Below, piece after piece: positions 1 to 64,000 of a DNA stretch of 64,000 nt. Location: IMG/VR virus record IMGVR_UViG_3300036792_000218, positions 28,370 to 92,369 of that record; one strand, written 5' to 3'. The stretch is from a virus. The notes below the pieces were generated by a model. The model was given only the letters and a program-made list of their open reading frames with translations. It was not told the DNA's origin and did not search any database. How positions within the stretch are numbered: position 1 is the first letter of the stretch; each line of letters opens with the position of its first letter. The position numbers and the translations under genes were made by a program.

Positions 1-683
1 CGCAGAACATCGTGAACATGGCGGAGTCCGACGGCGGGCTGCTGTTCGTCGACGGCCCCGGTTACGTGTTCTACATGGGCCGGGGCGCCGGGTACAACCT
101 GCCGGTCACGGGCACGTTCGGGGAGAACACGGCGGCCGGCGAGTACCCGTACCTCGACGACATCGGGTTCGACGACGACCCCGCCCAGGTTTACAACGAC
201 ATCACCCTGACCCAGTTGTCGGCGCCGCAGGTGATCGGCGCCGCGGACGTGTCCGCTGTCGTCACCCCGGTCAGCACCGCCGCGGTTGCCGCGAGCGTCG
301 AGCAGTACGGTGACCAGACGCTGCAGCAGACCAGCTACCTGTTCGACCTGCCGATCATCCAGGACAGCGCCAACTGGATTTTCTGGACCAACGGCACCCC
401 GCAGATCCGCGTGGCGCAGCTGACCCTCGACCCCGGCGCGAACCCCGCCCTGTGGCCGGTCGCGCTCGGCGTCGAGGTCGGGCAGGTGTACACCGTCAAC
501 CGGCGGCTAGGCGGAACCCAGGTCGTCATCACGGGCGAGTTCCAGGTCATGAGCGTCGCCCACACCGTTCAGGGGCGACGCTGGCAGACGAAACTGACGC
601 TGGTCACCTACCCCGGCGTCGTCCTGACCGCAGACGACAGCGTCCGCGGGCTGCTGAACGGGTCGAACCGGCTTTCCTGGTGA
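1..683 (+). CDS. Minor tail protein, C-terminal part (5' end outside window)
   Basis: The reading frame is open to the first base, so the gene starts outside the window; the first start-like codon in frame is a GTG at 12. The roughly 225 visible residues are beta-rich, with few charged residues and no transmembrane segment. The protein ends in a compact domain rich in Val, Thr and Gly. Position directly before two C1q-like and two fibre genes suggests a structural tail-tip or minor tail protein of a siphovirus. I do not recognise a specific fold, so the role comes mainly from synteny and composition. Confidence 0.6.
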   Translation, partial: QNIVNMAESDGGLLFVDGPGYVFYMGRGAGYNLPVTGTFGENTAAGEYPYLDDIGFDDDPAQVYNDITLTQLSAPQVIGAADVSAVVTPVSTAAVAASVEQYGDQTLQQTSYLFDLPIIQDSANWIFWTNGTPQIRVAQLTLDPGANPALWPVALGVEVGQVYTVNRRLGGTQVVITGEFQVMSVAHTVQGRRWQTKLTLVTYPGVVLTADDSVRGLLNGSNRLSW

Positions 684-703
684 ACGGCGGGGGGCGGTGA
701 AAG

Positions 704-1813
704 ATGGGTAACCCGACCGTCCCCAGCCCGTTTACGTGGGTGCCCGGGCCTGTCCCCGTGTGGGGGCTGCGCGACGTCTCCAACGCCGTCAGCTTCCTGT
801 CCGGGCCGCCGCTGTTCATGGGCTACAGCACGTCGTTCAGCGTGCCGACCGGCCCGACCACGCCCGTGACCCTGGACACCGAGGCGGTGGACACGTGGGG
901 CGGGCACACGCCGCCGGGAGCCCCCTACTTCTGCTGTGCGCCTGGCTGGCACCTGGTCACCGCCGCCGCCCAGTTCACCTACACGACCGCGACCGCGAAG
1001 GACTTCTCCGTGCTCCTCCAGGCGGGCAACGGGGTGACCGTGTCGCTCACCCTCCAGGGCGAGCAGGTCGCCGGCGGGTCCGGCCAGAACCCGTGCGCGA
1101 GCGCCGCCGACCTCGTGCAGCTCGTCAACGTCGGCGCGGACTTCGTTCAGATGGCAGGACGGCAGGACAGCGGCAGCGCGTCGGCGCTGGCCGGGAACCC
1201 GTACATGTCGGCCCGCTGGGTGTGCGCGAACTCGGGGACCGCCGGGCTGGCCGTCCCCGCGAACGCGGCGTGGCCGGTGCCGCCGGCGTACGTCACGAGC
1301 GCGTTCCTGAACGCGAACATCCGCGACGCGATCAGGTTCCTCACCTACCCGCCGATTTTCCGGGGCTACTACGCCGGGTCAGGCAACACCCTCCCGTCGC
1401 AGGCGTTCCCCGCCGGGACCGTGATCCCCCTCGACACCACCACGGGCAGCACCGTCGCCGGCGGCCCTGCGGTCGACAACTACAGCGGCTGGAATTCCGG
1501 CGGCAACTACTGGACCGCACCCGTCGCCGGCGTTTACGCCGTCTACGGGCAGGTCGCGGTGTCGACCTTCGCGGCGAACGGCACGCTAGCCGCCGGGTTC
1601 TCCGTCAACGGGACCGCCCAGTGGCTCAAGTCGTACTTCACCCAGACCGCCGCGGTTCCCCGTTCGGCGCTGGCCGCCCGGAAAATCAGGCTCAGCGCCG
1701 GCGACAGGGTGCAGCTCGTGGGATCGCAGAACTCCGGAAGCAGCCTGGCGCTGGAAGGATCGGGCACCGCCGCTGTCTTCAACAAGCTGATCATCGTGTG
1801 GGAGTCCGCGTGA
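704..1813 (+). CDS. Minor tail protein with two tandem C1q-like repeats
   Basis: This 369-residue protein is an internal duplication. Each half begins with a short helix ending in a Phe-Leu-x-x-Pro-Pro signature (LRDVSNAVSFLSGPP near residue 22, NIRDAIRFLTYPP near residue 206). A Gly/Thr/Val-rich beta-sandwich follows. The second copy carries the YSGWNSGGNYWTAPVAGVY stretch typical of C1q/TNF-like jelly rolls in phage tail proteins. The ATG at 704 has a purine-rich GGCGGTGAAAG just upstream. The likely role is a surface-exposed tail appendage that contacts the host envelope; the receptor is unknown. Confidence 0.6.
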   Translation: MGNPTVPSPFTWVPGPVPVWGLRDVSNAVSFLSGPPLFMGYSTSFSVPTGPTTPVTLDTEAVDTWGGHTPPGAPYFCCAPGWHLVTAAAQFTYTTATAKDFSVLLQAGNGVTVSLTLQGEQVAGGSGQNPCASAADLVQLVNVGADFVQMAGRQDSGSASALAGNPYMSARWVCANSGTAGLAVPANAAWPVPPAYVTSAFLNANIRDAIRFLTYPPIFRGYYAGSGNTLPSQAFPAGTVIPLDTTTGSTVAGGPAVDNYSGWNSGGNYWTAPVAGVYAVYGQVAVSTFAANGTLAAGFSVNGTAQWLKSYFTQTAAVPRSALAARKIRLSAGDRVQLVGSQNSGSSLALEGSGTAAVFNKLIIVWESA

Positions 1814-1838
1814 TGCCGGGCGGTCAGGGCGGCCGGCG

Positions 1839-2360
1839 ATGACGCTCTCAGCTCCTGTCGTCCCGTCATTCCCCGCCGGGTACGGGCCGCTGCCCGCCGA
1901 CTTCAACAACTGGGTTCAGGCGCCGCTCGCCGCGCTGACGTCACGGGTCGTGTTCCGTGCGGTGAAAACCAGCTCGCAGACCCTCGCCGCCGGCAACAAC
2001 ACGATCCAGTTCAACAGCATCCTGGAAGACCCCTACAGCGGCTGGAACCCCTCCACGTTCACGTGGACGCCGCCGGCGGCCTGGTCGGGAACCTACGTCG
2101 TCAGGGCCGGGATCGTCACCGGGGGCACCGCCGGGGGCCGCATAGGCGTCCTCGTCGGCCTCAACGGCAGCGCCCTCTACACGCTGGACACCATATGGAC
2201 TTCGACCAGCGTCGCGAACTCCGCGTGCGGGGAAGCGCCCGTGCAGCTCGTCGGGGGGCAGGACCAGGTATCCGTGATCGGTTACTCCACGGTAGCCGTC
2301 AACGTGGGCACCCTCGCCGGCGAGGAATGCACCTGCGAGATCACGTGGTACTCAAACTGA
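1839..2360 (+). CDS. Small minor tail protein, single C1q-like domain
   Basis: The 173 residues resemble one repeat unit of the preceding tail protein. A Pro-rich N-terminus is followed by a linker (FNNWVQAPLAALTSRVVFRA) and a beta-sandwich containing DPYSGWNPSTFTWTPPAAWSG, which parallels the YSGWN...YWTAPVAG stretch of its neighbour. It therefore probably arose by duplication of the same appendage domain. It has no signal peptide or membrane segment. The Shine-Dalgarno sequence before the ATG at 1839 is weak, so expression may depend on coupling to the upstream gene. Confidence 0.5.
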   Translation: MTLSAPVVPSFPAGYGPLPADFNNWVQAPLAALTSRVVFRAVKTSSQTLAAGNNTIQFNSILEDPYSGWNPSTFTWTPPAAWSGTYVVRAGIVTGGTAGGRIGVLVGLNGSALYTLDTIWTSTSVANSACGEAPVQLVGGQDQVSVIGYSTVAVNVGTLAGEECTCEITWYSN

Positions 2361-2376
2361 CCGGGGGTGACCGCGC

Positions 2377-3633
2377 GTGGCGCTGCTAACAGTCGAGGTG
2401 ACGGGCACGTTCACCGACGGGAGCGGCGAGCCGCTTGCGGGCACTGCCACGTTCACGCCGACGTCGACGGTCTACGCGGGCGGCGTGCCGGTCCTGCAGC
2501 CAGACGCTCCCGTTACCGCGCAGATCACGGACGGGCAGCTCAAGGCGCCGTCGGGTGACCCGCTGACGCTGACCGCGACCGACAACGACGGCCTGACGGT
2601 GGAGGGGCTGACGGGATGGTGGGCGTGGAACGCCCAGGTCACGGTGAGCGGGCAGGTACAGCCGCCCTGGTCGTTCTTCCTGCCTTACTCGTCCTCCCCG
2701 GTTGACCTGACGTCACTGGTGAACTCGCCGGCCAGCGGCGGCGGCTCCGGCACGGTCACCAGCGTCAACCACGTCGACCCCGACGGGTCGGGCAACGTCA
2801 CCCTCACGGCCGCCCAGGTCGGCGCGGACGCCTCCGGTGCGGCGGCGGCAGCGCTGTCGGCCGCCGAGACGTACGCGGCCGGCGTGGCGTCGGCGGCGCA
2901 GTCCAACGCGGAGACTTACGCGGCGGCGCAGGCCAGCGCCGCGCAGTCCGCGGCCGAAGCCGCATCGGACCCGGCCGGGGCCGCCGCGACAGCCCAGGCG
3001 AACGCGGAGACGTACGCGGCCGGGGCGGTCTCGGCCGAGACGACGCGCGCTGAGACGGCCGAGGGACTGCTGATCCCCCTGACGCAGCGAGGCGCTAACT
3101 CCGGTGTCGCCACGCTCGACACCGGCGGTCACGTTCCCACCGGGCAGCTTCCCGCCGCGACGACCGGCGCGCAGGGCGCGGTGCAGCTCGACGGGACCGC
3201 GGGCGACATCCAGCCGGTAGGCACCGCGGCCGCGGCCGGATCGGTCGGCAAGGTGGCCGACGCCGGGCACGTCCACGCGGGCCTGTCCAAGGTCACCGCG
3301 ACGCCCCTGGCCGGCTACACGCTGGTCAACGGCACCGGCACCGTGTCGGGCATGACGTGGACGTCGCCGAACGACGGCCAGATGCACATGATCCTGGTGA
3401 CCGCCAACATAGACGTCACCTCAAATGAGACGGGCGGCGCGATCGGTGTCTCGCTCACGTCACCGAACGGTGTAACGCACGTTCCCGGTGTCTACGCCGC
3501 CGGCCTCAGCGCAGGGTTCGCCTACTTCACCATGGCGTACTTCGTCGAGCCGAACACGACCGTGACGCTACAGCAGACGACCGCGCTCACCGCAGGCGCG
3601 GCGACGCTGTGGGCCGCGATCTGGGCACTCTAG
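2377..3633 (+). CDS. Tail fibre-like protein (paralogue of the next gene)
   Basis: The 418-residue product has three parts. An N-terminal beta domain of about 110 residues starts VEVTGTFTDGSGEPLAGTA. An Ala-rich coiled-coil shaft (about residues 140-225) repeats SAAETYAAG and AQSAAEAASDPAG-type units. A C-terminal beta domain is preceded by GDIQPVGTAAAAGSVGKVAD and a Gly-His-Val-His element. The N-terminal domain, the hinge GSGTVTSVNHV and the C-terminal domain recur in the next gene. This is the architecture of a trimeric fibre with an attachment head, shaft and receptor-facing tip. The start is GTG at 2377. Confidence 0.65.
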   Translation: MALLTVEVTGTFTDGSGEPLAGTATFTPTSTVYAGGVPVLQPDAPVTAQITDGQLKAPSGDPLTLTATDNDGLTVEGLTGWWAWNAQVTVSGQVQPPWSFFLPYSSSPVDLTSLVNSPASGGGSGTVTSVNHVDPDGSGNVTLTAAQVGADASGAAAAALSAAETYAAGVASAAQSNAETYAAAQASAAQSAAEAASDPAGAAATAQANAETYAAGAVSAETTRAETAEGLLIPLTQRGANSGVATLDTGGHVPTGQLPAATTGAQGAVQLDGTAGDIQPVGTAAAAGSVGKVADAGHVHAGLSKVTATPLAGYTLVNGTGTVSGMTWTSPNDGQMHMILVTANIDVTSNETGGAIGVSLTSPNGVTHVPGVYAAGLSAGFAYFTMAYFVEPNTTVTLQQTTALTAGAATLWAAIWAL

Positions 3634-3649
3634 GCGGGAGGCGCCGCAC

Positions 3650-5551
3650 GTGCTTTCCTACACGGAGATAACCGGGACGTTCGCCGACGGCGGCGGCAAC
3701 CGGCTATCCGGTACCGCCGAGTTCACCGTGAACACGACGCTCTACTCCCCGGGCGGGCCGGTGTTCCAGCCGGACGTCCCGATTCAGGCGGTGATCACCG
3801 GCGGCGAGCTCCAGTCGCTGTCAGGGGGCCCGCTCCGGCTCCTTGACCTGGCCAGCGCGGGCCTGGAAATGGCCGGGCAAACCGGGTTCTGGTTCTGGAC
3901 CGCCTGCGTTACCGTCGCCGGGCAGGTGCTCCCGCCGTGGAGTTTCTTCCTCGAGCATTCCGCTACGCCCGTTGACCTGTACTCACTTGCCGATACCGGC
4001 TCCGGGGGCGGCGGCGGCGGATCGGGCACCGTCACCAGCGTCAACCACGTCGGCCCCGACGGGTCGGGCAACGTCACCCTCACGGCCGCCCAGGTCGGCG
4101 CGGACGCGTCGGGTGCCGCTGCCGCCGCGCAGTCAGCCGCGGAGACCTACGCGGCGGGCGCGGCATCGGCGGCGCAGTCGGCCGCCGAGGCGGCATCGGA
4201 CCCCGCCGGGTCTGCCGGCGCAGCGCAGGCGGCCAGCCTCCAGAAGTCGGCGAACCTGTCCGACCTGGCGAACGCCGCGACGGCACGCGGGAACCTCGGT
4301 CTCGGGTCGGCCGCCACGCAGCCGTCTAGCGCGTTCGACGCGGCGGGGGCCGCCGCAGCGGCACAGTCCGCAGCCGAGGCCGCATCGGACCCGGCGGGTT
4401 CCGCCTCGACGGCACAGGCCGCGAGCCTCCAGAAGCTGGCCAACCTGTCTGACCTGGCAAGCACGGCAACCTCCAGGACGAACCTCGGGCTCGGGTCAGC
4501 CGCTGTGCACCCGGCGACGGACTTCGACGTGGCCGGGGCTGCGGCGGCGGTGGCAAGCGCTATCGCGGCCGAGCTCGGTGCCGCCAGCGGCATCGCCACA
4601 CTGGACGTCTCCGGCCACCTGACCGCCTCGCAACTCACCGCGGCGATCGTGGCCGCCGTCGGCGCGCTGCTCGCCGGCAACAACCTCAGCGACCTCGCGA
4701 ACGCCGCCACGGCACGCGGGAACCTCGGTCTCGGGTCGGCGGCGACGCAGCCCAGCAGCGCGTTCGACACGGCCGGGGCGGCGGCAACGGCACAGGCCGC
4801 GAGCCTTCAGAAGTCGGCGAACCTTTCCGACCTGGCCAGCGCCGCGACCTCCAGGACGAACCTCGGGCTCGGCACCGCGGCGACGCAGAACAGCGGCGCT
4901 TTCGACGCGGCCGGGGCCGCCGCAGCGGCGCAGGCGGCGGCTGAGGCGGCATCACTGCCCTCAACCGATGACCTGTCCGCGATCGCGAACGCCAACCCTG
5001 CAGCCGCGAACGTGCCGATGAACAGCAAGAAGTTCACCGGCGTGGCCAACGGCTCCGCGGCTACCGACTCGGCCGCGTTCGGGCAGATCCCGGTGGTCGA
5101 CTCAACCGCTGGCGACATCCAGCCGGTAGGCACGGCGGCGGCGGCCGGGGCGGTCGGCAAGGTGGCCGACGCCGGCCACGTGCACAAGGGCTTCGCCAAG
5201 CTCGCCACGACGGGGACCGCAGGGTTCGCGCTGCAGAACGCCACCCCGAACGTCATCTCCTGGACGGCACCAAACGACGGCGCCGTGCACATGTTCGTCG
5301 CGGTCAGCGTGGTGCACGTGACCAGTGCTGAAACGGGCGGCACGATCCAGGTCATCTACCAGTCGCCGACCTCCGGGGCCGGCAACCACTTCTCGCAGCT
5401 CCTCGCCGGCGGCCTCGGTACCGACGTCAACGGGCAGACCGGCACCACGATCTTCGCGCTTGTCCAGCCGGGGACCACCGTCACTATCCAGCAGACCGCG
5501 GCGCTCACCGCGGGCGCCGCAACCTTGGTCGCGGAGCTGTGGGGCAACTGA
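3650..5551 (+). CDS. Tail fibre protein with repeated NLSDLANAATARGNLGLG modules
   Basis: This 633-residue fibre shares its N-terminal domain, hinge and C-terminal domain with the preceding gene. Its shaft is longer: four copies of the classic phage fibre motif NLSDLANAATARGNLGLG are separated by Ala-rich AAAAQSAAEAASDPAGS segments. A GDIQPVGTAAAAGAVGKVAD block and a beta-rich tip follow. The GTG start at 3650 sits behind GGCGGGAGGCGC, and the same leader sequence precedes the gene at 5616. The pair looks like a recent duplication that diverged by gain or loss of shaft repeats, which is common where host range evolves. Confidence 0.75.
   Translation: MLSYTEITGTFADGGGNRLSGTAEFTVNTTLYSPGGPVFQPDVPIQAVITGGELQSLSGGPLRLLDLASAGLEMAGQTGFWFWTACVTVAGQVLPPWSFFLEHSATPVDLYSLADTGSGGGGGGSGTVTSVNHVGPDGSGNVTLTAAQVGADASGAAAAAQSAAETYAAGAASAAQSAAEAASDPAGSAGAAQAASLQKSANLSDLANAATARGNLGLGSAATQPSSAFDAAGAAAAAQSAAEAASDPAGSASTAQAASLQKLANLSDLASTATSRTNLGLGSAAVHPATDFDVAGAAAAVASAIAAELGAASGIATLDVSGHLTASQLTAAIVAAVGALLAGNNLSDLANAATARGNLGLGSAATQPSSAFDTAGAAATAQAASLQKSANLSDLASAATSRTNLGLGTAATQNSGAFDAAGAAAAAQAAAEAASLPSTDDLSAIANANPAAANVPMNSKKFTGVANGSAATDSAAFGQIPVVDSTAGDIQPVGTAAAAGAVGKVADAGHVHKGFAKLATTGTAGFALQNATPNVISWTAPNDGAVHMFVAVSVVHVTSAETGGTIQVIYQSPTSGAGNHFSQLLAGGLGTDVNGQTGTTIFALVQPGTTVTIQQTAALTAGAATLVAELWGN
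4250..4930 (+). repeat. Four intragenic fibre-shaft repeats
   Basis: Four DNA segments beginning near 4252, 4441, 4681 and 4819 encode NLSDLA-x-x-AT-(A/S)R-x-NLGLG followed by an Ala-rich stretch. The first and third are close to identical at the nucleotide level, and the second and fourth resemble each other. This suggests duplication of a two-unit block. Confidence 0.75.
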
Positions 5552-5615
5552 CGACCCGCCGCCGCTCACGGCACGTATCACCTGATGATCATCGCGTAAG
5601 GCGGGAGGCGCGCGT

Positions 5616-6005
5616 GTGCTGCTGTGGCTGGCCGTCACCGGCCCCGGAACGAGCGTCACCCCGATCGACACGGCATCCGACAGCATCACCGGGTACATCC
5701 TCGGTTTCGGGCCGCTCGGGATTATCGCCCTCGCCCTGGCATGGCTGCTGTTCCGCGGCTGGCGGCTCGTGTCACCCGAAGGGGCGGCCACGATCCGGGC
5801 GGAAGGCCGCGCGGACCTGATCGCCGAACGGGACCGCCTGCTAGACGAGAAGCACGCCGCCGAGCGGGAGCGTGACGAGGCGTCCAAGGTGGCCCGTGAC
5901 CTCGCCCCGCTGCTGTCGTCATTCATCGCGAGCACGGGCGCGCTGATCCCGATCCTCCAGGGCATCATCGCCACCGGGCGCGGACGGGGAGGCGGCACCC
6001 CTTGA
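5616..6005 (+). CDS. Small membrane protein with cytoplasmic coiled coil (holin-region protein)
   Basis: This 129-residue protein has one strong transmembrane segment (about residues 28-46, ILGFGPLGIIALALAWLLF). A charged coiled-coil stretch follows (about 62-92, rich in Arg/Glu/Asp). The C-terminus is moderately hydrophobic. It starts at GTG 5616, eight bases after GGGAGG. Lying between fibre genes and the endolysin, it belongs to the set of small membrane proteins from which the holin or a spanin-like factor would come. It has only one clear membrane span, so the holin call is tentative. Confidence 0.5.
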   Translation: MLLWLAVTGPGTSVTPIDTASDSITGYILGFGPLGIIALALAWLLFRGWRLVSPEGAATIRAEGRADLIAERDRLLDEKHAAERERDEASKVARDLAPLLSSFIASTGALIPILQGIIATGRGRGGGTP

Positions 6006-6247
6006 CCGATCCCGAAGACCTCGAGAAAGCCGAACGGGTGCAGGCTCAAGCCGCCGGGTTGAACCTCGAAGGTGTCGCCGAGCTCGCCGCCCAGGCCGTG
6101 GCCCACGGCGGGACCCCGGACATGCCTATCGGTGAGGTCCGCGACCTCGCCAGGACCGCCGTTGAGCAGGCCAGGAGCGTGACGGCCCTGCTTGAGCGCC
6201 TGTCGGCCTTGCTCGCACCGCCCCAGCCGCCGGGGGGTGACCAGTGA
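6002..6247 (+). CDS. Small soluble protein, unknown function
   Basis: This 81-residue acidic, Ala- and Glu-rich, probably all-helical protein starts at a TTG that overlaps the stop of the preceding membrane protein by four bases. The next gene overlaps its stop the same way. The tight coupling places it in the lysis cassette, but no motif reveals a function. Confidence 0.5.
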   Translation: MTDPEDLEKAERVQAQAAGLNLEGVAELAAQAVAHGGTPDMPIGEVRDLARTAVEQARSVTALLERLSALLAPPQPPGGDQ

Positions 6248-6390
6248 GCGCAGCCGATGTCAAGGGCGGCGCCGAGCTCAAGGACGTCCTCGCCGAACTC
6301 GAAACGCTCATGGGCTCACTGCGGGTCAACGTCGACACGCTGCAGGCCATCCTGACCGAACCGGAGGTGCCCGATGACGCCAGAGCCTGA
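6244..6390 (+). CDS. 48-residue coupled peptide in lysis region
   Basis: A GTG at 6244 overlaps the preceding stop (GTGA). It opens a 48-codon frame ending at TGA 6388-6390, which overlaps the start of the next gene at 6374. Third positions are almost all G or C, as in neighbouring real genes. The peptide is a single amphipathic helix rich in Leu, Glu and Val (ELKDVLAELETLMGSL). No function is recognised; it may be a small coiled-coil partner. Confidence 0.5.
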   Translation: MSAADVKGGAELKDVLAELETLMGSLRVNVDTLQAILTEPEVPDDARA

Positions 6391-6937
6391 CCCGGACACC
6401 ACGGAAACCGAGCTGCTGCCACCGGACCCGTCGGACCCGCTGGCCACCGCCCGGTACCTCGGCGCGTCAATGATCCGCATGGCGGCGCAGCTGAAAGCGT
6501 CGACGACGGCGAGCGAGGACCGTGACGCGAAGCTTGACCGGTACGCGCGCCGCAGCCGCCTGTACATCTGCATCGACGTCTTCCTGACCCTCGCGCTCGC
6601 CGGGATGGGCTTCTGGGTGAGCAGCACGTCGGAGCGGGCCAGCTCGGCGAGCACCAGCGCGGCGGCGGCCAACGCGAGGGCCGCCGCGGTGACCGCCGTC
6701 GAGCAGGCGCAGCACGCCGAGGCGGTCAGCGGGTGCGTGAGCGGCAATCAGTACCGCGCCGGGGTGGTCGTCTCACTGGACCGGCTGGTGATGCTCCTTG
6801 AAGGCCCCCACCCCACCGCCGTGATACGGAAGGCAGCCGTCGGCTACGAGCGGTACGTGCTGTCGAAGAACGAGCCGAGGGACTGCGCGGCCTCCTACTC
6901 GCTACCCAAGCCGAAGGAGACCGCTAGTGCCAAGTGA
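6374..6937 (+). CDS. Single-span membrane protein, holin candidate
   Basis: The 187-residue product has a soluble N-terminus and a basic segment (KLDRYARRSR). One transmembrane helix spans about residues 63-82 (CIDVFLTLALAGMGFWV). An Ala-rich, probably extracytoplasmic region follows with two Cys residues (CVSGNQY near 125 and DCAASY near 175) that could form a disulphide. It lies four genes before the endolysin, in the usual position of a holin or accessory lysis protein. Membrane topology is visible in the sequence; the holin role is inference. Confidence 0.5.
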   Translation: MTPEPDPDTTETELLPPDPSDPLATARYLGASMIRMAAQLKASTTASEDRDAKLDRYARRSRLYICIDVFLTLALAGMGFWVSSTSERASSASTSAAAANARAAAVTAVEQAQHAEAVSGCVSGNQYRAGVVVSLDRLVMLLEGPHPTAVIRKAAVGYERYVLSKNEPRDCAASYSLPKPKETASAK

Positions 6938-7409
6938 CGACGTCGCCGCGCACGACCAGGCCGAGGGGCATCACTACCTGATGCACTTCCCGCCGCACCC
7001 GGCGCGCGAGGACGACCCGCACTACGCCGACTTCGACCACTATCACCGCAAGACGCGGGCAGCCGCGCGGTGCTTCATCGGCGAGCGGATCGGGTTCGGT
7101 GACTGCAAGGACGCCCAGTGCAAGCCGTGCCCGCCACCCGCCGGCGGCGGCGAGCAGCCGGGTCTGGAACTCCATCACGCGCACGTCGAGTTCAGCCTTC
7201 AGAACGGCGTTGACCTCGCGGCACTGGAGAAGGACTACCCCGGCATCTCCGACCCGTCGCAGGTCGGGGCATGGGTCGAGTCGGATGCGAACTTCCGCTG
7301 GCTCTGCGCCTGGCATCATCGCGGCGCGGCCGGGGCCCACACCGCGTCGCACAGTGACTGGGAGGCCTCGCAGTACGTGCAGGGCCTGATCACGGCCGCG
7401 CCCAAGTGA
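6927..7409 (+). CDS. HNH-type nuclease-like protein
   Basis: The 160-residue protein has a Cys cluster (CKDAQCKPCPPP near residues 54-63). An HNH-like arrangement follows: LELHHAHVEFS near 77, an Asn in SDANFRWLCAWHHRG near 122, then conserved His residues. These features match small phage HNH endonucleases of the beta-beta-alpha-metal class, which are often found near packaging and late genes. Here the gene sits in the lysis region and starts at GTG 6927, overlapping the previous gene. It could also be a structural zinc protein if the catalytic His is not conserved. Confidence 0.55.
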   Translation: MPSDDVAAHDQAEGHHYLMHFPPHPAREDDPHYADFDHYHRKTRAAARCFIGERIGFGDCKDAQCKPCPPPAGGGEQPGLELHHAHVEFSLQNGVDLAALEKDYPGISDPSQVGAWVESDANFRWLCAWHHRGAAGAHTASHSDWEASQYVQGLITAAPK

Positions 7410-7504
7410 CCTGGCGCTGTTACCGCTGCGATCGCCCGTTCGCCCACGCCCGGTTCCTGGTCACGCACCTGATCGAGATCCACGGGGAAGGGGCGGCCAG
7501 GTGA
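7406..7504 (+). CDS. 32-residue C2H2-like micro zinc finger
   Basis: A GTG at 7406 overlaps the upstream stop as GTGA, and its TGA at 7502-7504 overlaps the next GTG start at 7501. The product contains CYRCDRPFAHARFLVTHLIEIH, that is Cys-x2-Cys-x12-His-x4-His, the spacing of a classical C2H2 zinc finger. A single finger can fold alone and may bind nucleic acid or a protein partner. Overlap with both neighbours and GC-rich third positions support translation. Confidence 0.5.
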   Translation: MTWRCYRCDRPFAHARFLVTHLIEIHGEGAAR

Positions 7505-7917
7505 ACCGGCTAGGCGACGTCGGGGAAGTCACCCAGACGATCCTCTACACGCCCGAGCTCAACGCGCGGGGTGTCTACGGGAATTGCCTCCAGGCGGCTG
7601 TAGCGAGCGCGCTCGGCGTGGACCTGGACGCGGTGCCGCACTTCGGGGCGTTCGCCTGGTGGGAGCCGGCGGCGCGGCTGTGGCTCCGTGGCCGGGGCCT
7701 TGACTGGCGCATGGTTAGCGGTATCCCGCCGGGCCGGTCGATCGTGGTCGGCCCGACCGTCCGGGAAACCGGAGAGCACGCGGTCGTCGGTGATGACGGG
7801 CGGATCGTCTGGGACCCTCACCCGTCACGCGCCGGGCTGACCGCCGTCAAGCGGTCGTACGTGCTCGAGGAATGGCCCGGCGCGGAGCCGAGCGGCTGCG
7901 TCTGCTGCGACGGCTAG
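7501..7917 (+). CDS. Papain-like cysteine-protease-fold protein
   Basis: The 138 residues contain the pattern seen in small phage proteins with a papain or C39-like fold. A catalytic-type Cys lies in YGNCLQAAVASALG (residue 29), with a hydrophobic core after it. A His follows in TGEHAVVG near residue 93, and a WDPHPS Asp/Asn element near 103. The active-site order Cys-His-Asp is preserved. It lies directly before the endolysin. A possible role is cleavage of a peptide or isopeptide bond during lysis or entry; a non-enzymatic relative cannot be excluded. Confidence 0.55.
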   Translation: MNRLGDVGEVTQTILYTPELNARGVYGNCLQAAVASALGVDLDAVPHFGAFAWWEPAARLWLRGRGLDWRMVSGIPPGRSIVVGPTVRETGEHAVVGDDGRIVWDPHPSRAGLTAVKRSYVLEEWPGAEPSGCVCCDG

Positions 7918-7926
7918 GGGGCAGCC

Positions 7927-9069
7927 TTGCGCGGCATCTTGGACGACCTGTTCGGGCCGGGCACGTGGGGCACCGGCGGAAACATGGTCGCCTGGGTGCT
8001 GTGCGGGGCGATCGGCGGTGCCGCGGCGTTCCTGCTGCGGCACAAGATCGGGAAGCGGCTGGCCGCGTGGTGGGCGTTCCACCACGGGCCGCACGCCGTT
8101 GCCCAGCACCTGGAAGCGCTGCGCCTGCACGAGGCAGCGAAGGCGGCCCGGCAACCAGGCCGGGGTGACAAAGGGAACGGGGGAGTCATGACAGCAAGCG
8201 CGCAGGGCTTCGACATCAGTTCGTATCAGCCTCGGCTTGACGTGGCCGCGATCCGCGCGGCCGGGCACGACTTCGGGTGGGCCAAGGCGACGAACGGTCT
8301 CAGCGGCGAGGATCCGGAGTTCGCGGCGTCGTGGGAGACGCTGCTCACCGCCGGCGTGCACCGCGGCGCCTATCACGAGATGACCGGGGCTGACCCGGTC
8401 GCGCAGGCCCGTGACTTCGTCGCCGTGGTCGCGGGGCGCGGAATCCGGCCGGGTGACATGCTCGCGATCGTCGCCACCGACTACCAGGTCAGCGGCCGGA
8501 ACCTGAAAGCGTGCTGCGACGAGGTCGCGCGGCGCGTCGGGCCGCACTGCCCGGTGCTCGTGTACGCGTCCACGGGCAAGCTCCCGGCCCTCGGCGAGGC
8601 CTCCGCCTACCCGCTGTGGGCGGCCGAATGGCGGGCGAGCGCCCCCACCGACGTCGCCCCGTGGCACAAGTGGGTGTTCTGGCAGTACGCGCCCGGCGGC
8701 GGCGCGGACGGCGGCGACAAGGACGCGTTCAACGGCACCGCGGCCGACCTCAACGCGTGGATCGCTTCGTACACCAAGACCGCCCCGGCGCCCGTGCCGG
8801 TCCCGCCGAAGCCGGTTGTCAAGGAAGCCGTCTCGGTGTCCATCACGTCGGTACAGAAGGGCAGCACCGGCCAGGCGGTGAAGAACTGGCAGGGGCTCCT
8901 GATCGCCCGCGGGTACGACCTCGGGACCAGCGGCCTGCGGAAGGACGGGGTCGACGGCGTGTTCGGTGACGGGACCGACACCGCGACCCGCCACCTCCAG
9001 GCGTCGGCGCACCTCCCGGCTACCGGGGTCGTCGACAAGGCGACGTACACCGCCGCCCTGCACACCTGA
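7927..9069 (+). CDS. Endolysin: membrane segment, GH25-like domain and peptidoglycan-binding domain in one frame
   Basis: The 380-residue frame starts at TTG 7927 behind AGGGGGCAGCC. Residues 20-39 form a transmembrane helix. A GH25 muramidase-like domain (about 92-290) shows GFDISSYQP, FGWAKATNG and GAYHEM. A Pro-rich linker leads to a PG_binding_1 domain (about 308-378). An internal ATG at 8188 (residue 88), directly after AACGGGGGAGTC, would give a soluble lysin without the membrane segment. The position where GH25 enzymes carry their catalytic Asp-x-Glu reads MLAIVATDY, so the usual pair is not visible. Holin-lysin fusion and two overlapping products are both possible. Confidence 0.8.
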   Translation: MRGILDDLFGPGTWGTGGNMVAWVLCGAIGGAAAFLLRHKIGKRLAAWWAFHHGPHAVAQHLEALRLHEAAKAARQPGRGDKGNGGVMTASAQGFDISSYQPRLDVAAIRAAGHDFGWAKATNGLSGEDPEFAASWETLLTAGVHRGAYHEMTGADPVAQARDFVAVVAGRGIRPGDMLAIVATDYQVSGRNLKACCDEVARRVGPHCPVLVYASTGKLPALGEASAYPLWAAEWRASAPTDVAPWHKWVFWQYAPGGGADGGDKDAFNGTAADLNAWIASYTKTAPAPVPVPPKPVVKEAVSVSITSVQKGSTGQAVKNWQGLLIARGYDLGTSGLRKDGVDGVFGDGTDTATRHLQASAHLPATGVVDKATYTAALHT

Positions 9070-9148
9070 CCAAGGCTTTACCGATCGCCGCGCTTCTCGC
9101 GCGGCCCCAGGCAGACCGATTAAGCAGACCACCAGAAAGGCATCACAG

Positions 9149-9430
9149 ATGACCACCACGCCGGCCCCTGAGCCGACCCCAGTCACCCCCGCCGCCCCGG
9201 CAAGCCCGGCGCCCCCGGCCGGGGCCAACCCGGTTACCCGTGCCGTGCACTGGCTCGAATCCCATGTCGTCCCGGCGCTGAAGTCCGTGGACGCCGCCGC
9301 GGAGCGGGTCATCAGCGAGGCGCAGAAGCTTGAGGCGGTCGTCGAGGCCGCGGACCCGGCGCTGGCCTCCCAGCTGACCGCGAGCGCGGCGGCGCTGCGG
9401 GAGATCGCGGCGGACCTCGCCGCGCTGTAG
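9149..9430 (+). CDS. Small Pro/Ala-rich helical protein, last late gene
   Basis: The ATG at 9149 follows AGAAAGG. The 93 residues begin with a Pro- and Ala-rich stretch and continue as a long amphipathic helix (about 35-93). It is the last gene before the strong terminator at 9451, so it belongs to the late operon. Small helical proteins at this position can be lysis accessory or capsid-associated factors; no family is recognised. A short GCCGCGC/GCGCGGC hairpin (9087-9105) separates it from the endolysin. Confidence 0.55.
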   Translation: MTTTPAPEPTPVTPAAPASPAPPAGANPVTRAVHWLESHVVPALKSVDAAAERVISEAQKLEAVVEAADPALASQLTASAAALREIAADLAAL

Positions 9431-9450
9431 CGTCCGGCCTGGCCTGACAT

Positions 9451-9497
9451 AGCGGGGCCCCTGGCTGCCTTCACCGGCGGCCAGGGGCCCCGCTTTT
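9451..9497 (+). terminator. Rho-independent terminator of the late operon
   Basis: The arms AGCGGGGCCCCTGGC and its complement form a 15-bp perfect stem around a short loop, followed by a TTTT run. It lies 20 bases after the last rightward late gene. A second inverted repeat (GCGGCCAGG / CCTGGCCGC, 9555-9590) lies just beyond the end of the oppositely oriented operon and may terminate that one. Confidence 0.85.
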
Positions 9498-9605
9498 CGC
9501 GTGCCGTGACACTGCGGTCACAGAGTGCGGTAGCGTTCCTGTGGGGGTTGTGCAGCGGCCAGGCACCCTGAGTTGACGGGACCTGGCCGCGTCCCCTCCG
9601 GGGCG

Positions 9606-10127
9606 TTACGGGGCGTGCTCTTCACCTCTGATGTGTGCCAGCGACTTGACCATGCTGACCAGCCAGTCCTCACGGATACGCCGGGGCGCGTCGCCGGTCT
9701 CGGGCCACAGCATGCCGTGCACCACACCGACGGCGGCGAAGCTGGCCAGGAGCCGCGCTTCCTCGTCGGTCCCCTCGACCTGGTGCACGACGTTGACCGG
9801 CGTCAGGCACGGGATGCTCCCGCCGCCCGACCCGTAGGCCTGCATCTTCTCGACGGTGTACGGCCCGTGCTCGGGGTTGAGCGCGAAGACGAACAGTTCG
9901 TGGGTCGCGCCGATGAACTGGCGGGCCGGCGGCTTGAAGCCGGGGATGCCGTCGCGGAGCCGCACCATGCCGAGCAGGTACTGAGCCCACAACGGGTGGG
10001 CGTGCGGTGCGGTGAGCAGCCACGAGCACACCGTCTCGGCCGACTCTGGGACGTCGGGCAGCGGGATAAGCCGGGCGCGCCCGTAGTGCCCCTTGAACTC
10101 CGTCTCGTCGCCGGTGATCTCAGGCAC
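9606..10127 (-). CDS. Conserved phage-type hypothetical protein, third gene of the cargo operon
   Basis: The GTG start at 10127 overlaps the stop of the GH26-like gene. The 173-residue soluble protein contains CSWLLTAPHAHPLW, FALNPEHGPYTVEKM and LWPETGDAPRRIREDW. From memory such sequences occur in actinophage genomes, but no function is known to me. Its coupling to a glycan-active operon may be accidental or may mark a regulator or cofactor of it. It has no signal peptide, so it should act in the cytoplasm. Confidence 0.55.
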   Translation of the reverse strand: MPEITGDETEFKGHYGRARLIPLPDVPESAETVCSWLLTAPHAHPLWAQYLLGMVRLRDGIPGFKPPARQFIGATHELFVFALNPEHGPYTVEKMQAYGSGGGSIPCLTPVNVVHQVEGTDEEARLLASFAAVGVVHGMLWPETGDAPRRIREDWLVSMVKSLAHIRGEEHAP

Positions 10128-10980
10128 TCCCTGCCGCCTTCCTGAACGCGGCGAGCGCCGCCGGGTTGCCGTCGATGCTCCACTGCTTGTTGCCGGGCAA
10201 GTCGAACAGGACCACCGCCGCGAGGTGGCCAGCTTTTGCGCCGGCGAACAGGCCCCTGATCTTGGCTGCCTGCCCTGCGGCAGGTGCGGCCGCGGTTTCC
10301 GACAGGATCACCGGGCCGCCCCAGAACTTGCGCACCGCGGCGACCGTGGGCGCTATCCGGTTGCCGTAGGTCATGGACGCGGTGTCGAAATACCCATCGA
10401 GGCCGACCATGCCGACGTAGGCCTGCCCGGGCCACCAGTCGGCGGGCGCGCTGACACCGGGGCTCGCCACGTTCACGGTCCACAGCCAGGCCACGTTCGC
10501 CGCCCCGGCCTGCCGGAACAGCGTCACGACGTGCTGCCAGGCGTCGACGTAGAGCGCCGGGGTGACGTGCTTGTATCCCCACGTGTACCAGGGGCCGTTC
10601 ATTTCCGGGGCGAACCCGAGGATCAGCGGCTTGCCGTAGGCCTTCGCGTCCGCGGCGAGGTTGCGGAGCCGGTCGTCGTACTTCCCGGCGGCGACGCCGG
10701 CGAGCGGGGTGCGGCGCGGAAGGACCTGCACCAGCGGCTCGGCGGGGCCCGCGAACGCGACGGGCAGCGGGTCCCAGAGGGGAATGTAGTGCTCGACGAT
10801 CGCGGGCCGTACCCCGGTCGCGGTCACGAACGCCTGGTAGCTGGAATCAGCGGCGCCGACCAGGAGGTGACCCGGCCGCAGGGTCGAGGCCACCGGGCGC
10901 GGCGCGGCGGTCACGGCCGAGCAGGCGGCCAGCAGCGCGCACAAGGTGAGCACCGCCAGCGGGCGGCTGATCCTAGGCAT
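10120..10980 (-). CDS. Secreted GH26-like glycoside hydrolase lipoprotein
   Basis: The 286-residue protein begins with a lipoprotein signal (about residues 6-20, LAVLTLCALLAAC, lipobox Leu-Ala-Ala-Cys). A TIM-barrel domain of the beta-mannanase (GH26) type follows. The general acid/base is expected at Glu in FAPEMNGPWYTWG (about residue 129) and the nucleophile at Glu in GPVILSETAAAP (about 227). The ATG overlaps the stop of the GT2 gene by eight bases, so synthesis is coupled. It should sit on the outer face of the membrane and trim a polysaccharide. Small GH26-like lipoproteins paired with GT2 synthases suggest processing of the synthase product. Confidence 0.7.
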   Translation of the reverse strand: MPRISRPLAVLTLCALLAACSAVTAAPRPVASTLRPGHLLVGAADSSYQAFVTATGVRPAIVEHYIPLWDPLPVAFAGPAEPLVQVLPRRTPLAGVAAGKYDDRLRNLAADAKAYGKPLILGFAPEMNGPWYTWGYKHVTPALYVDAWQHVVTLFRQAGAANVAWLWTVNVASPGVSAPADWWPGQAYVGMVGLDGYFDTASMTYGNRIAPTVAAVRKFWGGPVILSETAAAPAAGQAAKIRGLFAGAKAGHLAAVVLFDLPGNKQWSIDGNPAALAAFRKAAGSA

Positions 10981-12358
10981 CCGGTTCCTCCATCGTGACC
11001 TCGATGTTCTGCCGTGTTCCCCATCCGGTCGTCCTGCACGTCGCCGCCCCGTACCAGCGCCAGGCGCGCAGGACGGTCAGGGACCAGAGCACGGCCAGCG
11101 GGGCGAGCGACCACGTGAGCAGCCGGGACCGCCATGTCTCGTCGGACCGGCTCACCGTCAGGTAGGGCAGGCCGAGGCCGTACCCGGCGATCGCCGGGAC
11201 GAGCAGGACCGACCACGACCAGTCGCCCCGCACCACGGCGGACACGAGGACGTCGGCGAACGCCCACGCGGAGACGGCCGACAGGACCCACCCGGCCAGG
11301 TGCCACCAGAACGCGTAGGACGACAGCGGCAGGTACCGGAACCGCCACCAGGAACGGATGAACGACCCGCGCATCCACCGGAGGTACTGGCGCTTGTGGT
11401 GGCTGAACGTCTCGGGCATCGCGGCGAACGCGAACGCGGACGGCTGGTGCACCGCCCGGCCTTTCAGGTAGGCGAGCAGCGTCAGCATCGAGTCGTCGCT
11501 GAACCCGACCGGCACCCCGAAGAACGTCTCCCCGAGGTACACCGGCAGCGCCTCCCGCACCGCGCCGGCACGGTAGGCGGCGATCGCCCCGGAGTTCACC
11601 AGGACCGACCGCATGACGCTCATGCCGCCGCGGACCATCAGCTGCGACGGCAGGTAGATCAGGTCCGTGAGGCGGGCGAGCAGCGTCGTCGTGTTGTTCG
11701 CGGCGAGGAACACCCCGGCGACGCTCATGACCCGCGGGTCGGCGAACGGGGCGATCAGCTCGGCGGCCGCGTGCTCGTCGAGCTCACTGTCGGAGTCGAC
11801 GGTGACGTACACGTCGGCGTCGGGAGACGCCTCGACCGCGGCGGCCTGGGCGTGCCGCTTGCCGGCGTGCTCAATGCGTATCCAGGTGAACCGGGTGCCC
11901 GCCAGTTCGGCTAGCCGCCCGAATTCGTGGCGCAGCAGCGAGTAGTCCGCCTTCGGGTCGTCGGACCCGTCGTCGACGACGATGACGTGATCGACGCGCC
12001 GTGACTGCCTCAGCATCGACATCAGGGACCGCCGCGCGATCGCGACGTCCTCGTTGTACAGGGGAACCGCGATTGTCAGGTTCAGCGTGTCGAGCACCGC
12101 CTGCCCGAGCGGGGTGACGCGGAACGGGCGGTCGACCGCGTAGAGGGTGACCTGCCAGGCCAGCGCGAGGAACGTCAGCGCGTACAGCTCGCCGAGCGGC
12201 GTCCCGTGACCGTCGAGGACCGCGCGGGCCGCGGCTAGGTGACGGGCGCCCCATGCGGCGGAGCCGGCCAGCAGGACGGCTGAGGCGAGGGCCTGCCTGA
12301 GCGGGTGGCGGGACGCTGAGCGGGCTACGGCACCAGTGCCGTCTTGCCCTGCCGCCAC
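10973..12358 (-). CDS. Processive family-2 glycosyltransferase (hyaluronan/chitin synthase-like)
   Basis: Starting from the GTG at 12358, which follows AGTGAGG, the protein has 461 residues. Two N-terminal membrane helices are followed by a GT2 catalytic domain: AVPLYNED, VVDDGS (Asp near 129-130), DSDSELD (188-192), GFSDDS (288-289) and KRQYLRWMRG, the QxxRW motif (324-328). Three C-terminal membrane helices follow. This is the layout of synthases that polymerise and export a polysaccharide. The frame stays open upstream to a GTG at 12655 that overlaps the xis stop, so a longer N-terminus is possible. It heads the cargo operon with the GH26-like gene. Confidence 0.75.
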   Translation of the reverse strand: MAAGQDGTGAVARSASRHPLRQALASAVLLAGSAAWGARHLAAARAVLDGHGTPLGELYALTFLALAWQVTLYAVDRPFRVTPLGQAVLDTLNLTIAVPLYNEDVAIARRSLMSMLRQSRRVDHVIVVDDGSDDPKADYSLLRHEFGRLAELAGTRFTWIRIEHAGKRHAQAAAVEASPDADVYVTVDSDSELDEHAAAELIAPFADPRVMSVAGVFLAANNTTTLLARLTDLIYLPSQLMVRGGMSVMRSVLVNSGAIAAYRAGAVREALPVYLGETFFGVPVGFSDDSMLTLLAYLKGRAVHQPSAFAFAAMPETFSHHKRQYLRWMRGSFIRSWWRFRYLPLSSYAFWWHLAGWVLSAVSAWAFADVLVSAVVRGDWSWSVLLVPAIAGYGLGLPYLTVSRSDETWRSRLLTWSLAPLAVLWSLTVLRAWRWYGAATCRTTGWGTRQNIEVTMEEPDA

Positions 12359-12450
12359 CCGAGCCTCACTGACGCCGCCCACGCGGCTACCGTGGCGGCG
12401 GCGATGCCGGGTCCTTCCAGCATGGCCAGGCAGTGGGTTACCAGGTGCAT
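12325..12450 (-). CDS. 41-residue small ORF upstream of the GT2 gene
   Basis: The ATG at 12450 has a good Shine-Dalgarno sequence (GGAAAGG, seven bases upstream) and GC-rich third positions. The product is short and partly hydrophobic (GPGIAAATVAAWAASV). Its stop lies 33 bases inside the proposed GT2 gene, so it may be a leader that couples GT2 translation. No family is recognised. Confidence 0.35.
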   Translation of the reverse strand: MHLVTHCLAMLEGPGIAAATVAAWAASVRLGWRQGKTALVP

Positions 12451-12651
12451 CGGGGGTCCTTTCCATTACGGCTGTTCGGGGGTAGACGGTGGCGGGCGAG
12501 GTGCCCGCCACCTGTCTCATCGGGAGCGTCGGCACCTTCGGGATTGCCTCGGTGAGCGCTGCCGCTGCCTGCTTGGCCGCGATGCCGTTGAGGACGTCGA
12601 GCGCTGAGAACTGGGCGCCGGTGTCGGGGCCGGTGCGCGTGGCCGGGAGGG

Positions 12652-12876
12652 TCACGCCGCGACCTCGTAGCCGAGGGACCGCATCAGGTCGGCCTTGGCG
12701 ACGGTCAGCCGCCCGCGTCCCACGCCGTCCCGGTGCACAGGGAAAGGGAACCCGTCCGACTTCGCCAGCTCGTACGACTTGCGCCGGCCGTGCCCCCACG
12801 CCTTACCCGCGGTCACTACATCGACCGTGACGGGCAGCGCCTGTAGCTCTTCCAGGGTGAGCCTCTGAACTGCCAT
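12652..12876 (-). CDS. Excisionase-like small HTH protein
   Basis: The 74-residue basic protein contains a winged-helix/MerR-type N-terminal helix-turn-helix (LPVTVDVVTAGKAWGHGRRKSYELAK) and a short wing (FPFPVHRDGVGRGRLTV). Proteins of this size and pattern next to an integrase act as recombination directionality factors. The gene diverges from the integrase across a 160-bp region with two operator-like repeats. The ATG follows GGAGGGGAACGTGC. The excisionase role rests on fold type and position. Confidence 0.65.
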   Translation of the reverse strand: MAVQRLTLEELQALPVTVDVVTAGKAWGHGRRKSYELAKSDGFPFPVHRDGVGRGRLTVAKADLMRSLGYEVAA

Positions 12877-12910
12877 GCACGTTCCCCTCCGTGATGCCGC
12901 TGAATGGTCA

Positions 12911-12949
12911 CACGTGATAACGCGTTTCTAGTGCGTGATGACGCGTTTT
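12911..12949. promoter_or_regulatory. Twin operator-like repeats between xis and int
   Basis: CACGTGATAACGCGTTT (12911-12927) and TGCGTGATGACGCGTTT (12932-12948) are direct repeats 21 bp apart, two helical turns. The same core occurs in the divergent XRE switch at 42.4-42.56 kb. The element repressor probably binds here to control excisionase and integrase transcription. Confidence 0.6.
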
Positions 12950-13039
12950 AACGTACACCAGAATCCCCGCTAGTTGCCGCCTGTCACCGCTAGTCCGCGT
13001 TCGTGTCCCCGCGTGCCCCGCTGCGGTTACCTTGGATTC

Positions 13040-14527
13040 ATGAAGGGCAGCGTTTACCGGCAGTGCTTCTGCCGTGACCCTCAGACGAAGCGGCGCTACA
13101 GGCGCGGCAAGTGCCCCGACTGGGGCAAGCGCAGCCACGGCAGGTGGTACTTCAAGTACGACGCCCCGGCCGCTCCGGGCGAGAGCCGGCGGCGTCCCGA
13201 GACCGGCCCGTTCGGCACCAAGAAGGAAGCCGATGAAAAGCTGGCCAAGGCGCTCGCCGAGGCGGGGACGGGCGTCGCCCTGGCCGACCGCTCGCTGAAG
13301 GTCGGCCCCTACCTGCTCGCCTACCAGGCGGGCAAGCGGAACCTGAAGGACAGCACCCGCGCGACCGACGACGAGGCGTTCCGCCTGTACTGGATTCCCG
13401 CGCTCGGGTCACTGCGGCTGGCCGAGCTGCGGGACCACCACGTCGGCCAGGTCCTCACCGCCATGAGCCAGGTGAACCGGCCGCTGCCCGACGGCGGGGA
13501 GCCGTCGGAGATGCTTCGCCGCATGACCGCCGCGCGTGCCGACGACGAGCGGCGCGAGCTGCCCGCCGGCGAGAAGCGGCACAAGAAGTCCGCCAAACCG
13601 CTGTCGCCGGCGCGGGTCGAGCGGATGTTCGCCCCGTTCCGGGCCGCGATGAACGCCGCGGTGAGGACGAAGAAGATCGGGCTCAGCCCGTGCACCGGTG
13701 TCGAGCTCGAACGGGCGCGCAAGGAGCTGGCGCTGGCCTGGACGCCCGCCCGTGAGGCGAAGTTCCGCGCCCAGCTGGCGAAGCGGGTCACGGCGGCTGA
13801 GAAGGCCGCCCCGGCGGGCCGGGTGGTGACGACGGTCCAGCGGCAGGCGCTGTGGGCGGCGAGGGACCTGCGGCCCGGCAAGGTCATGGTGTGGCTGCCG
13901 GCGCACGCCGGCACCTTCCTCGACTACGTCGACGTCGCGCGGGAACGGCTCGCGGCGCTGTTCGCGGTGGCGTGCTACTGCGGTCTGCGCCGCGACGAGA
14001 TCACCGGCCTGAGGTGGGCTGAGGTCGACGTCGGCGAGGGCGTGATCTGGGTGCGGGAAACCGGGTCGGGCAGCGGGCCGAAGTCGAACGCGGGCACGCG
14101 GCCCGTCCCGATGGCGGCGGTCGTCAGGGACGCGCTGGCGGCGTGGGCCGAGGTGCAGGACCTCGAGCGGAGCGTCCGCGCGTCGGAGTGGCCTGATACC
14201 GACCTGGTGTTCACGCACGAGACGGGGCTGCCGCTGAGCGGCCAGTGGGTGAGTACCCGGTTCGAGGTGCTGGCGTACCGGTCGGGTATGCCGCCGGTGC
14301 GGTTCCATGACCTGCGGCACGGCACCGCGTCGATCTTGAAGGCGTCGGGGGCTGATTCGAAGATGATCGCCGCGGTGCTCGGGCACGCCCGGTCGGACTT
14401 CACTGACCGGGTGTACGTGACGCTGTTCCCCGAGGTCCAGGCGGCGGCTGCGGAGGCCGCCGCCGCGGTGGTGCCGCGCAAGAGCCGCATGCCGGGCGAA
14501 AGCACGCCGGGCGGGTCTGCGGTCTGA
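13040..14527 (+). CDS. int: Tyrosine-recombinase integrase
   Basis: This integrase has 495 residues. A Cys-containing basic arm-binding region occupies about residues 1-75 (CFCRDPQTKRRYRRGKC). A core-binding domain and a C-terminal catalytic domain follow. The catalytic residues are visible: Arg317 in YCGLRRDE, His423-x-x-Arg426-His427 in HDLRH, His449 in LGH, and Tyr459 in RVYVTL. It integrates the element at tRNA-Ser. The ATG at 13040 lies seven bases after a TACCTT -10-like box, so the mRNA may be leaderless. The stop codon is part of the first GTCTGAC arm-type site of attP. The more upstream start at 12974 is less likely. Confidence 0.92.
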   Translation: MKGSVYRQCFCRDPQTKRRYRRGKCPDWGKRSHGRWYFKYDAPAAPGESRRRPETGPFGTKKEADEKLAKALAEAGTGVALADRSLKVGPYLLAYQAGKRNLKDSTRATDDEAFRLYWIPALGSLRLAELRDHHVGQVLTAMSQVNRPLPDGGEPSEMLRRMTAARADDERRELPAGEKRHKKSAKPLSPARVERMFAPFRAAMNAAVRTKKIGLSPCTGVELERARKELALAWTPAREAKFRAQLAKRVTAAEKAAPAGRVVTTVQRQALWAARDLRPGKVMVWLPAHAGTFLDYVDVARERLAALFAVACYCGLRRDEITGLRWAEVDVGEGVIWVRETGSGSGPKSNAGTRPVPMAAVVRDALAAWAEVQDLERSVRASEWPDTDLVFTHETGLPLSGQWVSTRFEVLAYRSGMPPVRFHDLRHGTASILKASGADSKMIAAVLGHARSDFTDRVYVTLFPEVQAAAAEAAAAVVPRKSRMPGESTPGGSAV

Positions 14528-14835
14528 CCAGAGTCTGACCGCACTCGCGAGCACCGGGGGGTCCGGGCGGATACTGGGGGACACGCGGTCAGGCCGCTGA
14601 CCTGGTATCGGGTCATCCGGGGTCACGCGCGGAAACACCGGATCACGGGCCGTATCACACTGCTAATGCGGTTTGGGAGTGATCCCATCCGGGGTTCAAA
14701 TCCCCGATCCTCCGCCCCCCGAACAGCAGAAACTCCCCGGCACCCGATTCATTGAGGTGCCAGGGAGTTCCGTTTAGGGGCCAGGTCTGACCAAAGTCTG
14801 ACCGTCGGTGCAAACGGTCTGACGGATGGTCAGAC
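14522..14835. other. attP: attP: tRNA-Ser core with arm-type sites on both sides
   Basis: The core (14660-14716) matches the 3' part of a tRNA-Ser. It has anticodon loop CTGCTAA (GCU), a long variable arm (TGGGA/TCCCA), a T-arm CGGGG-TTCAAAT-CCCCG, acceptor strand ATCCTCC and discriminator G. No 5' half is present. GTCTGAC heptamers flank it: 14522-14528 and 14533-14539 on the left; 14785-14791, 14796-14802, 14817-14823 and the inverted copy 14829-14835 on the right. The paired copies are 11 bp apart. Heptamers on both sides are expected for attP but not for attL or attR, so the sequence was probably not integrated at this site. Confidence 0.8.
14731..14769. terminator. Hairpin downstream of the att core
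   Basis: AACTCCCCGGCACC (14731-14744) pairs with GGTGCCAGGGAGTT (14756-14769) with one mismatch, and CCGTTTA follows. It stands where a tRNA transcript would terminate. It could either supply a terminator to the target tRNA after integration or terminate int transcripts. Confidence 0.5.
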
Positions 14836-15153
14836 CACCGGCACCGCGCCGGGGAACCGCAACAGCCGGCCCGTGCCAATGACCCGGACCACCGACGGGC
14901 ACCGGCCGCCGTCGTGCGCGCAGCGCCCGCAGGGCCACCACGTCGCCTCGGGGTCTTCGAGGTGGCCGTCACAGAACACGTTGCCGGTCCAATGCTCATG
15001 CACGCACATGTACTCGACCCGGCGGGGTTCGCCGCGGTGCGGCTTGCCGTTCTCGTAGAGGCAGTCACCCGGAGGCAAGGCGCGCCAGGCCGCCGGGTCT
15101 TCCCCCTCCTCGTCTTCGTCGCCGGGTCCGTGGCACGTCATCTCCGTAATCAC
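14830..15153 (-). CDS. Cys/His-rich putative zinc protein
   Basis: The GTG start at 15153 overlaps the resolvase stop. The 107-residue acidic protein has a regular series of metal-type ligands: Cys7, Cys31, MCVHEH near 49-54, FCDGH near 60-64 and WPCGRCAHDGGRC near 73-85. It probably folds around one or two zinc ions. Its 3' end runs into the right arm of attP, so transcription of this gene crosses an integrase-binding site. I do not recognise its family. Confidence 0.5.
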   Translation of the reverse strand: MITEMTCHGPGDEDEEGEDPAAWRALPPGDCLYENGKPHRGEPRRVEYMCVHEHWTGNVFCDGHLEDPEATWWPCGRCAHDGGRCPSVVRVIGTGRLLRFPGAVPVV

Positions 15154-15719
15154 TGGCCGCGCACCGCCTCGGGTTCGAGCGCCCGGTAGATGGTCTGACG
15201 GGAGACGCCTAGCAGCGCGGCGATCTCGGAGACCGGCGTCTTGGCGTCGTAGAGCTGGCGGGCGTGGGCCCGCTTCGCGTCGGTCATCTTCGACTTGCGT
15301 CCGCCGGTGCGGCCGCGGGCCCGCGCCGCGGCGAGGCCTTCGTGAGTGCCCTCCACGATCAGCTCGCGCAGCCACTCGTCGATCGCGGCGAGGATGTGGA
15401 AGACCAGGCGGCCGGTCGCGGTGGTCGTGTCGATGTCCTGCTTGAGTACCACCAGGCCGATTCCGCGCGCCTGGAGCTGCTTGGCGATCGCGAGCAGGTC
15501 GGCCAGCGACCGCATCGCGCGGGACAGCCTGGTAATCACCAGGGCGTCGCCTTCGCGGAGGTACGCCATGCAGGCGTCGAGCTCGGGCCGGCTGGCGTGC
15601 TTGCCGCTGACCCCGTGGTCGATGAAGATCCGTTCGCAGCCGTAGGCGTTCAGTTCGTCGACCTGGCTGTCGTCGCTCTGGCCGCGGGTGCTTACGCGCG
15701 CGTAGCCGATGTTGGCCAT
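15150..15719 (-). CDS. Small serine recombinase (resolvase/invertase family)
   Basis: The 189-residue protein starts at ATG 15719 with MANIGYARVST, which carries the catalytic Ser10. It continues with the resolvase core (FIDHGVSGKHASRPELDACM, LVITRLSRAMRSLADLL) and the long E helix. It ends in a C-terminal HTH (TPVSEIAALLGVSRQTIYRAL). The length is that of Tn3/gamma-delta-type resolvases. It may resolve multimers of the replicon or invert a segment. Two dyads in the upstream spacer are candidate sites. It is clearly distinct from the integrase, so the element carries two recombination systems. Confidence 0.88.
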   Translation of the reverse strand: MANIGYARVSTRGQSDDSQVDELNAYGCERIFIDHGVSGKHASRPELDACMAYLREGDALVITRLSRAMRSLADLLAIAKQLQARGIGLVVLKQDIDTTTATGRLVFHILAAIDEWLRELIVEGTHEGLAAARARGRTGGRKSKMTDAKRAHARQLYDAKTPVSEIAALLGVSRQTIYRALEPEAVRGQ

Positions 15720-15771
15720 AAAGGACTGCCCCCCGTTCGCGGCCTGCCCCGGTGGCACGGCCGCCACTTAA

Positions 15772-15883
15772 CCGTAACGCAAACGGTGGTCGTGGAACGT
15801 AGATTCCGGACGCGAGTTTCGGACACTTGTTAACAGGCACGATGCCGACCGGGCGGGGTGCGTCCGTAAACGGTCGTTTGCGG
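15772..15883. promoter_or_regulatory. Two dyads upstream of the resolvase (possible res subsites)
   Basis: CCGTAACGCAAACGGT (15772-15787) and CCGTAAACGGTCGTTTGCGG (15864-15883, one mismatch in nine paired bases) are imperfect palindromes that share CCGTAA and AACGGT elements. Resolvases usually act at such dyads just upstream of their own gene. The rest of 15720-15926 shows no coding frame. Confidence 0.35.
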
Positions 15884-15926
15884 TACACGGCTCACAGGCC
15901 GTCCGGTTCAGGTCTGCCCGGTACGG

Positions 15927-16289
15927 TCAGCGCACGACCACGGAAGGATCCTGCCCGCTCGCCGCCTGTGTCTCCCCGGTCAGGTCACTGGTCAGATGCC
16001 AGAAGCCGCAGCCGGGGCATTCATAGGGCCGGAGCTCGACGCCGCGCTGAGCCTTGATATGCCCGGCCATCTGCCGGGCCCGCTCGGACGTAGGGTAGCT
16101 GCCGCTTTTGTTGTTCCGGGCGCATACCGCCGCCGCAGCCGCCGCGTGCCGTGCCTCTCTCCTGTGACGGTTCTGCTGGCTTCGTTTCCGGCAGGTCTTT
16201 GAGCAGTAGAGCGCCGGCTTGTCGCATAGCCAGAAGGAATCATCCTCGGTGTCGACGCAGAACACGGTGCCGCAGCGCTTGCAGACCAT
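15927..16289 (-). CDS. Double zinc-ribbon protein
   Basis: The 120-residue protein has an N-terminal Cys pair (CKRCGTVFC) and YCSKTCRKRSQQNRHRR, the typical zinc-knuckle/basic pattern. A C-terminal CPGCGFWHLTS follows. Proteins of this type in actinobacterial mobile elements are probably nucleic-acid binding. The ATG at 16289 is preferred because GGAA lies five bases upstream; a TTG at 16298 would add three residues. It is the last gene of a short leftward unit whose promoter may lie near the inverted repeat at 16329. Confidence 0.55.
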   Translation of the reverse strand: MVCKRCGTVFCVDTEDDSFWLCDKPALYCSKTCRKRSQQNRHRREARHAAAAAAVCARNNKSGSYPTSERARQMAGHIKAQRGVELRPYECPGCGFWHLTSDLTGETQAASGQDPSVVVR

Positions 16290-16328
16290 GAGTTCCAATC
16301 TAGGAGGTCGGGGCCGGTAACGTCAGCG

Positions 16329-16369
16329 ACATGCGAGCTAGCGGCTAGTGAGCAAGCTAGCTGGCATGT
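16329..16369. repeat. 14-bp inverted repeat in a divergent spacer
   Basis: ACATGCGAGCTAGC (16329-16342) and GCTAGCTGGCATGT (16356-16369) are inverted with one mismatch and 13 bases between. They lie in the 198-bp spacer between the leftward zinc protein and the rightward gene at 16488. They could form a regulatory operator or a strong cruciform/RNA hairpin. Confidence 0.5.
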
Positions 16370-16487
16370 GCGCGGGTATGGGGCGGCCCCGGCCCGCCTG
16401 GCACCAGCGAACAGGGCGTTTCACGCAGAGTCGCACGCATGATCACTTTCCGTGCCCGGCCGCCCGGCCGGGGCGTACGGTCAGCGC

Positions 16488-16742
16488 ATGAACTCTGGAA
16501 ACACTCCTGACCTGCCCGCATCCGGCACCGTGCTCAGGTCCCTGGGTGACGCGGCGGTCGCGATGCTGCTGGCCTGCCGTGGCGCCCTCGCCGCCGAGGC
16601 CGGCCTGTCCGAGGACCGGATCGCGTTCGTGATCCCGGCGACGGCGCTGCCCGGTGTCGCGTGGCTGTACGGGTCACGGGTCGTCCGCGCGGACATCACC
16701 GGGCCGATGGTCGCGCTGTCCATGCCCACGCTGCCCGGCTAG
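16488..16742 (+). CDS. Small hypothetical protein, isolated rightward gene
   Basis: The ATG at 16488 follows a TACGGT box by six bases, so the message may be leaderless. The 84-residue product is neutral, Ala/Leu-rich and lacks Cys. It contains DRIAFVIPATALPGVAWLYGSRVV, which suggests a compact alpha/beta fold. It is flanked by leftward genes on both sides and is therefore expressed separately, perhaps in lysogens. No family is recognised. Confidence 0.5.
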   Translation: MNSGNTPDLPASGTVLRSLGDAAVAMLLACRGALAAEAGLSEDRIAFVIPATALPGVAWLYGSRVVRADITGPMVALSMPTLPG

Positions 16743-16748
16743 GCGGGG

Positions 16749-16922
16749 TCACTCGTCGCCTGCAGCCAGCCGGATCGCCTTTTCGTCCCACGCCCCACGG
16801 GTAGCGCTACCGGGCTCGAAACGGGACGCGTACCGGGCCAGCCCGGCAGCCGCCTCCGCCTTCGGGACTTCCCGCATTACGCCGGCGTCGACGTCGTACA
16901 CCGTCACCAGGTCGCCGCTCAT
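16749..16922 (-). CDS. 57-residue hypothetical protein
   Basis: The ATG at 16922 overlaps the upstream stop (ATGA). The peptide begins MSGDLVTVYDVDAGVMREV and continues as a short helix ending in acidic residues. It is the last gene of the leftward unit that includes the next gene. No function can be inferred. Confidence 0.45.
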   Translation of the reverse strand: MSGDLVTVYDVDAGVMREVPKAEAAAGLARYASRFEPGSATRGAWDEKAIRLAAGDE

Positions 16923-17389
16923 GACGTGGCACCGGGCAGGAGCGCGGGCATCACGCCGCGCCCGTAGACCGCGGCGAGCTGCGGTGCGGCCCACTCGCCG
17001 ACCGTGGAGCCGTCGGGGAGGACGACGGAGTCAAGGAACTCGCGCTCGACCGTGGAGATCCCGGCCTCAACCGCTTCGAGTTTGGCCTTGACGACCAGGG
17101 CGAGGGCGCGCCACCGCTGGCGGGTTCCCTGCTCGTAGGCGACTTGGGCGGATGCCGCCGAACGGGTCTTGCCGGTCGGGGTGCGGGTGAACTCCGGGTC
17201 GCCTGGGTTCGGCATGGGTAGCCGGAACCGGATGTGCCGGTCGGCGAGCTTGAACGCGATCGAGGCGGTCGCGTCGTCGTCGTCCCACGCGTAAGCGAAC
17301 GCCTTGGCGCCGTAGCGCCGTAGCGTCCGCTCGATCTCCGCGCGTGACTTCTCGCTGGACACTTCGGTGCCCTGGGCGTAGGTGCTCAT
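16919..17389 (-). CDS. Conserved phage/ICE hypothetical protein (KSRAEIERTLRRYGA family)
   Basis: The 156-residue protein carries a signature I associate with many actinophage and integrative-element genomes: SSEKSRAEIERTLRRYGA at the start, FAYAWDDDDATASIAFKL, then RQRWRALALVVKAKLEAVE. It ends in LPDGSTVGEWAAPQL and MPALLPGA. It looks like an alpha/beta protein with a long central helix. It is widespread but functionally uncharacterised as far as I know. Its presence supports the mobile-element nature of this region. Confidence 0.65.
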   Translation of the reverse strand: MSTYAQGTEVSSEKSRAEIERTLRRYGAKAFAYAWDDDDATASIAFKLADRHIRFRLPMPNPGDPEFTRTPTGKTRSAASAQVAYEQGTRQRWRALALVVKAKLEAVEAGISTVEREFLDSVVLPDGSTVGEWAAPQLAAVYGRGVMPALLPGATS

Positions 17390-17616
17390 TCGGCTTCCTC
17401 TTTCGGCTGCTCGGTTGAGGTCGTGCCCGCGCCGTCCTCGAGCGCGACGGTCAGGTACAGGCGGTCACCGTCGTAGGCGTCGGGCCCGGTGACTACGCGC
17501 ACGCCCGGCATGCTGGTCAACTGGCTGGCCAGGTCCCCGGCTGACCCGCCTTGGAGTCGTACGCGGACGACGCCGGGCGGTAGCGGGGCGAACGTCCGGC
17601 CGCGACGGTCAGCCAT
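17386..17616 (-). CDS. Small hypothetical protein, ferredoxin-like pattern
   Basis: The 76 residues starting at ATG 17616 show two strand-helix units (VVRVRLQGGSAGDLASQLTSM and VRVVTGPDAYDGDRLYLTVAL) and a charged tail. This is a pattern compatible with a small beta-alpha-beta domain. An ATG nine bases further upstream is an alternative start. It overlaps both neighbours by a few bases. The function is unknown. Confidence 0.5.
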   Translation of the reverse strand: MADRRGRTFAPLPPGVVRVRLQGGSAGDLASQLTSMPGVRVVTGPDAYDGDRLYLTVALEDGAGTTSTEQPKEEAE

Positions 17617-18049
17617 CGCCGTCATCCGCGCACTCCCAGCACAGTCCGTCCTCGCCCGTCGGCTCGGCATGGCAGTTCGGGCACAGAGGGGTGCGCTCGC
17701 CGGGGGTTCCGACCTGCCGCCAGTCAAGCGCGGGCTTGTGGCCGGCGCTGGCCGCGTTGACTGCGCGGCCGTCGCCGGTGAAGTGGGACCAGCCCGCCAT
17801 CAGGTCCAGGATCGGCTCACCGCAGACGGTGCAGTACGCTTCCGTCTTTTCCATGGCGGCCAGTGCTTCGAGCGCGGCGGCAAGGCTGACGGCTGCGGCT
17901 TCGAGGTCGGCCTTGGCGCCGTCCCAGCGGTCGGCGGGCGCGGTGGCCCGGACAGCGCCCCACATGCCCGCCCGCGCGAGGCCGACCTTGGAAGCGAGCT
18001 CGTCGAGGTGGGCCATCACGTCTTTGACGGACGGCTTGTCAGCGGTCAC
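17609..18049 (-). CDS. Helical protein with C-terminal zinc ribbon
   Basis: The 146-residue protein has an N-terminal helical region (about 1-68). It then carries CTVCGEPI near residue 73 and a C-terminal CPNCHAEPTGEDGLCWEC, which gives a four-Cys zinc ribbon near 122-139. Such mixed helical/zinc-ribbon proteins are frequent in early phage operons and often bind nucleic acid or RNA polymerase. The GTG at 18049 overlaps the upstream stop. Confidence 0.5.
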   Translation of the reverse strand: MTADKPSVKDVMAHLDELASKVGLARAGMWGAVRATAPADRWDGAKADLEAAAVSLAAALEALAAMEKTEAYCTVCGEPILDLMAGWSHFTGDGRAVNAASAGHKPALDWRQVGTPGERTPLCPNCHAEPTGEDGLCWECADDGDG

Positions 18050-18234
18050 CGCCGGCTCCTGCGGCGGTGGTTCCCGCCGACCGGGCCTGACTCGCGGAGC
18101 GACAGCGGGCCGAGGCGGACGGTGCCCGACTGCCAGGCGCGGCCCCGGCCGATCGGGACGGACTGGCGGAAGCGGAAGCGGAACGGGCCGATGCGGAATG
18201 ACTCCGACTCCGACAGGCGGAACCTGATCCTCAT
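18046..18234 (-). CDS. Small basic protein, DUF4236-like pattern
   Basis: The 62 residues alternate Phe and Arg (MRIRFRLSESESFRIGPFRF) and continue with SVPIGRGRAW. This resembles the short beta-hairpin motif of DUF4236-type phage proteins. It is strongly basic, so nucleic-acid contact is plausible. The family assignment is weak because the sequence is short and of low complexity. Confidence 0.4.
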   Translation of the reverse strand: MRIRFRLSESESFRIGPFRFRFRQSVPIGRGRAWQSGTVRLGPLSLRESGPVGGNHRRRSRR

Positions 18235-18473
18235 GACGGGTCCTTTCGTGCCGCCGTGGCGGCGTCTGTGCTGGCGTGCTGTTGCGCTTGCTCTACGAAC
18301 TCGGCGCGGTACTTGACGCCTGCCTTGCGGTACAGGTGGCCGATCGCCACCGTGACGGTTCTTGATGACAGGTGCAGGCGGTTGGCGATCTGGGTGTTTG
18401 ACAAGCCCTCCACGATCAGGGCCGTGATTTCCTGCTCGCGCGGGGTCAGCGGTGTGCCTGCGGTGCCGCTCAT
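18231..18473 (-). CDS. Stand-alone LuxR-type HTH regulator
   Basis: The 80-residue protein consists of a GerE/LuxR HTH: LTPREQEITALIVEGLSNTQ, followed by IANRLHLSSRTVTVAIGHLYRKAGV. There is no receiver domain. Single-domain LuxR proteins usually need a partner or act as simple DNA-binding factors. It is translated from ATG 18473, which overlaps the stop of a second HTH-containing gene, so two regulators are made together. Confidence 0.75.
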   Translation of the reverse strand: MSGTAGTPLTPREQEITALIVEGLSNTQIANRLHLSSRTVTVAIGHLYRKAGVKYRAEFVEQAQQHASTDAATAARKDPS

Positions 18474-19210
18474 GTGACCGTCCACGTAGTGACCGGCCCT
18501 TTGGTGGTCGCCGTTTTCGGGGTGGTCTCCGGTACCGCCTCGCCGTCCTCGCGCATGGCCTTCAGGCGGTACTTGACGCTGGACTTCGCGACCCCGAGCG
18601 CGCGGGCGATCGAGCACTCGGTCAGGCCGGGGTACGTCGTCAGGTGCTCGCGGATACGGGCCCGGAGGTCGTCGGCGGGGGCCTCACCCATCGCGGCGCG
18701 GCTGCCGGTTGCGGTGCTCTCACCGGGGCCGTCCCAGCGGACGGTGACGATCGCGCTTACGTTCGTGTCGCCGCTGATCATGCCGAGGACCATGCCGGCC
18801 AGGTGCCCGGCGCAGGCTTCTTCGGCCCCGGCCTCGGCACCCCAGGACGGGTCCAGGTCGGACCGTTCCACGATGAAGCGGGACGGCGCCCCGCACGGCT
18901 CGGCGTAACGGCGGCCGTCCCCGTCCTCGACGTCGCCCTCGACGTCGGCCGTGCACACGGGCCGCTGGTCCGCGCGCCTGATGGCGAAGGCCCCGCCGTC
19001 GTCGCGCAGGTACAGGTCAAGCAGCGTCGGCAGGCACCCGCAGTCGTCGGCGCCCATGTGGTGAAAGCCGTTGGCACACCTATTGTCGGGGCACCCGCAG
19101 GAGTCCCCGGTCCAGGTGGTGCCGTTGCCCCAGTTGGCCCGGTCCCACTCGGCCGGGGTGACGCCGGCGCGGCGCAGAACCGCCCTCGCGGTCTCGTTCA
19201 GCTGGCTCAT
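18470..19210 (-). CDS. Cys-rich protein with C-terminal HTH
   Basis: The 246-residue protein has a Cys/His-rich first half (CGCPDNRCANGFHH near residue 38, CGCLP near 57, Cys residues near 86 and 106). A central helix follows. The C-terminal winged-helix-like segment (LRARIREHLTTYPGLTECSI then ARALGVAKSSVKYRLKAM) is close to the HTH of DNA-binding repressors. It may sense metal or redox state and bind DNA. Promoter position is not obvious; the next gene upstream ends 12 bases away. Confidence 0.55.
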   Translation of the reverse strand: MSQLNETARAVLRRAGVTPAEWDRANWGNGTTWTGDSCGCPDNRCANGFHHMGADDCGCLPTLLDLYLRDDGGAFAIRRADQRPVCTADVEGDVEDGDGRRYAEPCGAPSRFIVERSDLDPSWGAEAGAEEACAGHLAGMVLGMISGDTNVSAIVTVRWDGPGESTATGSRAAMGEAPADDLRARIREHLTTYPGLTECSIARALGVAKSSVKYRLKAMREDGEAVPETTPKTATTKGPVTTWTVT

Positions 19211-19222
19211 GGTTGCTGTCCT

Positions 19223-19630
19223 TCAGCGCGCGACGTGGAACGCCGGGAAGTAGCCGCCTGCCGGGTTGAATGCGACCTGGCCGCCGGCCGTACCGCAGGG
19301 GCGGCCGAACACGTCGCCGACGACCCAGGTACCGGCCGGGTTACGGGTGGTGAAGGTGAACGCGAGGCTGAACGCCTTAGCGTCCTGCTTGGCCACGGTG
19401 CTCCGTATGACCGCGCCGGTCTGCTCGTTGACCGCTGTCGCCTGGATGTCGTCGGCGCAGGCGCTGACGCGGACGGCCAGGCCGAGCTTGACGGGCTCGC
19501 GGACGCTGGCGTGGGCGAGCTTGACCGACACGGTCAGGGTCTTGAAGGCCCCGGCGTGCGCTGTCGCGGGCGTGAGCGCCACGGCGGTTACGGCGGCCGC
19601 GGCCGCGATCAGGTGCCCGGTCTTAGGCAT
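19223..19630 (-). CDS. Secreted small protein with signal peptide
   Basis: The 135-residue product begins with MPKTGHLIAAAAAVTAVALT and an AHA-type cleavage site, a clear Sec signal peptide. The mature part (from about residue 26) is beta-rich with two Cys residues (SACADD and RPCGTAG) that could form a disulphide. An exported protein in an early phage operon is unexpected and suggests a surface or envelope effect in the lysogen or infected cell. It overlaps the next gene upstream by eight bases. No family is recognised. Confidence 0.6.
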   Translation of the reverse strand: MPKTGHLIAAAAAVTAVALTPATAHAGAFKTLTVSVKLAHASVREPVKLGLAVRVSACADDIQATAVNEQTGAVIRSTVAKQDAKAFSLAFTFTTRNPAGTWVVGDVFGRPCGTAGGQVAFNPAGGYFPAFHVAR

Positions 19631-19997
19631 CGTTGCCGTCCTTTCCGGGTGCCTCAGCATCCGGGTAGTTGCCGTTGGCGTACAGCCGCATCTCGTCGGT
19701 GGTGTTCACGATCGCGGTGCTGACACGCGCTACGCCGGCGTCGAACCCGGCCGCGTACGTGTCCGGGTCACCGGGGACCAGGAGGGTCAGGGTGCGGCCC
19801 TCCGCGCGGCGCTTGACGTCGTACCAGGTCGGGTGCCAGCGCTCGTCTATCCGGGCGTCGGTGGTGTACCAGTTGCCGATGTTCGACTTGTTCGACACCC
19901 AGACCTCCTGGTGTGACTCGCCCCAGTCGATCGCGACCACGGAGCCGGTCGGGGGTTCCTCGTCGAGCCCGGTGGGCAGCGGGTCGTTCACGGTCAC
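19623..19997 (-). CDS. Hypothetical protein, 124 residues
   Basis: The GTG at 19997 overlaps the upstream stop (GTGA) and follows GAGAGGACAAGC. The protein contains SVVAIDWGESHQEVWVSNKS, YTTDARIDERWHPTWYDVKR and LVPGDPDTYAAGFDAGVARV, giving an alpha/beta pattern with conserved-looking Trp and Asp residues. The function is unknown. It belongs to the leftward operon fed by the P1 promoter at 20.95 kb. Confidence 0.5.
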   Translation of the reverse strand: MTVNDPLPTGLDEEPPTGSVVAIDWGESHQEVWVSNKSNIGNWYTTDARIDERWHPTWYDVKRRAEGRTLTLLVPGDPDTYAAGFDAGVARVSTAIVNTTDEMRLYANGNYPDAEAPGKDGNDA

Positions 19998-20551
19998 CGC
20001 TTGTCCTCTCCGGTCGCCGTGGCGACGTGGTCGGCCAGGCTGGCCGGCTTGAGCCCGGCGTCGTACGTGCCGGCCCCGAGGATCGTGCCGCTGACGGCGG
20101 CCTCGTCGCCGGTGCCCGGCAGGAGCCGCCAATGGCGCTTGCGGGTTCCGGTGGAGAACCCGGTCTCCGCGTCGAACCGCATCGGGACGTCCGCCTCCGC
20201 CGTGGCGAAGACATCGGACCCGTCCGCGCCGAGCGCGGTTACCGTCGCGGGCTGCACTATTACGCCCTGGAGCGGCTGGCCGGTGGTCTCGTCGCACCGC
20301 ACCAGGCGTGCGGCCATCCCGACCCGCCACTCGGTCGCGGTCGCGGCGTCGGGCGGGTCGAGGAAGAGGTGGAGGGTAACCACCCGCCCCGACTGGAGGG
20401 TCACGGTGAACGCCGCGTCCGCCGGGTCGCCGTCGAGCAGGTTGAGCGTTGACACCATGGGGGCGCCGTCGCGGAGCGCCACGTCGGGGGAGCGCACCAG
20501 CGCCCTCCTGATCGCGGCCAGGTCGGGGATGTCGAACGGGATGTCAGCCAT
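19994..20551 (-). CDS. Hypothetical beta-rich protein, 185 residues
   Basis: The protein starts MADIPFDIPDLAAIRRALVR and is rich in beta-prone segments (AAFTVTLQSGRVVTLHLFL, QPLQGVIVQPATVTALG). It has neither Cys clusters nor membrane segments. It is the second gene after promoter P1, separated from the first by a 12-bp-stem hairpin. I do not recognise a family. Confidence 0.5.
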   Translation of the reverse strand: MADIPFDIPDLAAIRRALVRSPDVALRDGAPMVSTLNLLDGDPADAAFTVTLQSGRVVTLHLFLDPPDAATATEWRVGMAARLVRCDETTGQPLQGVIVQPATVTALGADGSDVFATAEADVPMRFDAETGFSTGTRKRHWRLLPGTGDEAAVSGTILGAGTYDAGLKPASLADHVATATGEDKR

Positions 20552-20575
20552 CAGGTTTCCTTTGCTGTGGCGGGT

Positions 20576-20603
20576 GGCCCCGCAGGCGGTTGCCTGCGGG
20601 GCC
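20576..20603 (-). other. Intercistronic GC hairpin, copy 1
   Basis: GGCCCCGCAGGC (20576-20587) and GCCTGCGGGGCC (20592-20603) form a perfect 12-bp stem with a four-base loop. There is no T-run after it on the transcribed strand, and the next start lies 25 bases downstream. Similar hairpins follow three more genes between 22.5 and 23.5 kb. Confidence 0.7.
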
Positions 20604-20609
20604 CGGTGG

Positions 20610-20915
20610 TCAGGCGAGGCGGCGGCGGACGGTGACGGTGAAGCTGGCGGGAATGGCGATCGTGGTGCCGGACAGGAACCAAACCCTCTTAGCCTCGATC
20701 GGCATGCGCGGCCCGCGCGGACGGCTGGTCTCGTACATGGCGTGCCAGTCGCTGACGATGGCCTTGATGCCGCTGTTGATGACGGCGCCGCGGATTCCCC
20801 GCTGCGCGGGGAACGAGACCACGAAGTCGCCGTGCCGCAGTTCGGTGAACGTGACGTCTTCCGGGTCGGCGAACTGCGGCTCGGCGGTGGCGGGTTGCGT
20901 CGTGGCGGTGGTCAT
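20610..20915 (-). CDS. Early hypothetical protein under promoter P1
   Basis: The 101-residue protein has a Thr/Ala-rich flexible N-terminus and a small alpha/beta domain (FADPEDVTFTELRHGDFVVS, RMPIEAKRVWFLSGTTIAIP). It is the first gene of a leftward unit. Its ATG at 20915 follows GGGGGACACG, the same leader as other P-family genes. The function is unknown. Confidence 0.5.
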   Translation of the reverse strand: MTTATTQPATAEPQFADPEDVTFTELRHGDFVVSFPAQRGIRGAVINSGIKAIVSDWHAMYETSRPRGPRMPIEAKRVWFLSGTTIAIPASFTVTVRRRLA

Positions 20916-20942
20916 CGTGTCCCCCGGTGGTCTCGGTAGATG

Positions 20943-20990
20943 CTTACGGAGACAACATTATCCGTTCATAATAATGTCGTCAACTTATTC
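20943..20990 (-). promoter_or_regulatory. P-family promoter P1
   Basis: On the minus strand, -35 TTGACG (20978-20983) and -10 TAATGT (20955-20960) are exactly 17 bp apart. TGTCTCCGTAAGC follows. It is the first of eight matching promoters. The -10/-35 region contains a GACAAC...GTTGTC-type dyad, here degenerate on the -35 side. Confidence 0.8.
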
Positions 20991-22494
20991 AGGGCGTGTC
21001 GGCGAACCCTTCCCCGTCCTCTCCGGTCCCGGCGGCGGCCTCGGCGGCGGTGCGGGCTGCGACCTCGGCGGCGTCCACGGCGGCGGCCTCGGCGACCGCT
21101 TCGGCCTTGGCCCGCACGGCGTCGACTACGGCCTGCTCGCACGGCGCCAGGTCGTATCCCCACCCGGCGAGCGCAGTCAGGTACTCAGCCGATGCGCGCT
21201 GCGGGGTGCGCCACGTCATGGTGTCGGCGGTCAGCCACTCGCACGCCCCTATCACCAGCGCGAAGGTGACCAGGTGGGCGCGCTGCTCGGACGCCCCGGT
21301 GAGGCTGTCGGCGAGCGGTGACTTGTAGTCGCCGTAGCCGCTGTAGCCGCTGTCGGCCTCGATGCCGCCGAGCAGGGCCCGCGCGGTCTTGTGCCTGCCG
21401 CCGCTCATGCTGGTGAACGACCGGATCAGGTAGCTGTCCGCCGCGGCGAGCGCCTTGACGGTGAACAGGGCGGCACCCGCGGGCAGGTCCTTGCCGTGCA
21501 GCAGCACGTCTGTCAGCCACCGCTGGCGGACGGTCGTCGCGGACCGCCAGGCGCTGTTACCCTCGCGTACCCGCCTCTTGTCCTCGGGTGACGTCTCGGG
21601 CTGCCCGCTGTCGTGGCGCTTCTTGTGGCCGTTGGCCTTCGGGTCGGTGCAGTACCACGACTCGTCGACGTACCTGTTGTCGCCGTGGCCCATCACGTAC
21701 AGGACAACTACGTTGCCCGGGCAGTCCTTGTGGCTTGCGGGGTCGAGCCGGTTCCCGTCAGTGTCCACCCAGTAATTCAGCCCGTTCTCGTAGTGGATTG
21801 CGTCGTCGCTGACCTTGATGCCCTGCCCGTCCAGCTCGGCGGCTCGGGCGGCCTTCATGGCCCGCTCGGTGCGCTTGTCGCGGCACTGCTGAACCTGGTG
21901 GTCGAACTGGCCGGGCTGGTCGACGGCGGTCACGGCGAGGTGCTTGGCGATCGCGGGCTCGTCGTCGAACTCGGCGATCGCCGCGGCCTGGAGCATGTCG
22001 AGCGGGTACTGGTGGGCCAGGGTGCGCGCGGTGTCGGAGGCGTGAGTCTTGCGGGCGGCGGCGATCTCGGTCCGCTCGTAGCCGGTCATTTTCTTGACCG
22101 TGACGGCGTTCGCGCCGAGGTCGAATAGCTGGGCGACGGCGGCGGCGCGGTCGGCCGTGGTCAGGCCCTCGCGGTTCTCGTTCTCGTCCCATTGCTCGAG
22201 GATCCGCGCGATCTCCGCTTCTGTGGTTCCGGCGGTGCCCTCGACGACGACGGCCGGGACCTGGCATCCGACCTCGATGCAGGCCAGCCGGCGGCGTGCC
22301 CCGAACCGCAAGACGAGTTCGCCGTCCGGGGTCCGGAGGACGCCGATCGGCTGCCGGACCCAGTTCGCGCGGATGGAGTCGATGAGTTCCTTGCTGGGCT
22401 GCGCGTCGCGGATGTTGCCCACGACGGTGATCGCCGCGGGGTCGAGCACTTCGAGCGTCATCGCGGGTGTCTTCACTGATGCGGTCTTCGGCAT
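20989..22494 (-). CDS. ParB/Srx-like domain protein
   Basis: The 501-residue protein has an N-terminal ParB/Srx nuclease-like domain (about residues 18-100: NIRDAQPSKELIDSI, then LRFGARRRLACIEVG with the GxRR motif). A helical HTH-like segment follows (about 115-165, ANAVTVKKMTGYERTEIAAA). A Trp/Tyr-rich middle region and a long Ala-rich C-terminal tail come next. Plasmids, phages and integrative elements of actinobacteria carry such proteins. The role could be partition, transcription control or CTP-dependent clamp loading. No ParA gene is seen nearby, which argues against a standard ParAB system. It is the last gene of the P2 unit. Confidence 0.75.
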   Translation of the reverse strand: MPKTASVKTPAMTLEVLDPAAITVVGNIRDAQPSKELIDSIRANWVRQPIGVLRTPDGELVLRFGARRRLACIEVGCQVPAVVVEGTAGTTEAEIARILEQWDENENREGLTTADRAAAVAQLFDLGANAVTVKKMTGYERTEIAAARKTHASDTARTLAHQYPLDMLQAAAIAEFDDEPAIAKHLAVTAVDQPGQFDHQVQQCRDKRTERAMKAARAAELDGQGIKVSDDAIHYENGLNYWVDTDGNRLDPASHKDCPGNVVVLYVMGHGDNRYVDESWYCTDPKANGHKKRHDSGQPETSPEDKRRVREGNSAWRSATTVRQRWLTDVLLHGKDLPAGAALFTVKALAAADSYLIRSFTSMSGGRHKTARALLGGIEADSGYSGYGDYKSPLADSLTGASEQRAHLVTFALVIGACEWLTADTMTWRTPQRASAEYLTALAGWGYDLAPCEQAVVDAVRAKAEAVAEAAAVDAAEVAARTAAEAAAGTGEDGEGFADTP

Positions 22495-22530
22495 TGAGTG
22501 TCCTGTCTGATCGGTGTGTGTTGTGGTGGT

Positions 22531-22558
22531 GGCCCCGCGGGCGGGTGCCTGCGGGGCC
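22531..22558 (-). other. Intercistronic GC hairpin, copy 2
   Basis: GGCCCCGCGGGC pairs with GCCTGCGGGGCC (one G-T wobble) around a four-base loop, 37 bases upstream of the ParB-like start. It has the same sequence family as the copies at 20576 and 23161. Confidence 0.7.
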
Positions 22559-22567
22559 GTGGGGTGG

Positions 22568-23101
22568 CTAGTCGAGCTGGACGTGGGCGGTGTTGCCGGT
22601 GATCGCGGCGACGTGCCCTACGTACGGGATTCCGGGCTCTGCGTCGGTGACCTCGATCTCGACGCGGTGACCGACGGCGACCGGCGCGGGGCCCTCGATC
22701 GGCATGTCGAGCCAGCCGGTCCCGCCGGCCTCGATGTCGGCCTGCTCGTGGCGCTCAAGCTCGACGCCGGTCATGTTCACGGCCAGGTGGTGCGGGACGG
22801 GCTGCTCGGACAGTTCAGTGATGATCAGGCTCTGGGGCTGCTCTGGGGTCTTCTCCTGGTCCCCTCCGGCCGCCAGGAGGAGCTTCGCCGGGTTGATCGT
22901 GACCGTCCGCACGGCGGCGGTGCGCTTCTTCGCGGTGGGCGCTCCGTTCATGCGCTGCAGGCGGCCGGTAACCGTCACCGCCCCGGTTGCCTTGCTCACG
23001 CTGGCGTGGGTGACCCGGAGCCGGTAGGGCAGCTTCCTGACCCAGTCCGCGCCGGCGGGAACGATGATCTCGACTCCCGGCTCGATGTCCTCGGGTGACA
23101 T
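22568..23101 (-). CDS. Hypothetical beta-rich protein, 177 residues
   Basis: The protein starts MSPEDIEPGVEIIVPAGADW and has several beta-prone stretches (KATGAVTVTGRLQRM, LAVNMTGVELERHEQ, VAVGHRVEIEVTDAEPG). There is a Lys/Arg-rich patch at NGAPTAKKRTAAVRTVT. The composition suits an OB-like or small beta-barrel fold, but no family is recognised. It is part of the P2 unit, separated from its neighbours by hairpins. Confidence 0.5.
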   Translation of the reverse strand: MSPEDIEPGVEIIVPAGADWVRKLPYRLRVTHASVSKATGAVTVTGRLQRMNGAPTAKKRTAAVRTVTINPAKLLLAAGGDQEKTPEQPQSLIITELSEQPVPHHLAVNMTGVELERHEQADIEAGGTGWLDMPIEGPAPVAVGHRVEIEVTDAEPGIPYVGHVAAITGNTAHVQLD

Positions 23102-23160
23102 TTGGTCCTCCTGTCGCTTGGTGCTTACGGTGGCCGGGCCGCCCGGTCTGCTTGGGGACG

Positions 23161-23189
23161 GGCCCCGCAGGCAGGTCGCCTGCGGGGCC
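23161..23189 (-). other. Intercistronic GC hairpin, copy 3
   Basis: GGCCCCGCAGGC (23161-23172) and GCCTGCGGGGCC (23178-23189) pair perfectly over 12 bp with a five-base loop. There is no T-run on the transcribed strand. Confidence 0.7.
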
Positions 23190-23195
23190 GGGTAG

Positions 23196-23417
23196 CTAGC
23201 GCTTGATGGTCACTTCGGCGCCACGGGTGCCGTTGCCGTCGCCGATCTCACCGAACGCGGGCGAGCCCTGGATGCTGGTCAGGACGTCGCTGCGGACGTT
23301 CTCGACTACCTCGCGGGCGTAGAGCTTGCCGCCGGCGGCGGGTAGCCCGTACTTGTTGGCGTACTGCTGGACTTGCTGCTCGGTCATTTCGATGACGATC
23401 GGGACCTGGATTCGCAC
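23196..23417 (-). CDS. Small hypothetical protein, 73 residues
   Basis: The protein begins MRIQVPIVIEMTEQQVQQYA and continues with a helical ANKYGLPAAGGKLYAREVVE. This resembles a strand followed by two helices. It may be a small regulatory or inhibitor protein of an early phage operon; no specific family is recognised. Confidence 0.5.
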   Translation of the reverse strand: MRIQVPIVIEMTEQQVQQYANKYGLPAAGGKLYAREVVENVRSDVLTSIQGSPAFGEIGDGNGTRGAEVTIKR

Positions 23418-23445
23418 GGGGTTTCTCCTTCGGCGATCGGGGGCG

Positions 23446-23473
23446 GGCGCCGCCGGCGGGTGCCGGCGGCGCC
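23446..23473 (-). other. Intercistronic GC hairpin, copy 4
   Basis: GGCGCCGCCGGC (23446-23457) and GCCGGCGGCGCC (23462-23473) form a perfect 12-bp stem. The sequence differs from copies 1-3 but the geometry and place relative to the next start are the same. This suggests that structure, not sequence, is conserved. Confidence 0.65.
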
Positions 23474-23480
23474 GGGGTGG

Positions 23481-23972
23481 CTAGTAGGCGGCTAGCAGGG
23501 CGTCAAGGTCGGCTTCGGTCGGGACCGAGTTGCCGTACAGGCCGCCGTCGAAGACCACGGGGATTTCGAGCTTGCCGGCGTTCTTGCGGAATGAGCGGTA
23601 GCGCTTGAGCGCGGTTTCGTTGCGGGTCCCGGTCACGCCGTTGGAGGTGAGGTGGAAAGTGATACTCACGTGGCCGGTTGTCCAGCCGTGGTAGTAGCGG
23701 CCGCCGTCGAGGTGGGTGCGCGTGGTTTCGGGGGTGTAGCGGGGGTCGTCGCTTTCGTGGTCGAGGGCGTCGTGTCCGGTGAGGGTGTTCGCGCGGGCGC
23801 CGGTGCTCTTGGGGAACCGGGCGGCGGCTTCCCTGGCCTGCTCGATCGTCTCGGTGATCAGGGTCGCGTGGATGCTGAAGCCGCCGTCGCGGTAGGTGAC
23901 GGCGGTGATGTGGTACGCGGCGCTGTCGATCCAGTCCTGGTAGTAGCCGGTCCGCCTGTCGTTCGTGTCCAT
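23481..23972 (-). CDS. Early hypothetical protein under promoter P2
   Basis: This 163-residue protein is rich in Tyr, His and Thr (GYYQDWIDSAAYHITAVTYR, TRTHLDGGRYYHGWTTGHVS), followed by a basic helix (ALKRYRSFRKNAGK). It is the first gene after P2 and so among the earliest leftward transcripts. I see no catalytic motif. Confidence 0.5.
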   Translation of the reverse strand: MDTNDRRTGYYQDWIDSAAYHITAVTYRDGGFSIHATLITETIEQAREAAARFPKSTGARANTLTGHDALDHESDDPRYTPETTRTHLDGGRYYHGWTTGHVSITFHLTSNGVTGTRNETALKRYRSFRKNAGKLEIPVVFDGGLYGNSVPTEADLDALLAAY

Positions 23973-23996
23973 CGTGTTCCCCCTGTGGTCCCCGGT

Positions 23997-24045
23997 TGCT
24001 TACAGAGACAACATTATGTGTGACGGTTAAAGATGTCAACTTAAT
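23997..24045 (-). promoter_or_regulatory. P-family promoter P2
   Basis: TTGACA (24034-24039) and TAATGT (24011-24016) are separated by 17 bp. TGTCTCTGTAAGC follows. The upstream gene stops at 24045, a few bases before the -35 box. Confidence 0.85.
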
Positions 24046-24416
24046 CAGGGCGTGTCGCCAAGCAAGTCCCCCTGCACCAGCGCCGCCCCGCCCCCGCCAG
24101 CGGCAGCCGGCGCCGGGTCGCGATCGGGAAACCAGCCAAGCCGGAGACCCCGCTCCCACCTCGACGCCAGCCGCGCGTCAAGCGCCCCGTCAAGGCACAG
24201 CGCGAGCTCGTAATCGAGCAGCTTCTCCCGGCCGACCGGAATGTCAGCCGCCACCAGGGAACAGCGCGCGCAGCCCGCCCGGTGCGCCCAGAACCGCGCC
24301 GCGGCCTGGTCGCGGGCCGCCACGGCGTGCGACAGGGACGGCTGGTAAGCCGGGTTCGGCACCGTCACCGGGGCGCGCACGGGAGCCGCGTCGAACAGCG
24401 CCCCGTCGTCAGCCAC
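24045..24416 (-). CDS. Hypothetical protein, 123 residues
   Basis: The GTG at 24416 overlaps the upstream stop. The protein has a helical centre with AGCARCSLVAAD (one Cys pair) and a Pro/Ala-rich C-terminus that ends at promoter P2. It is the last gene of the P3 unit. No family is recognised. Confidence 0.45.
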   Translation of the reverse strand: MADDGALFDAAPVRAPVTVPNPAYQPSLSHAVAARDQAAARFWAHRAGCARCSLVAADIPVGREKLLDYELALCLDGALDARLASRWERGLRLGWFPDRDPAPAAAGGGGAALVQGDLLGDTP

Positions 24417-25038
24417 GGCCAGCCGTGCCGTCCGCCAGCGCGGCCAGCTCGCCGGACACCTCGGCCTCATGCGCCTGGCCGATCCTGGTGGCGCTCCGGG
24501 TCGCCCTCGCGGCGTCAGCGAGGTCCGCGGTGATGTCGACGTGGCCGGCGCGGCCAAGCGGGACGCCGTCGAGCTGGTCCAGCACCTGCAGCGCCGTCCG
24601 CGCCTCGCGCAGCGCCGACTCGGCGTCCCCCAGGGCGGTCAGCAGCCGGCGTGTCAGTTCCTGCTGGCTGGTCACCGTGGCGAGCCACCCGCGCGCGTAG
24701 TCGCAGTCTTCGCAGGCGGCGCACAGCTCGCAGACCTCGTGAGCGCAGATCTTGCCCTCATGCTTGCCGGCGAAGTGGGCGGCCCGGATCGCGCACGCAC
24801 CGCAGGAGCAATCTCCGGGGTGGCCGGGTGCCTCGGTGCGGATGTGCTGGCGGGTGCCGCAGGACCACTCGGCCAGTAGCATCGACGGGTCGCTGACCCG
24901 GACGCCGTACCGGACGCAGGCGAGGGCGTCGGCGTGGGCCATCGCCGCCGGGTAACCGGGCGCGGGGTCCTGTGCTGTCTTCCACTCGCCGTCGGCGGTC
25001 ATGCGGAAGGTGACCGTGTACAGGGTCGCGTCAGGCAT
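24409..25038 (-). CDS. Cys-rich zinc-binding protein with helical tail
   Basis: The 209-residue protein has a beta-rich N-terminus. A dense Cys/His cluster follows (CSCGACAIRAAHFAGKHEGK near residue 76, then CAHEVCELCAACEDC). A long helical C-terminal half (ELTRRLLTALGDAESALREA) completes it. The cluster could hold two zinc ions. Similar sequences occur in actinobacterial mobile elements, but the function is unknown to me. Confidence 0.55.
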   Translation of the reverse strand: MPDATLYTVTFRMTADGEWKTAQDPAPGYPAAMAHADALACVRYGVRVSDPSMLLAEWSCGTRQHIRTEAPGHPGDCSCGACAIRAAHFAGKHEGKICAHEVCELCAACEDCDYARGWLATVTSQQELTRRLLTALGDAESALREARTALQVLDQLDGVPLGRAGHVDITADLADAARATRSATRIGQAHEAEVSGELAALADGTAGRG

Positions 25039-25840
25039 TGCCGGCGTCCTTCCGGTGCGTGTAGACGGAGATGAAGGAGCCCCGGTTGTCCGGGGTGTAG
25101 TAACGGCTGGCGATCTCGGTCAGCGCCTTGTCCATGGCGCGCCGCTCGGGACTGGCGATCGTCCACGTCGCCGGGGCGTTGTCGACGTGGATGTCGATCG
25201 AGGTCATCAGGGAGGCGTGCTCGCCCCGCACGCGGATCTTGATGCCGTCGGGGCAGTGGGGCAGCGTCTTGCCGGCGAGGGCCGCCTTGATGTCGGCGCG
25301 GACCGCCTTGGCGGCTTCGGCGAGGGTGATGTCCGGGTACTTGAGCACGGGGGCGGGGCTGTCAGGTACGGCCGGGCCCGGCTTCGGCGCGGTGCCCTCG
25401 ATCACGGCGCACGCCCGGCGTAGCTTGCGCAGGCCCGCCGCTGAGAGGGGAATGTCCAGGGCGGCGGCCAGCGCGTCCCGGTCCGCGGCGGTGAGGCCGC
25501 TGCCCTCGTCGTCGAGCAGCGGGTACAGCAGCGCGCGGGCCTCCGCGATCGCGCCGAGCGCCCTGCCGATGCGCCTGCCCGCGAGCCCGGCCAGCGCCTT
25601 CGCGGTCGCGGCGGGGTCGTCGCTCTCGCGTGCCTGGTACTCGGCGATGTCCAGTTCTGCCTTGTCGAGGACCGTGCGGGTCGCGTCGATGCCGTCGCGG
25701 TCGACCGTGACGGAAGGCAAGAGCAGCAAGTCATAGTCGCGGCGGGCCGCCCGGTTCGTCCGGGGGCGGTCCTCGGCGGACGGGTCGACGTCGGGCAGGT
25801 ACCCGGCGAACTGCATGCGGTCAGGGTCGGTGGTGGTCAT
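25031..25840 (-). CDS. Hypothetical protein, 269 residues
   Basis: An alpha-helical protein with a disordered, charged N-terminus (about 1-30). A central helical domain follows (LDIAEYQARESDD, LTAADRDALAAALDIPLSA). A C-terminal alpha/beta segment comes last (DGIKIRVRGEHASLMTSIDI, YYTPDNRGSFISVYTHRKD). The C-terminal portion looks conserved, with alternating hydrophobic strands. It is translated from ATG 25840, which overlaps the preceding gene. Confidence 0.5.
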   Translation of the reverse strand: MTTTDPDRMQFAGYLPDVDPSAEDRPRTNRAARRDYDLLLLPSVTVDRDGIDATRTVLDKAELDIAEYQARESDDPAATAKALAGLAGRRIGRALGAIAEARALLYPLLDDEGSGLTAADRDALAAALDIPLSAAGLRKLRRACAVIEGTAPKPGPAVPDSPAPVLKYPDITLAEAAKAVRADIKAALAGKTLPHCPDGIKIRVRGEHASLMTSIDIHVDNAPATWTIASPERRAMDKALTEIASRYYTPDNRGSFISVYTHRKDAGNA

Positions 25841-26163
25841 AGGTCGTACTCCTTCGACTGGGCGAGCATCTGGGCGAGGATCCGTTCGGTTTCGGCTTGG
25901 CGCCGCTGCGCTTCTGCGGCTTCAGCGGCGGCGTGGTCGGCGTCGGACAGTTCGCGGGACTCGACGGTGGCGAGGGCGTCAATGCGGAGCGTGGTCGACC
26001 CGCTCGCCCCGTCGGCGGCCCACACGAGGCGCACGTAGTCGCCGGGGGCGTGGAAGCCGTCCCACGGTTCATCTGTCAGCGACTCGACGCGGACGGGGCC
26101 GGTGTGCAGGCCGGGGACGGTGATCAGGTCACCCTTGCGGGCAAGCTCGATGGTCTCGTTCAC
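25837..26163 (-). CDS. Small hypothetical protein, SH3-like N-terminus
   Basis: The GTG at 26163 overlaps the upstream stop. The first 65 of 108 residues look like a small beta-barrel (ELARKGDLITVPGLHTGPVR, DGFHAPGDYVRLVWAADGA). A coiled-coil tail rich in Ala, Glu and Gln follows. The function is unknown. Confidence 0.5.
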   Translation of the reverse strand: MNETIELARKGDLITVPGLHTGPVRVESLTDEPWDGFHAPGDYVRLVWAADGASGSTTLRIDALATVESRELSDADHAAAEAAEAQRRQAETERILAQMLAQSKEYDL

Positions 26164-26387
26164 AGGGCGCTCCCTAGCTGTGCGTCGATGCGGTGGTCGT
26201 CGAGGTCGCGTTGGACGCTCGCGCGGGTCGCGCCGCCGGTCTTGGATTCCCACTGGCCGCATGAGCAGGCGACGTCCCAGCCGGGCCAGGAGCCGGACAT
26301 GGTGCTGGCGTGCGGGATCTTCTCGCGCGGGTACGCGGCGCTGCCGTCGCCCACCCACACGAACCAGCGGCCACGGTGGGCCTTCAT
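26160..26387 (-). CDS. Small Trp-rich hypothetical protein
   Basis: This 75-residue protein contains GRWFVWVGDGSA and a CSCGQW motif in WDVACSCGQWESKTGGATR. The Cys pair and Trp residues suggest a small metal-binding or double-stranded-nucleic-acid-binding module, similar to short proteins in other phage early operons. The assignment is weak. Confidence 0.45.
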   Translation of the reverse strand: MKAHRGRWFVWVGDGSAAYPREKIPHASTMSGSWPGWDVACSCGQWESKTGGATRASVQRDLDDHRIDAQLGSAL

Positions 26388-26417
26388 GGTTTCGGGGTCA
26401 CGAGCAGGTGCGGCATG

Positions 26418-26717
26418 TCAGGCCCCCGGCTTCCGGGCGGCCAGTTCAGCGGTCCGCGCCGCGTCGCACTCGGGGTGCATGTGGTCGTTCCGTGCGGTCT
26501 GAACGAGGGCTGACCGCTCGTCGCCGGGCTGGTAGCAGTAGGCGCAGACGGGGACCATCTGCCGGGCTTCCCTGGACGGCGGCCTGCTGTTGGGGTCGCT
26601 GGCGGCGGGGCTGGCTGCTACCTGGAGGCGGCGGAGGTGCGGCTTCGCGTTCAGTTCCGCCTCGGTGAAGAAACAGCCTGCGGCGATCTGCTGCTCTTCG
26701 GTGATGTCCCTGCGCAT
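26418..26717 (-). CDS. Small zinc-finger-like protein
   Basis: This 99-residue protein has an N-terminal helical region and a C-terminal CAYCYQPGDERSALVQTARN followed by a His-x-x-Cys pair, that is Cys-x2-Cys...His-x4-Cys. This could bind one zinc ion. It belongs to the P3 unit; the function is unknown. Confidence 0.5.
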   Translation of the reverse strand: MRRDITEEQQIAAGCFFTEAELNAKPHLRRLQVAASPAASDPNSRPPSREARQMVPVCAYCYQPGDERSALVQTARNDHMHPECDAARTAELAARKPGA

Positions 26718-26747
26718 CGGGGTTGCTCCTTTCTGGCGTCGGGCGGT

Positions 26748-27149
26748 TCAGGCGGCGAACGGGAGGGCGAGCGGGCGGGGGGTGATCGCGATCACGAGGC
26801 GCAGGGCGCCGGCGTGCTTGCAGGGCTGCTCGTCGGCGGTGAGGCGCCCGACGCCGTGGCGGCAGTTGCACATGCCGTCGGGGGTGACGCGGTATGTGGC
26901 GTCGAAGTCGGTGCTGTCGACGATCCAGATTCCGGGGCGGCTGCTCGGGCGGACCGCGCCGAGTTCGACGATCTCGATTGCCTCGTCGACCTGGTCGTCG
27001 GACAGGCCTGCGAGGGCGGCGGACATCTTGCGCCAGCAGGTGGGGCCGTATCCGCGGCGCTTGCTAAGGGGGCTGGTGAGCTTGCGGCCGCATCCGGGGC
27101 GCTGGCAGCGGTGCTCGTCGGTTTCGGTGATCGCGGTGGTGGTGGTCAT
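26748..27149 (-). CDS. DUF6011-like and SWIM-type zinc finger protein
   Basis: The 133-residue protein has two metal motifs. The N-terminal CQRPGCGRKLTSPLSKRRGY followed by a GPTC motif is the pattern of DUF6011-like phage proteins. A C-terminal CNCRHGVGRLTADEQPCKH matches a SWIM finger (Cys-x-Cys...Cys-x-His), known to bind DNA or proteins. It is the first gene after promoter P3, its ATG following GGGGGAACC. A role in nucleic-acid binding or host takeover is plausible. Confidence 0.65.
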   Translation of the reverse strand: MTTTTAITETDEHRCQRPGCGRKLTSPLSKRRGYGPTCWRKMSAALAGLSDDQVDEAIEIVELGAVRPSSRPGIWIVDSTDFDATYRVTPDGMCNCRHGVGRLTADEQPCKHAGALRLVIAITPRPLALPFAA

Positions 27150-27448
27150 CGGTGGTTCCCCCTGTGAGCGCCGTTGCTTACAAGGACAACATTATAGCTA
27201 GCTAACAGTGTTGTCAATTTAAATGGGCGTGTCGCGCGCCCCACGAGCACCGACAGCCAGAACACCTCCGCAACCTCCGCAACCTTCGCGCCGACCACCC
27301 GCTCCGCCCGCGCCAACTGCCACGCCGCGTCACGCTCCCGCCACTCGACTACCGACCGCAGGTAAGCGCCCCACGCGGCCTGCTGCGCCCCCGCCACGCC
27401 CGCCTCCGCAGACCGGCACAAGCGCAGCAGCCCCTCGTCGCTGATCAC
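27146..27448 (-). CDS. Small helical protein reading through promoter P3
   Basis: The GTG at 27448 overlaps the upstream stop. The first 70 residues form a helical Trp-containing domain (AWGAYLRSVVEWRERDAAWQ). The last 30 codons run through promoter P3 and the leader of the next gene, ending one base inside the next start. The tail encoded by the promoter is probably not functional. At P1 and P2 the upstream genes stop before the promoter, so a stop codon may have been lost here. Confidence 0.45.
   Translation of the reverse strand: MISDEGLLRLCRSAEAGVAGAQQAAWGAYLRSVVEWRERDAAWQLARAERVVGAKVAEVAEVFWLSVLVGRATRPFKLTTLLASYNVVLVSNGAHRGNHR
27175..27225 (-). promoter_or_regulatory. P-family promoter P3
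   Basis: TTGACA (27212-27217) and TAATGT (27189-27194) are 17 bp apart; TATAATGTTGTCCTTGTAAG follows the spacer. This copy lies within the 3' end of the next gene upstream, which reads through the promoter. The half-sites GACAACACTG and TATAATGTTGTC form a near dyad. Confidence 0.85.
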
Positions 27449-27648
27449 GGCAGCCGCCGCACCGACCGGGCGAGCGCCCGCGGCCGGAACCGCTCCGCGC
27501 AGGCACCCGAATCACGGCAGCGGTCCAGGTCCGGCCGCGTCGGAACCACCTCAAGCGCCCCGAACGGGAGCACGACCCGGCATGCCGCGCAGGTGCCCTT
27601 GACATCCGGCAACGGCACCCACAAGACCGGCGCCGGCCTGGCCGCCAT
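27445..27648 (-). CDS. 67-residue zinc-ribbon-like protein
   Basis: The ATG at 27648 overlaps the upstream stop. The peptide holds CAACRVVLPFGALEVV and later DRCRDSGACAE, giving Cys-x2-Cys...Cys-x5-Cys, enough for one zinc site. It is very basic at the C-terminus. The function is unknown. Confidence 0.45.
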   Translation of the reverse strand: MAARPAPVLWVPLPDVKGTCAACRVVLPFGALEVVPTRPDLDRCRDSGACAERFRPRALARSVRRLP

Positions 27649-28028
27649 CAGAACGGGTCCTCGTCGTCCGGGTCGCCGGCGTCGTCCCCGGCCGCTTCGA
27701 GCTCGTACCGCCGCTGCTGTTCCTCCATGGCGACGCGTCGCGCGCGGGCCGCCTCCCACGCCGCGCGTACCGATTCCTCGGTGACCGGCCGCCTCGAGTA
27801 CAGGGCGGTGCCCGCGTACTCCTGCCACGCGTGCGGGTTGCCGCCCCAGATCTTTTCCGGCAGGTCGACGTGGAACGCGGCCTGCCCGGCCAGCGTGATC
27901 TCGGTGACGTAGCCGGTCAGCTCGACGTGACCGAGAAACGCGATGCGGAGCCACTGCCCCTCAGGCTGCTCTTCGACGGGCTCCACGCAGGTGCCGGCCG
28001 GCTCGCCCGCGAGCGGTTCGGTTGTCAT
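27648..28028 (-). CDS. Conserved phage hypothetical protein (PEKIWGGNPHAW type)
   Basis: The 126-residue protein has a beta-rich first half with the phrase GYVTEITLAGQAAFHVDLPE, followed by KIWGGNPHAWQEYAGTALYS. A helical Arg/Glu-rich tail and an acidic end complete it. I recall this pattern from actinophage early genes of unknown function. A role as a small nucleic-acid or replication accessory protein is only a guess. Confidence 0.55.
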   Translation of the reverse strand: MTTEPLAGEPAGTCVEPVEEQPEGQWLRIAFLGHVELTGYVTEITLAGQAAFHVDLPEKIWGGNPHAWQEYAGTALYSRRPVTEESVRAAWEAARARRVAMEEQQRRYELEAAGDDAGDPDDEDPF

Positions 28029-28207
28029 GACTGGCTGTCTCCCTTGAGTGCGGTCCTGATCCTGGCGGCGGCTTCGCGGAACGCCTCCGCGCGGGCCCTG
28101 GCGCAGGCCCTGGCCTTGCGGGTCACCGCCGGGTCGGCGCTGGCCGCGTGGATCGCCTTCGCCTCGGTGTCGAGGTCGACGGCAACCCAGAGAAGCGCGG
28201 CGGTCAC
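28025..28207 (-). CDS. 60-residue helical peptide
   Basis: An almost entirely helical Ala/Arg-rich peptide (KARACARARAEAFREAAARI) with a short hydrophobic N-terminus. It overlaps both neighbours by four bases. No function is recognised. Confidence 0.4.
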   Translation of the reverse strand: MTAALLWVAVDLDTEAKAIHAASADPAVTRKARACARARAEAFREAAARIRTALKGDSQS

Positions 28208-28785
28208 CGGGTGCCGTCTAGGGCTGCCGGGTCCGGGGTGCCGAGCGCTTCGGCGAGCACCACGGCACCGGCGCCGGCGCGCAGCTCGTCCGCCTCGGCG
28301 GCGATCGCGCGGCCGAGGTCGGTCAGGTCCATCGCCTTCGCGATGAAGTCGCTGACCGCAGCGCCCACCGCCTCACCGGAGTCGTCGAGCGCCTTCGCGA
28401 CCTTTTCCATGCGGGCGGTCAATGGCCCTGGTGCGGGCTGCGGCTGGCATATCTGGTGGATCGCGGCCGTGATCAGCGCGTCCGCCTCCGCCTTGGCCGC
28501 GGGGTCGGCCGGCCCGGTTGTGGGGCTGACCGCGCTGTACGGCGTGAGCCCGGCCGCGATCAGCGCATGGTAGATGTCGCTGCGCCAGGCGCCGTTCCCG
28601 AGCGGTGAACCCACGTCGAACCCGGTACCGTCGAACCACACCCCGGACAGGACGGCGGCGAGGAACGCGCCGACGGTCGACGCGCCCGCGTAGACCTGGG
28701 GCATCGGGGCGGCGAGCGCGGCGCGGACCCGCTCGGGAGTCAGGAACGCGGTGCTCGGGTCTTCGGTGACGGCGGTCTCGGTCAA
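28204..28785 (-). CDS. Helical hypothetical protein, 193 residues
   Basis: The N-terminal half contains LTPERVRAALAAPMPQVYAG, SGVWFDGTGFDVGS and WRSDIYHALIAAGLTPYSA. The C-terminal half is a set of amphipathic helices rich in Ala and Glu. It has no Cys pair except one isolated Cys. It lies in the middle of the long leftward early operon. Confidence 0.5.
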   Translation of the reverse strand: MTETAVTEDPSTAFLTPERVRAALAAPMPQVYAGASTVGAFLAAVLSGVWFDGTGFDVGSPLGNGAWRSDIYHALIAAGLTPYSAVSPTTGPADPAAKAEADALITAAIHQICQPQPAPGPLTARMEKVAKALDDSGEAVGAAVSDFIAKAMDLTDLGRAIAAEADELRAGAGAVVLAEALGTPDPAALDGTR

Positions 28786-29012
28786 CTGTCGACTCCTTCG
28801 GGTTGCAGGGTGGCTAGTTGCTGTTCAAGCTCGGTAACGCGGGCAGTGAGGGCCGCGTTCGCGTCACGCAGGGGCGCCAGCAGGGCGTCCTCGATCGCCC
28901 CGAACGTCTCCTTGTCTTCGGGCCTGATCTCTTCCCACGGCACCAGGCCGAGGCCGAGCCACGCCTTGCCGCTCAGCTCGTACAGGGTGCGGCCCTTCGC
29001 TGCGGCGGTCAC
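28782..29012 (-). CDS. Small coiled-coil phage protein
   Basis: The 76 residues comprise a conserved-looking head (RTLYELSGKAWLGLGLVPWE, EIRPEDKETFGAIEDALLAP) and a leucine-zipper-like tail (ANAALTARVTELEQQLATLQ). The head pattern is one I associate with actinophage early proteins. It probably dimerises; the function is unknown. Confidence 0.5.
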   Translation of the reverse strand: MTAAAKGRTLYELSGKAWLGLGLVPWEEIRPEDKETFGAIEDALLAPLRDANAALTARVTELEQQLATLQPEGVDS

Positions 29013-29383
29013 TGGTCCCGCTCCTCGATCGCGTCGCTGAGGGACGCGCCGATGGGGTCGCCGTCCCAGCCCTTCACGCCGAGCGCCTGGGCGCGCTCGA
29101 TCCGCCCGTCAAGCGCGGGGGACGCGATGGCGTCGTTCAGCAGCTCGGCGGCCAGCTCGCGGAGGTCGTCGCGCTGCTGCGTGACTTCGGCCAGGGTGCG
29201 CGACTGCGCCTCGCCGGGCAGTGGCAGCGGCGCGACGGCGGCCAGTTTGTCGCGGGCGAAGTCCACCCGGCGCTCAAGCTCGTTCCCGCTGTAACCCTCG
29301 GTGCCGAGCCATTCTTCGGACGCGAGCCGCCGTAGCGCGGCAGCGAGCCAGTCCCGCTCGGCCTGCACGCGGTCCGCGCTCAC
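29009..29383 (-). CDS. Helical hypothetical protein, 124 residues
   Basis: The GTG at 29383 overlaps the upstream stop. The protein is rich in Leu, Ala, Glu and Arg, with repeated coiled-coil character (RVQAERDWLAAALRRLAS, RTLAEVTQQRDDLRELAA). Its C-terminus has a Trp-Asp-Gly-Asp turn. It may bind the product of the neighbouring coiled-coil gene. Confidence 0.45.
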   Translation of the reverse strand: MSADRVQAERDWLAAALRRLASEEWLGTEGYSGNELERRVDFARDKLAAVAPLPLPGEAQSRTLAEVTQQRDDLRELAAELLNDAIASPALDGRIERAQALGVKGWDGDPIGASLSDAIEERDQ

Positions 29384-30306
29384 AGGTCGGCCTCGGTGCA
29401 CGCGGCGTACGGCTGCCCGTCGGGGTCGCGCACGTCGAGCGCCCCGGCGCGGTCGCGCCACTCCTGCTCGTCGGCGGTATCGGGGAACGACTGGAGCATG
29501 TCGCGGACAAGGCCGTTCAGCCCGTCAACGTTGCGGAGCATCGCGTTTTCCAGGTCGGTCGCCGGCCGCCCCGCTGGCGTCTCGCCCGCGCCGGAAACGA
29601 CCGTCAGCAGCGCGGCCGCGTTTTCCTCGGGTGAGCGCCTGAGCATTTCCTCGAACGGCATCATGCGCTCGGTCTGGCTCACGGTCATCGCGTGGTAGTC
29701 GATGGCGAGCTGGCGGATTCGCTCGCGCTCAGCGTCGCGGGCTGCCTGTACCGCGGCGGCCAGGTCGGGGCCGGGCTGCGGGCCGGCGGGCGCGAGCTGG
29801 TGCACGTGGGCGAGTTGCGCGACGATCAGGGCGGCGGTCCCGCTGGTCCATGACTCACGCAGCACCATCCCTCCCGCGCCGCCCCTGAGTAGCCGGTCGA
29901 CGTCCTCGACGAGACCGCGGAACACGGGAGACGCGTTCGAGCGCCCCGTCTCAGGGTCCGCTGTCCAGTCGGCCGCCTGTCCCTGCTGCGGCTCCTGCTC
30001 GGCCTCGTACGCCTCGCGGAACAGGTCGTCGGCAAGCCGGAAGAACTCGCCCCTGATGCCCTTGATGACCCACTGGCCGGTGTAGACGAGGGTCCAGGTC
30101 GAGTGGAGCTTGCCGAAGACGGTCGCGGTGGCCTCGGGGTCGTCGCAGTTCGCGCGGTCCTGCTCGTCGAGGACGTCGAAGTTCTCGCAGCCGGTCAGCT
30201 CGTAAACCTCGTCGAGGTTGTCGCCGGTCCAGCGGACCGCCTCGACGGTAACGGGCTTCATGCGGAAGCGCGCCGGCGGCCCCGGCGCCGGTGCCGGGCC
30301 GTTCAC
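29380..30306 (-). CDS. Conserved phage hypothetical protein, two-part
   Basis: The 308-residue protein starts with a domain common in phage genomes (about 15-100): RMKPVTVEAVRWTGDNLDEV, FGKLHSTWTLVYTGQWVIKG, RGEFFRLADDLFREAYE. The remainder is helical and holds another phage-like segment (AAALLTVVSGAGE and ARERIRQLAIDY-type helices). The fusion of the short phage domain with a long helical tail is less usual. The function of the N-terminal domain is unknown. Confidence 0.55.
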   Translation of the reverse strand: MNGPAPAPGPPARFRMKPVTVEAVRWTGDNLDEVYELTGCENFDVLDEQDRANCDDPEATATVFGKLHSTWTLVYTGQWVIKGIRGEFFRLADDLFREAYEAEQEPQQGQAADWTADPETGRSNASPVFRGLVEDVDRLLRGGAGGMVLRESWTSGTAALIVAQLAHVHQLAPAGPQPGPDLAAAVQAARDAERERIRQLAIDYHAMTVSQTERMMPFEEMLRRSPEENAAALLTVVSGAGETPAGRPATDLENAMLRNVDGLNGLVRDMLQSFPDTADEQEWRDRAGALDVRDPDGQPYAACTEADL

Positions 30307-30752
30307 CGGGCGCCCATCAGGGCGGAGAGCGTCAGGACGGTGTCGGCGACGGCCCGCCAGCCGTCACGCGTGCGGTCGGTGGACAGCCCCCACCGGGCGT
30401 AGGCCTTGGCGGGGTCGGTGATGCCCTCGTCCGCGGCGAACGCTGCGATGGCGAGCCAGTCGCCGTCATGGGCCGGGCCGTGTGCGAGGGGGTAGAAGCC
30501 GGTGAGCGCTTCGCCGGGCGGCGGGGCGTCGCGGTTCCCGGTGAGCCACCCGTGCCACAGTTCCCTGCCGTTGTCGCCGGTGACGATCGCGTAGTCGTCG
30601 CAGGTGATGCCCGACCGCTCGGTTTCGGTGTAGTCGACGATGACGCCGGCGACGTCGCCGCGCTGGTCGATCGCCTCGCGGATCATCGGGTCCTGGTACT
30701 CGGTGTCGGCGTCGATCTGCGTCTTGCCGCGTGAGTAGACGGTGATCTTCAT
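30303..30752 (-). CDS. Hypothetical alpha/beta protein, 149 residues
   Basis: It begins MKITVYSRGKTQIDADTEYQ, then REAIDQRGDVAGVIVDYTET, then a WLTGNRDAPPPGEALTG loop and a helical end. A small alpha/beta domain is likely, but no catalytic motif is visible. The base after its start adjoins the next gene without overlap. Confidence 0.5.
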   Translation of the reverse strand: MKITVYSRGKTQIDADTEYQDPMIREAIDQRGDVAGVIVDYTETERSGITCDDYAIVTGDNGRELWHGWLTGNRDAPPPGEALTGFYPLAHGPAHDGDWLAIAAFAADEGITDPAKAYARWGLSTDRTRDGWRAVADTVLTLSALMGAR

Positions 30753-31538
30753 TTAGTTCGCCTCCGTGGTTTCGGTCTCTGCCAGTTCCCGCTGCAGGCG
30801 GGACGCGCGGGTGAGGCTGGCCAGGATGCGGGCCCGGCCGAGGTAGTCGAGCCGGCCCATTTCCCGGCGGATCCTCGCCTCGACCGCGGCCTCGTAGGCG
30901 GCGGCGCGCAGTCCCGCGCCGACCAGGTGCTCCGCGTCACGGAGCGTCCCGACGGCGACCCCGACGCCGTCCTCCGGGCGGACCAGGCCGGACACGGCGA
31001 CCTTGCGGCTGGTGAGTGCCCTGGCGATGATCTCGGTGAGGTGGCCGATGTCCATCGCGGGCAGTTCGGCGGGCGGCTCGGTGTCGTGACCGGGGATCTC
31101 CGGGGCGTCGCGGAGTGCGCCGACGTCGTCGGTGCCGATCCAGTCGAGGCAGGCGGCTGCGACCCGGTCAGGGTGGGCCATGTGCCCGGATGCGGCCCGG
31201 CTGCCGTCTTCGGGGTGGACGGTGACCCAGCAGCCGCGCAGCGCGGCGGTGAGCGTCGCCGGGGACACGCCGGGGTGCGGGTCGTCCCACCCGCCGGGCT
31301 TGACGGGGCGGCGGACGGCGGTGAGCGCCGCGGCGTTCGGTGACATGCCGGTGCCCGCGTCGGTGACGGTGCCGTCGTCGTCGACGTGCAGGCCGCTGAC
31401 GTAGGCGATCAGGAATTCCGGGTGCCCTTCCTGCGGCAGGACGCGGTTCTCGGTGACGTACACGAGGCCGTGGTCGTAGAGCGCGACGTCGTCGGCCTGG
31501 ACGTCGGCCCACGGCAGGATCAGGGTTGTGGTTGTCAT
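30753..31538 (-). CDS. Hypothetical protein, 261 residues
   Basis: From ATG 31538 the protein reads MTTTTLILPWADVQADDVAL. A beta-rich N-terminal half contains YVSGLHVDDDGTVTDAGTGM, a helical middle follows, and the C-terminus is coiled coil (RARILASLTRASRLQRELAE). There is no signal peptide. Its position between many overlapping early genes suggests a dispensable early function. Confidence 0.5.
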   Translation of the reverse strand: MTTTTLILPWADVQADDVALYDHGLVYVTENRVLPQEGHPEFLIAYVSGLHVDDDGTVTDAGTGMSPNAAALTAVRRPVKPGGWDDPHPGVSPATLTAALRGCWVTVHPEDGSRAASGHMAHPDRVAAACLDWIGTDDVGALRDAPEIPGHDTEPPAELPAMDIGHLTEIIARALTSRKVAVSGLVRPEDGVGVAVGTLRDAEHLVGAGLRAAAYEAAVEARIRREMGRLDYLGRARILASLTRASRLQRELAETETTEAN

Positions 31539-31990
31539 TCGGTTCCCCCGTTGGTACTGGTTTCGGTTTCGGTTACATGCGCCTCCGCCTGGCCGGCGGA
31601 GGTGGTCGGGTGGGTGGCCGCGTACGCGGCCGCGAAGTTCCCCGCGATCCCCGCGGCGATCGCGGGCGGCGGGGCCGACGCGACTTTCGGCCGGCGCCGG
31701 CGGGTGAGCTCGCGCAGCTCGGCGAAGTCCCGGTGACCTTCCCTCGCGTGGGCGAGGCGCCACAGGGTCAGCTCGACCTCGTCGTAGGTGACGCCGGCGT
31801 TGCGGCAGCCGCCCAGGACGCCGAGCAGGACGACCGCGTCCCAGGGCTCACGGTCGGCGGGCGCGGCCGGGTCCGCTGCGGCGCGGGCAGCCGCCCACCT
31901 GGCGCGGGCAACAGCCCAGTCGTAGACGGCCCGCCACAGGGCACGGTCAAGCTCGTCGACGACGTCGGCGGGCGGCGGGGTTTCGGTCAT
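31535..31990 (-). CDS. Helical hypothetical protein, 151 residues
   Basis: The ATG at 31990 overlaps a short upstream membrane peptide. The N-terminal two thirds are Ala/Arg/Trp-rich helices (DELDRALWRAVYDWAVARAR) and include ELTLWRLAHAREGHRDFAEL. The C-terminus is basic, then Ala-rich and probably flexible. The function is unknown. Confidence 0.45.
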   Translation of the reverse strand: MTETPPPADVVDELDRALWRAVYDWAVARARWAAARAAADPAAPADREPWDAVVLLGVLGGCRNAGVTYDEVELTLWRLAHAREGHRDFAELRELTRRRRPKVASAPPPAIAAGIAGNFAAAYAATHPTTSAGQAEAHVTETETSTNGGTE

Positions 31991-32070
31991 GCCATCCCCA
32001 TGAACCAGCCGAGCGCGGCCATCACGATGACCGCGAGGGCGACGAGGGCCCACTGCCGGGCGGTGGTCAC
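31987..32070 (-). CDS. 27-residue single-span membrane peptide
   Basis: A GTG at 32070 overlaps the stop of the XRE gene, and the stop at 31987-31989 overlaps the next ATG. The product is essentially one transmembrane helix (WALVALAVIVMAALGWFMGM). Both overlaps follow the rule used throughout this operon, which supports translation. The function is unknown. Confidence 0.5.
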   Translation of the reverse strand: MTTARQWALVALAVIVMAALGWFMGMA

Positions 32071-32375
32071 CGGGTCACCGCCGGGCCCGCCGTCCCGCAC
32101 TCCTGGCAGGTGAAACCGCGGCCTGGTGCGTCGTGGCAGTTGGCGCACGTCTCCGGGCTCAGCATCACGGCCAGGGGCACCCAGTAGGCGGCGGCGATCC
32201 TCTCAGCGGTGCTGAGCGTGGTGTCCATGCCCTGCTCGATCCGGCACAGGGTCGAGGGGGCGAGCTGGGTACGGCTGGCCCCCTTGTTCAGGGTCCATTC
32301 CCGTTCCTGGCGGAGTTCCCTGGCGCGGCGGCCGAACGCGATGGTGACGGGTGTCGGGGGGTTGCGGACGGTCAC
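32067..32375 (-). CDS. XRE-family HTH with C-terminal zinc ribbon
   Basis: The 102-residue protein has an XRE helix-turn-helix (about 12-70: RRARELRQEREWTLNKGASR, TQLAPSTLCRIEQGMDTTLS). A compact CANCHDAPGRGFTCQECG zinc ribbon ends the protein. XRE proteins fused to a zinc ribbon usually bind operators and may be redox- or metal-sensitive. Its location within the early operon suggests a Cro-like or late-switch role rather than the main repressor. Confidence 0.7.
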   Translation of the reverse strand: MTVRNPPTPVTIAFGRRARELRQEREWTLNKGASRTQLAPSTLCRIEQGMDTTLSTAERIAAAYWVPLAVMLSPETCANCHDAPGRGFTCQECGTAGPAVTR

Positions 32376-32668
32376 GGTGCCTCACCTGTCCCGCCGGCCG
32401 GGGGCTTCGGCCGGGTGCGGGTCGCCAGGTAGTACAGGTCGGTAGCTGCCTGCTTCTGCTCGTCGGTCTGGGTGTAGACGACCTGGAGGCAGCCTTTGAG
32501 GGTCGGGTGGTCGGATACGCGGAGCATGTGAGCCCACCGGCGGCAGTCCGCGAGGTAGCGGAGCACGTGCGTTTTGAGGGCGGCGACGTCGACCACGGGC
32601 TCGACCCGCGTGCCGGTCTGCCACTCGTAGTTCATCCGGCCGCCGGTGCGGCGGAGGTCGCGGGTCAC
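32372..32668 (-). CDS. Small hypothetical protein
   Basis: I chose the GTG at 32668 because it overlaps the upstream stop (GTGA); an ATG at 32635 is possible. The 98 residues contain MNYEWQTGTRVEPVVDVAAL and a helix (THVLRYLADCRRWAHMLRVS), ending in a Pro-rich tail. No family is recognised. Confidence 0.45.
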   Translation of the reverse strand: MTRDLRRTGGRMNYEWQTGTRVEPVVDVAALKTHVLRYLADCRRWAHMLRVSDHPTLKGCLQVVYTQTDEQKQAATDLYYLATRTRPKPPAGGTGEAP

Positions 32669-32892
32669 CCGGTCACCTGCGTAGCGCCGGCGCCGTCGAT
32701 GAACTCGTTGAGGGCGTCGCGGAGCTTGACGGCCTGGTCGGTGTCGCGGGTCAGGCACGGGTGCCCGGGCGCGATCCACTTGGGCGTCTTCGTGGCGACC
32801 GGCTGCGTGACGATCGTCAGCAGGTCGCCGTCCTCGGTGGCGGTGACGCGGTGCCCCTGCGCGTCGATCAGGTCCGCGAGTACCCGGCTCAC
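32665..32892 (-). CDS. 75-residue hypothetical protein
   Basis: Begins MSRVLADLIDAQGHRVTATE, followed by two beta-prone strands and a helix (QAVKLRDALNEFIDGAG). The pattern resembles a small alpha/beta inhibitor or accessory protein. Both ends overlap neighbouring genes by four bases. Confidence 0.45.
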   Translation of the reverse strand: MSRVLADLIDAQGHRVTATEDGDLLTIVTQPVATKTPKWIAPGHPCLTRDTDQAVKLRDALNEFIDGAGATQVTG

Positions 32893-33407
32893 TGGCCCGG
32901 CTCCCGCTTCCAGCCGCCGCGCAGGACCAGGCGGGCAACCTCACGGCACCTGTCGCACGGGTCCGGGACCACGCTCGTGTTGCACTGGGCACCGTGGATC
33001 GCAGCGGCCAGCCGGTCAACCTCGTCCTGGTCAGGCTCGACGGCGGCCTCCGCGTGCACGGCGATCGCGGCGGCCAGCAGCCAGGCGTCGCCCGGTTCGA
33101 TGCCCTGTTCTAGCTCGCGCTCGTCGGTGCAGACGCGTCCGTTCTCAAGCCACAGGTAGTAGCCCGCTACGGCGGTGTTGTGCTCGCTGGTGCCGATCGG
33201 CAGGTCCAGCGGCCGGGGCAGGATCAGCGGCGCGGGTAGCCCGGTGGCCTCGTACAGCGCTGCGGCGGCACCGGGCACGGCGGACTTCTCAAGCTCGACG
33301 CCTCGGGTACTGCCGTGGTCGTCGATCGTGAGCCATGCGGTGGTTCCCCGGCCGCGCGTGATCTTGAGGCGCCTGCCGGCGGTGTCGGGGTAATCGAAAG
33401 GCTCCAT
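32889..33407 (-). CDS. Hypothetical protein, 172 residues
   Basis: Starts MEPFDYPDTAGRRLKITRGR with beta strands. A helical part contains AVAGYYLWLENGRVCTDERE. The C-terminus has CNTSVVPDPCDRCREVARL, a possible three-Cys zinc site. It has no membrane segment. The ATG is preceded by GCGAGGACCAT. Upstream lies a 105-bp spacer with a CCCGGAA/TTCCGGG hairpin (33462-33488). Confidence 0.5.
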   Translation of the reverse strand: MEPFDYPDTAGRRLKITRGRGTTAWLTIDDHGSTRGVELEKSAVPGAAAALYEATGLPAPLILPRPLDLPIGTSEHNTAVAGYYLWLENGRVCTDERELEQGIEPGDAWLLAAAIAVHAEAAVEPDQDEVDRLAAAIHGAQCNTSVVPDPCDRCREVARLVLRGGWKREPGQ

Positions 33408-33512
33408 ATGGTCCTCGCTTTAATCGGGGCTTGGGGGCTGGTGTTCGTCCTCCCGCCGCGCCCCGGAAACAGGGGTGGTGCTTCCGGGTCACGGCCGCAG
33501 GACGGGCGGGGT

Positions 33513-34334
33513 TTAGTGCAGCGGGGCGGTGCCGGACAGGAGCCGCAGGTCGAGCGCGATCTCCCGGAAGCTGGACACGCCGGTCAGCGCGGCGTAGGTG
33601 AAGAACTCGTTCTTCCTGCTGATGTCCCCGAGGTGCTCGACGAACTCGTCGTGGGCGTCGCCGTAGCCGATCGCGGCGAACGCGACGACCCTGCGCTCAC
33701 TGCAGGTCAGCATGAACTCGTCGAACGCGCGCGGGTCGTTGAACCGGCCGTCGCCGGCGCCGAGGATCACCTGTGCCGGGCACTCGTCGTCGGGGAGGTA
33801 GTTCGGGCTCTTGGGGTTGCGGAACTCGTTGTCGAACGCGGTGCTGACCGCGACCAGCGCCGGGGCGACGAACGTCTGAAGGCCCCGGTACACCAGGCCC
33901 CTGTAGATCTCGACCTTCTCCAGGACGTTGAGGGTGTTCAGGTCGTGCAGGTCCCGCTCGTCGTCGGACTCGTCTTCCGGCACGCCGTCCTCGTCGAGAC
34001 CGAACTTGATCTCGCCGGGGTAGCAGAACGCGAAGCCGCGCACGCCGCCCCGTCCGGTGCCCTCTTCCTTCTTGGCCATCGCGTCGTCACCCTCGAACGC
34101 GGTGACGAACTCCGGCAGGGCACTGGCGACCAGCTCGACCTTCGTGATCGTCTCCTCGGGGTCGGCGTACTCCTGGTTGGACCCGGACGCGTCGAGGACC
34201 ACGCCCGGCTCCTTCTTGCGGTCGGTGTTGGGCAGCTCGAACCGCTCGCGCTCGGTGCGCTTGCCGGGGATGCCCGTGACGGGCTGCTCCAGGATTTCCC
34301 CGACCGTCATGCTGGCGATGCTTCTTCCTGACAT
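33513..34334 (-). CDS. von Willebrand factor A (TerY-like) domain protein
   Basis: The 273-residue protein contains VVLDASGSN (about residues 42-50), the Asp-x-Ser-x-Ser MIDAS motif. It continues with vWA-type strands and helices (IYRGLVYRGLQTFVAPALVA, QVILGAGDGRFNDPR, VVAFAAIGYGDAHDEF). The segment between is Asp/Glu-rich. vWA proteins of the TerY type accompany stress and tellurite operons and some phage or plasmid genes, where they assemble protein complexes. No Ter-type partner is next to it here. The ATG at 34334 follows AAAGGAACAGCCC. Confidence 0.7.
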   Translation of the reverse strand: MSGRSIASMTVGEILEQPVTGIPGKRTERERFELPNTDRKKEPGVVLDASGSNQEYADPEETITKVELVASALPEFVTAFEGDDAMAKKEEGTGRGGVRGFAFCYPGEIKFGLDEDGVPEDESDDERDLHDLNTLNVLEKVEIYRGLVYRGLQTFVAPALVAVSTAFDNEFRNPKSPNYLPDDECPAQVILGAGDGRFNDPRAFDEFMLTCSERRVVAFAAIGYGDAHDEFVEHLGDISRKNEFFTYAALTGVSSFREIALDLRLLSGTAPLH

Positions 34335-34352
34335 GGGCTGTTCCTTTCGTGG

Positions 34353-34380
34353 CCACGGGCGGCCCTTGTGCCGCCCGTGG
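34353..34380 (-). other. Intercistronic GC hairpin, copy 5
   Basis: CCACGGGCGG (34353-34362) pairs with CCGCCCGTGG (34371-34380) around eight bases, 19 bases upstream of the vWA gene start. There is no T-run. It has the same geometry as the hairpins at 20.6-23.5 kb. Confidence 0.6.
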
Positions 34381-34395
34381 GGCTTTGGGGGTTGC

Positions 34396-34719
34396 TCACC
34401 TGCGGCCCCGCGCGCGGAGCCTGGCGAGGAACGTGCTGTGCGGGACGACGTTCTCCGGGGCGGGCTGCCTGGCTTCCTTGGCCCGCTCGCGGCGTTCCTT
34501 CTCAAGCGGGCAGGTCGCCACGTGCGGCATCAGGCGGCGCTCGTAGCCGTACGGTTCCTCACCGTCCTTCAACTGGCGGCTGAGCCACGTGCCGGTCCCG
34601 TCGCGGTACACGGCCTGGTTACCGTCCGGGTCCGGCTTCGGGTTGAGCGCGATCGACCGGTTGTTGACCGTCCGCGCCCACAGGAGCCGCGCGCCGCAGT
34701 CGCAGTTGAAGCGCCTCAC
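34396..34719 (-). CDS. Phage-type zinc protein (CxCG...HVATCP)
   Basis: The GTG at 34719 overlaps the upstream stop. The 107-residue protein starts with NCDCGARLLWARTVNNRSIA. After a linker it carries LMPHVATCPLEKERRERAKE, so the ligands Cys, Cys, His, Cys make one zinc knuckle. I know this pattern from many actinophage small proteins, where the Cys pair is followed by an invariant Trp. The function is unknown; single-strand nucleic-acid binding is possible. Confidence 0.6.
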   Translation of the reverse strand: MRRFNCDCGARLLWARTVNNRSIALNPKPDPDGNQAVYRDGTGTWLSRQLKDGEEPYGYERRLMPHVATCPLEKERRERAKEARQPAPENVVPHSTFLARLRARGRR

Positions 34720-35099
34720 GGGGTCGGCTCCCCGGCGTCGTCCGTGAGCGGGCGGCACGCTCCGGGGTGACCCCGGAAGAGGATGCAGCCGGGCACCCGG
34801 CAGTCAACAAGCCAGTCGACGCGGCGGCGCGGGCAATCCGGCTCGATGTCGGGGTCCTGGGGTGCCGGCCCGTTGATGTTCCAGCGGAGCCATGCCGTCG
34901 TGGTGGTGCCGTCGTCGTCAAGGCTGGCGATCCACGAGCCGCAGTCGGGGGAGTGGCCCGCCTCGAGCATGCAGGCGGCACCGGCGACGGACACCTTGAC
35001 GGGACCGCTCATGCCGTCCCCGTCGGCGGCGCTGCGAATGACTGCGGCTAGGTCGGTGTCGGTCAGGCTGGTTTCGACGTGGCAGGGGTTGAAGCTCAC
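34716..35099 (-). CDS. Cys-rich hypothetical protein, 127 residues
   Basis: The GTG at 35099 overlaps the replication gene stop. Several Cys and His residues (CHVET near the N-terminus, ACMLEAGHSPDC, DCPRRRVDWLVDCRVPGC, RGHPGAC) form at least one metal or disulphide network. Directly downstream of the replication initiator, it may be a replication accessory protein. No family is recognised. Confidence 0.5.
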   Translation of the reverse strand: MSFNPCHVETSLTDTDLAAVIRSAADGDGMSGPVKVSVAGAACMLEAGHSPDCGSWIASLDDDGTTTTAWLRWNINGPAPQDPDIEPDCPRRRVDWLVDCRVPGCILFRGHPGACRPLTDDAGEPTP

Positions 35100-36094
35100 G
35101 CGGTTCTCCTTCGAGTGTGGCGCTTGTCGACTTCCGTCCCCCGGCAGTGCCGGCAGAGGCGCGTTTCGGGGTCCTCGTCGTACTGGTGGCCTGCGTCCCG
35201 CTGCGCGGCGGGTGCTGCGCTGGCGCGGGCAGCGGCGGCGGCATCGGCCCACCACGGGCCGTCGTGCTCAAGTCGTCCGGGGTACTTCGTGCCTGGGTCT
35301 GCGGCCACGAGGCGCATCGCTGCGACGACGAGCGGCCACGGCCGGGCAGCGATGCCGGGGCGTTCGAGCACGCGGCGGACTGACCGGGCCGACCATTCGG
35401 GGCGCGCCCGGCCGACCTCGGCGGCGAGGGCAAGCAGTTCGGGGTTTCCCTGTGCCGGGAATTCCCTCCCTCCCTCCCCTGGGTTCGCGACGGCTGCGAG
35501 CAGCGGCGGCTGATAGGGGGCGGGGGGGGTAGGGGGGGTAGGGGGGTTGGTTTTAAGATCTTTAAAACCCAAAGACCCTGAACGCGCGCGCGAGGCGTCC
35601 GTGGAACCCGGACCCTTCACGACGTGAAACCCGGACCCTTCAGCGGCCAAGGGTCCGGAAACCCCGGACGCTTGAGTCGTGAAACCCGGACCCTTCAACG
35701 CTGTAGCGTCCGTGAAACCCGGACCCTTCGCGCCGGTTGTAGCGTCCGTGAAACCCGGACCCTTCACGGTGACAGGCGGAGCGTCTGGATACCCGGGCCG
35801 CTCCGGACCGCCTGGGGCAAACGGGGCGATCGCGTAAACCGCGTCAACCCCGTTACGTCCCCTCTCAACATGGACAAGCGCCGCCTTCTCGCACAGTGCC
35901 GACAGCACCTCGTACCGGGCTGACCTGCTCAGGCGAAGCCGGGCGACGATCTCCGGGGCGCTCTCGATGCCAGGTGGGCAGAGCCGCGTCGCGTCGCAGG
36001 CCTCGCGGGCCAGGACGAGCAGCGCGAACCGTTCCCGCCAGGTCAGGTCATCGGACGGGGTACCCATGCACTCGGTGACCAGCTCGAAGCCCAA
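35096..36094 (-). CDS. Lambda-O-like replication initiator containing the origin
   Basis: From the TTG at 36094, behind GGAGGGAGGACAGG, the protein has 332 residues; ATGs at 36142 and 36067 are alternatives. An N-terminal winged-helix domain (about 15-100: LTWRERFALLVLAREACDAT, PEIVARLRLSRSARYEVLSA) is like that of plasmid and phage O proteins. A low-complexity middle repeats KGPGFTDAT-type units, encoded by DNA iterons. A Pro-rich PTPPTPPAP stretch follows, and a C-terminal helical/zinc-like domain (about 225-332, CRHCRGTEV) may contact the helicase loader. Coding of the origin within the initiator gene is known from lambda O. Confidence 0.75.
   Translation of the reverse strand: MGFELVTECMGTPSDDLTWRERFALLVLAREACDATRLCPPGIESAPEIVARLRLSRSARYEVLSALCEKAALVHVERGRNGVDAVYAIAPFAPGGPERPGYPDAPPVTVKGPGFTDATTGAKGPGFTDATALKGPGFTTQASGVSGPLAAEGSGFHVVKGPGSTDASRARSGSLGFKDLKTNPPTPPTPPAPYQPPLLAAVANPGEGGREFPAQGNPELLALAAEVGRARPEWSARSVRRVLERPGIAARPWPLVVAAMRLVAADPGTKYPGRLEHDGPWWADAAAAARASAAPAAQRDAGHQYDEDPETRLCRHCRGTEVDKRHTRRRTA
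35516..35765. other. Candidate replication origin: iterons, AT-rich palindrome and G-tract
   Basis: Five copies of GTGAAACCCGGACCCTTC (first copy GTGGAACC...) occur at 35601-35618, 35624-35641, 35679-35696, 35712-35729 and 35748-35765. A degenerate copy lies near 35649-35672. Next to them is the AT-rich near-palindrome GGTTTTAAGATCTTTAAAACC (35549-35569), and beyond it four G-runs (5, 8, 7 and 6 Gs, 35516-35546) separated by C or TA. This matches the iteron plus duplex-unwinding layout of theta origins; the G-tract can form a quadruplex on the plus strand. Confidence 0.75.
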
Positions 36095-36136
36095 CCTGTC
36101 CTCCCTCCGGTCCACCTGGATACCTCTGTGACTCAA

Positions 36137-36243
36137 CGTCATGACGGTACAACATGATCTCACGTCATGTCTACTAGTCATGGCGACGTGTTAGGGTGAT
36201 AGCGACGCATGACTTGGCAACATGACTTCGGATCGCACATGAT
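36137..36243. promoter_or_regulatory. Cluster of seven CATG-centred motifs
   Basis: Between the replication gene and the divergent HTH gene lie seven motifs: CGTCATGACG (36137-36146, palindromic), ACATGAT (36152-36158), GTCATGT (36164-36170), GTCATGG (36177-36183), GCATGACT (36207-36213), ACATGACT (36220-36226) and ACATGAT (36237-36243). Several contain GTCATG or CATGAC. They are likely operators for the HTH protein at 36250 and regulate replication. Confidence 0.55.
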
Positions 36244-36249
36244 GGGGGG

Positions 36250-36501
36250 ATGGACGTGATCGACGAGCTGAAGGAAGCGGTACGGACGGCGCGCGCGAGC
36301 CGCGAAACCGCCGACCGCGACCACGAGCACGTCAAGGAACTGATCGTCCGCGTCCGCCAGGAACGCGGAGACGACTACGGGCCCGCCGACATCGAGCGGG
36401 AGACCGACCGTTACTTCGACCGGGGGACGATCAGCCGCATGACCGTGCCCGAGCTCGGCGGCAAGCCGCCCCGGAAGAGGACGCGCAAGCGCCCTAGCTG
36501 A
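36250..36501 (+). CDS. Small HTH-like regulator divergent from the replication gene
   Basis: The 83-residue protein is highly charged, with a helical N-terminus and a sigma-region-4/HTH-like segment (ADIERETDRYFDRGTISRMT). It ends in a basic tail (KPPRKRTRKRPS). Its ATG follows GATGGGGGG. It diverges from the O-like gene across the CATG-motif cluster, which is the usual setting for a copy-number or replication repressor. The DNA target is inferred. Confidence 0.55.
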   Translation: MDVIDELKEAVRTARASRETADRDHEHVKELIVRVRQERGDDYGPADIERETDRYFDRGTISRMTVPELGGKPPRKRTRKRPS

Positions 36502-36569
36502 CCCCGGACATGCCGCAGCGGCGGCGGGTAGCTGATGCTCCCGCCGCCGCCCGGCTAGTTCCCGCCTGC

Positions 36570-37025
36570 TCACCCGCTGCTGCCCCACCGTGGCGAGTCC
36601 GGGTCGGGCAGGTCGATGTCTTCCGGCTGCTGCCAACACGCCTCACCGTTGGTTACGGACAGCATCGCGGCCCGCTCGGCGACGTCACCGAGGTTGATCC
36701 CGATCAGGGTGGTGTCGTCCTCGCTGTCCTTCCACCGGACCTGAATGGTCAGGTTCTCGGCGCGCTCACCTGGCCGTGCCTCCGCGTAGACGGCGGCCAG
36801 CGCGTCGTACAGCCACCCGTCGGGCCCGAGACGGTCACGGAGGTAGTCAGCGGCCAGCGACGCGTCTAGCCGGTCCTGCAGCTCACGCACGCGCGCCCGC
36901 CACCGCTCCCGGCTAGCGTCCCTGGCCCTCCGCTCCGCTCCCCGGTCGATCGCCGCGAACACCGACCGCGCCAGGTACCCGACGGCGCCGAACGCCACGC
37001 ACAACGCGACCACCACGGCCGTCAT
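36570..37025 (-). CDS. Membrane-anchored hypothetical protein
   Basis: An N-terminal transmembrane helix (about 3-22, AVVVALCVAFGAVGYLARSV) is followed by a coiled-coil linker rich in Arg and Glu. A C-terminal domain contains EARPGERAENLTIQVRWKDS and LIGINLGDVAERAAMLSVTN. The start is ATG 37025, or GTG 37028, in an overlap with the upstream stop. The cytoplasmic domain is not recognised. Confidence 0.5.
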   Translation of the reverse strand: MTAVVVALCVAFGAVGYLARSVFAAIDRGAERRARDASRERWRARVRELQDRLDASLAADYLRDRLGPDGWLYDALAAVYAEARPGERAENLTIQVRWKDSEDDTTLIGINLGDVAERAAMLSVTNGEACWQQPEDIDLPDPDSPRWGSSG

Positions 37026-37567
37026 CACAGGGCACCCCTGCGATCGTGGGGCAGGATCACCAGGACGCCCCCGGCGAGCCGCACCGTGCGCCTCCGCTGC
37101 CGGGCGATCCCGGCCGCGGCCTCCGGGGTGAACCCGGACACCACGAGCGCCGCCATCCGCCGGGCGACCACGAGCTCGGCCGGCGGCCACCAGAACACCG
37201 AGCCGCGCCCGAGCCCGCGCCCCTCGCTCACGGGATGCAGCCAGCCGCGCGCCGCCCAGTGCCGCAGCCGCCACTGATTGACCCCGAACTCGGCGGCCAG
37301 CTCGGCGAGGCTGATCCGGTCCGGCCCGTCACCGCCGCATTCAAGCGGTGACGGGCCGGCGGTCCCGGCTGCCTGTGTGGCCGGGACCCGGCGCACGGGA
37401 ACCCCAAGGGGTGAAGGGTCCGCTGGTGCGCCGCCGCTGCCCGCGCCTGGGTTCGCGGGCAGGTTGGATGCCCGGCCGGCCCCCGTTGACCGGCCGGGCG
37501 GCCCCGCTGGCGAGCGGTCATCGCCGCCAGCGGGGAGAACAGGGAACTCAGGGACGTCGTCAGCCAC
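37025..37567 (-). CDS. MerR-like DNA-binding protein
   Basis: The GTG at 37567 overlaps the upstream stop. A Pro/Gly-rich disordered N-terminus (about 1-85) precedes a MerR-type winged HTH (about 90-165: DRISLAELAAEFGVNQWRLR, HWAARGWLHPVSEGR, then SVFWWPPAELVVARRMAALV). A short basic C-terminus completes it. Such proteins can act as transcription activators, or as origin or excision accessory factors. The low-complexity N-terminus may mediate protein contacts. Confidence 0.65.
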   Translation of the reverse strand: MADDVPEFPVLPAGGDDRSPAGPPGRSTGAGRASNLPANPGAGSGGAPADPSPLGVPVRRVPATQAAGTAGPSPLECGGDGPDRISLAELAAEFGVNQWRLRHWAARGWLHPVSEGRGLGRGSVFWWPPAELVVARRMAALVVSGFTPEAAAGIARQRRRTVRLAGGVLVILPHDRRGAL

Positions 37568-37808
37568 CGGACACCACCACGGGCAGCAGGTCACCCGGTT
37601 GCACGCCGAGCACCGCGGCGACCGCCACGAGGCGCACAGCGGACAGTCCCCGGCTCCCGGCCTCCGCGAGCGAGACCCATGCCCTCGACACGCCGAGACG
37701 GGCGGCAAGCTCGCCTTGCCTCATGCCCCGCCGCTTGCGGGCCTTGCGGACCTGCTCGCCGACGTACCTGTTCACGTCCGCGGCGGTCATCGCCACGGCC
37801 GCCGTCAT
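37560..37808 (-). CDS. Small XRE-family regulator
   Basis: The 82-residue protein is mostly one XRE HTH (VGEQVRKARKRRGMRQGELA, ARLGVSRAWVSLAEAGSRGL). Its DNA site is unknown. It is co-translated with the MerR-like gene and the HNH gene through overlaps, so two regulators and a nuclease are made together. Confidence 0.75.
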   Translation of the reverse strand: MTAAVAMTAADVNRYVGEQVRKARKRRGMRQGELAARLGVSRAWVSLAEAGSRGLSAVRLVAVAAVLGVQPGDLLPVVVSGG

Positions 37809-38419
37809 GCCGCCACCGCCGGGTCAGTGACGCTGACCTCACCGTCGGCGAGCAGCCACAGCGACTGGTACGAGCCGAACGGGCCCGGAACACGAACCGG
37901 GACCACACCGGGCGTCTCCGTCGTCCACCGCCAGAAACCCCGCTCGTACATACCGGGGTCCTTCGCGTGACACAGGTCATGGTCGGCGCGGCAGAGCGCT
38001 ACTAGATTGACGGTCCCGAACGCCACCACCGGGTCCGCCGTGCCCCCGATGCCCCGGCGGATGATGTGGTGCACGTCCACGGCCAGCTCACCGCAGGCCC
38101 GGCACGTCCGCCCGTCGCGCTCGAGGACGACCAGCTTGGCCCCGTCCCACGCCGCGTCGTCGAGGCGGCCGGGGTCGACCTGGTGCTCCCGTGCCGCCTG
38201 CGTGACGGTGCACTCCGCGGCGAGCACCATGGCGACCGCGGCCGCCATGCTGCCAGGGGCGGCGCGGGGCGCCGCCGGCTTGGGCAGGTGCCAGCCGCCG
38301 CACTTCGGGTCACTGCACTGCTCGGGCGTTGTCCCGTCGTTACGGCCGGCCTTCGACCTCGTGGCCGCGTCGGCGGTCGCGTACCGCCTGCCGCAGCGGC
38401 GCATCTCCGAACGGTTCAC
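37805..38419 (-). CDS. HNH endonuclease
   Basis: The 204-residue protein has an N-terminal zinc-like CSDPKCGGWHLPKP. Residues about 108-155 hold an HNH nuclease: CRACGELAVDVHHIIRRGIG, an Asn in FGTVNLVALCRADHD and a final LCHAK. Cys pairs and the His-Asn-His order are intact. The C-terminal part contains Trp and Tyr motifs. Phage HNH enzymes assist packaging or recombination, or act as homing endonucleases. Beside a DnaQ exonuclease and an annealing protein, a recombination or repair role fits best. Confidence 0.8.
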   Translation of the reverse strand: MNRSEMRRCGRRYATADAATRSKAGRNDGTTPEQCSDPKCGGWHLPKPAAPRAAPGSMAAAVAMVLAAECTVTQAAREHQVDPGRLDDAAWDGAKLVVLERDGRTCRACGELAVDVHHIIRRGIGGTADPVVAFGTVNLVALCRADHDLCHAKDPGMYERGFWRWTTETPGVVPVRVPGPFGSYQSLWLLADGEVSVTDPAVAA

Positions 38420-39087
38420 GACGCGGCACCGCCCTCGATCACGTCGAGCATCGCGGCGAGCAGCTTGCAGTCACCGAGCGCGGTGTGCCGCACGAAGGCG
38501 TCCGGGTCGACGCCGAGCGCGATCGCCAGGTCGTCGGTGCCGGCGTCGATCGGCGGCACGGTGAAACCGGGGTTGTCGCTGCTGCGCAGGTAGCCGTACG
38601 CCATCGACCCGATGTCCCGCAGCCGGTAGTGCCACGGTTGCGGGTCCTGCCCGTCGTGCTGCAGGAGCGCGGACAGGAACCCCGCGTCGAACACGGGGTT
38701 GGCCGCGAGCAGGATCACGTCATGAAGGAAGCCGGCCAGGTGCGCGGCGAGGTCAGACGGGTCAGACCAGAGGTACTTGCCGCCGCGGGTCAGGTTCCAG
38801 ATGTTCCGGGGCGCGGTCTCCCAGGTGTACATCACGGCCCGGCGGGCGGCGACCTCACCCGGCGTCGGGTGCCGCATCCCGGCAGTCCGTTCCTCGAACC
38901 GGCCGACCCTCAGCGCCTCCGGGTCGGCCAGGGCCTCGACGGGCCCGACGCGGTACAGCCATTCCTGGCCGGTGTCGCGCCGGATCATGCCCAGTTCCCA
39001 GATGACCCCGCTGCCGCCCTCGTAGTCGGGTGTAAGCGACGTGGTCTCGCAGTCGACGATCACGACTGGCCGGTGCGGCGCGGTCAC
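38416..39087 (-). CDS. DnaQ-like 3'-5' exonuclease
   Basis: From GTG 39087 the 223-residue protein shows a DEDD exonuclease. Exo I is VVIVDCETTSL (Asp12, Glu14). Exo II is LLAANPVFDAGFL (Asp near 138). Exo III is HTALGDCKLL (His201, Asp206). The spacing suits single-domain RNase T/DnaQ-type enzymes that trim single-stranded DNA. It is followed by a Cas4/AddB-like nuclease and an annealing protein, so it probably processes ends during phage recombination or repair. Confidence 0.85.
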   Translation of the reverse strand: MTAPHRPVVIVDCETTSLTPDYEGGSGVIWELGMIRRDTGQEWLYRVGPVEALADPEALRVGRFEERTAGMRHPTPGEVAARRAVMYTWETAPRNIWNLTRGGKYLWSDPSDLAAHLAGFLHDVILLAANPVFDAGFLSALLQHDGQDPQPWHYRLRDIGSMAYGYLRSSDNPGFTVPPIDAGTDDLAIALGVDPDAFVRHTALGDCKLLAAMLDVIEGGAAS

Positions 39088-40085
39088 TTGGCCGCCTCCT
39101 TGTCCTTGATTCGGGTGACGCTCAGCCGGGGCGAGCTTCCCGGCGTCTTGCGCATGGGCAGTTCGATGCCGAAGTCGGCCAGGATCTCCCGGACGGCGTC
39201 CATGTCTGGTTCCTCGCCCGGCTCCCCCGGCCGTGACGTGGTGACCTTCCAGCCGTCGGCCGTCCTGCCGCGCAGCCCGCGGACCATCGGCGCGAGTGCC
39301 TTCTTCTCCGCCTCGGCAGGCGACCAGACCGCGAGCAGTTCCCCGTACCGGCGCACAGCGGTGGCTAGTTCCGGGTCGGTGATCTCGGGGAAGTCTTCGC
39401 CGGCAAGCTCGGCGTCGAGGTCGGGGCGGCAGAGCGGCGCGAACTCGCAGAACTTCGCGCACCACTGCGGCGGCTTCTCCTTCGGGAGCTGGTCAAGGCG
39501 CCCGGCTGCGACCTCAGCGCGTACCCGGTCGACCCTGTCCGCTCCCTGGTCGGCGAGGTCCCGGTCGAACGGTTCCTCGAACGCCCACCAGCCGTCAGTG
39601 TTCAGCTCACCCTCGAAATCGGGTGTGTCGACCGGGGCGACGAGGATCCGCACCGTCGCGTCCTCGCGGAGCCGCCCGGCGTCGACCAGGCCGGCGGCGT
39701 AACCGTGGGCCTGGACACGCGGCTGCCACATCGCCCGGACGTTCGCCCGCCACGTCGCCGCGGCGTCGAGCGTCTTGGTTTTCAGGTCGGTGACGTCGTT
39801 CGGGCCGACCAGGTCCGCGTGGCCGGGGATGCCCCGGTACACGGTTTCGACTTCCCACGCGATGCCGAGCGCCTGGCCGATGACCGGCAGGAGGTAGTCG
39901 TGGAGCGCGGTTCCGCGCACCGCTGCCCACCCTGGTTGCCTGGCCGGCCACGCCCCGTCGACGCGGTACCCGATCGCTGACTGGCAGCCGCCCGCCTCCG
40001 ACCAGCCGACCTCGGCCTGCTGCGCGCGGGGGCGCGCCCGGTCATGGGCGCGCACCCCCTCGATCGCCTTGTCAAGCCACGTCAT
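39084..40085 (-). CDS. Cas4/AddB-like iron-sulphur PD-(D/E)XK nuclease
   Basis: The 333-residue protein has the RecB-family core: His62 in GTALHDYL, Asp91 in GHADLV, and Asp100-x-Lys102 in VTDLKTKT with Gln125 in QAHGYA. One N-terminal Cys (Cys34) plus Cys209, Cys213 and Cys219 (CAKFCEFAPLC) match the split Cys arrangement of 4Fe-4S-clamped nucleases such as AddB and Cas4. It should digest DNA ends 5'-3' and feed the adjacent annealing protein. It is not part of a CRISPR locus; no Cas1/Cas2 or array is visible. Confidence 0.85.
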   Translation of the reverse strand: MTWLDKAIEGVRAHDRARPRAQQAEVGWSEAGGCQSAIGYRVDGAWPARQPGWAAVRGTALHDYLLPVIGQALGIAWEVETVYRGIPGHADLVGPNDVTDLKTKTLDAAATWRANVRAMWQPRVQAHGYAAGLVDAGRLREDATVRILVAPVDTPDFEGELNTDGWWAFEEPFDRDLADQGADRVDRVRAEVAAGRLDQLPKEKPPQWCAKFCEFAPLCRPDLDAELAGEDFPEITDPELATAVRRYGELLAVWSPAEAEKKALAPMVRGLRGRTADGWKVTTSRPGEPGEEPDMDAVREILADFGIELPMRKTPGSSPRLSVTRIKDKEAAK

Positions 40086-40972
40086 CCCGTGGCCGCCTTG
40101 TCACTGCTGGCGAGCTTGCCGCGCTTGGCGGCGATCGCCTTGCGGAGCGCGTTGGCCGTGACGGGCTTGAGCCGCCCCGCGTCGTGCGCGGCTTTGATCT
40201 CGCCCTCGACCCGGTCGGCGTCCTCGTCGGTGACGATCCCCGCCAGGGCGACACCCCAGTCGGTGTCACCCGCCGCCGCGTCCGCCGGGGTCGCCTCCTT
40301 CGGGGTCGCCTCCTTCGGCTGCTCAGCCCTCGTCACCTTCCCGCGCCGTCCCTGCTCGGGGCTCGGCACGTGCCGTTCGGCGTGACCGTCCGCCCCTGCG
40401 CTGTTCTCGGCGGTCGGGTCCTCCCGGTCACCCTTGGCCCACTGGTCGAGCGCGACCCCGAACCGCATGGCGGCGTTGCGGAGCGCGTCACCGATCAGCA
40501 CCTTCTCGGGTTCGAACTGGTTGGTCGGGACCGTCCCGTACCCGGCGCGCTTCTTCCCGCAGACCGTGAGCCAGATCCACAGGCCGACCGGGGTGCCGGT
40601 CGCGGTCCGCTCGAACTTCGGCGGCGCGTTCGCGACCACCTGCTCGACGATGGCCGCGTTTCCCGTAGCCATCGCGGCTCTGAGAAGCTCCGGGTCCGGG
40701 TCGGTCGCCTGCGGGTCCCAGCCCCACAGCGGGTCGACGCTGAGCAGCCTGGCGGTGACGTCCGCGTGTCCGACGAAGTCGATGTGTATGTGCGCGGTCG
40801 TCATGTACGACTTGCAGCCGTCGCACTTCTTTTTGGAGTGGTTGCCGCACTGGCCGATCTTGCTGTTGCGGCAGTCGTTGCAGTTGACGCGCGGTAGCTT
40901 GCCGATCTCTTCCGGCTTGAACTGGGCGCGGAGTTCCAGCAGCTTCGCGGCCATGTCGATCGCGTCGCTCAC
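40082..40972 (-). CDS. Rad52/ERF-type single-strand annealing protein
   Basis: The 296-residue protein starts with two Cys pairs (CNDCRNSKIGQCGN and CDGCKSY, about 30-55). A domain common in actinophage and integrative-element recombination loci follows (about 60-190): HIDFVGHADVTARLLSVDPL, VGLWIWLTVCGKKRAGYG, LIGDALRNAAMRFGVALDQW. The rest is a charged linker and a helical tail. The conserved part is that of proteins annotated as RecT/ERF/Rad52-like ssDNA-annealing factors. With the adjacent nucleases it makes a recombination cassette. Confidence 0.75.
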   Translation of the reverse strand: MSDAIDMAAKLLELRAQFKPEEIGKLPRVNCNDCRNSKIGQCGNHSKKKCDGCKSYMTTAHIHIDFVGHADVTARLLSVDPLWGWDPQATDPDPELLRAAMATGNAAIVEQVVANAPPKFERTATGTPVGLWIWLTVCGKKRAGYGTVPTNQFEPEKVLIGDALRNAAMRFGVALDQWAKGDREDPTAENSAGADGHAERHVPSPEQGRRGKVTRAEQPKEATPKEATPADAAAGDTDWGVALAGIVTDEDADRVEGEIKAAHDAGRLKPVTANALRKAIAAKRGKLASSDKAATG

Positions 40973-41262
40973 CGTGCCACCATCCCCGTCACCACAAGCA
41001 CGGGCGTGACCTCGTTAAGGCCTGTCGCGCGGGATACCGCCCTGGTGAAGATCCCCACGGCCTCGACGTCGCTGGCCGACCGGGTAAGGGCGTTGAACGC
41101 GCAGCTAAGCGCGTCGCGCTGATCGTCGAGCCGCCCGCACTCGGGGCAGAACCCGGCGGACGCCTTGCAGTCGCGGCAGTCCTCCCGGCCGGTGAGCTTC
41201 GCGTCGACGCCGGCTAGCGCGGAGTCGAGGAAGTCCGCGAGGACCACGGTCAGGGCGCTCAC
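40969..41262 (-). CDS. Small zinc-binding protein of the recombination module
   Basis: The 97-residue protein has CRDCKASAGFCPECGRLDDQ (Cys-x2-Cys...Cys-x2-Cys), a classic zinc ribbon. Helical segments flank it. It overlaps the annealing gene and the next upstream gene. It may load the annealing protein or bind single-stranded DNA; no direct evidence for either. Confidence 0.5.
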   Translation of the reverse strand: MSALTVVLADFLDSALAGVDAKLTGREDCRDCKASAGFCPECGRLDDQRDALSCAFNALTRSASDVEAVGIFTRAVSRATGLNEVTPVLVVTGMVAR

Positions 41263-41627
41263 AGCTCAGCCCCCGTGGCGATCGGCGCGCCGGGCTTCCA
41301 CTGCGAATGGGTGCCGGTGAGCTTGTCGGCCTCGGCCATCAGCGCGGCGTACTCGGCCTCGTGCGGCGAGAACCCGTCGGCGGCCGGGTACAGCCCGCCA
41401 AGCGCTGCGACCACGTCGGCCGCCGCGCTGCGCGGCGTGAACCGGGGGCCGCGCAGCGCGCCCTCTGCCGCGTCGTGGACGGGGACCTTCCGCACCGTGT
41501 CGGCGTAGGTCACCCCGGCCTGCTGCTTGGCCTCGTCAACGGCCTTGAAGTCGAGCTTCCTCAGGCTGGACAGGAGGTATTCCATCGCGTCGCGGCCGGT
41601 CGAGCAGGCGGTCACGGGGGCGTTCAC
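41259..41627 (-). CDS. Hypothetical protein, 122 residues
   Basis: Begins with AMEYLLSSLRKLDFKAVDEA and continues with helices rich in Ala and Glu. The C-terminal half contains FSPHEAEYAALMAEADKLTG. It lacks motifs for enzyme activity. As the second gene of the recombination operon it may be an accessory factor. Confidence 0.45.
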   Translation of the reverse strand: MNAPVTACSTGRDAMEYLLSSLRKLDFKAVDEAKQQAGVTYADTVRKVPVHDAAEGALRGPRFTPRSAAADVVAALGGLYPAADGFSPHEAEYAALMAEADKLTGTHSQWKPGAPIATGAEL

Positions 41628-41998
41628 AGGGCACCTGCCCCAGTCCCGGTGGCAGCGGTAGCCCGCTCAAGGTCGGCCCGTGCTTCCCCGTTACCCACGT
41701 AGGCGCGGCAGGCGCGCAGCGACGGGAGCCTTGTCTTCAGGGCGGTGCGTGTCGGGTAGTGCCCGGCCGACCATGTGCGCCCGTGGCGCTCGAACAGCCA
41801 CTCCCCGTCCCTGGTGATTGCCTGTACGGCCTCCCAGGTGCCTGGCCGGATCTGCTTCCTCCAGATCTTCCCCAGCGCCGGGAGCTGGCTCGCGGGGGAC
41901 TTGAGCGGGGCGCCCTGTCCGCGCGGGACTACGGAGAATCCGGCGGGACGCGGCTGCGCTGCCCGCGTTCCGGACTCTTGGGTGGTTGCTGTTGTCAT
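41624..41998 (-). CDS. First gene of the recombination operon, hypothetical
   Basis: From ATG 41998 the 124-residue protein has a disordered Thr/Ala/Pro-rich start. A basic domain follows: GKIWRKQIRPGTWEAVQAIT and WLFERHGRTWSAGHYPTRTA. It is positively charged and could bind DNA. The ATG is preceded by CGGAGGACAGCACCG. It follows a hairpin (42056-42084) after the repressor gene, so a promoter may lie near 42010. Confidence 0.5.
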   Translation of the reverse strand: MTTATTQESGTRAAQPRPAGFSVVPRGQGAPLKSPASQLPALGKIWRKQIRPGTWEAVQAITRDGEWLFERHGRTWSAGHYPTRTALKTRLPSLRACRAYVGNGEARADLERATAATGTGAGAL

Positions 41999-42055
41999 CG
42001 GTGCTGTCCTCCGATTCGAGTACCTTTGTGGGTGCCGGTCGCTGTGCCGGCTGGG

Positions 42056-42084
42056 AGCCTCTGGCGTCGTTACCGCCAGGGGCT
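42056..42084 (-). terminator. Hairpin after the repressor gene
   Basis: AGCCTCTGGCG (42056-42066) pairs with CGCCAGGGGCT (42074-42084, one G-T wobble). It lies ten bases beyond the leftward repressor stop and has no T-run. It could separate repressor transcripts from the recombination operon. Confidence 0.55.
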
Positions 42085-42093
42085 TCCGTCGTG

Positions 42094-42393
42094 TCATGCC
42101 GCTTTGAGAGCGGCGGCGAGCTTTCCGAACGCCTCGCGTCCCTCGTCGTGCATCAGGTCCGCGGGTGCCCGCTTGAGCGCGAGGGCGAGCAGGACGGTCA
42201 TTTCGAGGTCGGGCCCCCAGCCGTCGTCCTCGGCCTCGTAGTGGCCGATCGTCTGCTGCGTGGTGCCGACCAGGTCGCCTAGCCGCCCCTGGGAGAGGCC
42301 GGCGTCCTCGCGGGCGCTGCGGAGCTTGGCGCCTGCGACCCACTTGCCGCCCCGCCTTGGCGGGGCCGTGGCCGGCGCGGTGTTGTGTGTCAT
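42094..42393 (-). CDS. XRE-family repressor, immunity candidate
   Basis: The 99-residue protein has a central XRE helix-turn-helix (about 20-60: GAKLRSAREDAGLSQGRLGD, LVGTTQQTIGHYEAED) and a short helical C-terminus. It diverges from a second HTH gene across operator repeats, like CI and Cro. Its ATG at 42393 lies seven bases after a TACCTT -10, with TTGCCA 17 bp further upstream, so the message is probably leaderless. An operator overlaps the -35, which suggests autoregulation. The same operator core occurs at the xis/int spacer. Confidence 0.75.
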   Translation of the reverse strand: MTHNTAPATAPPRRGGKWVAGAKLRSAREDAGLSQGRLGDLVGTTQQTIGHYEAEDDGWGPDLEMTVLLALALKRAPADLMHDEGREAFGKLAAALKAA

Positions 42394-42410
42394 GCGTGTG
42401 AAGGTACACG

Positions 42411-42558
42411 CGATCATGCGTGATGGCAACGCGAACACGCGTGAAAACGTGTTACTCGCGGGGAGGAAACGCGTCTCAGAGGCGAACCGCCGGGATTCGC
42501 ATACGTAACCCGAAGGTTTGCCCCAAAGGAACACGCGATCCCGCGTGATAACGTGCGG
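42411..42558. promoter_or_regulatory. Divergent switch with at least three operator-like sites
   Basis: TGCGTGATGGCAACGCG (42417-42433), the palindromic AACACGCGTGAAAACGTGTT (42434-42453) and CCGCGTGATAACGTGCGG (42541-42558) share the CGTGATAACG core seen at 12.9 kb. The first overlaps the repressor -35 (TTGCCA on the minus strand). The last overlaps the -10 region of the rightward gene. Confidence 0.65.
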
Positions 42559-42560
42559 GA

Positions 42561-43067
42561 GTGACCGCACCACCGGCGCCCACCACCGGCGCCCTCATCC
42601 GCGCACTACGCCTCAGCGCCACCCCGAAGCTGAGCATGGAAGCCGCCGCCGCCCGCGCCGGCATGAGCGCGAGCCACTGGGGCGCGATCGAGCGCGACAA
42701 GGCCACAGGCCCCGAGGGGCAGCCCCTCCGCGCACCCGCCGCCACCATCGCCCGCATGCTCGCCGTCCTGCCGCCCCTCACGAGCGACCAGCAGGGCGCA
42801 CTCGAACAGGCCCGCCCCGACGACGCCGCCGAGATCCTGGCCGCGACCGCAAGCCAGCCCGGCGCGCCCGTCGGCACGGGCGGCGACGACCGGCTGATCG
42901 AGGCGCTGATCGCCAGCCGCCCCGACAGCGAGTTCCTGGGGTTCCTGTGGGGCGAGCTGGGCAACGACATGAAGCTCGCCCCGCGCGAGCGGCGCGTGCG
43001 CCGTGTCCTCGAATGGGTGGAAAGCCACCCGGTGAACGAGGACGGCCGGGAAAGCAAGACAGGCTGA
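42561..43067 (+). CDS. Divergent HTH protein (Cro-like position)
   Basis: The 168-residue protein has an XRE-like N-terminal HTH (about 10-60: ALIRALRLSATPKLSMEAAA, ARAGMSASHWGAIERDK) and a helical C-terminal region (LIEALIASRPDSEFLGFLWG). Its GTG start at 42561 is only a few bases after a GATAACGT box, so it also may be translated from a near-leaderless message. Opposite the repressor, it is the best candidate for the antagonist of lysogeny. It could instead be a second repressor. Confidence 0.65.
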   Translation: MTAPPAPTTGALIRALRLSATPKLSMEAAAARAGMSASHWGAIERDKATGPEGQPLRAPAATIARMLAVLPPLTSDQQGALEQARPDDAAEILAATASQPGAPVGTGGDDRLIEALIASRPDSEFLGFLWGELGNDMKLAPRERRVRRVLEWVESHPVNEDGRESKTG

Positions 43068-43171
43068 CCAGCGGACATTCACCACTGTTGATGCGATGCG
43101 CTTAAATCTTGTAACTTACAGTGATTCCCGGTAACCTTTCGTGACCCAATTAGGCCGGCGGAGGTAACCGA

Positions 43172-43999
43172 ATGGACGACGCAGCAGAACAGGTACAGCA
43201 CCTAATCGGGCTCATCCAGGAAACCCGCAGCCTGTACTTCCAGCTAGCCACGGCAATCGCCGACGACACCGCCCCCGAAGTCGTCTACGCGGCCAGGGCC
43301 GTCCACGAGATGCGGGGCGCCCTCGCCAAGAAAGAGGTCGGCCTGGAGACCTACGCCGCCGCGCACCGCAACGGCCGCCGCGAGAGAGTCATGGCCGACC
43401 TGAAAAAGGCATGGGACGCCGGCCGACAGTCGGGCATCGCCGAGGGCATCCGCCGCGCCAACCTCCGCGAGCAGGCCCGCAGCATCGGCTTCCCCCGCCT
43501 GGCCCTCGTCCGCACCCTCCCCTGGCTGAATAAGGGCTTAACCGCGACCAGCCCGGACACCCGGCCGGCCGGCCAGTCCCGCCGCAGGACATCCCCCCAG
43601 CCGCCGCGGTCCCACGCCCGCACGTCCGGCACCTCGAGCACGACGTCAAGCCCCGCCCCCGCCGCCCACCCCGCCAGCACCTCCGGGGAGTGCCCGAACA
43701 TCTCGTCCCCGGCCAGGACCCCCACCTCCCCGGCGCGCTCCGCGGCCGACATCGCCACCTGCGACCCCGCCGGCAGCGCCTCCGCGTGCGCCGCCGCGAG
43801 CGCCGCCCCGTCCTCCGCGCCCAGCCGCCACGACCCGATGCCCCACTGCACCTGCAGCGGGCCCGCCAGGCCGGCCATCGCCGCCCGCCTGACCATCTGC
43901 GCGGGGTTCGCGATCGTCGCCCGGAACGCGACGGCGCGCGGGTCGCCGTCAAGCGCGAGCTGGCGCAGCGCGGCCACGACCGGCGACGTGCTCGGGTAA
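43172..43999 (+). CDS. Helical protein with aberrant C-terminal extension
   Basis: The ATG at 43172 follows GGCGGAGGT. Residues 1-115 form a regular helical protein (VQHLIGLIQETRSLYFQLAT, KKAWDAGRQSGIAEGIRRAN). From about residue 120 the frame turns into Ser/Thr/Pro/Ala low complexity, exactly where it is antisense to the leftward gene at 43351-44262. I think the true protein is the first 115-125 residues and the extension results from loss of the stop. The spot near 43525-43545 (AATAAGGGCTTAA) is AT-rich and may be the original end. Confidence 0.4.
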   Translation: MDDAAEQVQHLIGLIQETRSLYFQLATAIADDTAPEVVYAARAVHEMRGALAKKEVGLETYAAAHRNGRRERVMADLKKAWDAGRQSGIAEGIRRANLREQARSIGFPRLALVRTLPWLNKGLTATSPDTRPAGQSRRRTSPQPPRSHARTSGTSSTTSSPAPAAHPASTSGECPNISSPARTPTSPARSAADIATCDPAGSASACAAASAAPSSAPSRHDPMPHCTCSGPARPAIAARLTICAGFAIVARNATARGSPSSASWRSAATTGDVLG

Positions 44000-44262
44000 C
44001 CGAACCGTGCCGCCGGCGACGCGGCCGCCGCCAGCCGGTGCGGCGCGTCGCCGCGCACGGGGAACCCCGTCCCGCAGATCAGGACCGACCCGATACCGCC
44101 GAGCACGGCCAGTTCCGCCGCCCGCGCGCTGAACCTGTCGGCCCACGTCACCATGCGCCGCACCCCCGGCAGCGCCGCCGCCAGTTCCCTCTCAACGTCG
44201 AATGCGATGTTCCCCCCTCTTAGCGCGTCGACCACCAGGGCAATCTTCGTTGAATCCCCCAC
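43351..44262 (-). CDS. Hypothetical protein with antisense-overlapping 3' end
   Basis: The GTG at 44262 has GGTGGGGAG upstream. The first 240 residues look genuine: STKIALVVDALRGGNIAFDV, LGGIGSVLICGTGFPVRGDA, VRRAAMAGLAGPLQVQWGIG, GLVAVKPLFSQG. A Rossmann-like alpha/beta fold is possible. After about residue 245 the frame enters the antisense of the rightward neighbour and becomes Arg-rich, so the natural C-terminus is unclear. No family is recognised. Confidence 0.45.
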   Translation of the reverse strand: MGDSTKIALVVDALRGGNIAFDVERELAAALPGVRRMVTWADRFSARAAELAVLGGIGSVLICGTGFPVRGDAPHRLAAAASPAARFGYPSTSPVVAALRQLALDGDPRAVAFRATIANPAQMVRRAAMAGLAGPLQVQWGIGSWRLGAEDGAALAAAHAEALPAGSQVAMSAAERAGEVGVLAGDEMFGHSPEVLAGWAAGAGLDVVLEVPDVRAWDRGGWGDVLRRDWPAGRVSGLVAVKPLFSQGRVRTRARRGKPMLRACSRRLARRMPSAMPDCRPASHAFFRSAMTLSRRPLRCAAA

Positions 44263-44315
44263 GCGTCTCCCCACCCCCGCCAAAACCGGCTCCCTTTCAT
44301 AATTACAGCAAATAA

Positions 44316-44357
44316 CGGCCGGGCGGTGACCCCCGAATGGGTGACACCGCCCGGCCG
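44316..44357 (-). terminator. Strong hairpin terminator for the regulator operon
   Basis: CGGCCGGGCGGTG (44316-44328) and CACCGCCCGGCCG (44345-44357) pair perfectly over 13 bp with a 16-base loop. On the minus strand TTATTTGCTGTAATT follows. It stops leftward transcription from the 46.3-44.5 kb operon. The rest of 44263-44558 has no coding frame. It holds a GGCCCGG/CCGGGCC stem right after the regulator stop and GTGCAC repeats near 44490. Confidence 0.75.
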
Positions 44358-44558
44358 GGGAAAGCACCATCGGAGCCCGCGCCTGGGACAATGCCCGGTG
44401 CTTCCCTTCCCCGCACCCATTGGGTGGGAGTGCGGGAATCATCAAATTACCGCCGCCACGGCAAATAGCAGAAGATTGCACAGTGCACCTGAACGTGCAC
44501 GCGCAATTTCACCCCCGCCTGTTCCCGGCCCGGCCTTAACCGGGCCCCGGCCCTGATT

Positions 44559-45314
44559 TCACCGCCCGCCGGCGGCCGCCGCCTGCGGCTCCTGCCGCCG
44601 CATCCACGCCGCCAGCCGCAGCCGCGCGCCTTCCCTGACGCCCCCGGTGCCCGCCTTCGCGTGAACGCGGGCCAGGTGACCGCGCACCGTCCCCTCGGCG
44701 ATCCCCAGCTCCCCGGCGATCTCCGCCGCCGTCATCCGCCGCCGCGCGTACAGCACCGCGACCTCCCGCTCACGCGGCGTCAGCGCGGTACCGAGCAGCC
44801 CGGCCGACCTCGACGGCGCGCACGCCTTCGCCAGCAGGTACGCGTGATGCAGCCTCAGCAGCCCGCCGCCCGCCCCGAGGGCACTGTCAGCCCGCTCCCA
44901 GAAGTCAGGCGCCTGCCACAGCAGCCCCGTCTCCGCGTGCCTGACCGCCGTGAGGGAAACACAGGTCAGGCCCGCCAGGTCCGGCTGGCTCATCCCCGCC
45001 GCCCGCCGCCTCGCGGCGAGCCCCGCCGACAGCGCGTCACCCGCCGCCACCAGGACCCGCACCGCAGGGTCAGCCGCGACCAGCGGAACACGGAACTGCC
45101 CCTGCCCGCCCGCACGCCGGGTAAGCGCCCCGGCGCCGGCCAGGTACCGCAGGCCCCGCAGGCAGGTCAGCGTCGAGTACCCCGTGGCCCGGCTCAGCTC
45201 CTCGCCGCCCGGCGCGGCATCCCCCGGCCGCAGGGAGCCGTCACGGATGCGGGCCCGGACCATGTCCGCGACGACCAGGTACTTCCTCGTCCCCGGCGCA
45301 GCCGCCTCCCCCAT
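44559..45314 (-). CDS. Triple-HTH regulator: GntR-like, XRE-like and LuxR-like
   Basis: From ATG 45314, overlapping the upstream stop, the 251-residue protein carries three DNA-binding-type segments in order. First comes a GntR-like winged helix (about 8-70: KYLVVADMVRARIRDGSLRP, LSRATGYSTLTCLRGLRYLA). An XRE-like HTH follows (about 85-120: ARRRAAGMSQPDLAGLTCVS, LTAVRHAETGLLW). A LuxR/GerE HTH ends it (about 165-225: LTPREREVAVLYARRRMTAA, EIAGELGIAEGTVRGHLARV). No receiver or ligand domain is evident. The four small genes upstream are coupled to it. It may integrate several signals or bind a composite operator. Confidence 0.7.
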   Translation of the reverse strand: MGEAAAPGTRKYLVVADMVRARIRDGSLRPGDAAPGGEELSRATGYSTLTCLRGLRYLAGAGALTRRAGGQGQFRVPLVAADPAVRVLVAAGDALSAGLAARRRAAGMSQPDLAGLTCVSLTAVRHAETGLLWQAPDFWERADSALGAGGGLLRLHHAYLLAKACAPSRSAGLLGTALTPREREVAVLYARRRMTAAEIAGELGIAEGTVRGHLARVHAKAGTGGVREGARLRLAAWMRRQEPQAAAAGGR

Positions 45315-45544
45315 CAGCCGGCGTCCCACACCAGCGCCTGCCCGCTGACGTCGCTGAGCACCCGCCGTAGCCGCGCCTCGGTCCTGGCGTCGACCGTGAT
45401 CGGCCGCGGGTCGTCCCGCCGCCACGTCGCCCCGACGCGGACCGCGTACAGGCGCCCCTGGTCCGACTCCCACACGTGCCAGCCGGGGAACTCCGCCTCG
45501 ATCGCGGTGAGCCGCGCGTCCCTCGCCACCGCCGCGCCGGTCAC
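45314..45544 (-). CDS. Small Trp-containing hypothetical protein
   Basis: GTG 45544 overlaps the upstream stop. The 76 residues contain LTAIEAEFPGWHVWESDQGR, LYAVRVGATWRRDDP and a helix (ARTEARLRRVLSDV). The FPGWHVW-x-S-x-x-G-x-LYA pattern is common among short Streptomyces proteins located beside XRE or GntR regulators. Its function is unknown to me. Confidence 0.55.
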   Translation of the reverse strand: MTGAAVARDARLTAIEAEFPGWHVWESDQGRLYAVRVGATWRRDDPRPITVDARTEARLRRVLSDVSGQALVWDAG

Positions 45545-45765
45545 TGCGCCAGCTCCCCGGCGGGCAGCCTCATGCCGAGGCTGAACAGGGTGAACGCGGA
45601 CTCGAACGGCGTCCCCTTCGGCAGCGCCAGCCACGCGCCGGGCAGCCGGTGAAAGTCCAGGTGCGGGTAACTCGCGCGCAGGCTGGCCAGCAGGTCGCTT
45701 TCCTGTTCCGCCCGCTCCGGGCCCGTCTCGATCACGCGGGCCACTGGCTGTCCGCCCAGTCGCAC
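45541..45765 (-). CDS. Small hypothetical protein, 74 residues
   Basis: Begins MRLGGQPVARVIETGPERAE and continues QESDLLASLRASYPHLDFHR, LPGAWLALPKGTPFESAF. It overlaps the next gene at both ends. It has a beta-alpha pattern with no Cys. It is part of the cluster of four small genes coupled to the triple-HTH regulator. Confidence 0.5.
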   Translation of the reverse strand: MRLGGQPVARVIETGPERAEQESDLLASLRASYPHLDFHRLPGAWLALPKGTPFESAFTLFSLGMRLPAGELAQ

Positions 45766-46001
45766 AGGCCGCCGAGCAGCTTCTCCGTGTGGTCACGCGG
45801 CGCGCCGTCCTCGGTCCACGTCAGCACGTGCCCGGTCACGCCCGACGGCTGCTTCCACGCCAGGTCAGGCACGCGGCCCTTCAGCCGTTCCAGCAGCGCC
45901 TCCATGCGGGCGACGTCGTCGCACCAGGTGCCCGTGTCGACGAACGGCACCGGCCCCGGCGCGCCGAAGCCCGCCAGCAGGGCAACGCGCGACCGGATCA
46001 T
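45732..46001 (-). CDS. Small hypothetical protein, 89 residues
   Basis: From ATG 46001, overlapping the upstream stop, it reads MIRSRVALLAGFGAPGPVPF, VDTGTWCDDVARMEALLERL, then LAWKQPSGVTGHVLTWTEDG. A compact alpha/beta fold is likely. It overlaps the downstream gene by 34 bases, so translation of the two is linked. The function is unknown. Confidence 0.5.
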   Translation of the reverse strand: MIRSRVALLAGFGAPGPVPFVDTGTWCDDVARMEALLERLKGRVPDLAWKQPSGVTGHVLTWTEDGAPRDHTEKLLGGLCDWADSQWPA

Positions 46002-46270
46002 GACGCGACCGCCCGGGCGCTGTCGACCAGGCCGCCGAGAGCCTGCGGCGTCGGCGCGGTCAGCAGCGTCACGATCCTGCCGTCCCACACCGACCAGAAC
46101 TCGCCGCGGCCCGGATCGAACCCGAACGTGTACCGGCCGCCGTACAGCAGCCGGAGACGGCTGAGTGCCTGCCTGGTGTCCCCGCCGGCCAGCGTCGCCA
46201 GCTCAGCCCAGTCAACGACGCCTGAAATGCCAGCAGCACGTGGCACCGCCTCTGCGTCCATTCCCGTCAC
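45998..46270 (-). CDS. First gene of the triple-HTH operon, hypothetical
   Basis: The 90-residue protein begins MTGMDAEAVPRAAGISGVVD and contains LATLAGGDTRQALSRLRLLY, GGRYTFGFDPGRGEFWSVWD. The GRYTFGFDPGRGEFW motif is close in character to that of its operon partners. Upstream is a short spacer with an ACTTTCC/GGAAAGT inverted repeat (46330-46347) that may be its operator. Confidence 0.5.
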   Translation of the reverse strand: MTGMDAEAVPRAAGISGVVDWAELATLAGGDTRQALSRLRLLYGGRYTFGFDPGRGEFWSVWDGRIVTLLTAPTPQALGGLVDSARAVAS

Positions 46271-46329
46271 TCCCAGGTACGTAGTCCTCGGTCAGAGTGA
46301 CGCAAACGTAAAGCAGGAACTCGCCCGTA

Positions 46330-46347
46330 ACTTTCCTACAGGAAAGT
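46330..46347. promoter_or_regulatory. 7-bp inverted repeat in the 46.3 kb spacer
   Basis: ACTTTCC (46330-46336) and GGAAAGT (46341-46347) are a perfect inverted repeat with a TACA spacer. It lies between the stop of the XRE-TPR gene and the start of the small-gene operon. It could act as an operator or as a short terminator. Confidence 0.4.
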
Positions 46348-46369
46348 CTCGGGGAATTGATCGAAAAAT

Positions 46370-47575
46370 TTAGATCAAGCCCATCCGCCAGGCCAGGCCG
46401 CGCAGGTCCCGGCCGCCGGCCTTTCTCCGCGCCTCGTCGAGCATGCTCCGCACCAGCTCCCGCAGCAGGGGACTGTTCAGCACCTGCGCCGGGGAAAGGT
46501 GCTCGGCCCGCTTCAGCGCCGCGGCGGCGCGCCCGTCTTTCCCCTGCATGGCGAACGCCCGCCCCTGCTCCATCAGCAGCGCGCCCCGCCGGTTGTTCGA
46601 CGCGAGCGCACGCGGCTCGACCTGGGACGCGTGCTCAAGCGCCCGCTCCGCGTTCCCGGCCTCAACCGACAGCGACGTGCGCCACACCCCGACGTTGCTC
46701 GCGCCGAACAGCTCCCACGCGTCGGGCTCGTCGCCGAGCGGTGCGGCGATCCTCGCGGCCTCCGCCCCGTGGTCATCGGCCCCCGCGTGGTCGCCGCTGA
46801 CCGCGCAGGCCAGCGCCGCGCTCAGCCTGAGCATCCCGTAGACCTCCATGGCCATGCGGGACTGCCCGGCCAGCGGCTCGAACCTGTCGGCCGCGTCCGG
46901 CATCGTCATCAGGGCACGGGGCTTGTTCGTCGAGCTCCGGGCGTGCGCCATGCCGTACGCGGCCGCCGCCTCCCAAACCGGGTCACCGAGCAGCGCCGCG
47001 GCCTGCCTGCCCCGCTCCGCGGCAACCCACGCCAGGTCCGGCTGTGCCGCGTACCGCAGCGTGATCACGGCGGTGGCGGTGGCGGGGACGAGCAGCCGTA
47101 GTGCTTCCTCCCGGTCGTGGCCGTTCGCCGTGCCCGCCTGCACCTCAAGCTCGCCGATCAGCGTGGGGAGGATCGGCAGGAGCGCGGCATAGTCCGACCA
47201 GCGCAGCGCCCGGTCCGCCTGGTCGTTCAGGTCCCGCAGAAAGGGGACCGGCCGCGCGGCGATGTCCGGCGGGTCGTCGGGGGACGCGTCGAGCAGCGCG
47301 GCGCGGAGCGGGTTCAGGGGCCACGCGTCGCGGCCGGCCTGCACTTCAGGGGCGGGCTCGCCGAGCAGCGTGTCCGCGCTGACGTCCAGCACCCCGGCCA
47401 GGGCGGCGATGTCGGCGCGCTTGTCAAGCGGTATGCGCCCGTTCTCGACCTTCGACAGCCAGCCTTCGGAATGCCCGACAAGGCCCGAGGCCTGCGCCAG
47501 CGTCAGGCCTTTCGCGCGGCGTGCCATCCTGACGGCCAGCCCTATGCTGACGCGATCCGTGCTAATCTCGTTCAT
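46370..47575 (-). CDS. XRE-family regulator with TPR-like C-terminal region
   Basis: From ATG 47575 the 401-residue protein has an N-terminal XRE HTH (about 8-60: IGLAVRMARRAKGLTLAQAS, GLVGHSEGWLSKVENGRI). A long helical repeat region follows (about 120-395) typical of Streptomyces XRE-TPR regulators (LAWVAAERGRQAAALLGDPV, GNAERALEHASQVEPRALAS). Such proteins often sense peptides or regulate nearby mobile genes. Both neighbouring leftward genes have their own terminators, so it is a single-gene unit. Confidence 0.75.
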   Translation of the reverse strand: MNEISTDRVSIGLAVRMARRAKGLTLAQASGLVGHSEGWLSKVENGRIPLDKRADIAALAGVLDVSADTLLGEPAPEVQAGRDAWPLNPLRAALLDASPDDPPDIAARPVPFLRDLNDQADRALRWSDYAALLPILPTLIGELEVQAGTANGHDREEALRLLVPATATAVITLRYAAQPDLAWVAAERGRQAAALLGDPVWEAAAAYGMAHARSSTNKPRALMTMPDAADRFEPLAGQSRMAMEVYGMLRLSAALACAVSGDHAGADDHGAEAARIAAPLGDEPDAWELFGASNVGVWRTSLSVEAGNAERALEHASQVEPRALASNNRRGALLMEQGRAFAMQGKDGRAAAALKRAEHLSPAQVLNSPLLRELVRSMLDEARRKAGGRDLRGLAWRMGLI

Positions 47576-47668
47576 CGAAAGACCCCGACGTTTTGAGTGA
47601 AAGCTTCGCAACTCTCACGATAACCGCCGGGGTCTAGTCATGTGTAATTCGTGATGATCTCGTCACAC

Positions 47669-47708
47669 CGAAACGGCCCCGCCCCTGACCTGGGGCGGGG
47701 CCGTTTCG
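47669..47708 (-). terminator. Strong 17-bp hairpin after the GntR gene
   Basis: CGAAACGGCCCCGCCCC (47669-47685) and GGGGCGGGGCCGTTTCG (47692-47708) pair perfectly around a six-base loop. It follows the leftward GntR stop by 24 bases. The A/T-containing ends give it the form of a bidirectional terminator. Confidence 0.75.
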
Positions 47709-47732
47709 CGTTTCCAGGCCGGTCGGCCGTGG

Positions 47733-48221
47733 TCACGCCCCGCGTACCACGGCGGCGTCCACGGGCAGCCCGAGCGCCTTGCGGACCCGCAGCGCGACGG
47801 TAACCGCGCCGTCAAGGGTCCCCGACGTGACTGCCAGCAGGAGCGTGACCGCGCCGCCCTCGCCGTCCTCCACGGTCCCGCTCGGAACCGCCGGCTCGTC
47901 CCTCGTCGCCGCGGCCAGGCCGGCGTGCAGCGACGTGAGCGTGATGCCCTCAGGCGCGGGGTAGCTGGCGAACTCGACGCGCCACGCCCGCCGGGCAAGC
48001 ACGTACGTTCCCCGTTTAGGCACCAGGCGGACTAGTCCCTCGTCGGCCAGCAGCCGCACGCCTTCCTGAACGGTCCCGAGCGCGACCGACGCGTACGTGC
48101 GCCGGAATTCCTTCACCAGTTCCGTACCGGGCGGCAGCATGCCGTCTTCGTCGAAATCACCGGCGATCACCTTCCGCCGCAGCTCCCGCGCTATCAGTTC
48201 ATGCAGGGCGGGACCTGACAC
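47733..48221 (-). CDS. GntR-family repressor, KorSA-like
   Basis: I chose the GTG at 48221 because GGGGAAAGAG lies six bases upstream; a GTG at 48248 would add nine residues. The 162-residue protein has a GntR winged helix (about 1-72: LHELIARELRRKVIAGDFDE, ELVKEFRRTYASVALGTVQE, LLADEGLVRLVPKRGTYVL). A short C-terminal domain follows. It is divergent from the operon that includes the TraB-like translocase, as KorSA is from the transfer genes of pSAM2. It most likely represses that operon and itself at the palindrome at 48334. Confidence 0.8.
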   Translation of the reverse strand: MSGPALHELIARELRRKVIAGDFDEDGMLPPGTELVKEFRRTYASVALGTVQEGVRLLADEGLVRLVPKRGTYVLARRAWRVEFASYPAPEGITLTSLHAGLAAATRDEPAVPSGTVEDGEGGAVTLLLAVTSGTLDGAVTVALRVRKALGLPVDAAVVRGA

Positions 48222-48296
48222 GCGGCTCTTTCCCCGTTTCGCTCGCACAGTGTTCCGCCAATCGTAGGGCCGCCTTCTCCGGATCAGAAGCACGGG

Positions 48297-48347
48297 TTGA
48301 CAACGCGCCGCGCCTATCCCAGTATGGTCTCATACCTGTTAACAGGT
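48297..48347 (+). promoter_or_regulatory. Promoter and palindromic operator for the transfer-type operon
   Basis: TTGACA (48297-48302) is followed 17 bp later by CAGTAT and then TATGGT, -10-like boxes. A perfect 14-bp palindrome, ACCTGTTAACAGGT (48334-48347), lies just downstream, preceded by GGTCTCATACC. A repressor bound there would block transcription. The GntR gene diverges from the same region. Confidence 0.65.
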
Positions 48348-48409
48348 CAGAGCAACCCGAACGAGGAACGGAGACCACCGGCCATGCGAGACAACCCGAG
48401 GCGGTCACG

Positions 48410-49042
48410 GTGACCGCCGTCGCCGCGCTGCGGCACTACGCCCGCACCAGGCGCGCCCTCACCGTCCTCGCCGAGGGGACGCAAGAGCACGCGTACGCCG
48501 TGAACGACCTCATCGACGCCTGGGAGGCAATCCCCGTGCAGCTGCTCTGGGTCGCCAGGCACGTCGACCGGCACACCTACCGGCAGACCGGGGCAGTCAT
48601 GTACGCCCCGGTCTACCGCACCCGCCTCGCCGGCATCCCCGCCGCGCTGCGCCGTTACGCAGCCGCCGAACGGGCACTGTGCGAGAACTCCATCACCGAG
48701 TACGCCGCAGGTACCGACGAGGAAACCCCCGAGTACCTGCACGCCAACAACGAGGCCGCCGCCGCTCACGCGTCCGTCCCGTGGTGCCTGCTCTGGCTTA
48801 CCGAGCTGATCAGCCGCCGCATCGTCCGCGAGCTCGACTACTTCAACCGGACCGGGCAGCCGCGCGAGGCCGGGTCCCCGGTCGCCTGCTGGCTCGGCTG
48901 GCTGCTGGTTACCGCCGCTGTCGCGGCAGGCGCCTGCCTCATCACGAGCGCCGTCACCCAGCCCGCAACCTGCACTGCCCCGTCCCCGGTGCCGTCCGTG
49001 TTCACCCCGGCGCCTGTCGCGGCCCCGCAGGTGACGCCGTGA
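48410..49042 (+). CDS. Membrane-anchored protein, first gene of the transfer-type operon
   Basis: The GTG at 48410 overlaps the stop of a nine-codon leader frame starting at ATG 48384, which may couple translation. The 210-residue protein is helical and Ala-rich, with one C-terminal transmembrane segment (about 165-183, ACWLGWLLVTAAVAAGACLI) and a short Pro-rich tail. It is the first gene of the rightward operon. Its role is unknown, but a membrane-bound factor next to TraB-type genes could assist transfer or spread. Confidence 0.55.
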   Translation: MTAVAALRHYARTRRALTVLAEGTQEHAYAVNDLIDAWEAIPVQLLWVARHVDRHTYRQTGAVMYAPVYRTRLAGIPAALRRYAAAERALCENSITEYAAGTDEETPEYLHANNEAAAAHASVPWCLLWLTELISRRIVRELDYFNRTGQPREAGSPVACWLGWLLVTAAVAAGACLITSAVTQPATCTAPSPVPSVFTPAPVAAPQVTP

Positions 49043-49329
49043 CCACGCTGACCCCTGCCGGCTGGCGCGCCCGCGCGGCCTGCCGCGGCAAGGACCCCGA
49101 GCAGTTCTTCGGCCCCGACGGCGAGACACCCGCACAGCAGGCAGTCCGCGAGGCGCAGGCCATCGTGATCTGCGCCCAGTGCCCCGTACGCGCCACCTGC
49201 CTGCAATGGGCCATGGACACCAACACGAAGCAAGGCGTCTGGGGCGGCACGGGCGAGGCCGAGCGCGCCCGCACCCGCCGCCAGAGGACCCGCCACGCCG
49301 CGAAGGCACGCCGGAGGGCAGCCGCATGA
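49039..49329 (+). CDS. WhiB-family iron-sulphur regulator
   Basis: GTG 49039 overlaps the preceding stop (GTGA). The 96 residues hold the four Cys ligands of the WhiB [4Fe-4S] cluster: Cys15, Cys45, Cys48 and Cys54 (CAQCPVRATC). The GVWGGTGEAER turn and a basic C-terminal tail follow. WhiB proteins bind sigma-A and DNA. Phage-borne examples (WhiB of TM4) act as dominant negatives and affect superinfection and septation. Here it is in the transfer-type operon, so it may adjust the host transcription state during transfer or lysogeny. Confidence 0.9.
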   Translation: MTTLTPAGWRARAACRGKDPEQFFGPDGETPAQQAVREAQAIVICAQCPVRATCLQWAMDTNTKQGVWGGTGEAERARTRRQRTRHAAKARRRAAA

Positions 49330-49568
49330 TCGTCAAGGTCGCCGCCGTCGTCCTCCTGACCGCCCTCTGCATGGTCAGCGTTCACCTGCTCGCCGTCCTG
49401 CTGCTCGCCGTGGTGGCGCTCGCGGCCCTGCTGATCGTCCACCTGCTGATCGTCGCCGTCGTCACCGTCGGCACGGTCCTGCTGGCCCTGGCGTGGGCGA
49501 TCAGCCAGGCCGCGACCGAAACCGGCTGGCGGGTCGTCCCCTGCGTACTGAACGGGGCCACGGCATGA
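49326..49568 (+). CDS. Small hydrophobic multi-span membrane protein
   Basis: The ATG at 49326 overlaps the WhiB stop. The 80-residue product is almost wholly hydrophobic, with two or three transmembrane helices (VAAVVLLTALCMVSVHLLAV, LLLAVVALAALLIVHLLIVA, VVTVGTVLLALAWAI). It resembles the small Spd-like spread proteins of Streptomyces plasmids in size and composition, without clear homology. It could help intramycelial plasmid spread. Confidence 0.55.
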   Translation: MIVKVAAVVLLTALCMVSVHLLAVLLLAVVALAALLIVHLLIVAVVTVGTVLLALAWAISQAATETGWRVVPCVLNGATA

Positions 49569-50182
49569 GCACCGAACCGGAGTACATGAGCCGCACCGAC
49601 CGGGAACGCTGGCAGGCCGCCCGCACCTTGACCGACGTCGGCAACCTCATGGCCGACTGGATACAGGGCAAGATCACCACCCGGCCCGGCTACTACGGCC
49701 CCACCGACCTCGACCAGCCGGACACCCTCGTCCCGCTGCTCGCCAGCCTGTGCCGGGACGGGTTCGTCACGCACCAGTCGCAGGAAGGCTTTTCCGGGTG
49801 GGGCTACGACGGCGCGTGGTGGGTCCAGCACGCTTTCGTGGAGGCGTTCACCACCGAGGACGTCGTTGACCGCCTCTACGAGACCGCGTCGTCCCGCCTG
49901 ATCGTCATCAGCCACGACCCGGCCACACTGCCCGCCTGGCGCTACCGGCGAGACAGCGACTTCACCGCCACCTACCGCATAGGCCGCCCCTACACCGGCG
50001 CCGGCAGCTCACTGCCCCGCCGTCACATCCGCGACCCCCACATCGGGTTCGGGGCGTGCGGCAAGGAGGCCACCGACGCGCTGTGCTCCGCATGGCAGGT
50101 CACGGTCGCCGACCTCGCGCCAGGACCCGAGACGTTCCTGTGGGACTTCCTGTCCGGCCTCGACCTGGAGCCAGGCGAATGA
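49565..50182 (+). CDS. DUF6919-like protein
   Basis: The 205-residue protein contains ERWQAARTLTDVGNLMADWI, KITTRPGYYGPTDLDQPDTL and RDGFVTHQSQEGFSGWGYDG. The succession of an early Trp, PGYYGP and QSQEGF is the signature I associate with DUF6919 proteins of Streptomyces plasmids and integrative elements. The function is unknown. It overlaps the membrane protein upstream and the TraB-like gene downstream. Confidence 0.65.
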   Translation: MSTEPEYMSRTDRERWQAARTLTDVGNLMADWIQGKITTRPGYYGPTDLDQPDTLVPLLASLCRDGFVTHQSQEGFSGWGYDGAWWVQHAFVEAFTTEDVVDRLYETASSRLIVISHDPATLPAWRYRRDSDFTATYRIGRPYTGAGSSLPRRHIRDPHIGFGACGKEATDALCSAWQVTVADLAPGPETFLWDFLSGLDLEPGE

Positions 50183-52632
50183 GCGTGATCCCCGCGCCGC
50201 GCCGTGGCCGCCGGCCCCGTCCCGCCGGTGACGACGACACGCCGCCGCTGAGCGACGCGATCGAGCGACTGCTGCCCGGTGACCCCGAGCCCCCGGCCGA
50301 CCCGCCCGCAGAGCCCGCCGACGCCGAGCCCAGCCCCGGCACAGGGCAGGAGGAGCCAGCCGCGCCCGCCGCGGACGACGACGACCCGCCCGAGCCGAAA
50401 CCCGGCCGCCCCGGACTCGAAGAAGCGCAGCGCGCCGCGATCATCCCCGGTATCCCCGGCCAGCGCTGGCAGGCCGTCAAGGACAGCCTCGAACTCGCCG
50501 GCTACCGGACGGCGTTCCACGGCATACGCGCCGTGCCCGTGTACGCGCCCGGCTCGCTCGTCTACGCGGTCCGCGGCGGCGCCCGCCTCGGCCTCCGCTA
50601 CGCGCTGTGGATGGACGTCACGCACCTGCGGGTCGTCATCTCGCAGTCCCTGGCCCGCGGCGACGCCGGAAACGGCGACGTGCTCCGCGCCCACAACGAC
50701 AGGGAACGCACCAAGAAGGGAAACCGGAAACTCGCCGCCGGGACCGCCGCCACCGCCGCCCTCACGTCCTACGTGCTGGCGGAGGGAACCCCGCCGGCAG
50801 TCCAGATCGGCGCGGCCGCCGCCGCGTTCCTCACCCTGGTCGCGTTCGGGAAGCCGGACGGCAGCCCGTTCCTGCCGAGGGCGATCCTGCCCCCGAACTA
50901 CCAGCCCCCGAGCTTCGAGCTGATCCGCGAGGCGCTGGTAGCGATCATCCCGGCCATCAAGACGCACGTCGCCGCGAAGGGTGACCTTGACTGGGTCAGC
51001 GACGTGCACCGCGACGGCGACGGTTGGGCCGTCGAGCTCGACCTGCCCAAGGGCGTCACGGCTGAGCTGATCATTAAGAAGCGCAAGGAACTGTCCTCCG
51101 CGCTCCGCCGGCCACTCAGCGCCGTGTGGCCCGAGGGCGTGCCCGGCGAGCACGAGGGGCGCCTGTTCATCTGGATCGGCCGGCATGACTGGGCGAAAAA
51201 AAAGCTCGTCCCGCACCCGCTGCTCAAGGCCGGCACCCCCGACTTCTTCGACCTGGTCCCGTTCGGCACGATGCCACGCGGCAACGCGATCACCGTCCCG
51301 CTTTTCCAGACGAACTGGCTGTTCGGCGGGGCCATGGGCTCCGGCAAGACCAGCGCCATCCGGACCCTGCTCGCCGCCGCCGCGCTCGACACCGTCGTCG
51401 ACCTGTGGACCCACGAGTTCAGCGGCAAGGGCGACCTTGAGCCGTACGCCCAGGTCAGCTACCGCTACGTGTCCGGCCTGGATGACGAGGCGATCGCCTA
51501 CGCCGCCGAGTCCGTCAAGATGCTCAAGGCCGAGCTGCAGCGCCGCCAGGCGATATGGAAGAAGATCCCGCGCGAGAAGCGAACCGAAGCGCACCTGACC
51601 CGCGAGATCGCGATGGCCGACAAGCGGCTGCGGCCCATCGTCGCGTCGTTTGACGAGTGCCATAACGCGTTCCAGCACCCGACGTACGGCAAGCAGATCC
51701 AGACCGACCTTGAGTGGGTCATGCGGATCGGCCGGGCGTACGGCATCGTCGTCATCCTCGGCACCCAGCGGCCCGGCGCGGACTCGATCCCGGTCATCAT
51801 CACCGCCGTCACCGTGGCCCGCTGCTGCCTGAAGGTCAGCGACCACACGACCAACGACATGATCCTCGGCAGCGGCTCGTACAACAAGGGCCACGACGCC
51901 ACCGTGTTCCGCCTGCCGTACACGGACGCGGGCTGCTGCTGGCTCAAGGGCGTCGGCGACACGATCGCCCCGAAGATTTATTATCTCAACGATCCCGCGA
52001 CGCTGAAGATCGCGAACCGGGCCCGCGCGCTGCGGGAGAAGGCCGGGGTCCTGTCCGGGTACGCGCTCGGTGAGGAAGAGGACCAGGGCGAGCGGAACCT
52101 GCTCGGCGACGTCCACGCGGTGTTCGGGCCCGGTGAGCGGTTCCTGTACTGGCCGACGATCGCCGAGCGGCTCGCGGAGGGCTACCGGGGGACGTACACG
52201 GGCGTCACCGGTGACGGCGTGTCGGCCGACGTCCGCGAGCTCGCAGACATCGACTCCGACAACGGCCGGGAACCGGGCGGCAAGGTCCTCACCGGCCTGA
52301 AGCGCACCACGATCTCGCTCGCCGTCAACGGCGGCCCGGACGACCCCGACCAGGAAGCCGGCGACGACCCGCCCGCGCCCCCGCGGCCCGAGGCGGACAC
52401 CGAGCTGCTGACCGCCGCGGCGGAGATGGTCATCAGGGAGCAGTGGGCGTCAACGTCGACCCTCGGGCGCAAGCTCCGCCTCGGCCACGACCGCGCCGGC
52501 ACGCTCATGGACGAGCTCGCGGGCCACGGCGTCGTCGGCGAGCCGGGCGACGACCCGAAGGTGCGCGCCGTGCTGAAGACCGAAGACGACCTCGATGCCG
52601 TACTCGAGGCGATCAGGGGCGCGGACTCATGA
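50179..52632 (+). CDS. TraB/FtsK-type DNA translocase
   Basis: The 817-residue protein has a Pro/Asp-rich N-terminus and a hydrophobic membrane region (about 175-220). An alpha domain precedes the motor. The motor shows Walker A GGAMGSGKTS (Lys390) and Walker B RPIVASFDE (Asp492, Glu493), then an RQxP-like VVILGTQRPGAD. A C-terminal winged helix lies at about 739-817 (LLTAAAEMVIREQWASTSTL, GHDRAGTLMDELAGHGVVGE), as in FtsK-gamma and TraB DNA-recognition domains. Such hexameric pumps move double-stranded DNA; in Streptomyces plasmids TraB alone drives conjugation. A repeat-rich candidate recognition locus follows directly. Confidence 0.9.
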   Translation: MSVIPAPRRGRRPRPAGDDDTPPLSDAIERLLPGDPEPPADPPAEPADAEPSPGTGQEEPAAPAADDDDPPEPKPGRPGLEEAQRAAIIPGIPGQRWQAVKDSLELAGYRTAFHGIRAVPVYAPGSLVYAVRGGARLGLRYALWMDVTHLRVVISQSLARGDAGNGDVLRAHNDRERTKKGNRKLAAGTAATAALTSYVLAEGTPPAVQIGAAAAAFLTLVAFGKPDGSPFLPRAILPPNYQPPSFELIREALVAIIPAIKTHVAAKGDLDWVSDVHRDGDGWAVELDLPKGVTAELIIKKRKELSSALRRPLSAVWPEGVPGEHEGRLFIWIGRHDWAKKKLVPHPLLKAGTPDFFDLVPFGTMPRGNAITVPLFQTNWLFGGAMGSGKTSAIRTLLAAAALDTVVDLWTHEFSGKGDLEPYAQVSYRYVSGLDDEAIAYAAESVKMLKAELQRRQAIWKKIPREKRTEAHLTREIAMADKRLRPIVASFDECHNAFQHPTYGKQIQTDLEWVMRIGRAYGIVVILGTQRPGADSIPVIITAVTVARCCLKVSDHTTNDMILGSGSYNKGHDATVFRLPYTDAGCCWLKGVGDTIAPKIYYLNDPATLKIANRARALREKAGVLSGYALGEEEDQGERNLLGDVHAVFGPGERFLYWPTIAERLAEGYRGTYTGVTGDGVSADVRELADIDSDNGREPGGKVLTGLKRTTISLAVNGGPDDPDQEAGDDPPAPPRPEADTELLTAAAEMVIREQWASTSTLGRKLRLGHDRAGTLMDELAGHGVVGEPGDDPKVRAVLKTEDDLDAVLEAIRGADS

Positions 52633-52657
52633 TGTTGCGCACCCGCCGCGAGCCACG

Positions 52658-52799
52658 CAACAGCCCAACAACGTGTTGGGCTAGCACAACACGCGCTGAC
52701 CTGCGGAAACGTCAGATTGTCCGATTCAGCGCAACACGGCCGAGGGCCGCACAACACCAGCACAACACGCTGACCTGCGGAAACACGGTTCGCGCAACA
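52658..52799. other. Candidate clt locus: seven CAACA-core repeats after the TraB-like gene
   Basis: CAACA motifs, mostly in GCACAACAC or GCGCAACAC context, occur at 52658, 52666, 52687, 52732, 52752, 52763 and 52795. AGCCCAACA (52662-52670) and TGTTGGGCT (52674-52682) form a 9-bp inverted repeat. A 17-bp direct repeat, CGCTGACCTGCGGAAAC, occurs at 52694-52710 and 52768-52784. The region 52633-52857 is non-coding. Streptomyces TraB proteins load at short direct repeats near the end of traB, so this position fits a cis-acting transfer locus. Confidence 0.6.
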
Positions 52800-52857
52800 A
52801 ACCGGCGGAACGGGCCCCCACGGGCCGCCCTAGGGACAACCACGATGGGACAGGGGC

Positions 52858-53434
52858 TTGAGCCGGATCACAGTCAGCGTCTGGCGCTGTGGCGGGTGCG
52901 GGAAGAAACGCGGGCTGCGCCACACCTGCCCGGGCGGCCGCGGCCGCAGGACACGCGACCGCATCGCGCTCGGCGTAGAGGTCCGCTGCCCGCACTGCCG
53001 CAAGCGGTCACTGAACCCGCTCACCCACACCTGCTCACCGAAGTCCGACTTCCGCAAGCGCCAGGCCGCCCACAAGCGCCGGGTCGCAGCCGAGAAACGC
53101 AAGCAGAAACGGAAGCTGTCCGCCGCACGGAAACGGGCCCGCGTCAAGGAACGCAGGCGCCTGGCAGCGGAGAAGCGCAAGCAGGCAGCGGCTGCGGCCG
53201 CAGCGAAGCGGAAGGCCGGGGCCCGCGCCCGGTCACACGACAAGACCCGGCACGACCCCGAGACCTGCACGGACCCCTACTGCACGAGCTTCCGCTGCCG
53301 CACCTACAAGGGCGGCAAGGAAGCCGGCAAGGCCGAGGGCCGCGCCGAGGGCTATGCGGCGGGCTACGCCGAGGGCTACGACAAGGGCTTCGCCGACGGG
53401 TTCGCCGCCGGGCAGGCCTCCGCGGCCAAGTTAG
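52858..53434 (+). CDS. Zinc-finger, Lys-rich protein with apparently lost stop
   Basis: From TTG 52858 the 191-residue protein has two N-terminal Cys pairs (CGGCGKKRGLRHTC and CPHCRKRSLNPLTHTC). A long Lys/Arg-rich coiled coil (about 65-120) and CTDPYCTSFRC follow. A Gly-x-x-x repeat tail (GKAEGRAEGYAAGYAEGYDK) ends it. The annotated end is a TAG at 53432-53434, one base out of frame. In the actual frame codon TTA at 53431 replaces it and the ribosome would read to 54237. I think a single-base change removed the stop. Nucleic-acid binding is likely. Confidence 0.5.
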
Positions 53435-53443
53435 GAGATCCCA

Positions 53444-53785
53444 GTGAGCGTGATCATCACGATCCTGATCACCGTCCTGATCGCGGTGCCCGCGCACGTG
53501 GCGCTGTTCCTGCTGACGCACCGGCTCATCGCCGCCGCGCTCGCGGTGCCCGCGTACGTGGTGCTGTGCCTGGCGCACCCGGTCCACAAGTGCCCCCGCT
53601 GCCGCGGGGCCAGGGTGGTCAAGAAGGGCAACAGTCACCCCATGTGCCGCTGGTGCAAGGGCCAGGGCAAAACCAAGCGGCTCGGCGGCCACCTGGTCCA
53701 CCGCGTGTTCTGGGACCACGTCGGCCCCTGGATCAGGGACAAGTACCTGGATGCCGCTCACCGGCTGCGGGACGGCCAGTCATGA
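53444..53785 (+). CDS. Membrane protein with DnaJ-type zinc finger
   Basis: GTG 53444 follows TTAGGAGATCCCA. Residues 1-46 form two transmembrane helices (VIITILITVLIAVPAHVALF, IAAALAVPAYVVLCLA). A cytoplasmic CPRCRGARVVKKGNSHPMCR then gives, with a second Cys pair, a Cys-x2-Cys-x-Gly-type zinc finger similar to DnaJ. A basic C-terminal helix completes it. It probably sits at the membrane and binds nucleic acid or protein, a suitable partner for a DNA pump. Confidence 0.6.
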   Translation: MSVIITILITVLIAVPAHVALFLLTHRLIAAALAVPAYVVLCLAHPVHKCPRCRGARVVKKGNSHPMCRWCKGQGKTKRLGGHLVHRVFWDHVGPWIRDKYLDAAHRLRDGQS

Positions 53786-54237
53786 GCGGCGGCAAGTTCG
53801 AGGGCGTCGTCTCGGGCACCTGGTCGACCACGAGCAGCGGGTGGTGGGTAAAGGCCGTGGCCGCCGTCGCCGTCGTGGGCGCGCTGGACGGGTACCTGTG
53901 GACCCTCCTGCGGTTCCTCGCCGTGCTGCTCACCGTGGTCCTCGTCCTGTTCACCGCGCTGGCGGTACCCGCGGCCGTCTGGATGCGCCGGTGGACCAGC
54001 CGCCAGCACCAGCAGTTCAACCGGCAGCTCGCCGCGCTCCCCGACGAGCCGCGCCAGGCCGTCAAGGCAGCCGCGCCGCCCGTGATCCAGAACTTCTACG
54101 GCGGAACCAACGTGTTCATGCTGCCCGGATCACAGCTCCCGGCCGGAATCAGCGAGAACAGCCAGGTCATCCGGGCTTACCCGCTCCGCGACGCCGTCAC
54201 CGACACCACGGAGGGAGGTCCACGCCATGAGAACTGA
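53782..54237 (+). CDS. Two-span membrane protein of the transfer-type operon
   Basis: The 151-residue protein begins MSGGKFEGVVSGTWSTTSS. Two hydrophobic stretches follow (about 22-40 and 45-68: VKAVAAVAVVGALDGYLWTL, FLAVLLTVVLVLFTALAVPA). A soluble C-terminal part ends AYPLRDAVTDTTEGGPRHEN. It overlaps the previous gene by four bases and the next by 11. No family is recognised; membrane-anchored accessory function is inferred. Confidence 0.5.
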   Translation: MSGGKFEGVVSGTWSTTSSGWWVKAVAAVAVVGALDGYLWTLLRFLAVLLTVVLVLFTALAVPAAVWMRRWTSRQHQQFNRQLAALPDEPRQAVKAAAPPVIQNFYGGTNVFMLPGSQLPAGISENSQVIRAYPLRDAVTDTTEGGPRHEN

Positions 54238-54337
54238 CGACTGCGGCGCCTGCGGAGGATCGGGCACCGAACCGAACCCGTACTTCCCGCAGAAGACACG
54301 CCCGTGCGGCACCTGCCACGGCAGCGGCTGCAAGTAG
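54227..54337 (+). CDS. 36-residue double CxxCxGxG zinc finger
   Basis: ATG 54227 is preceded by GGAGGGAGGTCCACGCC. The peptide reads CGACGGSG and, 18 residues later, CGTCHGSG, exactly the DnaJ-type Cys-x2-Cys-x-Gly-x-Gly pair. Two such motifs can bind one zinc ion, so this is a minimal DnaJ-like finger. It ends at TAG 54335-54337 and is followed by the first of two repeated spacer elements. Confidence 0.6.
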   Translation: MRTDDCGACGGSGTEPNPYFPQKTRPCGTCHGSGCK

Positions 54338-54340
54338 GAA

Positions 54341-54433
54341 CTGACGGCCCCGAGGGCGGCCAGCGCACGCACTGGCCGCCCGACCGGGCAATCAGCACCA
54401 GGGGCAAGCCCGGCCCCACCGAACAGGAGGAAA
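54341..54433 (+). repeat. Repeated intercistronic element, copy 1
   Basis: This spacer and the one at 54643-54738 are near-identical over about 90 bases. Each begins CTGACGGCCCCGAGGGCGGC, continues with an ACTGGCCGCC complement, then GACCGGGCAATCAGCAC and a second GCCCGGCCCC arm, and ends in AACAGGAGGAA. They can form two hairpins and supply the ribosome-binding site of the next gene. Confidence 0.7.
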
Positions 54434-54439
54434 CGAGAA

Positions 54440-54646
54440 ATGGGATTTTTCAAACGCAGCGCGCCGGAACCGGCCCCCACCGAGACGCGCGGCCAGCGCG
54501 AGCAGCGCGACGCCCGCGAGGCGATCGTCAAGGACCTGACCAAGAACATCCATGACCGCAACCGCGCGGCACAGGTCCGGGCCCTGCCCGGCGGCGAGGA
54601 GATGGTCGCCGAAGCGGTCAGGCGCTCGGCCAACTGGTGTTCCTGA
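54440..54646 (+). CDS. Small charged protein between repeat elements
   Basis: The 68 residues (MGFFKRSAPEPAPTETRGQR...) form a charged helix with EQRDAREAIVKDLTKNIHDR and a C-terminal Cys. The gene is flanked by two copies of the repeated spacer and has a strong AACAGGAGGAAAC ribosome-binding site, so translation should be efficient. The function is unknown. Confidence 0.5.
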   Translation: MGFFKRSAPEPAPTETRGQREQRDAREAIVKDLTKNIHDRNRAAQVRALPGGEEMVAEAVRRSANWCS

Positions 54647-54738
54647 CGGCCCCGAGGGCGGCCAGCACCACACCGGGACTGGCCGCCTGACCGGGCAATC
54701 AGCACAGGGGCACGCCCGGCCCCAGCCAACAGGAGGAA
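54643..54738 (+). repeat. Repeated intercistronic element, copy 2
   Basis: Second copy of the element at 54341, with the same CTGACGGCCCCGAGGGCGGC start, GACCGGGCAATCAGCAC core and AACAGGAGGAA end. A shorter relative at 55053-55102 shares CTGACGGC and the GGCCGCCCGGC/GCCGGGCGGCC hairpin. Confidence 0.7.
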
Positions 54739-54742
54739 CCAC

Positions 54743-55057
54743 ATGGCACTACCACCGATGACACCCGAGCAGCGCGCCGACGCCCGGCTGAAGGCCGCCG
54801 CTACGCGCGGGGAACGCGCCGAGGTCAGGCGGCGCCTCAAGCGCGGGGAACTGACCCTGGCCCAGGTCCTCGCCGACGCCGCCACCAGCGACGTCATCGG
54901 CAAGATGAAGGCCTCCGCGCTGCTGGAAGCGCTCCCCGGTATCGGGAAGGTCCGCGCGCGGCAGCTCATGGGCCAGATCGGCATCGCGGAGAACCGTCGC
55001 GTCCGCGGCCTGGGCGCCGGCCAGCGCAACGCGCTCGAGGCCGCGGTCACCGCCTGA
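54743..55057 (+). CDS. mIHF/sIHF-type integration host factor homologue
   Basis: The 104-residue protein matches actinobacterial mIHF over its whole length. LPPMTPEQRADARLKAAATR is followed by a long helix with RAEVRRRLKRGELTLAQVLA, then VIGKMKASALLEALPGIGKV, RARQLMGQIGIAENRRVRGL and GAGQRN. The helix-two-turn-helix with LPGxGKVRARQ is the DNA-bending motif. Host mIHF is essential for L5-type integration and organises chromosomes. An element-encoded copy could compact element DNA, assist integrase or support the transfer locus. It follows copy 2 of the repeated spacer. Confidence 0.9.
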   Translation: MALPPMTPEQRADARLKAAATRGERAEVRRRLKRGELTLAQVLADAATSDVIGKMKASALLEALPGIGKVRARQLMGQIGIAENRRVRGLGAGQRNALEAAVTA

Positions 55058-55102
55058 CGGCACCAGTTGGCCGCCCGGCACTTCCCCGCCGGGCGGCCAG
55101 GA
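55053..55102 (+). repeat. Shorter relative of the repeated spacer element
   Basis: CTGACGGC is followed by GGCCGCCCGGC, a short loop and GCCGGGCGGCC, the same hairpin plan as the 54.3 and 54.6 kb elements but without the GACCGGGCAATCAGCAC core. It precedes the DUF2637-like gene. Confidence 0.5.
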
Positions 55103-55133
55103 CCCCGCACGACACCCCATGAAAGGAACGGCG

Positions 55134-56327
55134 TTGACCGACACCGAAGCCGTACCGCGCCGCTCGTACCGCGACGAGCGCCGCGAGGACCAGCGCGTCG
55201 CGGCGCAGATCAGGCGCGACGACCAGGCGGCACGCGCGCAGGCTGCCCGCGATGACGCTGTCGCACGGGTGAAGACCCGCGCCGCCGCGAACAAGGCCCG
55301 GCAGGACCGGCGTTCCGCAGCGCGCAAGGCCCGTGCCGCCGCCGTCGCCGCCGCATGGTCGTGGGTGGCCCGGCACCTGATGGACCTGATGTTCGTACCG
55401 GTCATCACCGTCCCCGGCGCGCTCGCATGGGAAGCGATGGCCGCCTACGGTCACTCGCTCTGGGGGCCGCTCGGCGTCATCCTGCCCGCCTTCAGCGAGG
55501 GTGCCATGTGGGCATTCGACATCGCCGTCGAAGTCCGCCGCCACCGTGAGCCCGACAAGCCTGTCCGGCTCCTGCTGGCCGGCATGGCCGTCTTCGCCGC
55601 GTACGGGGCCGTCCTGAACTTCCTCCACGGCATGGCACGCACAACGGCGCACCACGGGATCACCACCGCGATAGCGATGGCGCTCGTGAGCGTCGCCGGG
55701 GTGACCGCCCGACAGATGATCACGGCACGGAGAATGACCCGCATCGAGCGGCGTACTGCCCGCAAGATCCGCAAGGCCCAGAGGGACGCGGTCGACAGGG
55801 CGACAGTCGACCTCCACGCACCCGGCGGGCCCCGGCTCGTGATGACCGCCGAACCGTCACCGGAGCCAGTCGCGGAGCCGTCAGAACCGGCCGTCCCCGA
55901 GCCGTCAGATGACGGCCCCCGACCCGTCACGGTGTCCGTCACCAAGAGCGCTTTCGGAACCCTCGCGCTGACCTTCACCCCGGCCGTCAAAATCCCGTCG
56001 GTCGATCCGTCACCGGAACCCGTCAAACCGCAGGCCACGCCACCCGTCGAGCCGTCACCGGAGGCACCCGGAACAGACCAGGGAACGACGCCCCCGGACC
56101 CGTCACGCAGGCCTCGCCGGCGACCCGGCCCGCAGGGGGCAGGCACGCCGCGCGGGAGGCATTCCAAGCTCGACGCCCTGATCGGCAAGGGCGGCCTGCC
56201 CAACAAGGAGATCGCCAAGCAGGCGCGCGTCTCCGTGTCCACCGTCGAACGCCGGCGCCGGGAACTGCGCGAGGCGGCAGAAGCGGCAACCAAGGTGACG
56301 GTGCTCGACGAGCGCCGCCACGCGTAA
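55134..56327 (+). CDS. DUF2637-like membrane protein with C-terminal HTH
   Basis: The TTG at 55134 follows AAAGGAACGGCG. The ATG at 55119 has no ribosome site and would add five residues. The 397-residue protein has a basic coiled-coil N-terminus (about 1-70) and four membrane segments (about 75-195, VPVITVPGALAWEAMAAYGH, LGVILPAFSEGAMWAFDIAV, LLLAGMAVFAAYGAVLNFLH, AIAMALVSVAGVTARQMI). A long Pro/Glu-rich linker and a C-terminal HTH (KLDALIGKGGLPNKEIAKQA, RVSVSTVERRRREL) follow. DUF2637-type proteins are characteristic of Streptomyces plasmids and integrative elements, usually beside tra genes. A role in DNA spread is inferred. Confidence 0.7.
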   Translation: MTDTEAVPRRSYRDERREDQRVAAQIRRDDQAARAQAARDDAVARVKTRAAANKARQDRRSAARKARAAAVAAAWSWVARHLMDLMFVPVITVPGALAWEAMAAYGHSLWGPLGVILPAFSEGAMWAFDIAVEVRRHREPDKPVRLLLAGMAVFAAYGAVLNFLHGMARTTAHHGITTAIAMALVSVAGVTARQMITARRMTRIERRTARKIRKAQRDAVDRATVDLHAPGGPRLVMTAEPSPEPVAEPSEPAVPEPSDDGPRPVTVSVTKSAFGTLALTFTPAVKIPSVDPSPEPVKPQATPPVEPSPEAPGTDQGTTPPDPSRRPRRRPGPQGAGTPRGRHSKLDALIGKGGLPNKEIAKQARVSVSTVERRRRELREAAEAATKVTVLDERRHA

Positions 56328-56376
56328 CCAGGCCACAACCACGACACCCGAGAAAACCAGGAAGAGGGAACAACAC

Positions 56377-56898
56377 ATGGCAAACGAAGCGCAGCAGGCC
56401 GGCGCAGCCCTCGCGGCAGCGCAGCTGGCCAGGGTACGCAAGGTACTCACCGTGCTCGACACGGAAACCGGAAGCCGCCAGTACGCGCTCGAGGACATCG
56501 CGCGCATCGTCGGGGAACCGGACGACACGCCGGGCACCGCGGACGGCCAGCTAACCGACTACGAGCAGGAGTACGCCGGCTTCTGGCGCCGGCTCGTCGA
56601 GAACCCGGACGGCACGCTCAACGCCGACCAGGTGAAGCGCGAGCTCCACGACTACAGCATGCTTATCCGCCAGGTACCCGAGGCGTACGACGGGGTCACT
56701 AACGGCCGGATCAGCAAGCCGAACACGATGCCGGGCCCCGTCATCGACGCGGTAGAGGAACGCATCAGCGACGCCGAAGACGACGCGATCAACGACCTGA
56801 TCACGAACCTGGAGGCGTACCCCGACCAGGCGTTTACCTCGATCGCCGAGGTCGTCGCCGTGATCCGCGGGATAACGGGAGTGACCGGTGGCAACTGA
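56377..56898 (+). CDS. Hypothetical protein, 173 residues
   Basis: Starts MANEAQQAGAALAAAQLARV, followed by YALEDIARIVGEPDDT and an acidic helical domain (YEQEYAGFWRRLVENPDGTL, AVEERISDAEDDAINDLITN). It is acidic, without Cys or membrane segments. It overlaps the next gene. Its position in the transfer-type operon is the only clue to function. Confidence 0.45.
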   Translation: MANEAQQAGAALAAAQLARVRKVLTVLDTETGSRQYALEDIARIVGEPDDTPGTADGQLTDYEQEYAGFWRRLVENPDGTLNADQVKRELHDYSMLIRQVPEAYDGVTNGRISKPNTMPGPVIDAVEERISDAEDDAINDLITNLEAYPDQAFTSIAEVVAVIRGITGVTGGN

Positions 56899-57373
56899 CC
56901 AGGGCCCGCACGGTCCGTTCAACACCGAGGCGCAGGTCCTCGCGCTGCCCGACGTCGAGGCCGTGTACGAGGCGGCGCACGAGTCGAACCGTCACGGGGT
57001 GCTCCGCGAGGGCTCCGAGGCGATCCTGCTGGCCGCGTGCGCCGACACGGGCGCCGACCCCGGTGAGTACGGGGCCAGGATGATCCGCTGGCTGGCAGAC
57101 TTCGGCCCGCAGGCCTGCCAGGTGTTCGCGGACCTGATCCGCCAGGCCGCGCACGGCAAGCCGGGACCGCACAGCGTCACGTTCGACCTGGCCGACGGTA
57201 ACAACACGCCGTTCGTGCTGACCGAGGCGCTCCAGTTGTTCGCGGACACGCAACGGCTCTTCGCCCACAAGAAGGACAGCAACAGCGCGTCGTGCAACGT
57301 GTGGGCGGAGCGCGCCGACGAGATGCGCGCCCAGGCCGTCGAAGTCATGCGAGAGGACCACCCGTCAACCTGA
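56888..57373 (+). CDS. Hypothetical protein, 161 residues
   Basis: From GTG 56888 it reads MATDQGPHGPFNTEAQVLAL, then helices with DPGEYGARMIRWLADFGPQA and ADLIRQAAHGKPGPHSV. A C-terminal helix contains EALQLFADTQRLFAHKKD. It is soluble. It ends 32 bases before a terminator and is the last gene of that transcript. Confidence 0.45.
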   Translation: MATDQGPHGPFNTEAQVLALPDVEAVYEAAHESNRHGVLREGSEAILLAACADTGADPGEYGARMIRWLADFGPQACQVFADLIRQAAHGKPGPHSVTFDLADGNNTPFVLTEALQLFADTQRLFAHKKDSNSASCNVWAERADEMRAQAVEVMREDHPST

Positions 57374-57404
57374 CACATGGAACGCCTGACACCCGCCACC
57401 GCCG

Positions 57405-57440
57405 AAGGGCCGGCATCCCGAGAGGGGGACGCCGGCCTTT
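57405..57440 (+). terminator. Terminator of the transfer-type operon
   Basis: GGCCGGC (57408-57414) pairs with GCCGGCC (57431-57437), extended by TCCC/GGGGA in the inner stem, followed by TTT. It lies just after the last gene of the 48.4-57.4 kb operon. Confidence 0.75.
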
Positions 57441-57482
57441 CGCATGTTTGCGCTGCTAGTCGCGCCGGGTGATCATCGAGGC

Positions 57483-58334
57483 ATGACGGGGGCAAACAAC
57501 TTCAGCGGGGACTGGGACGACACGGGGAGCGGCGGCCAGGGGTGCGCGAGGGGACGCCACTGCGCGGAGGCGGATTACCAGGGCAATGCTGCGCGGGGGC
57601 CGCGGGCGTTCTGCGAGACGGACCGGGCGCACGTCGGCAGCGTGATCCGCGACCTGCCGCAGGTGTACGTCGAGCTCCATTACAAGCTCGCCAAGGGACA
57701 GCAGCCCGACGGGCAACGGGTCAGCGGCGGCGGGAAGGAGGCACCGACCCCGCTCGACCTGGATATCGAGGCGTTCCTGCGGCACGTCATCCTGGTCGCG
57801 GTGTCGTGGGAGGAAGCGGTCCGGGTGGCGGCCCGGCTCTCACCGCTGCCCGACGGGCTGGTCCGCGACGGGACCGCGCTGCAGCGGGCCTGTGTGCTGC
57901 TGGCCGGCCGTGACCGTGACCGCTGCGGCCACCTGGACGTCCTGCTCGCGCTCGCCCCGGAGACGGTGAACCGCCCCGTAACGGGGTCGACGCGGCTGGC
58001 GGACCTTGAACCGGGCACGCTGATCCGGGTCGACTCGTCGGGGGACGCCTGGCAGAAACGCGACATGGACGGGACCGCTGCGGCCCTGGAGTTCCTGACG
58101 CTGAGCAGCCGGGCCCGCGCGGTCCTCGGGCTGAACCTCCAGTCGCGGCGCGTCGCCGTCCGCTGCGACGGGTGCGAGTCGATCGGGACGCTCAAGCAGC
58201 GGGAAGCGCTCGGAGGCGGCTGGGAGGCGGTCGTCCGCTGCTCGGCGTGCCCGCAGGTGTACATCGGGCAGCCGTTCGAGCTGCTGATGGGCCGGGAGTA
58301 CGCCGAGACGGTGAAGGCCGGGCACGCGCCCTAG
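57483..58334 (+). CDS. Conserved phage/ICE protein with zinc-like Cys
   Basis: From ATG 57483 the 283-residue protein has CARGRHCAEADYQGNAARGP and FCETDRAHVGSVIRDLPQVY, a signature I associate with many actinophage and integrative-element genomes. Helical segments follow, and two late Cys pairs (CDGCESIG and CSACPQ) probably form a zinc site. Despite frequent occurrence, no function is known to me. Its stop lies within a convergent hairpin. Confidence 0.6.
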   Translation: MTGANNFSGDWDDTGSGGQGCARGRHCAEADYQGNAARGPRAFCETDRAHVGSVIRDLPQVYVELHYKLAKGQQPDGQRVSGGGKEAPTPLDLDIEAFLRHVILVAVSWEEAVRVAARLSPLPDGLVRDGTALQRACVLLAGRDRDRCGHLDVLLALAPETVNRPVTGSTRLADLEPGTLIRVDSSGDAWQKRDMDGTAAALEFLTLSSRARAVLGLNLQSRRVAVRCDGCESIGTLKQREALGGGWEAVVRCSACPQVYIGQPFELLMGREYAETVKAGHAP

Positions 58335-58345
58335 CGCGCCCGGCC
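58316..58345. terminator. Convergent bidirectional hairpin
   Basis: GGCCGGGC (58316-58323) pairs with GCCCGGCC (58338-58345), with inner GCGC/GCGC pairing. It lies between the rightward gene ending at 58334 and the leftward gene ending at 58355 and probably terminates both. Confidence 0.65.
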
Positions 58346-58354
58346 CCCGGTCGG

Positions 58355-59647
58355 TTATGCCGCCTTGGCGGTCACCACCGTGGCCCGCGTGATGACGGTC
58401 TGCTTCGTGCCCTGCCACTCGTCGTGGCCCTTGATCGTGGCCTTGATGCGGAACGACTTCTCGGCCTCGTGCCCCAGCGCCGCGTTCGAGCTGAACCACT
58501 TGAGCACGTGCCCGTCCGCGGTGATCAGCGTGTAAATCGTGGTCGTCTTGGGCGTGTACCCGAAGTAGCTCTCGCTGTAGGCGATCGACTTGACCCGGAC
58601 GTCGACCTCGATCTTGTCTTTCGCCTGCCCGATGTGCTCGTTCGTGATCGAGTCCTGCTCGGCCTGGCGGCGGAGGTCCGCGCCGACGGCCCGCGCCCAC
58701 GCGGCCGGCGCGGAGCACAGGAGCCCGAAGTGCTTGGGGGTGACCCGCTCGGCGCGCAGGACGGTCTTGAGGTTGATCTCGTACTCGGACCCGGCCGGCC
58801 ACCGCTCGTCGTCGAGCAGGTAGTCGCGGATCAGGACCGCCTGGCCCGGTGCCTCCTCGGCGGTGCGGCGGGTGATCTTCACGCCGTGCGCCTGCTTGAC
58901 CTCGGCGAGCTTCGCCGTGCCCCGCTCGTGGTCGTACTGCTTCTGCAGCGCGGACCTGCTCGCCGGCCTCAGCGCCTGCTCGACAACGTGCTTGGTCGGG
59001 GTCCGGCAAAGCGCGCCGCCGTCTGACGGGACGTAACCGCCCTGCATCTGGATGACGGCCCACGCGCACCGCAGCACCGTCAGCGGGTCATACGCCGGCA
59101 TCCCGCCGCCGCCCCACCCGAACCCGCCCTCGTCGTCGTCGAGCAGGTCCGCGCCGTCGTCCATCCACCGGAACCGCACGTCGTGGCCGAGGAAGTCCTT
59201 CAGGCAGGTTGACCCGACCTGGATCCTCGTGCCGTCCTCGCCCTCGACGAGGTATGTGCGGGTGCGGTGCCGGGCGGTCTTGCAGTGGTCGCAGCCGCCG
59301 GGCTTGAGCGCCGTCCGGTCGATCGTGCCCTCGAAGCCGGGGGCGCAGCGGGTGACCAGCGTCGGCTCGCCGGTGGCGCTCAGGTCCCAGTCCCAGTCAA
59401 GCGCGGCGAGGAACGTCCACCCGGCGTAGCAGGCGGGCTGGCCGGTGACCGTGGTCTCCCACAGGTCGGCGTCGGCGGTGAGCCCGCCCGCGGTTTCCCA
59501 GGTGCGGCGGACCCGCGTGTAAGTGACCTCGTAGCGGCCGGTCCAGCCTTGCCGTGCGGCGCGGGCGTTGACCTTGTCGGTCTTGGCGAGCAGGTCGGCT
59601 AGCTCGGCGTCGTTCAGGTCCGCTGTCCGCGTCCTGGTGGTCTCCAT
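58355..59647 (-). CDS. Conserved phage protein, 430 residues, under promoter P4
   Basis: From ATG 59647 the protein has an N-terminal domain with Tyr/Trp-rich strands (ARQGWTGRYEVTYTRVRRTW) and a zinc-like CDHCKTARHRTRTYLVEGED. It continues with GSTCLKDFLGHDVRFRW. A Gly-rich segment and a C-terminal beta domain follow (YTPKTTTIYTLITADGHVLK, KSFRIKATIKGHDEWQGTKQ). The C-terminal portion resembles an OB-like fold. I associate related sequences with actinobacterial phages and plasmids, function unknown. It is the only gene of the P4 unit and has a good GGGGGCACCG leader. Confidence 0.6.
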   Translation of the reverse strand: METTRTRTADLNDAELADLLAKTDKVNARAARQGWTGRYEVTYTRVRRTWETAGGLTADADLWETTVTGQPACYAGWTFLAALDWDWDLSATGEPTLVTRCAPGFEGTIDRTALKPGGCDHCKTARHRTRTYLVEGEDGTRIQVGSTCLKDFLGHDVRFRWMDDGADLLDDDEGGFGWGGGGMPAYDPLTVLRCAWAVIQMQGGYVPSDGGALCRTPTKHVVEQALRPASRSALQKQYDHERGTAKLAEVKQAHGVKITRRTAEEAPGQAVLIRDYLLDDERWPAGSEYEINLKTVLRAERVTPKHFGLLCSAPAAWARAVGADLRRQAEQDSITNEHIGQAKDKIEVDVRVKSIAYSESYFGYTPKTTTIYTLITADGHVLKWFSSNAALGHEAEKSFRIKATIKGHDEWQGTKQTVITRATVVTAKAA

Positions 59648-59665
59648 CGGTGCCCCCTCGCATCG

Positions 59666-59722
59666 GTTGCTTACAGAGACAACATTATCACGCCGCTTTA
59701 ACGTTGTCACATTGAACGGGCC
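59666..59722 (-). promoter_or_regulatory. P-family promoter P4
   Basis: GTGACA (59705-59710) and TAATGT (59682-59687) are 17 bp apart, then TGTCTCTGTAAGC. Half-sites GACAACGTTA and ATAATGTTGTC form a near dyad. Confidence 0.85.
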
Positions 59723-59754
59723 GACACGCCGGCACCGCCGCCAGGAAACAGAAA

Positions 59755-59785
59755 GGCCGGGCACGCGCCCCAGCGCTGCCCGGCC
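59755..59785 (-). terminator. Hairpin between P4 and the upstream unit
   Basis: GGCCGGGCA (59755-59763) pairs with TGCCCGGCC (59777-59785). The same hairpin, with the flanking CCAGGAAACA motif, recurs at 60746-60777 beside promoter P5. This shows a repeated terminator-promoter cassette. Confidence 0.7.
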
Positions 59786-59801
59786 CCCGCCGGCTGCTCG
59801 A

Positions 59802-60206
59802 TCAGGCCGCGTGGTGCATCTCGTAGAAGAACCGCTCACCCTGCCCCGTGTTCTCGACCCCGGCGTCGACCATCTGACCGAGCAGGGCCGCAAACTGCCA
59901 CGGGGTCATGGCGTTGATCCGCTGAGCCAGGGTGCCGGGGACCCGGTACCCCTTCACGTGCTTCTCGTAGGCGAGGGCCGCGCCGTAGCCGGGGCGCAGG
60001 GCGCGCTCGACGCGCTCGCTGTGAGCGCCGGGAAGCTGGGCGGCCTCCGTGATCGCGTCGATCATCCGGCTGTGCAGGTCGGCGGTGTGGCCGTAGCCGT
60101 CCCTGCGGTGGCGGCGGGTGCGGGTGCCGACCGACAGGTAATAGCGGAGCGCGGCGGCCAGTTCCTGGCCTGGCGTCCGGCCGGGCGGCGCCCCGGTCGC
60201 GGCCAT
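59802..60206 (-). CDS. Hypothetical protein, 134 residues
   Basis: From ATG 60206, or GTG 60209, overlapping the upstream stop. It is helical with Arg/Tyr-rich AALRYYLSVGTRTRRHRRDG and ERVERALRPGYGAALAYEKH. A C-terminal segment TPWQFAALLGQMVDAGVENT ends near a His pair. It is the third gene of the P5 unit. The function is unknown. Confidence 0.5.
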   Translation of the reverse strand: MAATGAPPGRTPGQELAAALRYYLSVGTRTRRHRRDGYGHTADLHSRMIDAITEAAQLPGAHSERVERALRPGYGAALAYEKHVKGYRVPGTLAQRINAMTPWQFAALLGQMVDAGVENTGQGERFFYEMHHAA

Positions 60207-60421
60207 CACTGCGCCTTCCGGTAGCAGGGCCCCATGCGCTTCGCCGCGGCGAGGATCTCCTTCGCGGAGATCGGCGCCCCGGTGTAGCCCTCGGGGGTCG
60301 ACACGGCCAGGGCGTCCCAGGCGGTCTGCGGCACGACGGGCGCGCCGTTGGCGATCATCACGCGGAACCGGAGCGCCGTGTTTTCCAGCCGCTCCTTTTT
60401 CGTCATCCGGCCGGCGGTCAC
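60206..60421 (-). CDS. 71-residue basic helical protein
   Basis: GTG 60421 overlaps the upstream stop. It contains MTKKERLENTALRFRVMIAN and ends AAAKRMGPCYRKAQ. It is short, basic and helical. It may be a small DNA-binding or accessory factor; no family is recognised. Confidence 0.45.
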   Translation of the reverse strand: MTAGRMTKKERLENTALRFRVMIANGAPVVPQTAWDALAVSTPEGYTGAPISAKEILAAAKRMGPCYRKAQ

Positions 60422-60636
60422 TTCGCGGCCGCCTCGACGAGCGTGACCGACTTGACGTCCACGAAGCGGTACGAGCCCGGTGCCCGGCCGTCCTGCTGCA
60501 TCGTGATCCGGCCGGTGGTCCAGTCGGTCAGGGTTGCCCTGGTGACCGTGCGGCTGCCCTGCCAGCGGACGTCCACGGTGTCTCCGGGCTGGGCGGTCTG
60601 GCGGCTGAGCTTCTGGCCGGTCTCGCGCGTGTCCAT
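60418..60636 (-). CDS. First gene of the P5 unit, small beta protein
   Basis: From ATG 60636 (GGGGGACACCG leader) the 72 residues suggest a compact SH3-like beta barrel (PGDTVDVRWQGSRTVTRATL, TDWTTGRITMQQDGRAPGSY, RFVDVKSVTLV). It is among the genes transcribed earliest from the P family. The function is unknown. Confidence 0.5.
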   Translation of the reverse strand: MDTRETGQKLSRQTAQPGDTVDVRWQGSRTVTRATLTDWTTGRITMQQDGRAPGSYRFVDVKSVTLVEAAAK

Positions 60637-60654
60637 CGGTGTCCCCCTCACATC

Positions 60655-60710
60655 GGTAACTTACAAAGACAACACTATCATCAATCCTTAACGTTGTCAC
60701 GTTGAATGCG
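60655..60710 (-). promoter_or_regulatory. P-family promoter P5
   Basis: GTGACA (60695-60700) and TAGTGT (60672-60677) with a 17-bp spacer, then TGTCTTTGTAAGT. Confidence 0.85.
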
Positions 60711-60745
60711 AGGACACGCCGGCACCACCGCCAGGAAACAGCGAA

Positions 60746-60777
60746 GGCCGGGCAGGCGCCCCCGGCGCTGCCCGGCC
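60746..60777 (-). terminator. Hairpin beside promoter P5
   Basis: GGCCGGGCA (60746-60754) pairs with TGCCCGGCC (60769-60777). It is the second copy of the hairpin at 59755 and again lies between the upstream gene stop and a P-family promoter. Confidence 0.7.
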
Positions 60778-60793
60778 CTCAGGCCGTCCCCGC

Positions 60794-60970
60794 TCAGGCT
60801 GGCTCGATTTCCGTCTGGCTGTAGCACCACTCGGTGACGCCGTCATCCGCGCCGCCGTCGACGCGGACCTTGGTGTCCGGCCGGTCGGACAGCGGCACCG
60901 TCGCCACGACGGTCCCGGCCCACGGGTAGATGGTGCTCTGGACCTTGTCGCCGGCTGCTGGCTGCTGCAT
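60794..60970 (-). CDS. 58-residue early protein under promoter P6
   Basis: ATG 60970 has a GGGGGACACCGAA leader, and the frame ends at TGA 60794-60796. The product (MQQPAAGDKVQSTIYPWAGT, then VVATVPLSDRPDTKVRVDGG and GVTEWCYSQTEIEPA) looks like a small beta-barrel. It is the only gene of the P6 unit. The gene follows the same promoter-leader plan as its neighbours, which supports it strongly. Confidence 0.6.
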   Translation of the reverse strand: MQQPAAGDKVQSTIYPWAGTVVATVPLSDRPDTKVRVDGGADDGVTEWCYSQTEIEPA

Positions 60971-60993
60971 TTCGGTGTCCCCCTCCGTAGCGG

Positions 60994-61045
60994 TTGCTTA
61001 CAGAGACAACACTATACGGGCGTGAAAGTGATGTCAATTTGAACG
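60994..61045 (-). promoter_or_regulatory. P-family promoter P6
   Basis: TTGACA (61032-61037) and TAGTGT (61009-61014) are 17 bp apart; TGTCTCTGTAAGC follows. The region 61046-61155 contains a rightward TTGTCA/CATAAT promoter-like element for the next gene. Confidence 0.85.
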
Positions 61046-61155
61046 CGCGGCGACACGCCGACCCGCGCAGTCAATCCACCAGAACCACCCGGCCCCGTTG
61101 TCATAATGACCACGTCGGGACCCGTGTATCCCGCGCAAGGCAAAACGGGGGTGAC

Positions 61156-61398
61156 ATGACCCCCCGCCCCGGACTAGAGGCAGGCGACCTAGTCACCCCC
61201 GCGCAGTTCGCCGGCCACGTCCCCGGCCTGAACCCCAACACCGTCTCCCAGTGGATACGACGCGCCGAGCGGATCATCGGCCGCAAAGTCGAACCCCTCG
61301 GCCGCATCGGCACCTACCCCGCCTACGACTTCAACGACCTCGCCGCCCTCGAACGGGCCATGCGACAGCGCAGGCTAACCCGCGCTGTCGCCGCCTGA
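61156..61398 (+). CDS. Small HTH protein, isolated rightward gene
   Basis: The 80-residue protein has an HTH-type segment: AGDLVTPAQFAGHVPGLNPN, TVSQWIRRAERIIGRKVEPL. A basic C-terminal helix (ALERAMRQRRLTRA) follows. ATG 61156 follows AACGGGGGTGAC. It lies among leftward genes and may be the regulator of the P-family dyads. Its 3' end overlaps the convergent gene by 24 bases. Confidence 0.6.
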   Translation: MTPRPGLEAGDLVTPAQFAGHVPGLNPNTVSQWIRRAERIIGRKVEPLGRIGTYPAYDFNDLAALERAMRQRRLTRAVAA

Positions 61399-62013
61399 CC
61401 GCTCGAACACCAGCCCCGGCACCGCCGCCGCCGCGGCGTCCGCGTCGGCCTGGTCACGGGCGTGAACCACCCGGCCGCCCCCGGTACCGGTGACGAGCAG
61501 CCGCCCCCCGGCCGCGTCCTCCGCCGCCCGCGTGTCCCGCCCGGCCTCGACCGGCGCACGGTACGGGAACGCCGACAGCACCTCGCCGACCACCTCAGCG
61601 CCGACCTGTACCTTGACGGTCGGCCCGGACTTCATGCGGCGCCCTGACCCCGGCTTCGGCTTGCCCTTCGCGCCCTGGCCGGGCAGCGTGCCGCGCCACT
61701 CGCGGAACGCCCCCTGCGAACTGGCGGCCCACGCGAGACGCGGAATCCCGCCGCTTCCCTCCAGGCCGAGTTCCGCGGCGGCCTGCGGGCAGGTCTCGTA
61801 GCGGGTGTGCCACTTCTTGACCGTCGCCTCCTTGACCGGCTTATCCGGAGTGCTGCACCAGGCGGCGACGACGTCAGCGAACACGTACCGGACTGGCTCG
61901 GCCGGCCTGGCCTCGCCCGGTCCCAGCCATCCCTCGGTGACCTCGCCGTTGGCGTCGACGAACAGGGCGTCCGGGGGGCCTACCCCTGTGCGCCAGTACA
62001 GTTGCCTGCTCAT
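61375..62013 (-). CDS. Hypothetical protein, 212 residues, under promoter P7
   Basis: Starts MSRQLYWRTGVGPPDALFVD. It contains DVVAAWCSTPDKPVKEATVK, WHTRYETCPQAAAELGLEGS and a basic GAKGKPKPGSGRRMKSGPTV linker. A C-terminal acidic/Ala-rich region ends it. The mixture of a Cys pair and a basic linker suggests DNA contact. No family is recognised. Confidence 0.5.
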   Translation of the reverse strand: MSRQLYWRTGVGPPDALFVDANGEVTEGWLGPGEARPAEPVRYVFADVVAAWCSTPDKPVKEATVKKWHTRYETCPQAAAELGLEGSGGIPRLAWAASSQGAFREWRGTLPGQGAKGKPKPGSGRRMKSGPTVKVQVGAEVVGEVLSAFPYRAPVEAGRDTRAAEDAAGGRLLVTGTGGGRVVHARDQADADAAAAAVPGLVFERSGGDSAG

Positions 62014-62027
62014 GTTCCCTCCGTGCT

Positions 62028-62072
62028 AGTTAAATGGACAACACTATGAGGCTAGCACTGTGTCAAGGTGCC
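62028..62072 (-). promoter_or_regulatory. P-family promoter P7 (divergent spacing)
   Basis: TTGACA (62061-62066) and TAGTGT (62041-62046) are separated by only 14 bp. The downstream part is less conserved (TGTCCATTTAAC). It is probably a weaker member; the 17-bp rule holds in the other seven. Confidence 0.6.
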
Positions 62073-62081
62073 CGCGTCCCG

Positions 62082-62684
62082 TCAGCCGCCCGCCGGGCCG
62101 GCCAGGAGCGCGGCAGTTTCCAGCATCCGCAGCGCAACCCCGGCAGGAACACGGAACCTCTCGAACTCGACTTCCCCCCCGTCGAGGGAGATCTTGACGT
62201 AACCGCCGAGGTGACCCGGCAGGTAGACGATCACCTCGGCACGGCTGCCGGTCTGGCAGTGGGCGGGCATCGAGGTCTTCCCGGCGGGGAACAGGCCGGT
62301 GACGTACGCGGCGAGCTGTTCCCGTGCCCGCTGCGCGGCCCGGTCGGCTTCATCGGCTTCCCCGACCTTGACCATGGTCGCCCGGTAGGCGGGCAGCAGC
62401 CGCCGCTCGATCTCCGCGGCGATGACGCGGTAACCCCGGCCGGCGCGGACAGCAGCGGAGGGGCGATCGCCCTTGCGGTAGCCGTACGCCGTGCGCGCGG
62501 GGTACCAGCCGGTGGCCTCGACGTACCCCGGCCGGCCACGGGGCTCCGCCAGGTGGACGCCGTTTCCCTCGGTGCCGATCCGGACGCCCGGCCCCCACCA
62601 GGTGAGATCCAGGGTCATGCCGAGCAGCCCGCCGACCTTGATCGCAAGTTCGGCGAGCTGCCACTGCGCCATGCCGTCGTTCAC
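62082..62684 (-). CDS. Conserved phage hypothetical protein, 200 residues
   Basis: From the ATG the protein has AQWQLAELAIKVGGLLGMTL, GVRIGTEGNGVHLAEPRGRP, GYRKGDRPSAAVRAGRGYRV. A helical domain with EADEADRAAQRAREQLAAYV and a beta-rich C-terminus (VIVYLPGHLGGYVKISLDGG) follow. I associate this pattern with actinophage early regions; the function is unknown. It overlaps the next upstream gene by four bases and is the second gene of the P8 unit. Confidence 0.5.
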   Translation of the reverse strand: MNDGMAQWQLAELAIKVGGLLGMTLDLTWWGPGVRIGTEGNGVHLAEPRGRPGYVEATGWYPARTAYGYRKGDRPSAAVRAGRGYRVIAAEIERRLLPAYRATMVKVGEADEADRAAQRAREQLAAYVTGLFPAGKTSMPAHCQTGSRAEVIVYLPGHLGGYVKISLDGGEVEFERFRVPAGVALRMLETAALLAGPAGG

Positions 62685-63277
62685 GACGGGCTGACTCCGT
62701 CAAGCCGTGCCTTCGCCGCCTCGTACAGGGCCCAAGCCGCCGTGAACTTCTCCACTGTCCCGCCCCGGTCCGGGTGGAGTTCCGCGGCGGCCAGGCGCAG
62801 CCGCTTCACCTCGGCGGCGAGCGCCGGGTCAGCGTCCGCGCGGGCCTTCTCGGTGAACTCGCCGATCGGCTCGGTCTGGGCGAAGTCGAACAGTCCCATC
62901 CACGAGGCCCCGTGGAACACCTCGCCGTTGGGGTTCTCGGGAGTCACCCGGTCGGGGTCGCTGCTGGTCCTCGGGTGCTTCAGCATGATCGCGGTCTCGC
63001 CGCGGCGGACCTGGCGGCCCATGGCCTGCCAGGTGCCGTACTTGTGCAGGATGGTCGCGCGCGGGGCCTGTACCCACAGGCGGCACAGGTTGTTGACGCC
63101 GTAACGGTTGCCCCAGCGGGCGAGGAACGCGGAGAAGTCCGGGGCTTCCTGGTCGACCTTCTCGGCCGCTAGCTCGATCTCGTTCCTGCGGGCCTCAAGT
63201 TCCTCGCGGCGCGCGTCTGACATCTTGCGCCGGGGCTTGCGGGCGATGGCCTTGCTGGTGCTGGTCTTGGTGGTCAC
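62681..63277 (-). CDS. ArdC-like domain fused to a J-domain-like C-terminus
   Basis: From GTG 63277 (AAGGGGGACCGCA leader) the 198-residue protein has a basic coiled-coil N-terminus and an ArdC-type domain (about 48-135): FLARWGNRYGVNNLCRLWVQ, TILHKYGTWQAMGRQVRRGE, TAIMLKHPR. A C-terminal helix carries His168-Pro-Asp170 (AAAELHPDRGGTVEKFTAAW), the J-domain signature. ArdC-like proteins protect incoming DNA from restriction, and J domains recruit Hsp70. The fusion is unusual; an early anti-restriction or DNA-protection role is plausible. It is the first gene of the P8 unit. Confidence 0.7.
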   Translation of the reverse strand: MTTKTSTSKAIARKPRRKMSDARREELEARRNEIELAAEKVDQEAPDFSAFLARWGNRYGVNNLCRLWVQAPRATILHKYGTWQAMGRQVRRGETAIMLKHPRTSSDPDRVTPENPNGEVFHGASWMGLFDFAQTEPIGEFTEKARADADPALAAEVKRLRLAAAELHPDRGGTVEKFTAAWALYEAAKARLDGVSPS

Positions 63278-63301
63278 TGCGGTCCCCCTTGTGTGCAACC
63301 C

Positions 63302-63352
63302 TTGCTTACAAAGACAACACTATCAACATGAGTTAGTGTTGTCAAAGTTAAA
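63302..63352 (-). promoter_or_regulatory. P-family promoter P8, perfect dyad
   Basis: TTGACA (63340-63345) and TAGTGT (63317-63322) are 17 bp apart; TGTCTTTGTAAGC follows. Here GACAACACTA and TAGTGTTGTC form a perfect 10-bp inverted repeat. This makes P8 the clearest operator of the eight. Confidence 0.88.
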
Positions 63353-63369
63353 CGTGTGTCTGACCGTGA

Positions 63370-63648
63370 TCACCCGCGCCCCTTCCGCAGCGCGCGGACC
63401 GCGCTGACGATCGCCGCCGACCCGTTCCGGATGTTCACGTCGTCGCTCTCGGCCCACGCCTGGAACGCCGCGTCGGCCTCCGGGCAGCGCTCGACGATCA
63501 CGTCAATGAGGACCGCCCGCGTGAGCCGGTGCGCGTCATCCCACTTCGGCATCGCGTCCAGTACGGCCAGCGAGTCCGCGAGCGTGCGCAGCGGCCGGGC
63601 GGCTACCGCCGCCTTCATCCGCTCCACGCCTTCCTCGTAGGTGCTCAC
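63370..63648 (-). CDS. Small helical hypothetical protein
   Basis: GTG 63648 overlaps the upstream stop. The 92-residue protein contains YEEGVERMKAAVAARPLRTL, MPKWDDAHRLTRAVLIDVIV, AFQAWAESDDVNIRNGSAAI and ends in a basic helix. The function is unknown. Confidence 0.45.
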   Translation of the reverse strand: MSTYEEGVERMKAAVAARPLRTLADSLAVLDAMPKWDDAHRLTRAVLIDVIVERCPEADAAFQAWAESDDVNIRNGSAAIVSAVRALRKGRG

Positions 63649-63992
63649 ATCGCCCCCGTGACCACGTCGGCCGCGTCGCCCTCGCGCAGGACGTGCAGGG
63701 TGAGGATCCGGGGCATCCACGCCACGTCACGCGGCGGCATCGTGCCCGCACGGTCGCGGTGCGGGTCACGACGGACTAGCAGCAGGTCACCGGGCTCCGC
63801 TATCACCTGGCCGGTGCCGTACTCGATCCGCCTGCAGGCGACCGCGAGGACCGACCCGTCGGCCCACCCGTCGCACTCGGGGACGTCACTGGTCTCGGCG
63901 GTGAACTCCGCGCGGAGCGCTATGAGCATCGCCGCCGCCCCGTGGACGCTGATGTCGGCCGTGGTGGGCGCGGCGCTTACAAGGCTGGTCAT
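63645..63992 (-). CDS. Hypothetical protein, 115 residues, complete at the window edge
   Basis: The ATG at 63992 opens a frame with HGAAAMLIALRAEFTAETSD, CDGWADGSVLAVACRRIEYG, VIAEPGDLLLVRRDPHRDRA and a beta-rich end. The pattern suggests a small alpha/beta domain. Only eight bases of sequence remain upstream, so its promoter is outside the window. Confidence 0.5.
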   Translation of the reverse strand: MTSLVSAAPTTADISVHGAAAMLIALRAEFTAETSDVPECDGWADGSVLAVACRRIEYGTGQVIAEPGDLLLVRRDPHRDRAGTMPPRDVAWMPRILTLHVLREGDAADVVTGAM

Positions 63993-64000
63993 GCGTTCCC

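Follow-up and report, generated by a model that had tools for sequence, protein, structure and literature searches.

The 225-b non-coding spacer that directly follows a traB-like gene in a tailed phage genome is likely the clt of the FtsK/SpoIIIE-type DNA translocase encoded upstream of it. This assignment rests on comparison only: the position of the repeats, the repeats themselves, their conservation and the co-variation of spacer box and TraB wing among relatives are shown, and binding and transfer are inferred. The window analysed here is a stretch of 64,000 nucleotides from a viral record of 92,369 b in IMG/VR, and all coordinates are those of the window unless the record is named.

The spacer (52633-52857) holds eight GCNCAACA half-sites and two copies of a constant element. 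The CAACA core lies on the plus strand at 52658, 52666, 52687, 52732, 52752, 52763 and 52795, seven copies within 142 b, and on the minus strand at 52674 and 52633. A 9-bp inverted repeat, AGCCCAACA (52662-52670) and TGTTGGGCT (52674-52682), makes up a 21-b palindromic box, AGCCCAACA-ACG-TGTTGGGCT (52662-52682), with equivalents in the related contigs L247 (CAACA-ATC-TGTTG) and L246 (CGACA-TC-TGTCG). The other half-sites are GCGCAACA on the minus strand (52633-52640), abutting the traB stop codon, and, on the plus strand, GCACAACAC (52684-52692, 52749-52757 and 52760-52768), GCGCAACAC (52729-52737) and again GCGCAACA (52792-52799). The first GCACAACAC copy overlaps GCTAGCAC (52680-52687), the third-box sequence in many relatives. 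The nine CAACA copies fall within 170 b; the biggest cluster elsewhere in the window has four, and the maximum per 170 b in 300 second-order Markov copies of the window was five. Over the whole window the motif is only slightly in excess (67 observed, 55.8 expected). The wider unit GCNCAACA occurs eight times at the locus and four times in the remainder of the 64 kb; the leftmost 28,370 b of the record have none.

The constant element, CGCTGACCTGCGGAAAC, is an exact 17-b direct repeat on the plus strand (52694-52710 and 52768-52784) that extends to 20 b at 95% identity. Its core, CTGACCTG, matches CTGANCWG. Of 224 loci, 139 have this motif within 200 b of the traB stop codon and 3 have it in the final 200 b of the gene. 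The direct repeat is conserved widely and stands apart from the variable half-sites. The element around CTGACCTG is present in the spacers of most relatives whatever their variable box, sometimes in reversed orientation.

The downstream gene (52858-53445, plus strand) encodes a Cys-rich basic protein, and its TTG start at 52858, on which the non-coding status of the spacer depends, is inferred from homologues located directly 3' of the spacer in L246 and L248. The reading frame stays open to 54237, crossing the frames of two other apparent genes (52858-54237), and the homologues in L246 and L248 stop at 176 aa; a frameshift near 53430 is likely. The sequence-only reading had reported seven CAACA motifs in 142 bp, a 9-bp inverted repeat, a 17-bp direct repeat and a non-coding 225-bp spacer immediately 3' of traB. 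All of these held, the last given the TTG start, but the two minus-strand copies were overlooked, as was the identity of the exact direct repeat as a different, conserved element.

The traB-like gene (50179-52632, plus strand) encodes 817 aa with Pfam matches to FtsK_SpoIIIE (E 5e-4) and FtsK_gamma (E 8.5e-14), and the protein is up to 41% identical to chromosomal relatives and 49-55% identical to those of contigs L246-L248. The C-terminal winged helix of the family, for which Pfam has no named entry, is retained at residues 622-725 (52042-52353, plus strand; hmmsearch E 1.6e-11, hhalign probability 96.9) and is seen in an AlphaFold model. Its wing reads GGKVL--TGLKR, and the NRRG motif of the relatives is lost, as judged from the wing alignment. 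The NCBIfam profile plasmid_TraB (NF041214, cut-off 800) gave no hit to the window protein and 28 bits for the relative L001.

Behind this domain lies an extra FtsK-gamma domain (residues 740-799; 52396-52575, plus strand), which meets the gathering cut-off of PF09397 (51.5 bits against 30.6) and matches PDB entry 2j5p (E 5e-4). The AlphaFold model of the window protein shows gamma as a second winged helix; the model was built from four sequences with a pTM of 0.39, so only its local folds count. The gamma recognition helix, LGHDRAGTLMD, differs from the [VI]GFAKAGRLMD found in 37 of 37 chromosomal copies. The possibility that gamma had been swapped in for the family winged helix was rejected, since the family domain is still detected in the window TraB, and gamma is thus an addition. 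Because the surface of FtsK gamma that contacts XerD is also the one that binds KOPS (PMC5052618), the added domain could serve either purpose.

Gamma was found in only four of about 220 TraB-type loci, namely the window, L246, L247 and L248, and the recognition helices of the other three (VGFADAGSLMD, VDRARAGELMD and VKHAEALDLLD) also differ from the chromosomal form. Within the first 230 b after the stop codon, CAACA occurs nine times in the window, seven times in L247 and four times in L248 (expected 0.13, 0.09 and 0.04). The closest relative, L246 (55% identity), has no CAACA in this interval and six copies of CGACA (0.5 expected). Among loci without gamma, L271 and L267 carry GCGACA arrays and L259 and L268 carry GGAACA-type sites. 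CGACA and a similar wing are common to L246 (ANRKG, with gamma) and L271 (AQRKG, without gamma), a likeness that favours the family winged helix as the reader with modest strength, although L267 breaks this pattern. Four known gamma members are too few to decide whether CAACA or CGACA tracks the wing or the gamma helix.

Seven genomes of the class sample gave a second gamma match as candidate TraB-gamma chimeras, and none proved to be a chimera when the proteins were inspected. Separately, FtsK-gamma was seen at the end of non-FtsK proteins in L075 and L076, where the chromosomal-type GFAKAG recognition helix is kept; the L075 protein reads like a Ser/Thr kinase. A search of cultured phages returned 21 records, mostly the gamma part alone in Gordonia phages, along with weak FtsK matches such as that in Thermobifida phage P1312, and the TraB of L256 had no match among cultured phages. 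A first scan of viral contigs with the window TraB gave eight stretches and no relatives. Scanning IMG/VR for the pattern CAACACG..CTGACCTGCGG returned 12 stretches, two of which (L274 and L277) belong to contigs already known through their TraB (L247 and L248); in the fetched DNA of the other ten there was no traB match, and these may be chance hits.

Relatives of the translocase were collected from a class-wide search (57 of 394 genomes, E <= 1e-30) and from a family search with the relative L021 as query (109 of 297 genomes, E <= 1e-70). These were pooled with plasmid hits, fetched regions and the window, and a traB-type frame ending in a stop codon was obtained from 200 of 201 entries; L101 was left out, its stop codon being absent from its stretch, and one of the 200, L004, is a chromosomal FtsK. 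By inference, most of the chromosomal relatives are probably AICEs. No CAACA cluster was found 3' of traB in the first 35 relative sequences examined. Their spacers instead carry palindromes specific to each element, for example GCTAG-GT-CTAGC, GCTAC-CG-GTAGC or GCTAT-CG-ATAGC, arranged to a common plan: a 12-b palindrome, a second palindrome and a single half-site, then a CTGATCAG- or CTGACCTG-like element, a spaced pair and frequently ACCTGCGAAAACCC. The boxes vary between elements and agree within each.

Of the 200 entries, 154 had at least one GCTWN4WAGC box (up to one mismatch) in the first 130 b and 123 had two or more, with the first and second boxes 22 b apart, equal to two helix turns, in 119 of these 123. 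The 46 entries without the box include the window and the chromosomal FtsK L004; some have a different first base and some have no box at all. Perfect boxes, in counts that take in five loci twice, numbered 267 within 160 spacers and one in 746,519 b outside them. In the L005 stretch, covering 17.7 of the 18.5 kb of the plasmid NBC_00562, GCTATCGATAGC occurs solely at positions +15 and +37, counted from the traB stop codon. Among IMG/VR contigs (L249-L253, L259, L267-L271), other half-sites were observed 3' of traB: GGTAGCGG, GTAAC, GGAACA and GCGACA.

The box was found to co-vary with a single region of TraB. Seven box classes were compared with each of 692 TraB alignment columns over 148 of the 200 entries, after box-less (GCTWN4WAGC) loci and spacer duplicates had been dropped, and the top five columns (L021 positions 669, 670, 671, 675 and 676) all lie in one eight-residue stretch, the wing of the C-terminal winged helix. 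Mutual information was 1.27 for the best wing column versus 0.52 for the best column elsewhere. At column 675, Gly accompanies GCTAG with a non-CG centre (73/78), Phe accompanies GCTAT (4/4), Arg, Gln or Lys accompanies GCTAC-CG (20/20) and Val accompanies GCTAA (14/17). On the 294 branches of a motor-domain tree, box class and column 675 each changed 34 times, 18 of them on a shared branch (p 7.8e-11, rank 1 of 692, with columns 670 and 676 ranking second and third); this test rests on a single parsimony reconstruction.

Simple linkage should affect the downstream gene too, which was therefore used as a control in 137 of the 148 loci, the 11 without a recognisable downstream protein being left out. 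The best of the 84 columns of that protein reached a mutual information of 0.33 (p 0.006), and column 675 reached 1.33 (p 7e-10) in the same loci. Columns of the kind at position 679, fixing the first base, could by construction not score, because box-less loci had been dropped; where Ile or Thr stands in place of the second Arg of NRRG, the box starts with T and not G, in two different backgrounds (L009-L012; L197 and L203).

A held-out check drew on 27 further TraBs from IMG/VR, 13 of which had a 12-b box of this form and 12 an alignable wing. For the first base, the rule that Arg goes with G and any other residue with T held in 12 of 12; for base 5, the rule that Gly goes with G and either Arg or Gln with C held in 9 of 10. 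This check was read by eye, and several of the twelve are similar to the training set. Exceptions to the base-5 code are L029, L091 and the held-out L265, and L163, L171 and L173 have a canonical wing yet no boxes 3' of traB. AlphaFold models the L256 C-terminus (mean pLDDT 80) as a winged helix whose beta hairpin, the wing, holds the co-varying residues. Fold searches went no further than the general winged-helix class (the best Foldseek E was 0.04 and the best VIA Z was 7.0, to 2dt5), with scores below the level that shows kinship.

It is therefore very likely, on the evidence of co-variation and without binding data, that box specificity in the TraB family maps to the wing of the C-terminal winged helix. 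The sequence-only reading had pointed to the C-terminal winged helix by which Streptomyces TraB recognises short repeats, and to one such domain here. This was partly right: the protein has two such domains, the family one and FtsK gamma, and specificity in the family maps to the wing rather than to helix alpha3. The same reading would have been refuted by repeats not conserved in traB-bearing relatives, and here the result was mixed and favourable, the array being kept in all three gamma relatives (as CAACA in two and CGACA in the third) and other half-sites occupying the same place in more distant ones. Its proposal of a candidate clt is supported by comparison, through boxes in the same place and box/wing co-variation, and has no binding or transfer data behind it. 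The code was derived from intact wings and the window wing is without NRR, so it is not directly transferable to the window TraB.

The element itself is a temperate tailed phage and not a Streptomyces plasmid. A survey of phage genes in window positions 1-44000 and record positions 1-28369 (L286 and L287) identified terminase, portal, major head, head-tail adaptor and tape measure genes, and the record also encodes tail fibre, endolysin, integrase, ParB-like and single-strand annealing proteins. A family 2 glycosyltransferase gene lies in the same phage genome (10973-12799, minus strand). The definition of an AICE (integrase, Rep and Tra, without phage structural genes) is not met, the structural genes being present; Rep was not specifically searched. 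The portal of the L248 contig is 63% identical to that of the window record, and in 25 IMG/VR records, comprising the window's own and those of 24 of the 27 held-out loci (L255, L257 and L265 left out), the terminase family was matched by 12 and the portal family by 17. Some of these records are probably predicted prophages and may include an adjoining element.

Known systems offer partial precedents. The clt of the Streptomyces plasmid pWTY27 comprises the tra 3' end and the adjacent non-coding spacer, with a TraA footprint (PMC3583192). Its placement (with a 175-b spacer) and its short direct and inverted repeats resemble the window locus, whereas the repeat there is TGACACC, the host is a plasmid, TraA binding has been shown for pWTY27 only, and no palindromic box/wing code is described in the relevant parts of that paper. 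In pSVH1, whose TraB is likewise FtsK-like, short repeated TRS octamers are read by the C-terminal winged helix (PMC4170104, PMC3583192), with recognition by helix alpha3 there versus the wing by co-variation here. The pSVH1 octamer is GACCCGGA; it was absent from window positions 50,000-55,000. As in FtsK, gamma stands at the C-terminus of a DNA translocase, but in the window it sits behind another winged helix, and its recognition helix differs from all 37 chromosomal copies. A KOPS-like motif is GGGNAGGG, which is absent from the spacer, the actinobacterial KOPS itself being outside this comparison; with a non-chromosomal helix and no GGGNAGGG in the spacer, the definition of a KOPS-reading FtsK is not met. 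AICEs share a traB-like gene with 3' boxes, unlike the window record in lacking phage structural and endolysin genes. A further precedent is the Streptomyces plasmid-phage pZL12, a phage genome with conjugal transfer, cited in PMC3583192. In the literature searched, which excluded most subscription papers, there was no description of the box/wing code or of a TraB with gamma in a phage.

The most serious alternative keeps the spacer as a TraB recognition locus and holds that FtsK-gamma reads GCNCAACA, the older winged helix having lost its reading role. This is possible: the window wing lacks the NRR residues found in most relatives, three of the four gamma TraBs among the roughly 220 examined are followed by CAACA arrays and the fourth by CGACA, and the gamma helix residues of all four depart from the near-invariant chromosomal ones. 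Against it stand the GCGACA sites of L271 and L267 and the GGAACA-type sites of L259 and L268, which exist without gamma, so that gamma is dispensable for ACA-type half-sites, and the CGACA and similar wing shared by L246 and L271. That the family winged helix reads the half-sites through its wing remains the explanation we favour, by a narrow margin.

The other alternatives deny the spacer this role. Under one, the repeats would be an operator for the GntR-type (47733-48293) or XRE-type (46370-47611) regulator of the genes 3' of traB; both regulators are encoded upstream, the palindromic boxes look operator-like and the spacer precedes a same-strand gene run. This is unlikely, given that the box type of relatives follows the TraB wing and not the downstream protein (the regulators were outside the co-variation test), and that boxes are nearly absent outside traB 3' spacers in the DNA compared, which includes 17.7 kb of L005, where a GntR gene is also present. 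Replication-origin iterons of similar form are known in Streptomyces plasmids (PMC3583192), and the repeats, being short and near mobile-element genes, might be such iterons or a partition site, for instance for the ParB-like protein of the same record (20989-22494). We consider this very improbable, as the repeats follow traB, the boxes of relatives at that place co-vary with TraB, the distance to the ParB-like gene is about 30 kb and the repeats have no recognised Rep gene beside them. Chance clustering of a common pentamer, which the near-expected window-wide count of CAACA might suggest, is practically ruled out by the Markov copies and by the recurrence of arrays in L247 and L248.

A clt therefore remains the best explanation, although the lack of binding or transfer data, the altered window wing, the exceptions to the code, the 46 entries without a box of the form sought, the CGACA array of the closest relative L246 and the merely hypothetical status of conjugal transfer by a phage count against it. 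In this mechanism, the C-terminal DNA-binding heads of TraB would bind the GCNCAACA half-sites, a palindromic pair and mostly same-orientation copies, and binding would load the ring-shaped motor onto its own element; the motor would then pump this element, in double-stranded form, into an adjacent cell or hyphal compartment. The added FtsK-gamma may provide another head, one that contacts either DNA or a Xer-type recombinase, and the constant CTGACCTGCGGAAAC element beside the half-sites may be bound by some unidentified factor that is invariant between elements. Binding, loading and transfer, as well as the carry-over of the relatives' rules to a TraB with an altered wing, are inferred. The precedent of pZL12 and the phage genes of the record make it plausible, without transfer data, that the dormant form of the phage is moved by TraB.

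The distinctive features here are the setting in a phage, a TraB with two heads and the half-site, their function being inferred; the general wing code is the wider result. A bolder reading, which we hold tentatively and rate a little below an even chance, is that a group of temperate tailed actinophages carries a Streptomyces-type TraB with its clt, two tandem TraB heads and a residue-to-base code in the family wing. If so, a prophage could pass from hypha to hypha as double-stranded DNA without particles, and a simple, often-switched wing code would let each element label its own DNA. Only for a few plasmids is it known how a TraB pump selects its own DNA, and the comparison offers a testable residue-to-base code for a large TraB family, together with a candidate clt for about 150 elements. 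If the code is true, changing the wing Phe of the L005 TraB to Gly would shift recognition from GCTATCGATAGC to GCTAGGTCTAGC. A further implication is that some phages may spread by conjugation.
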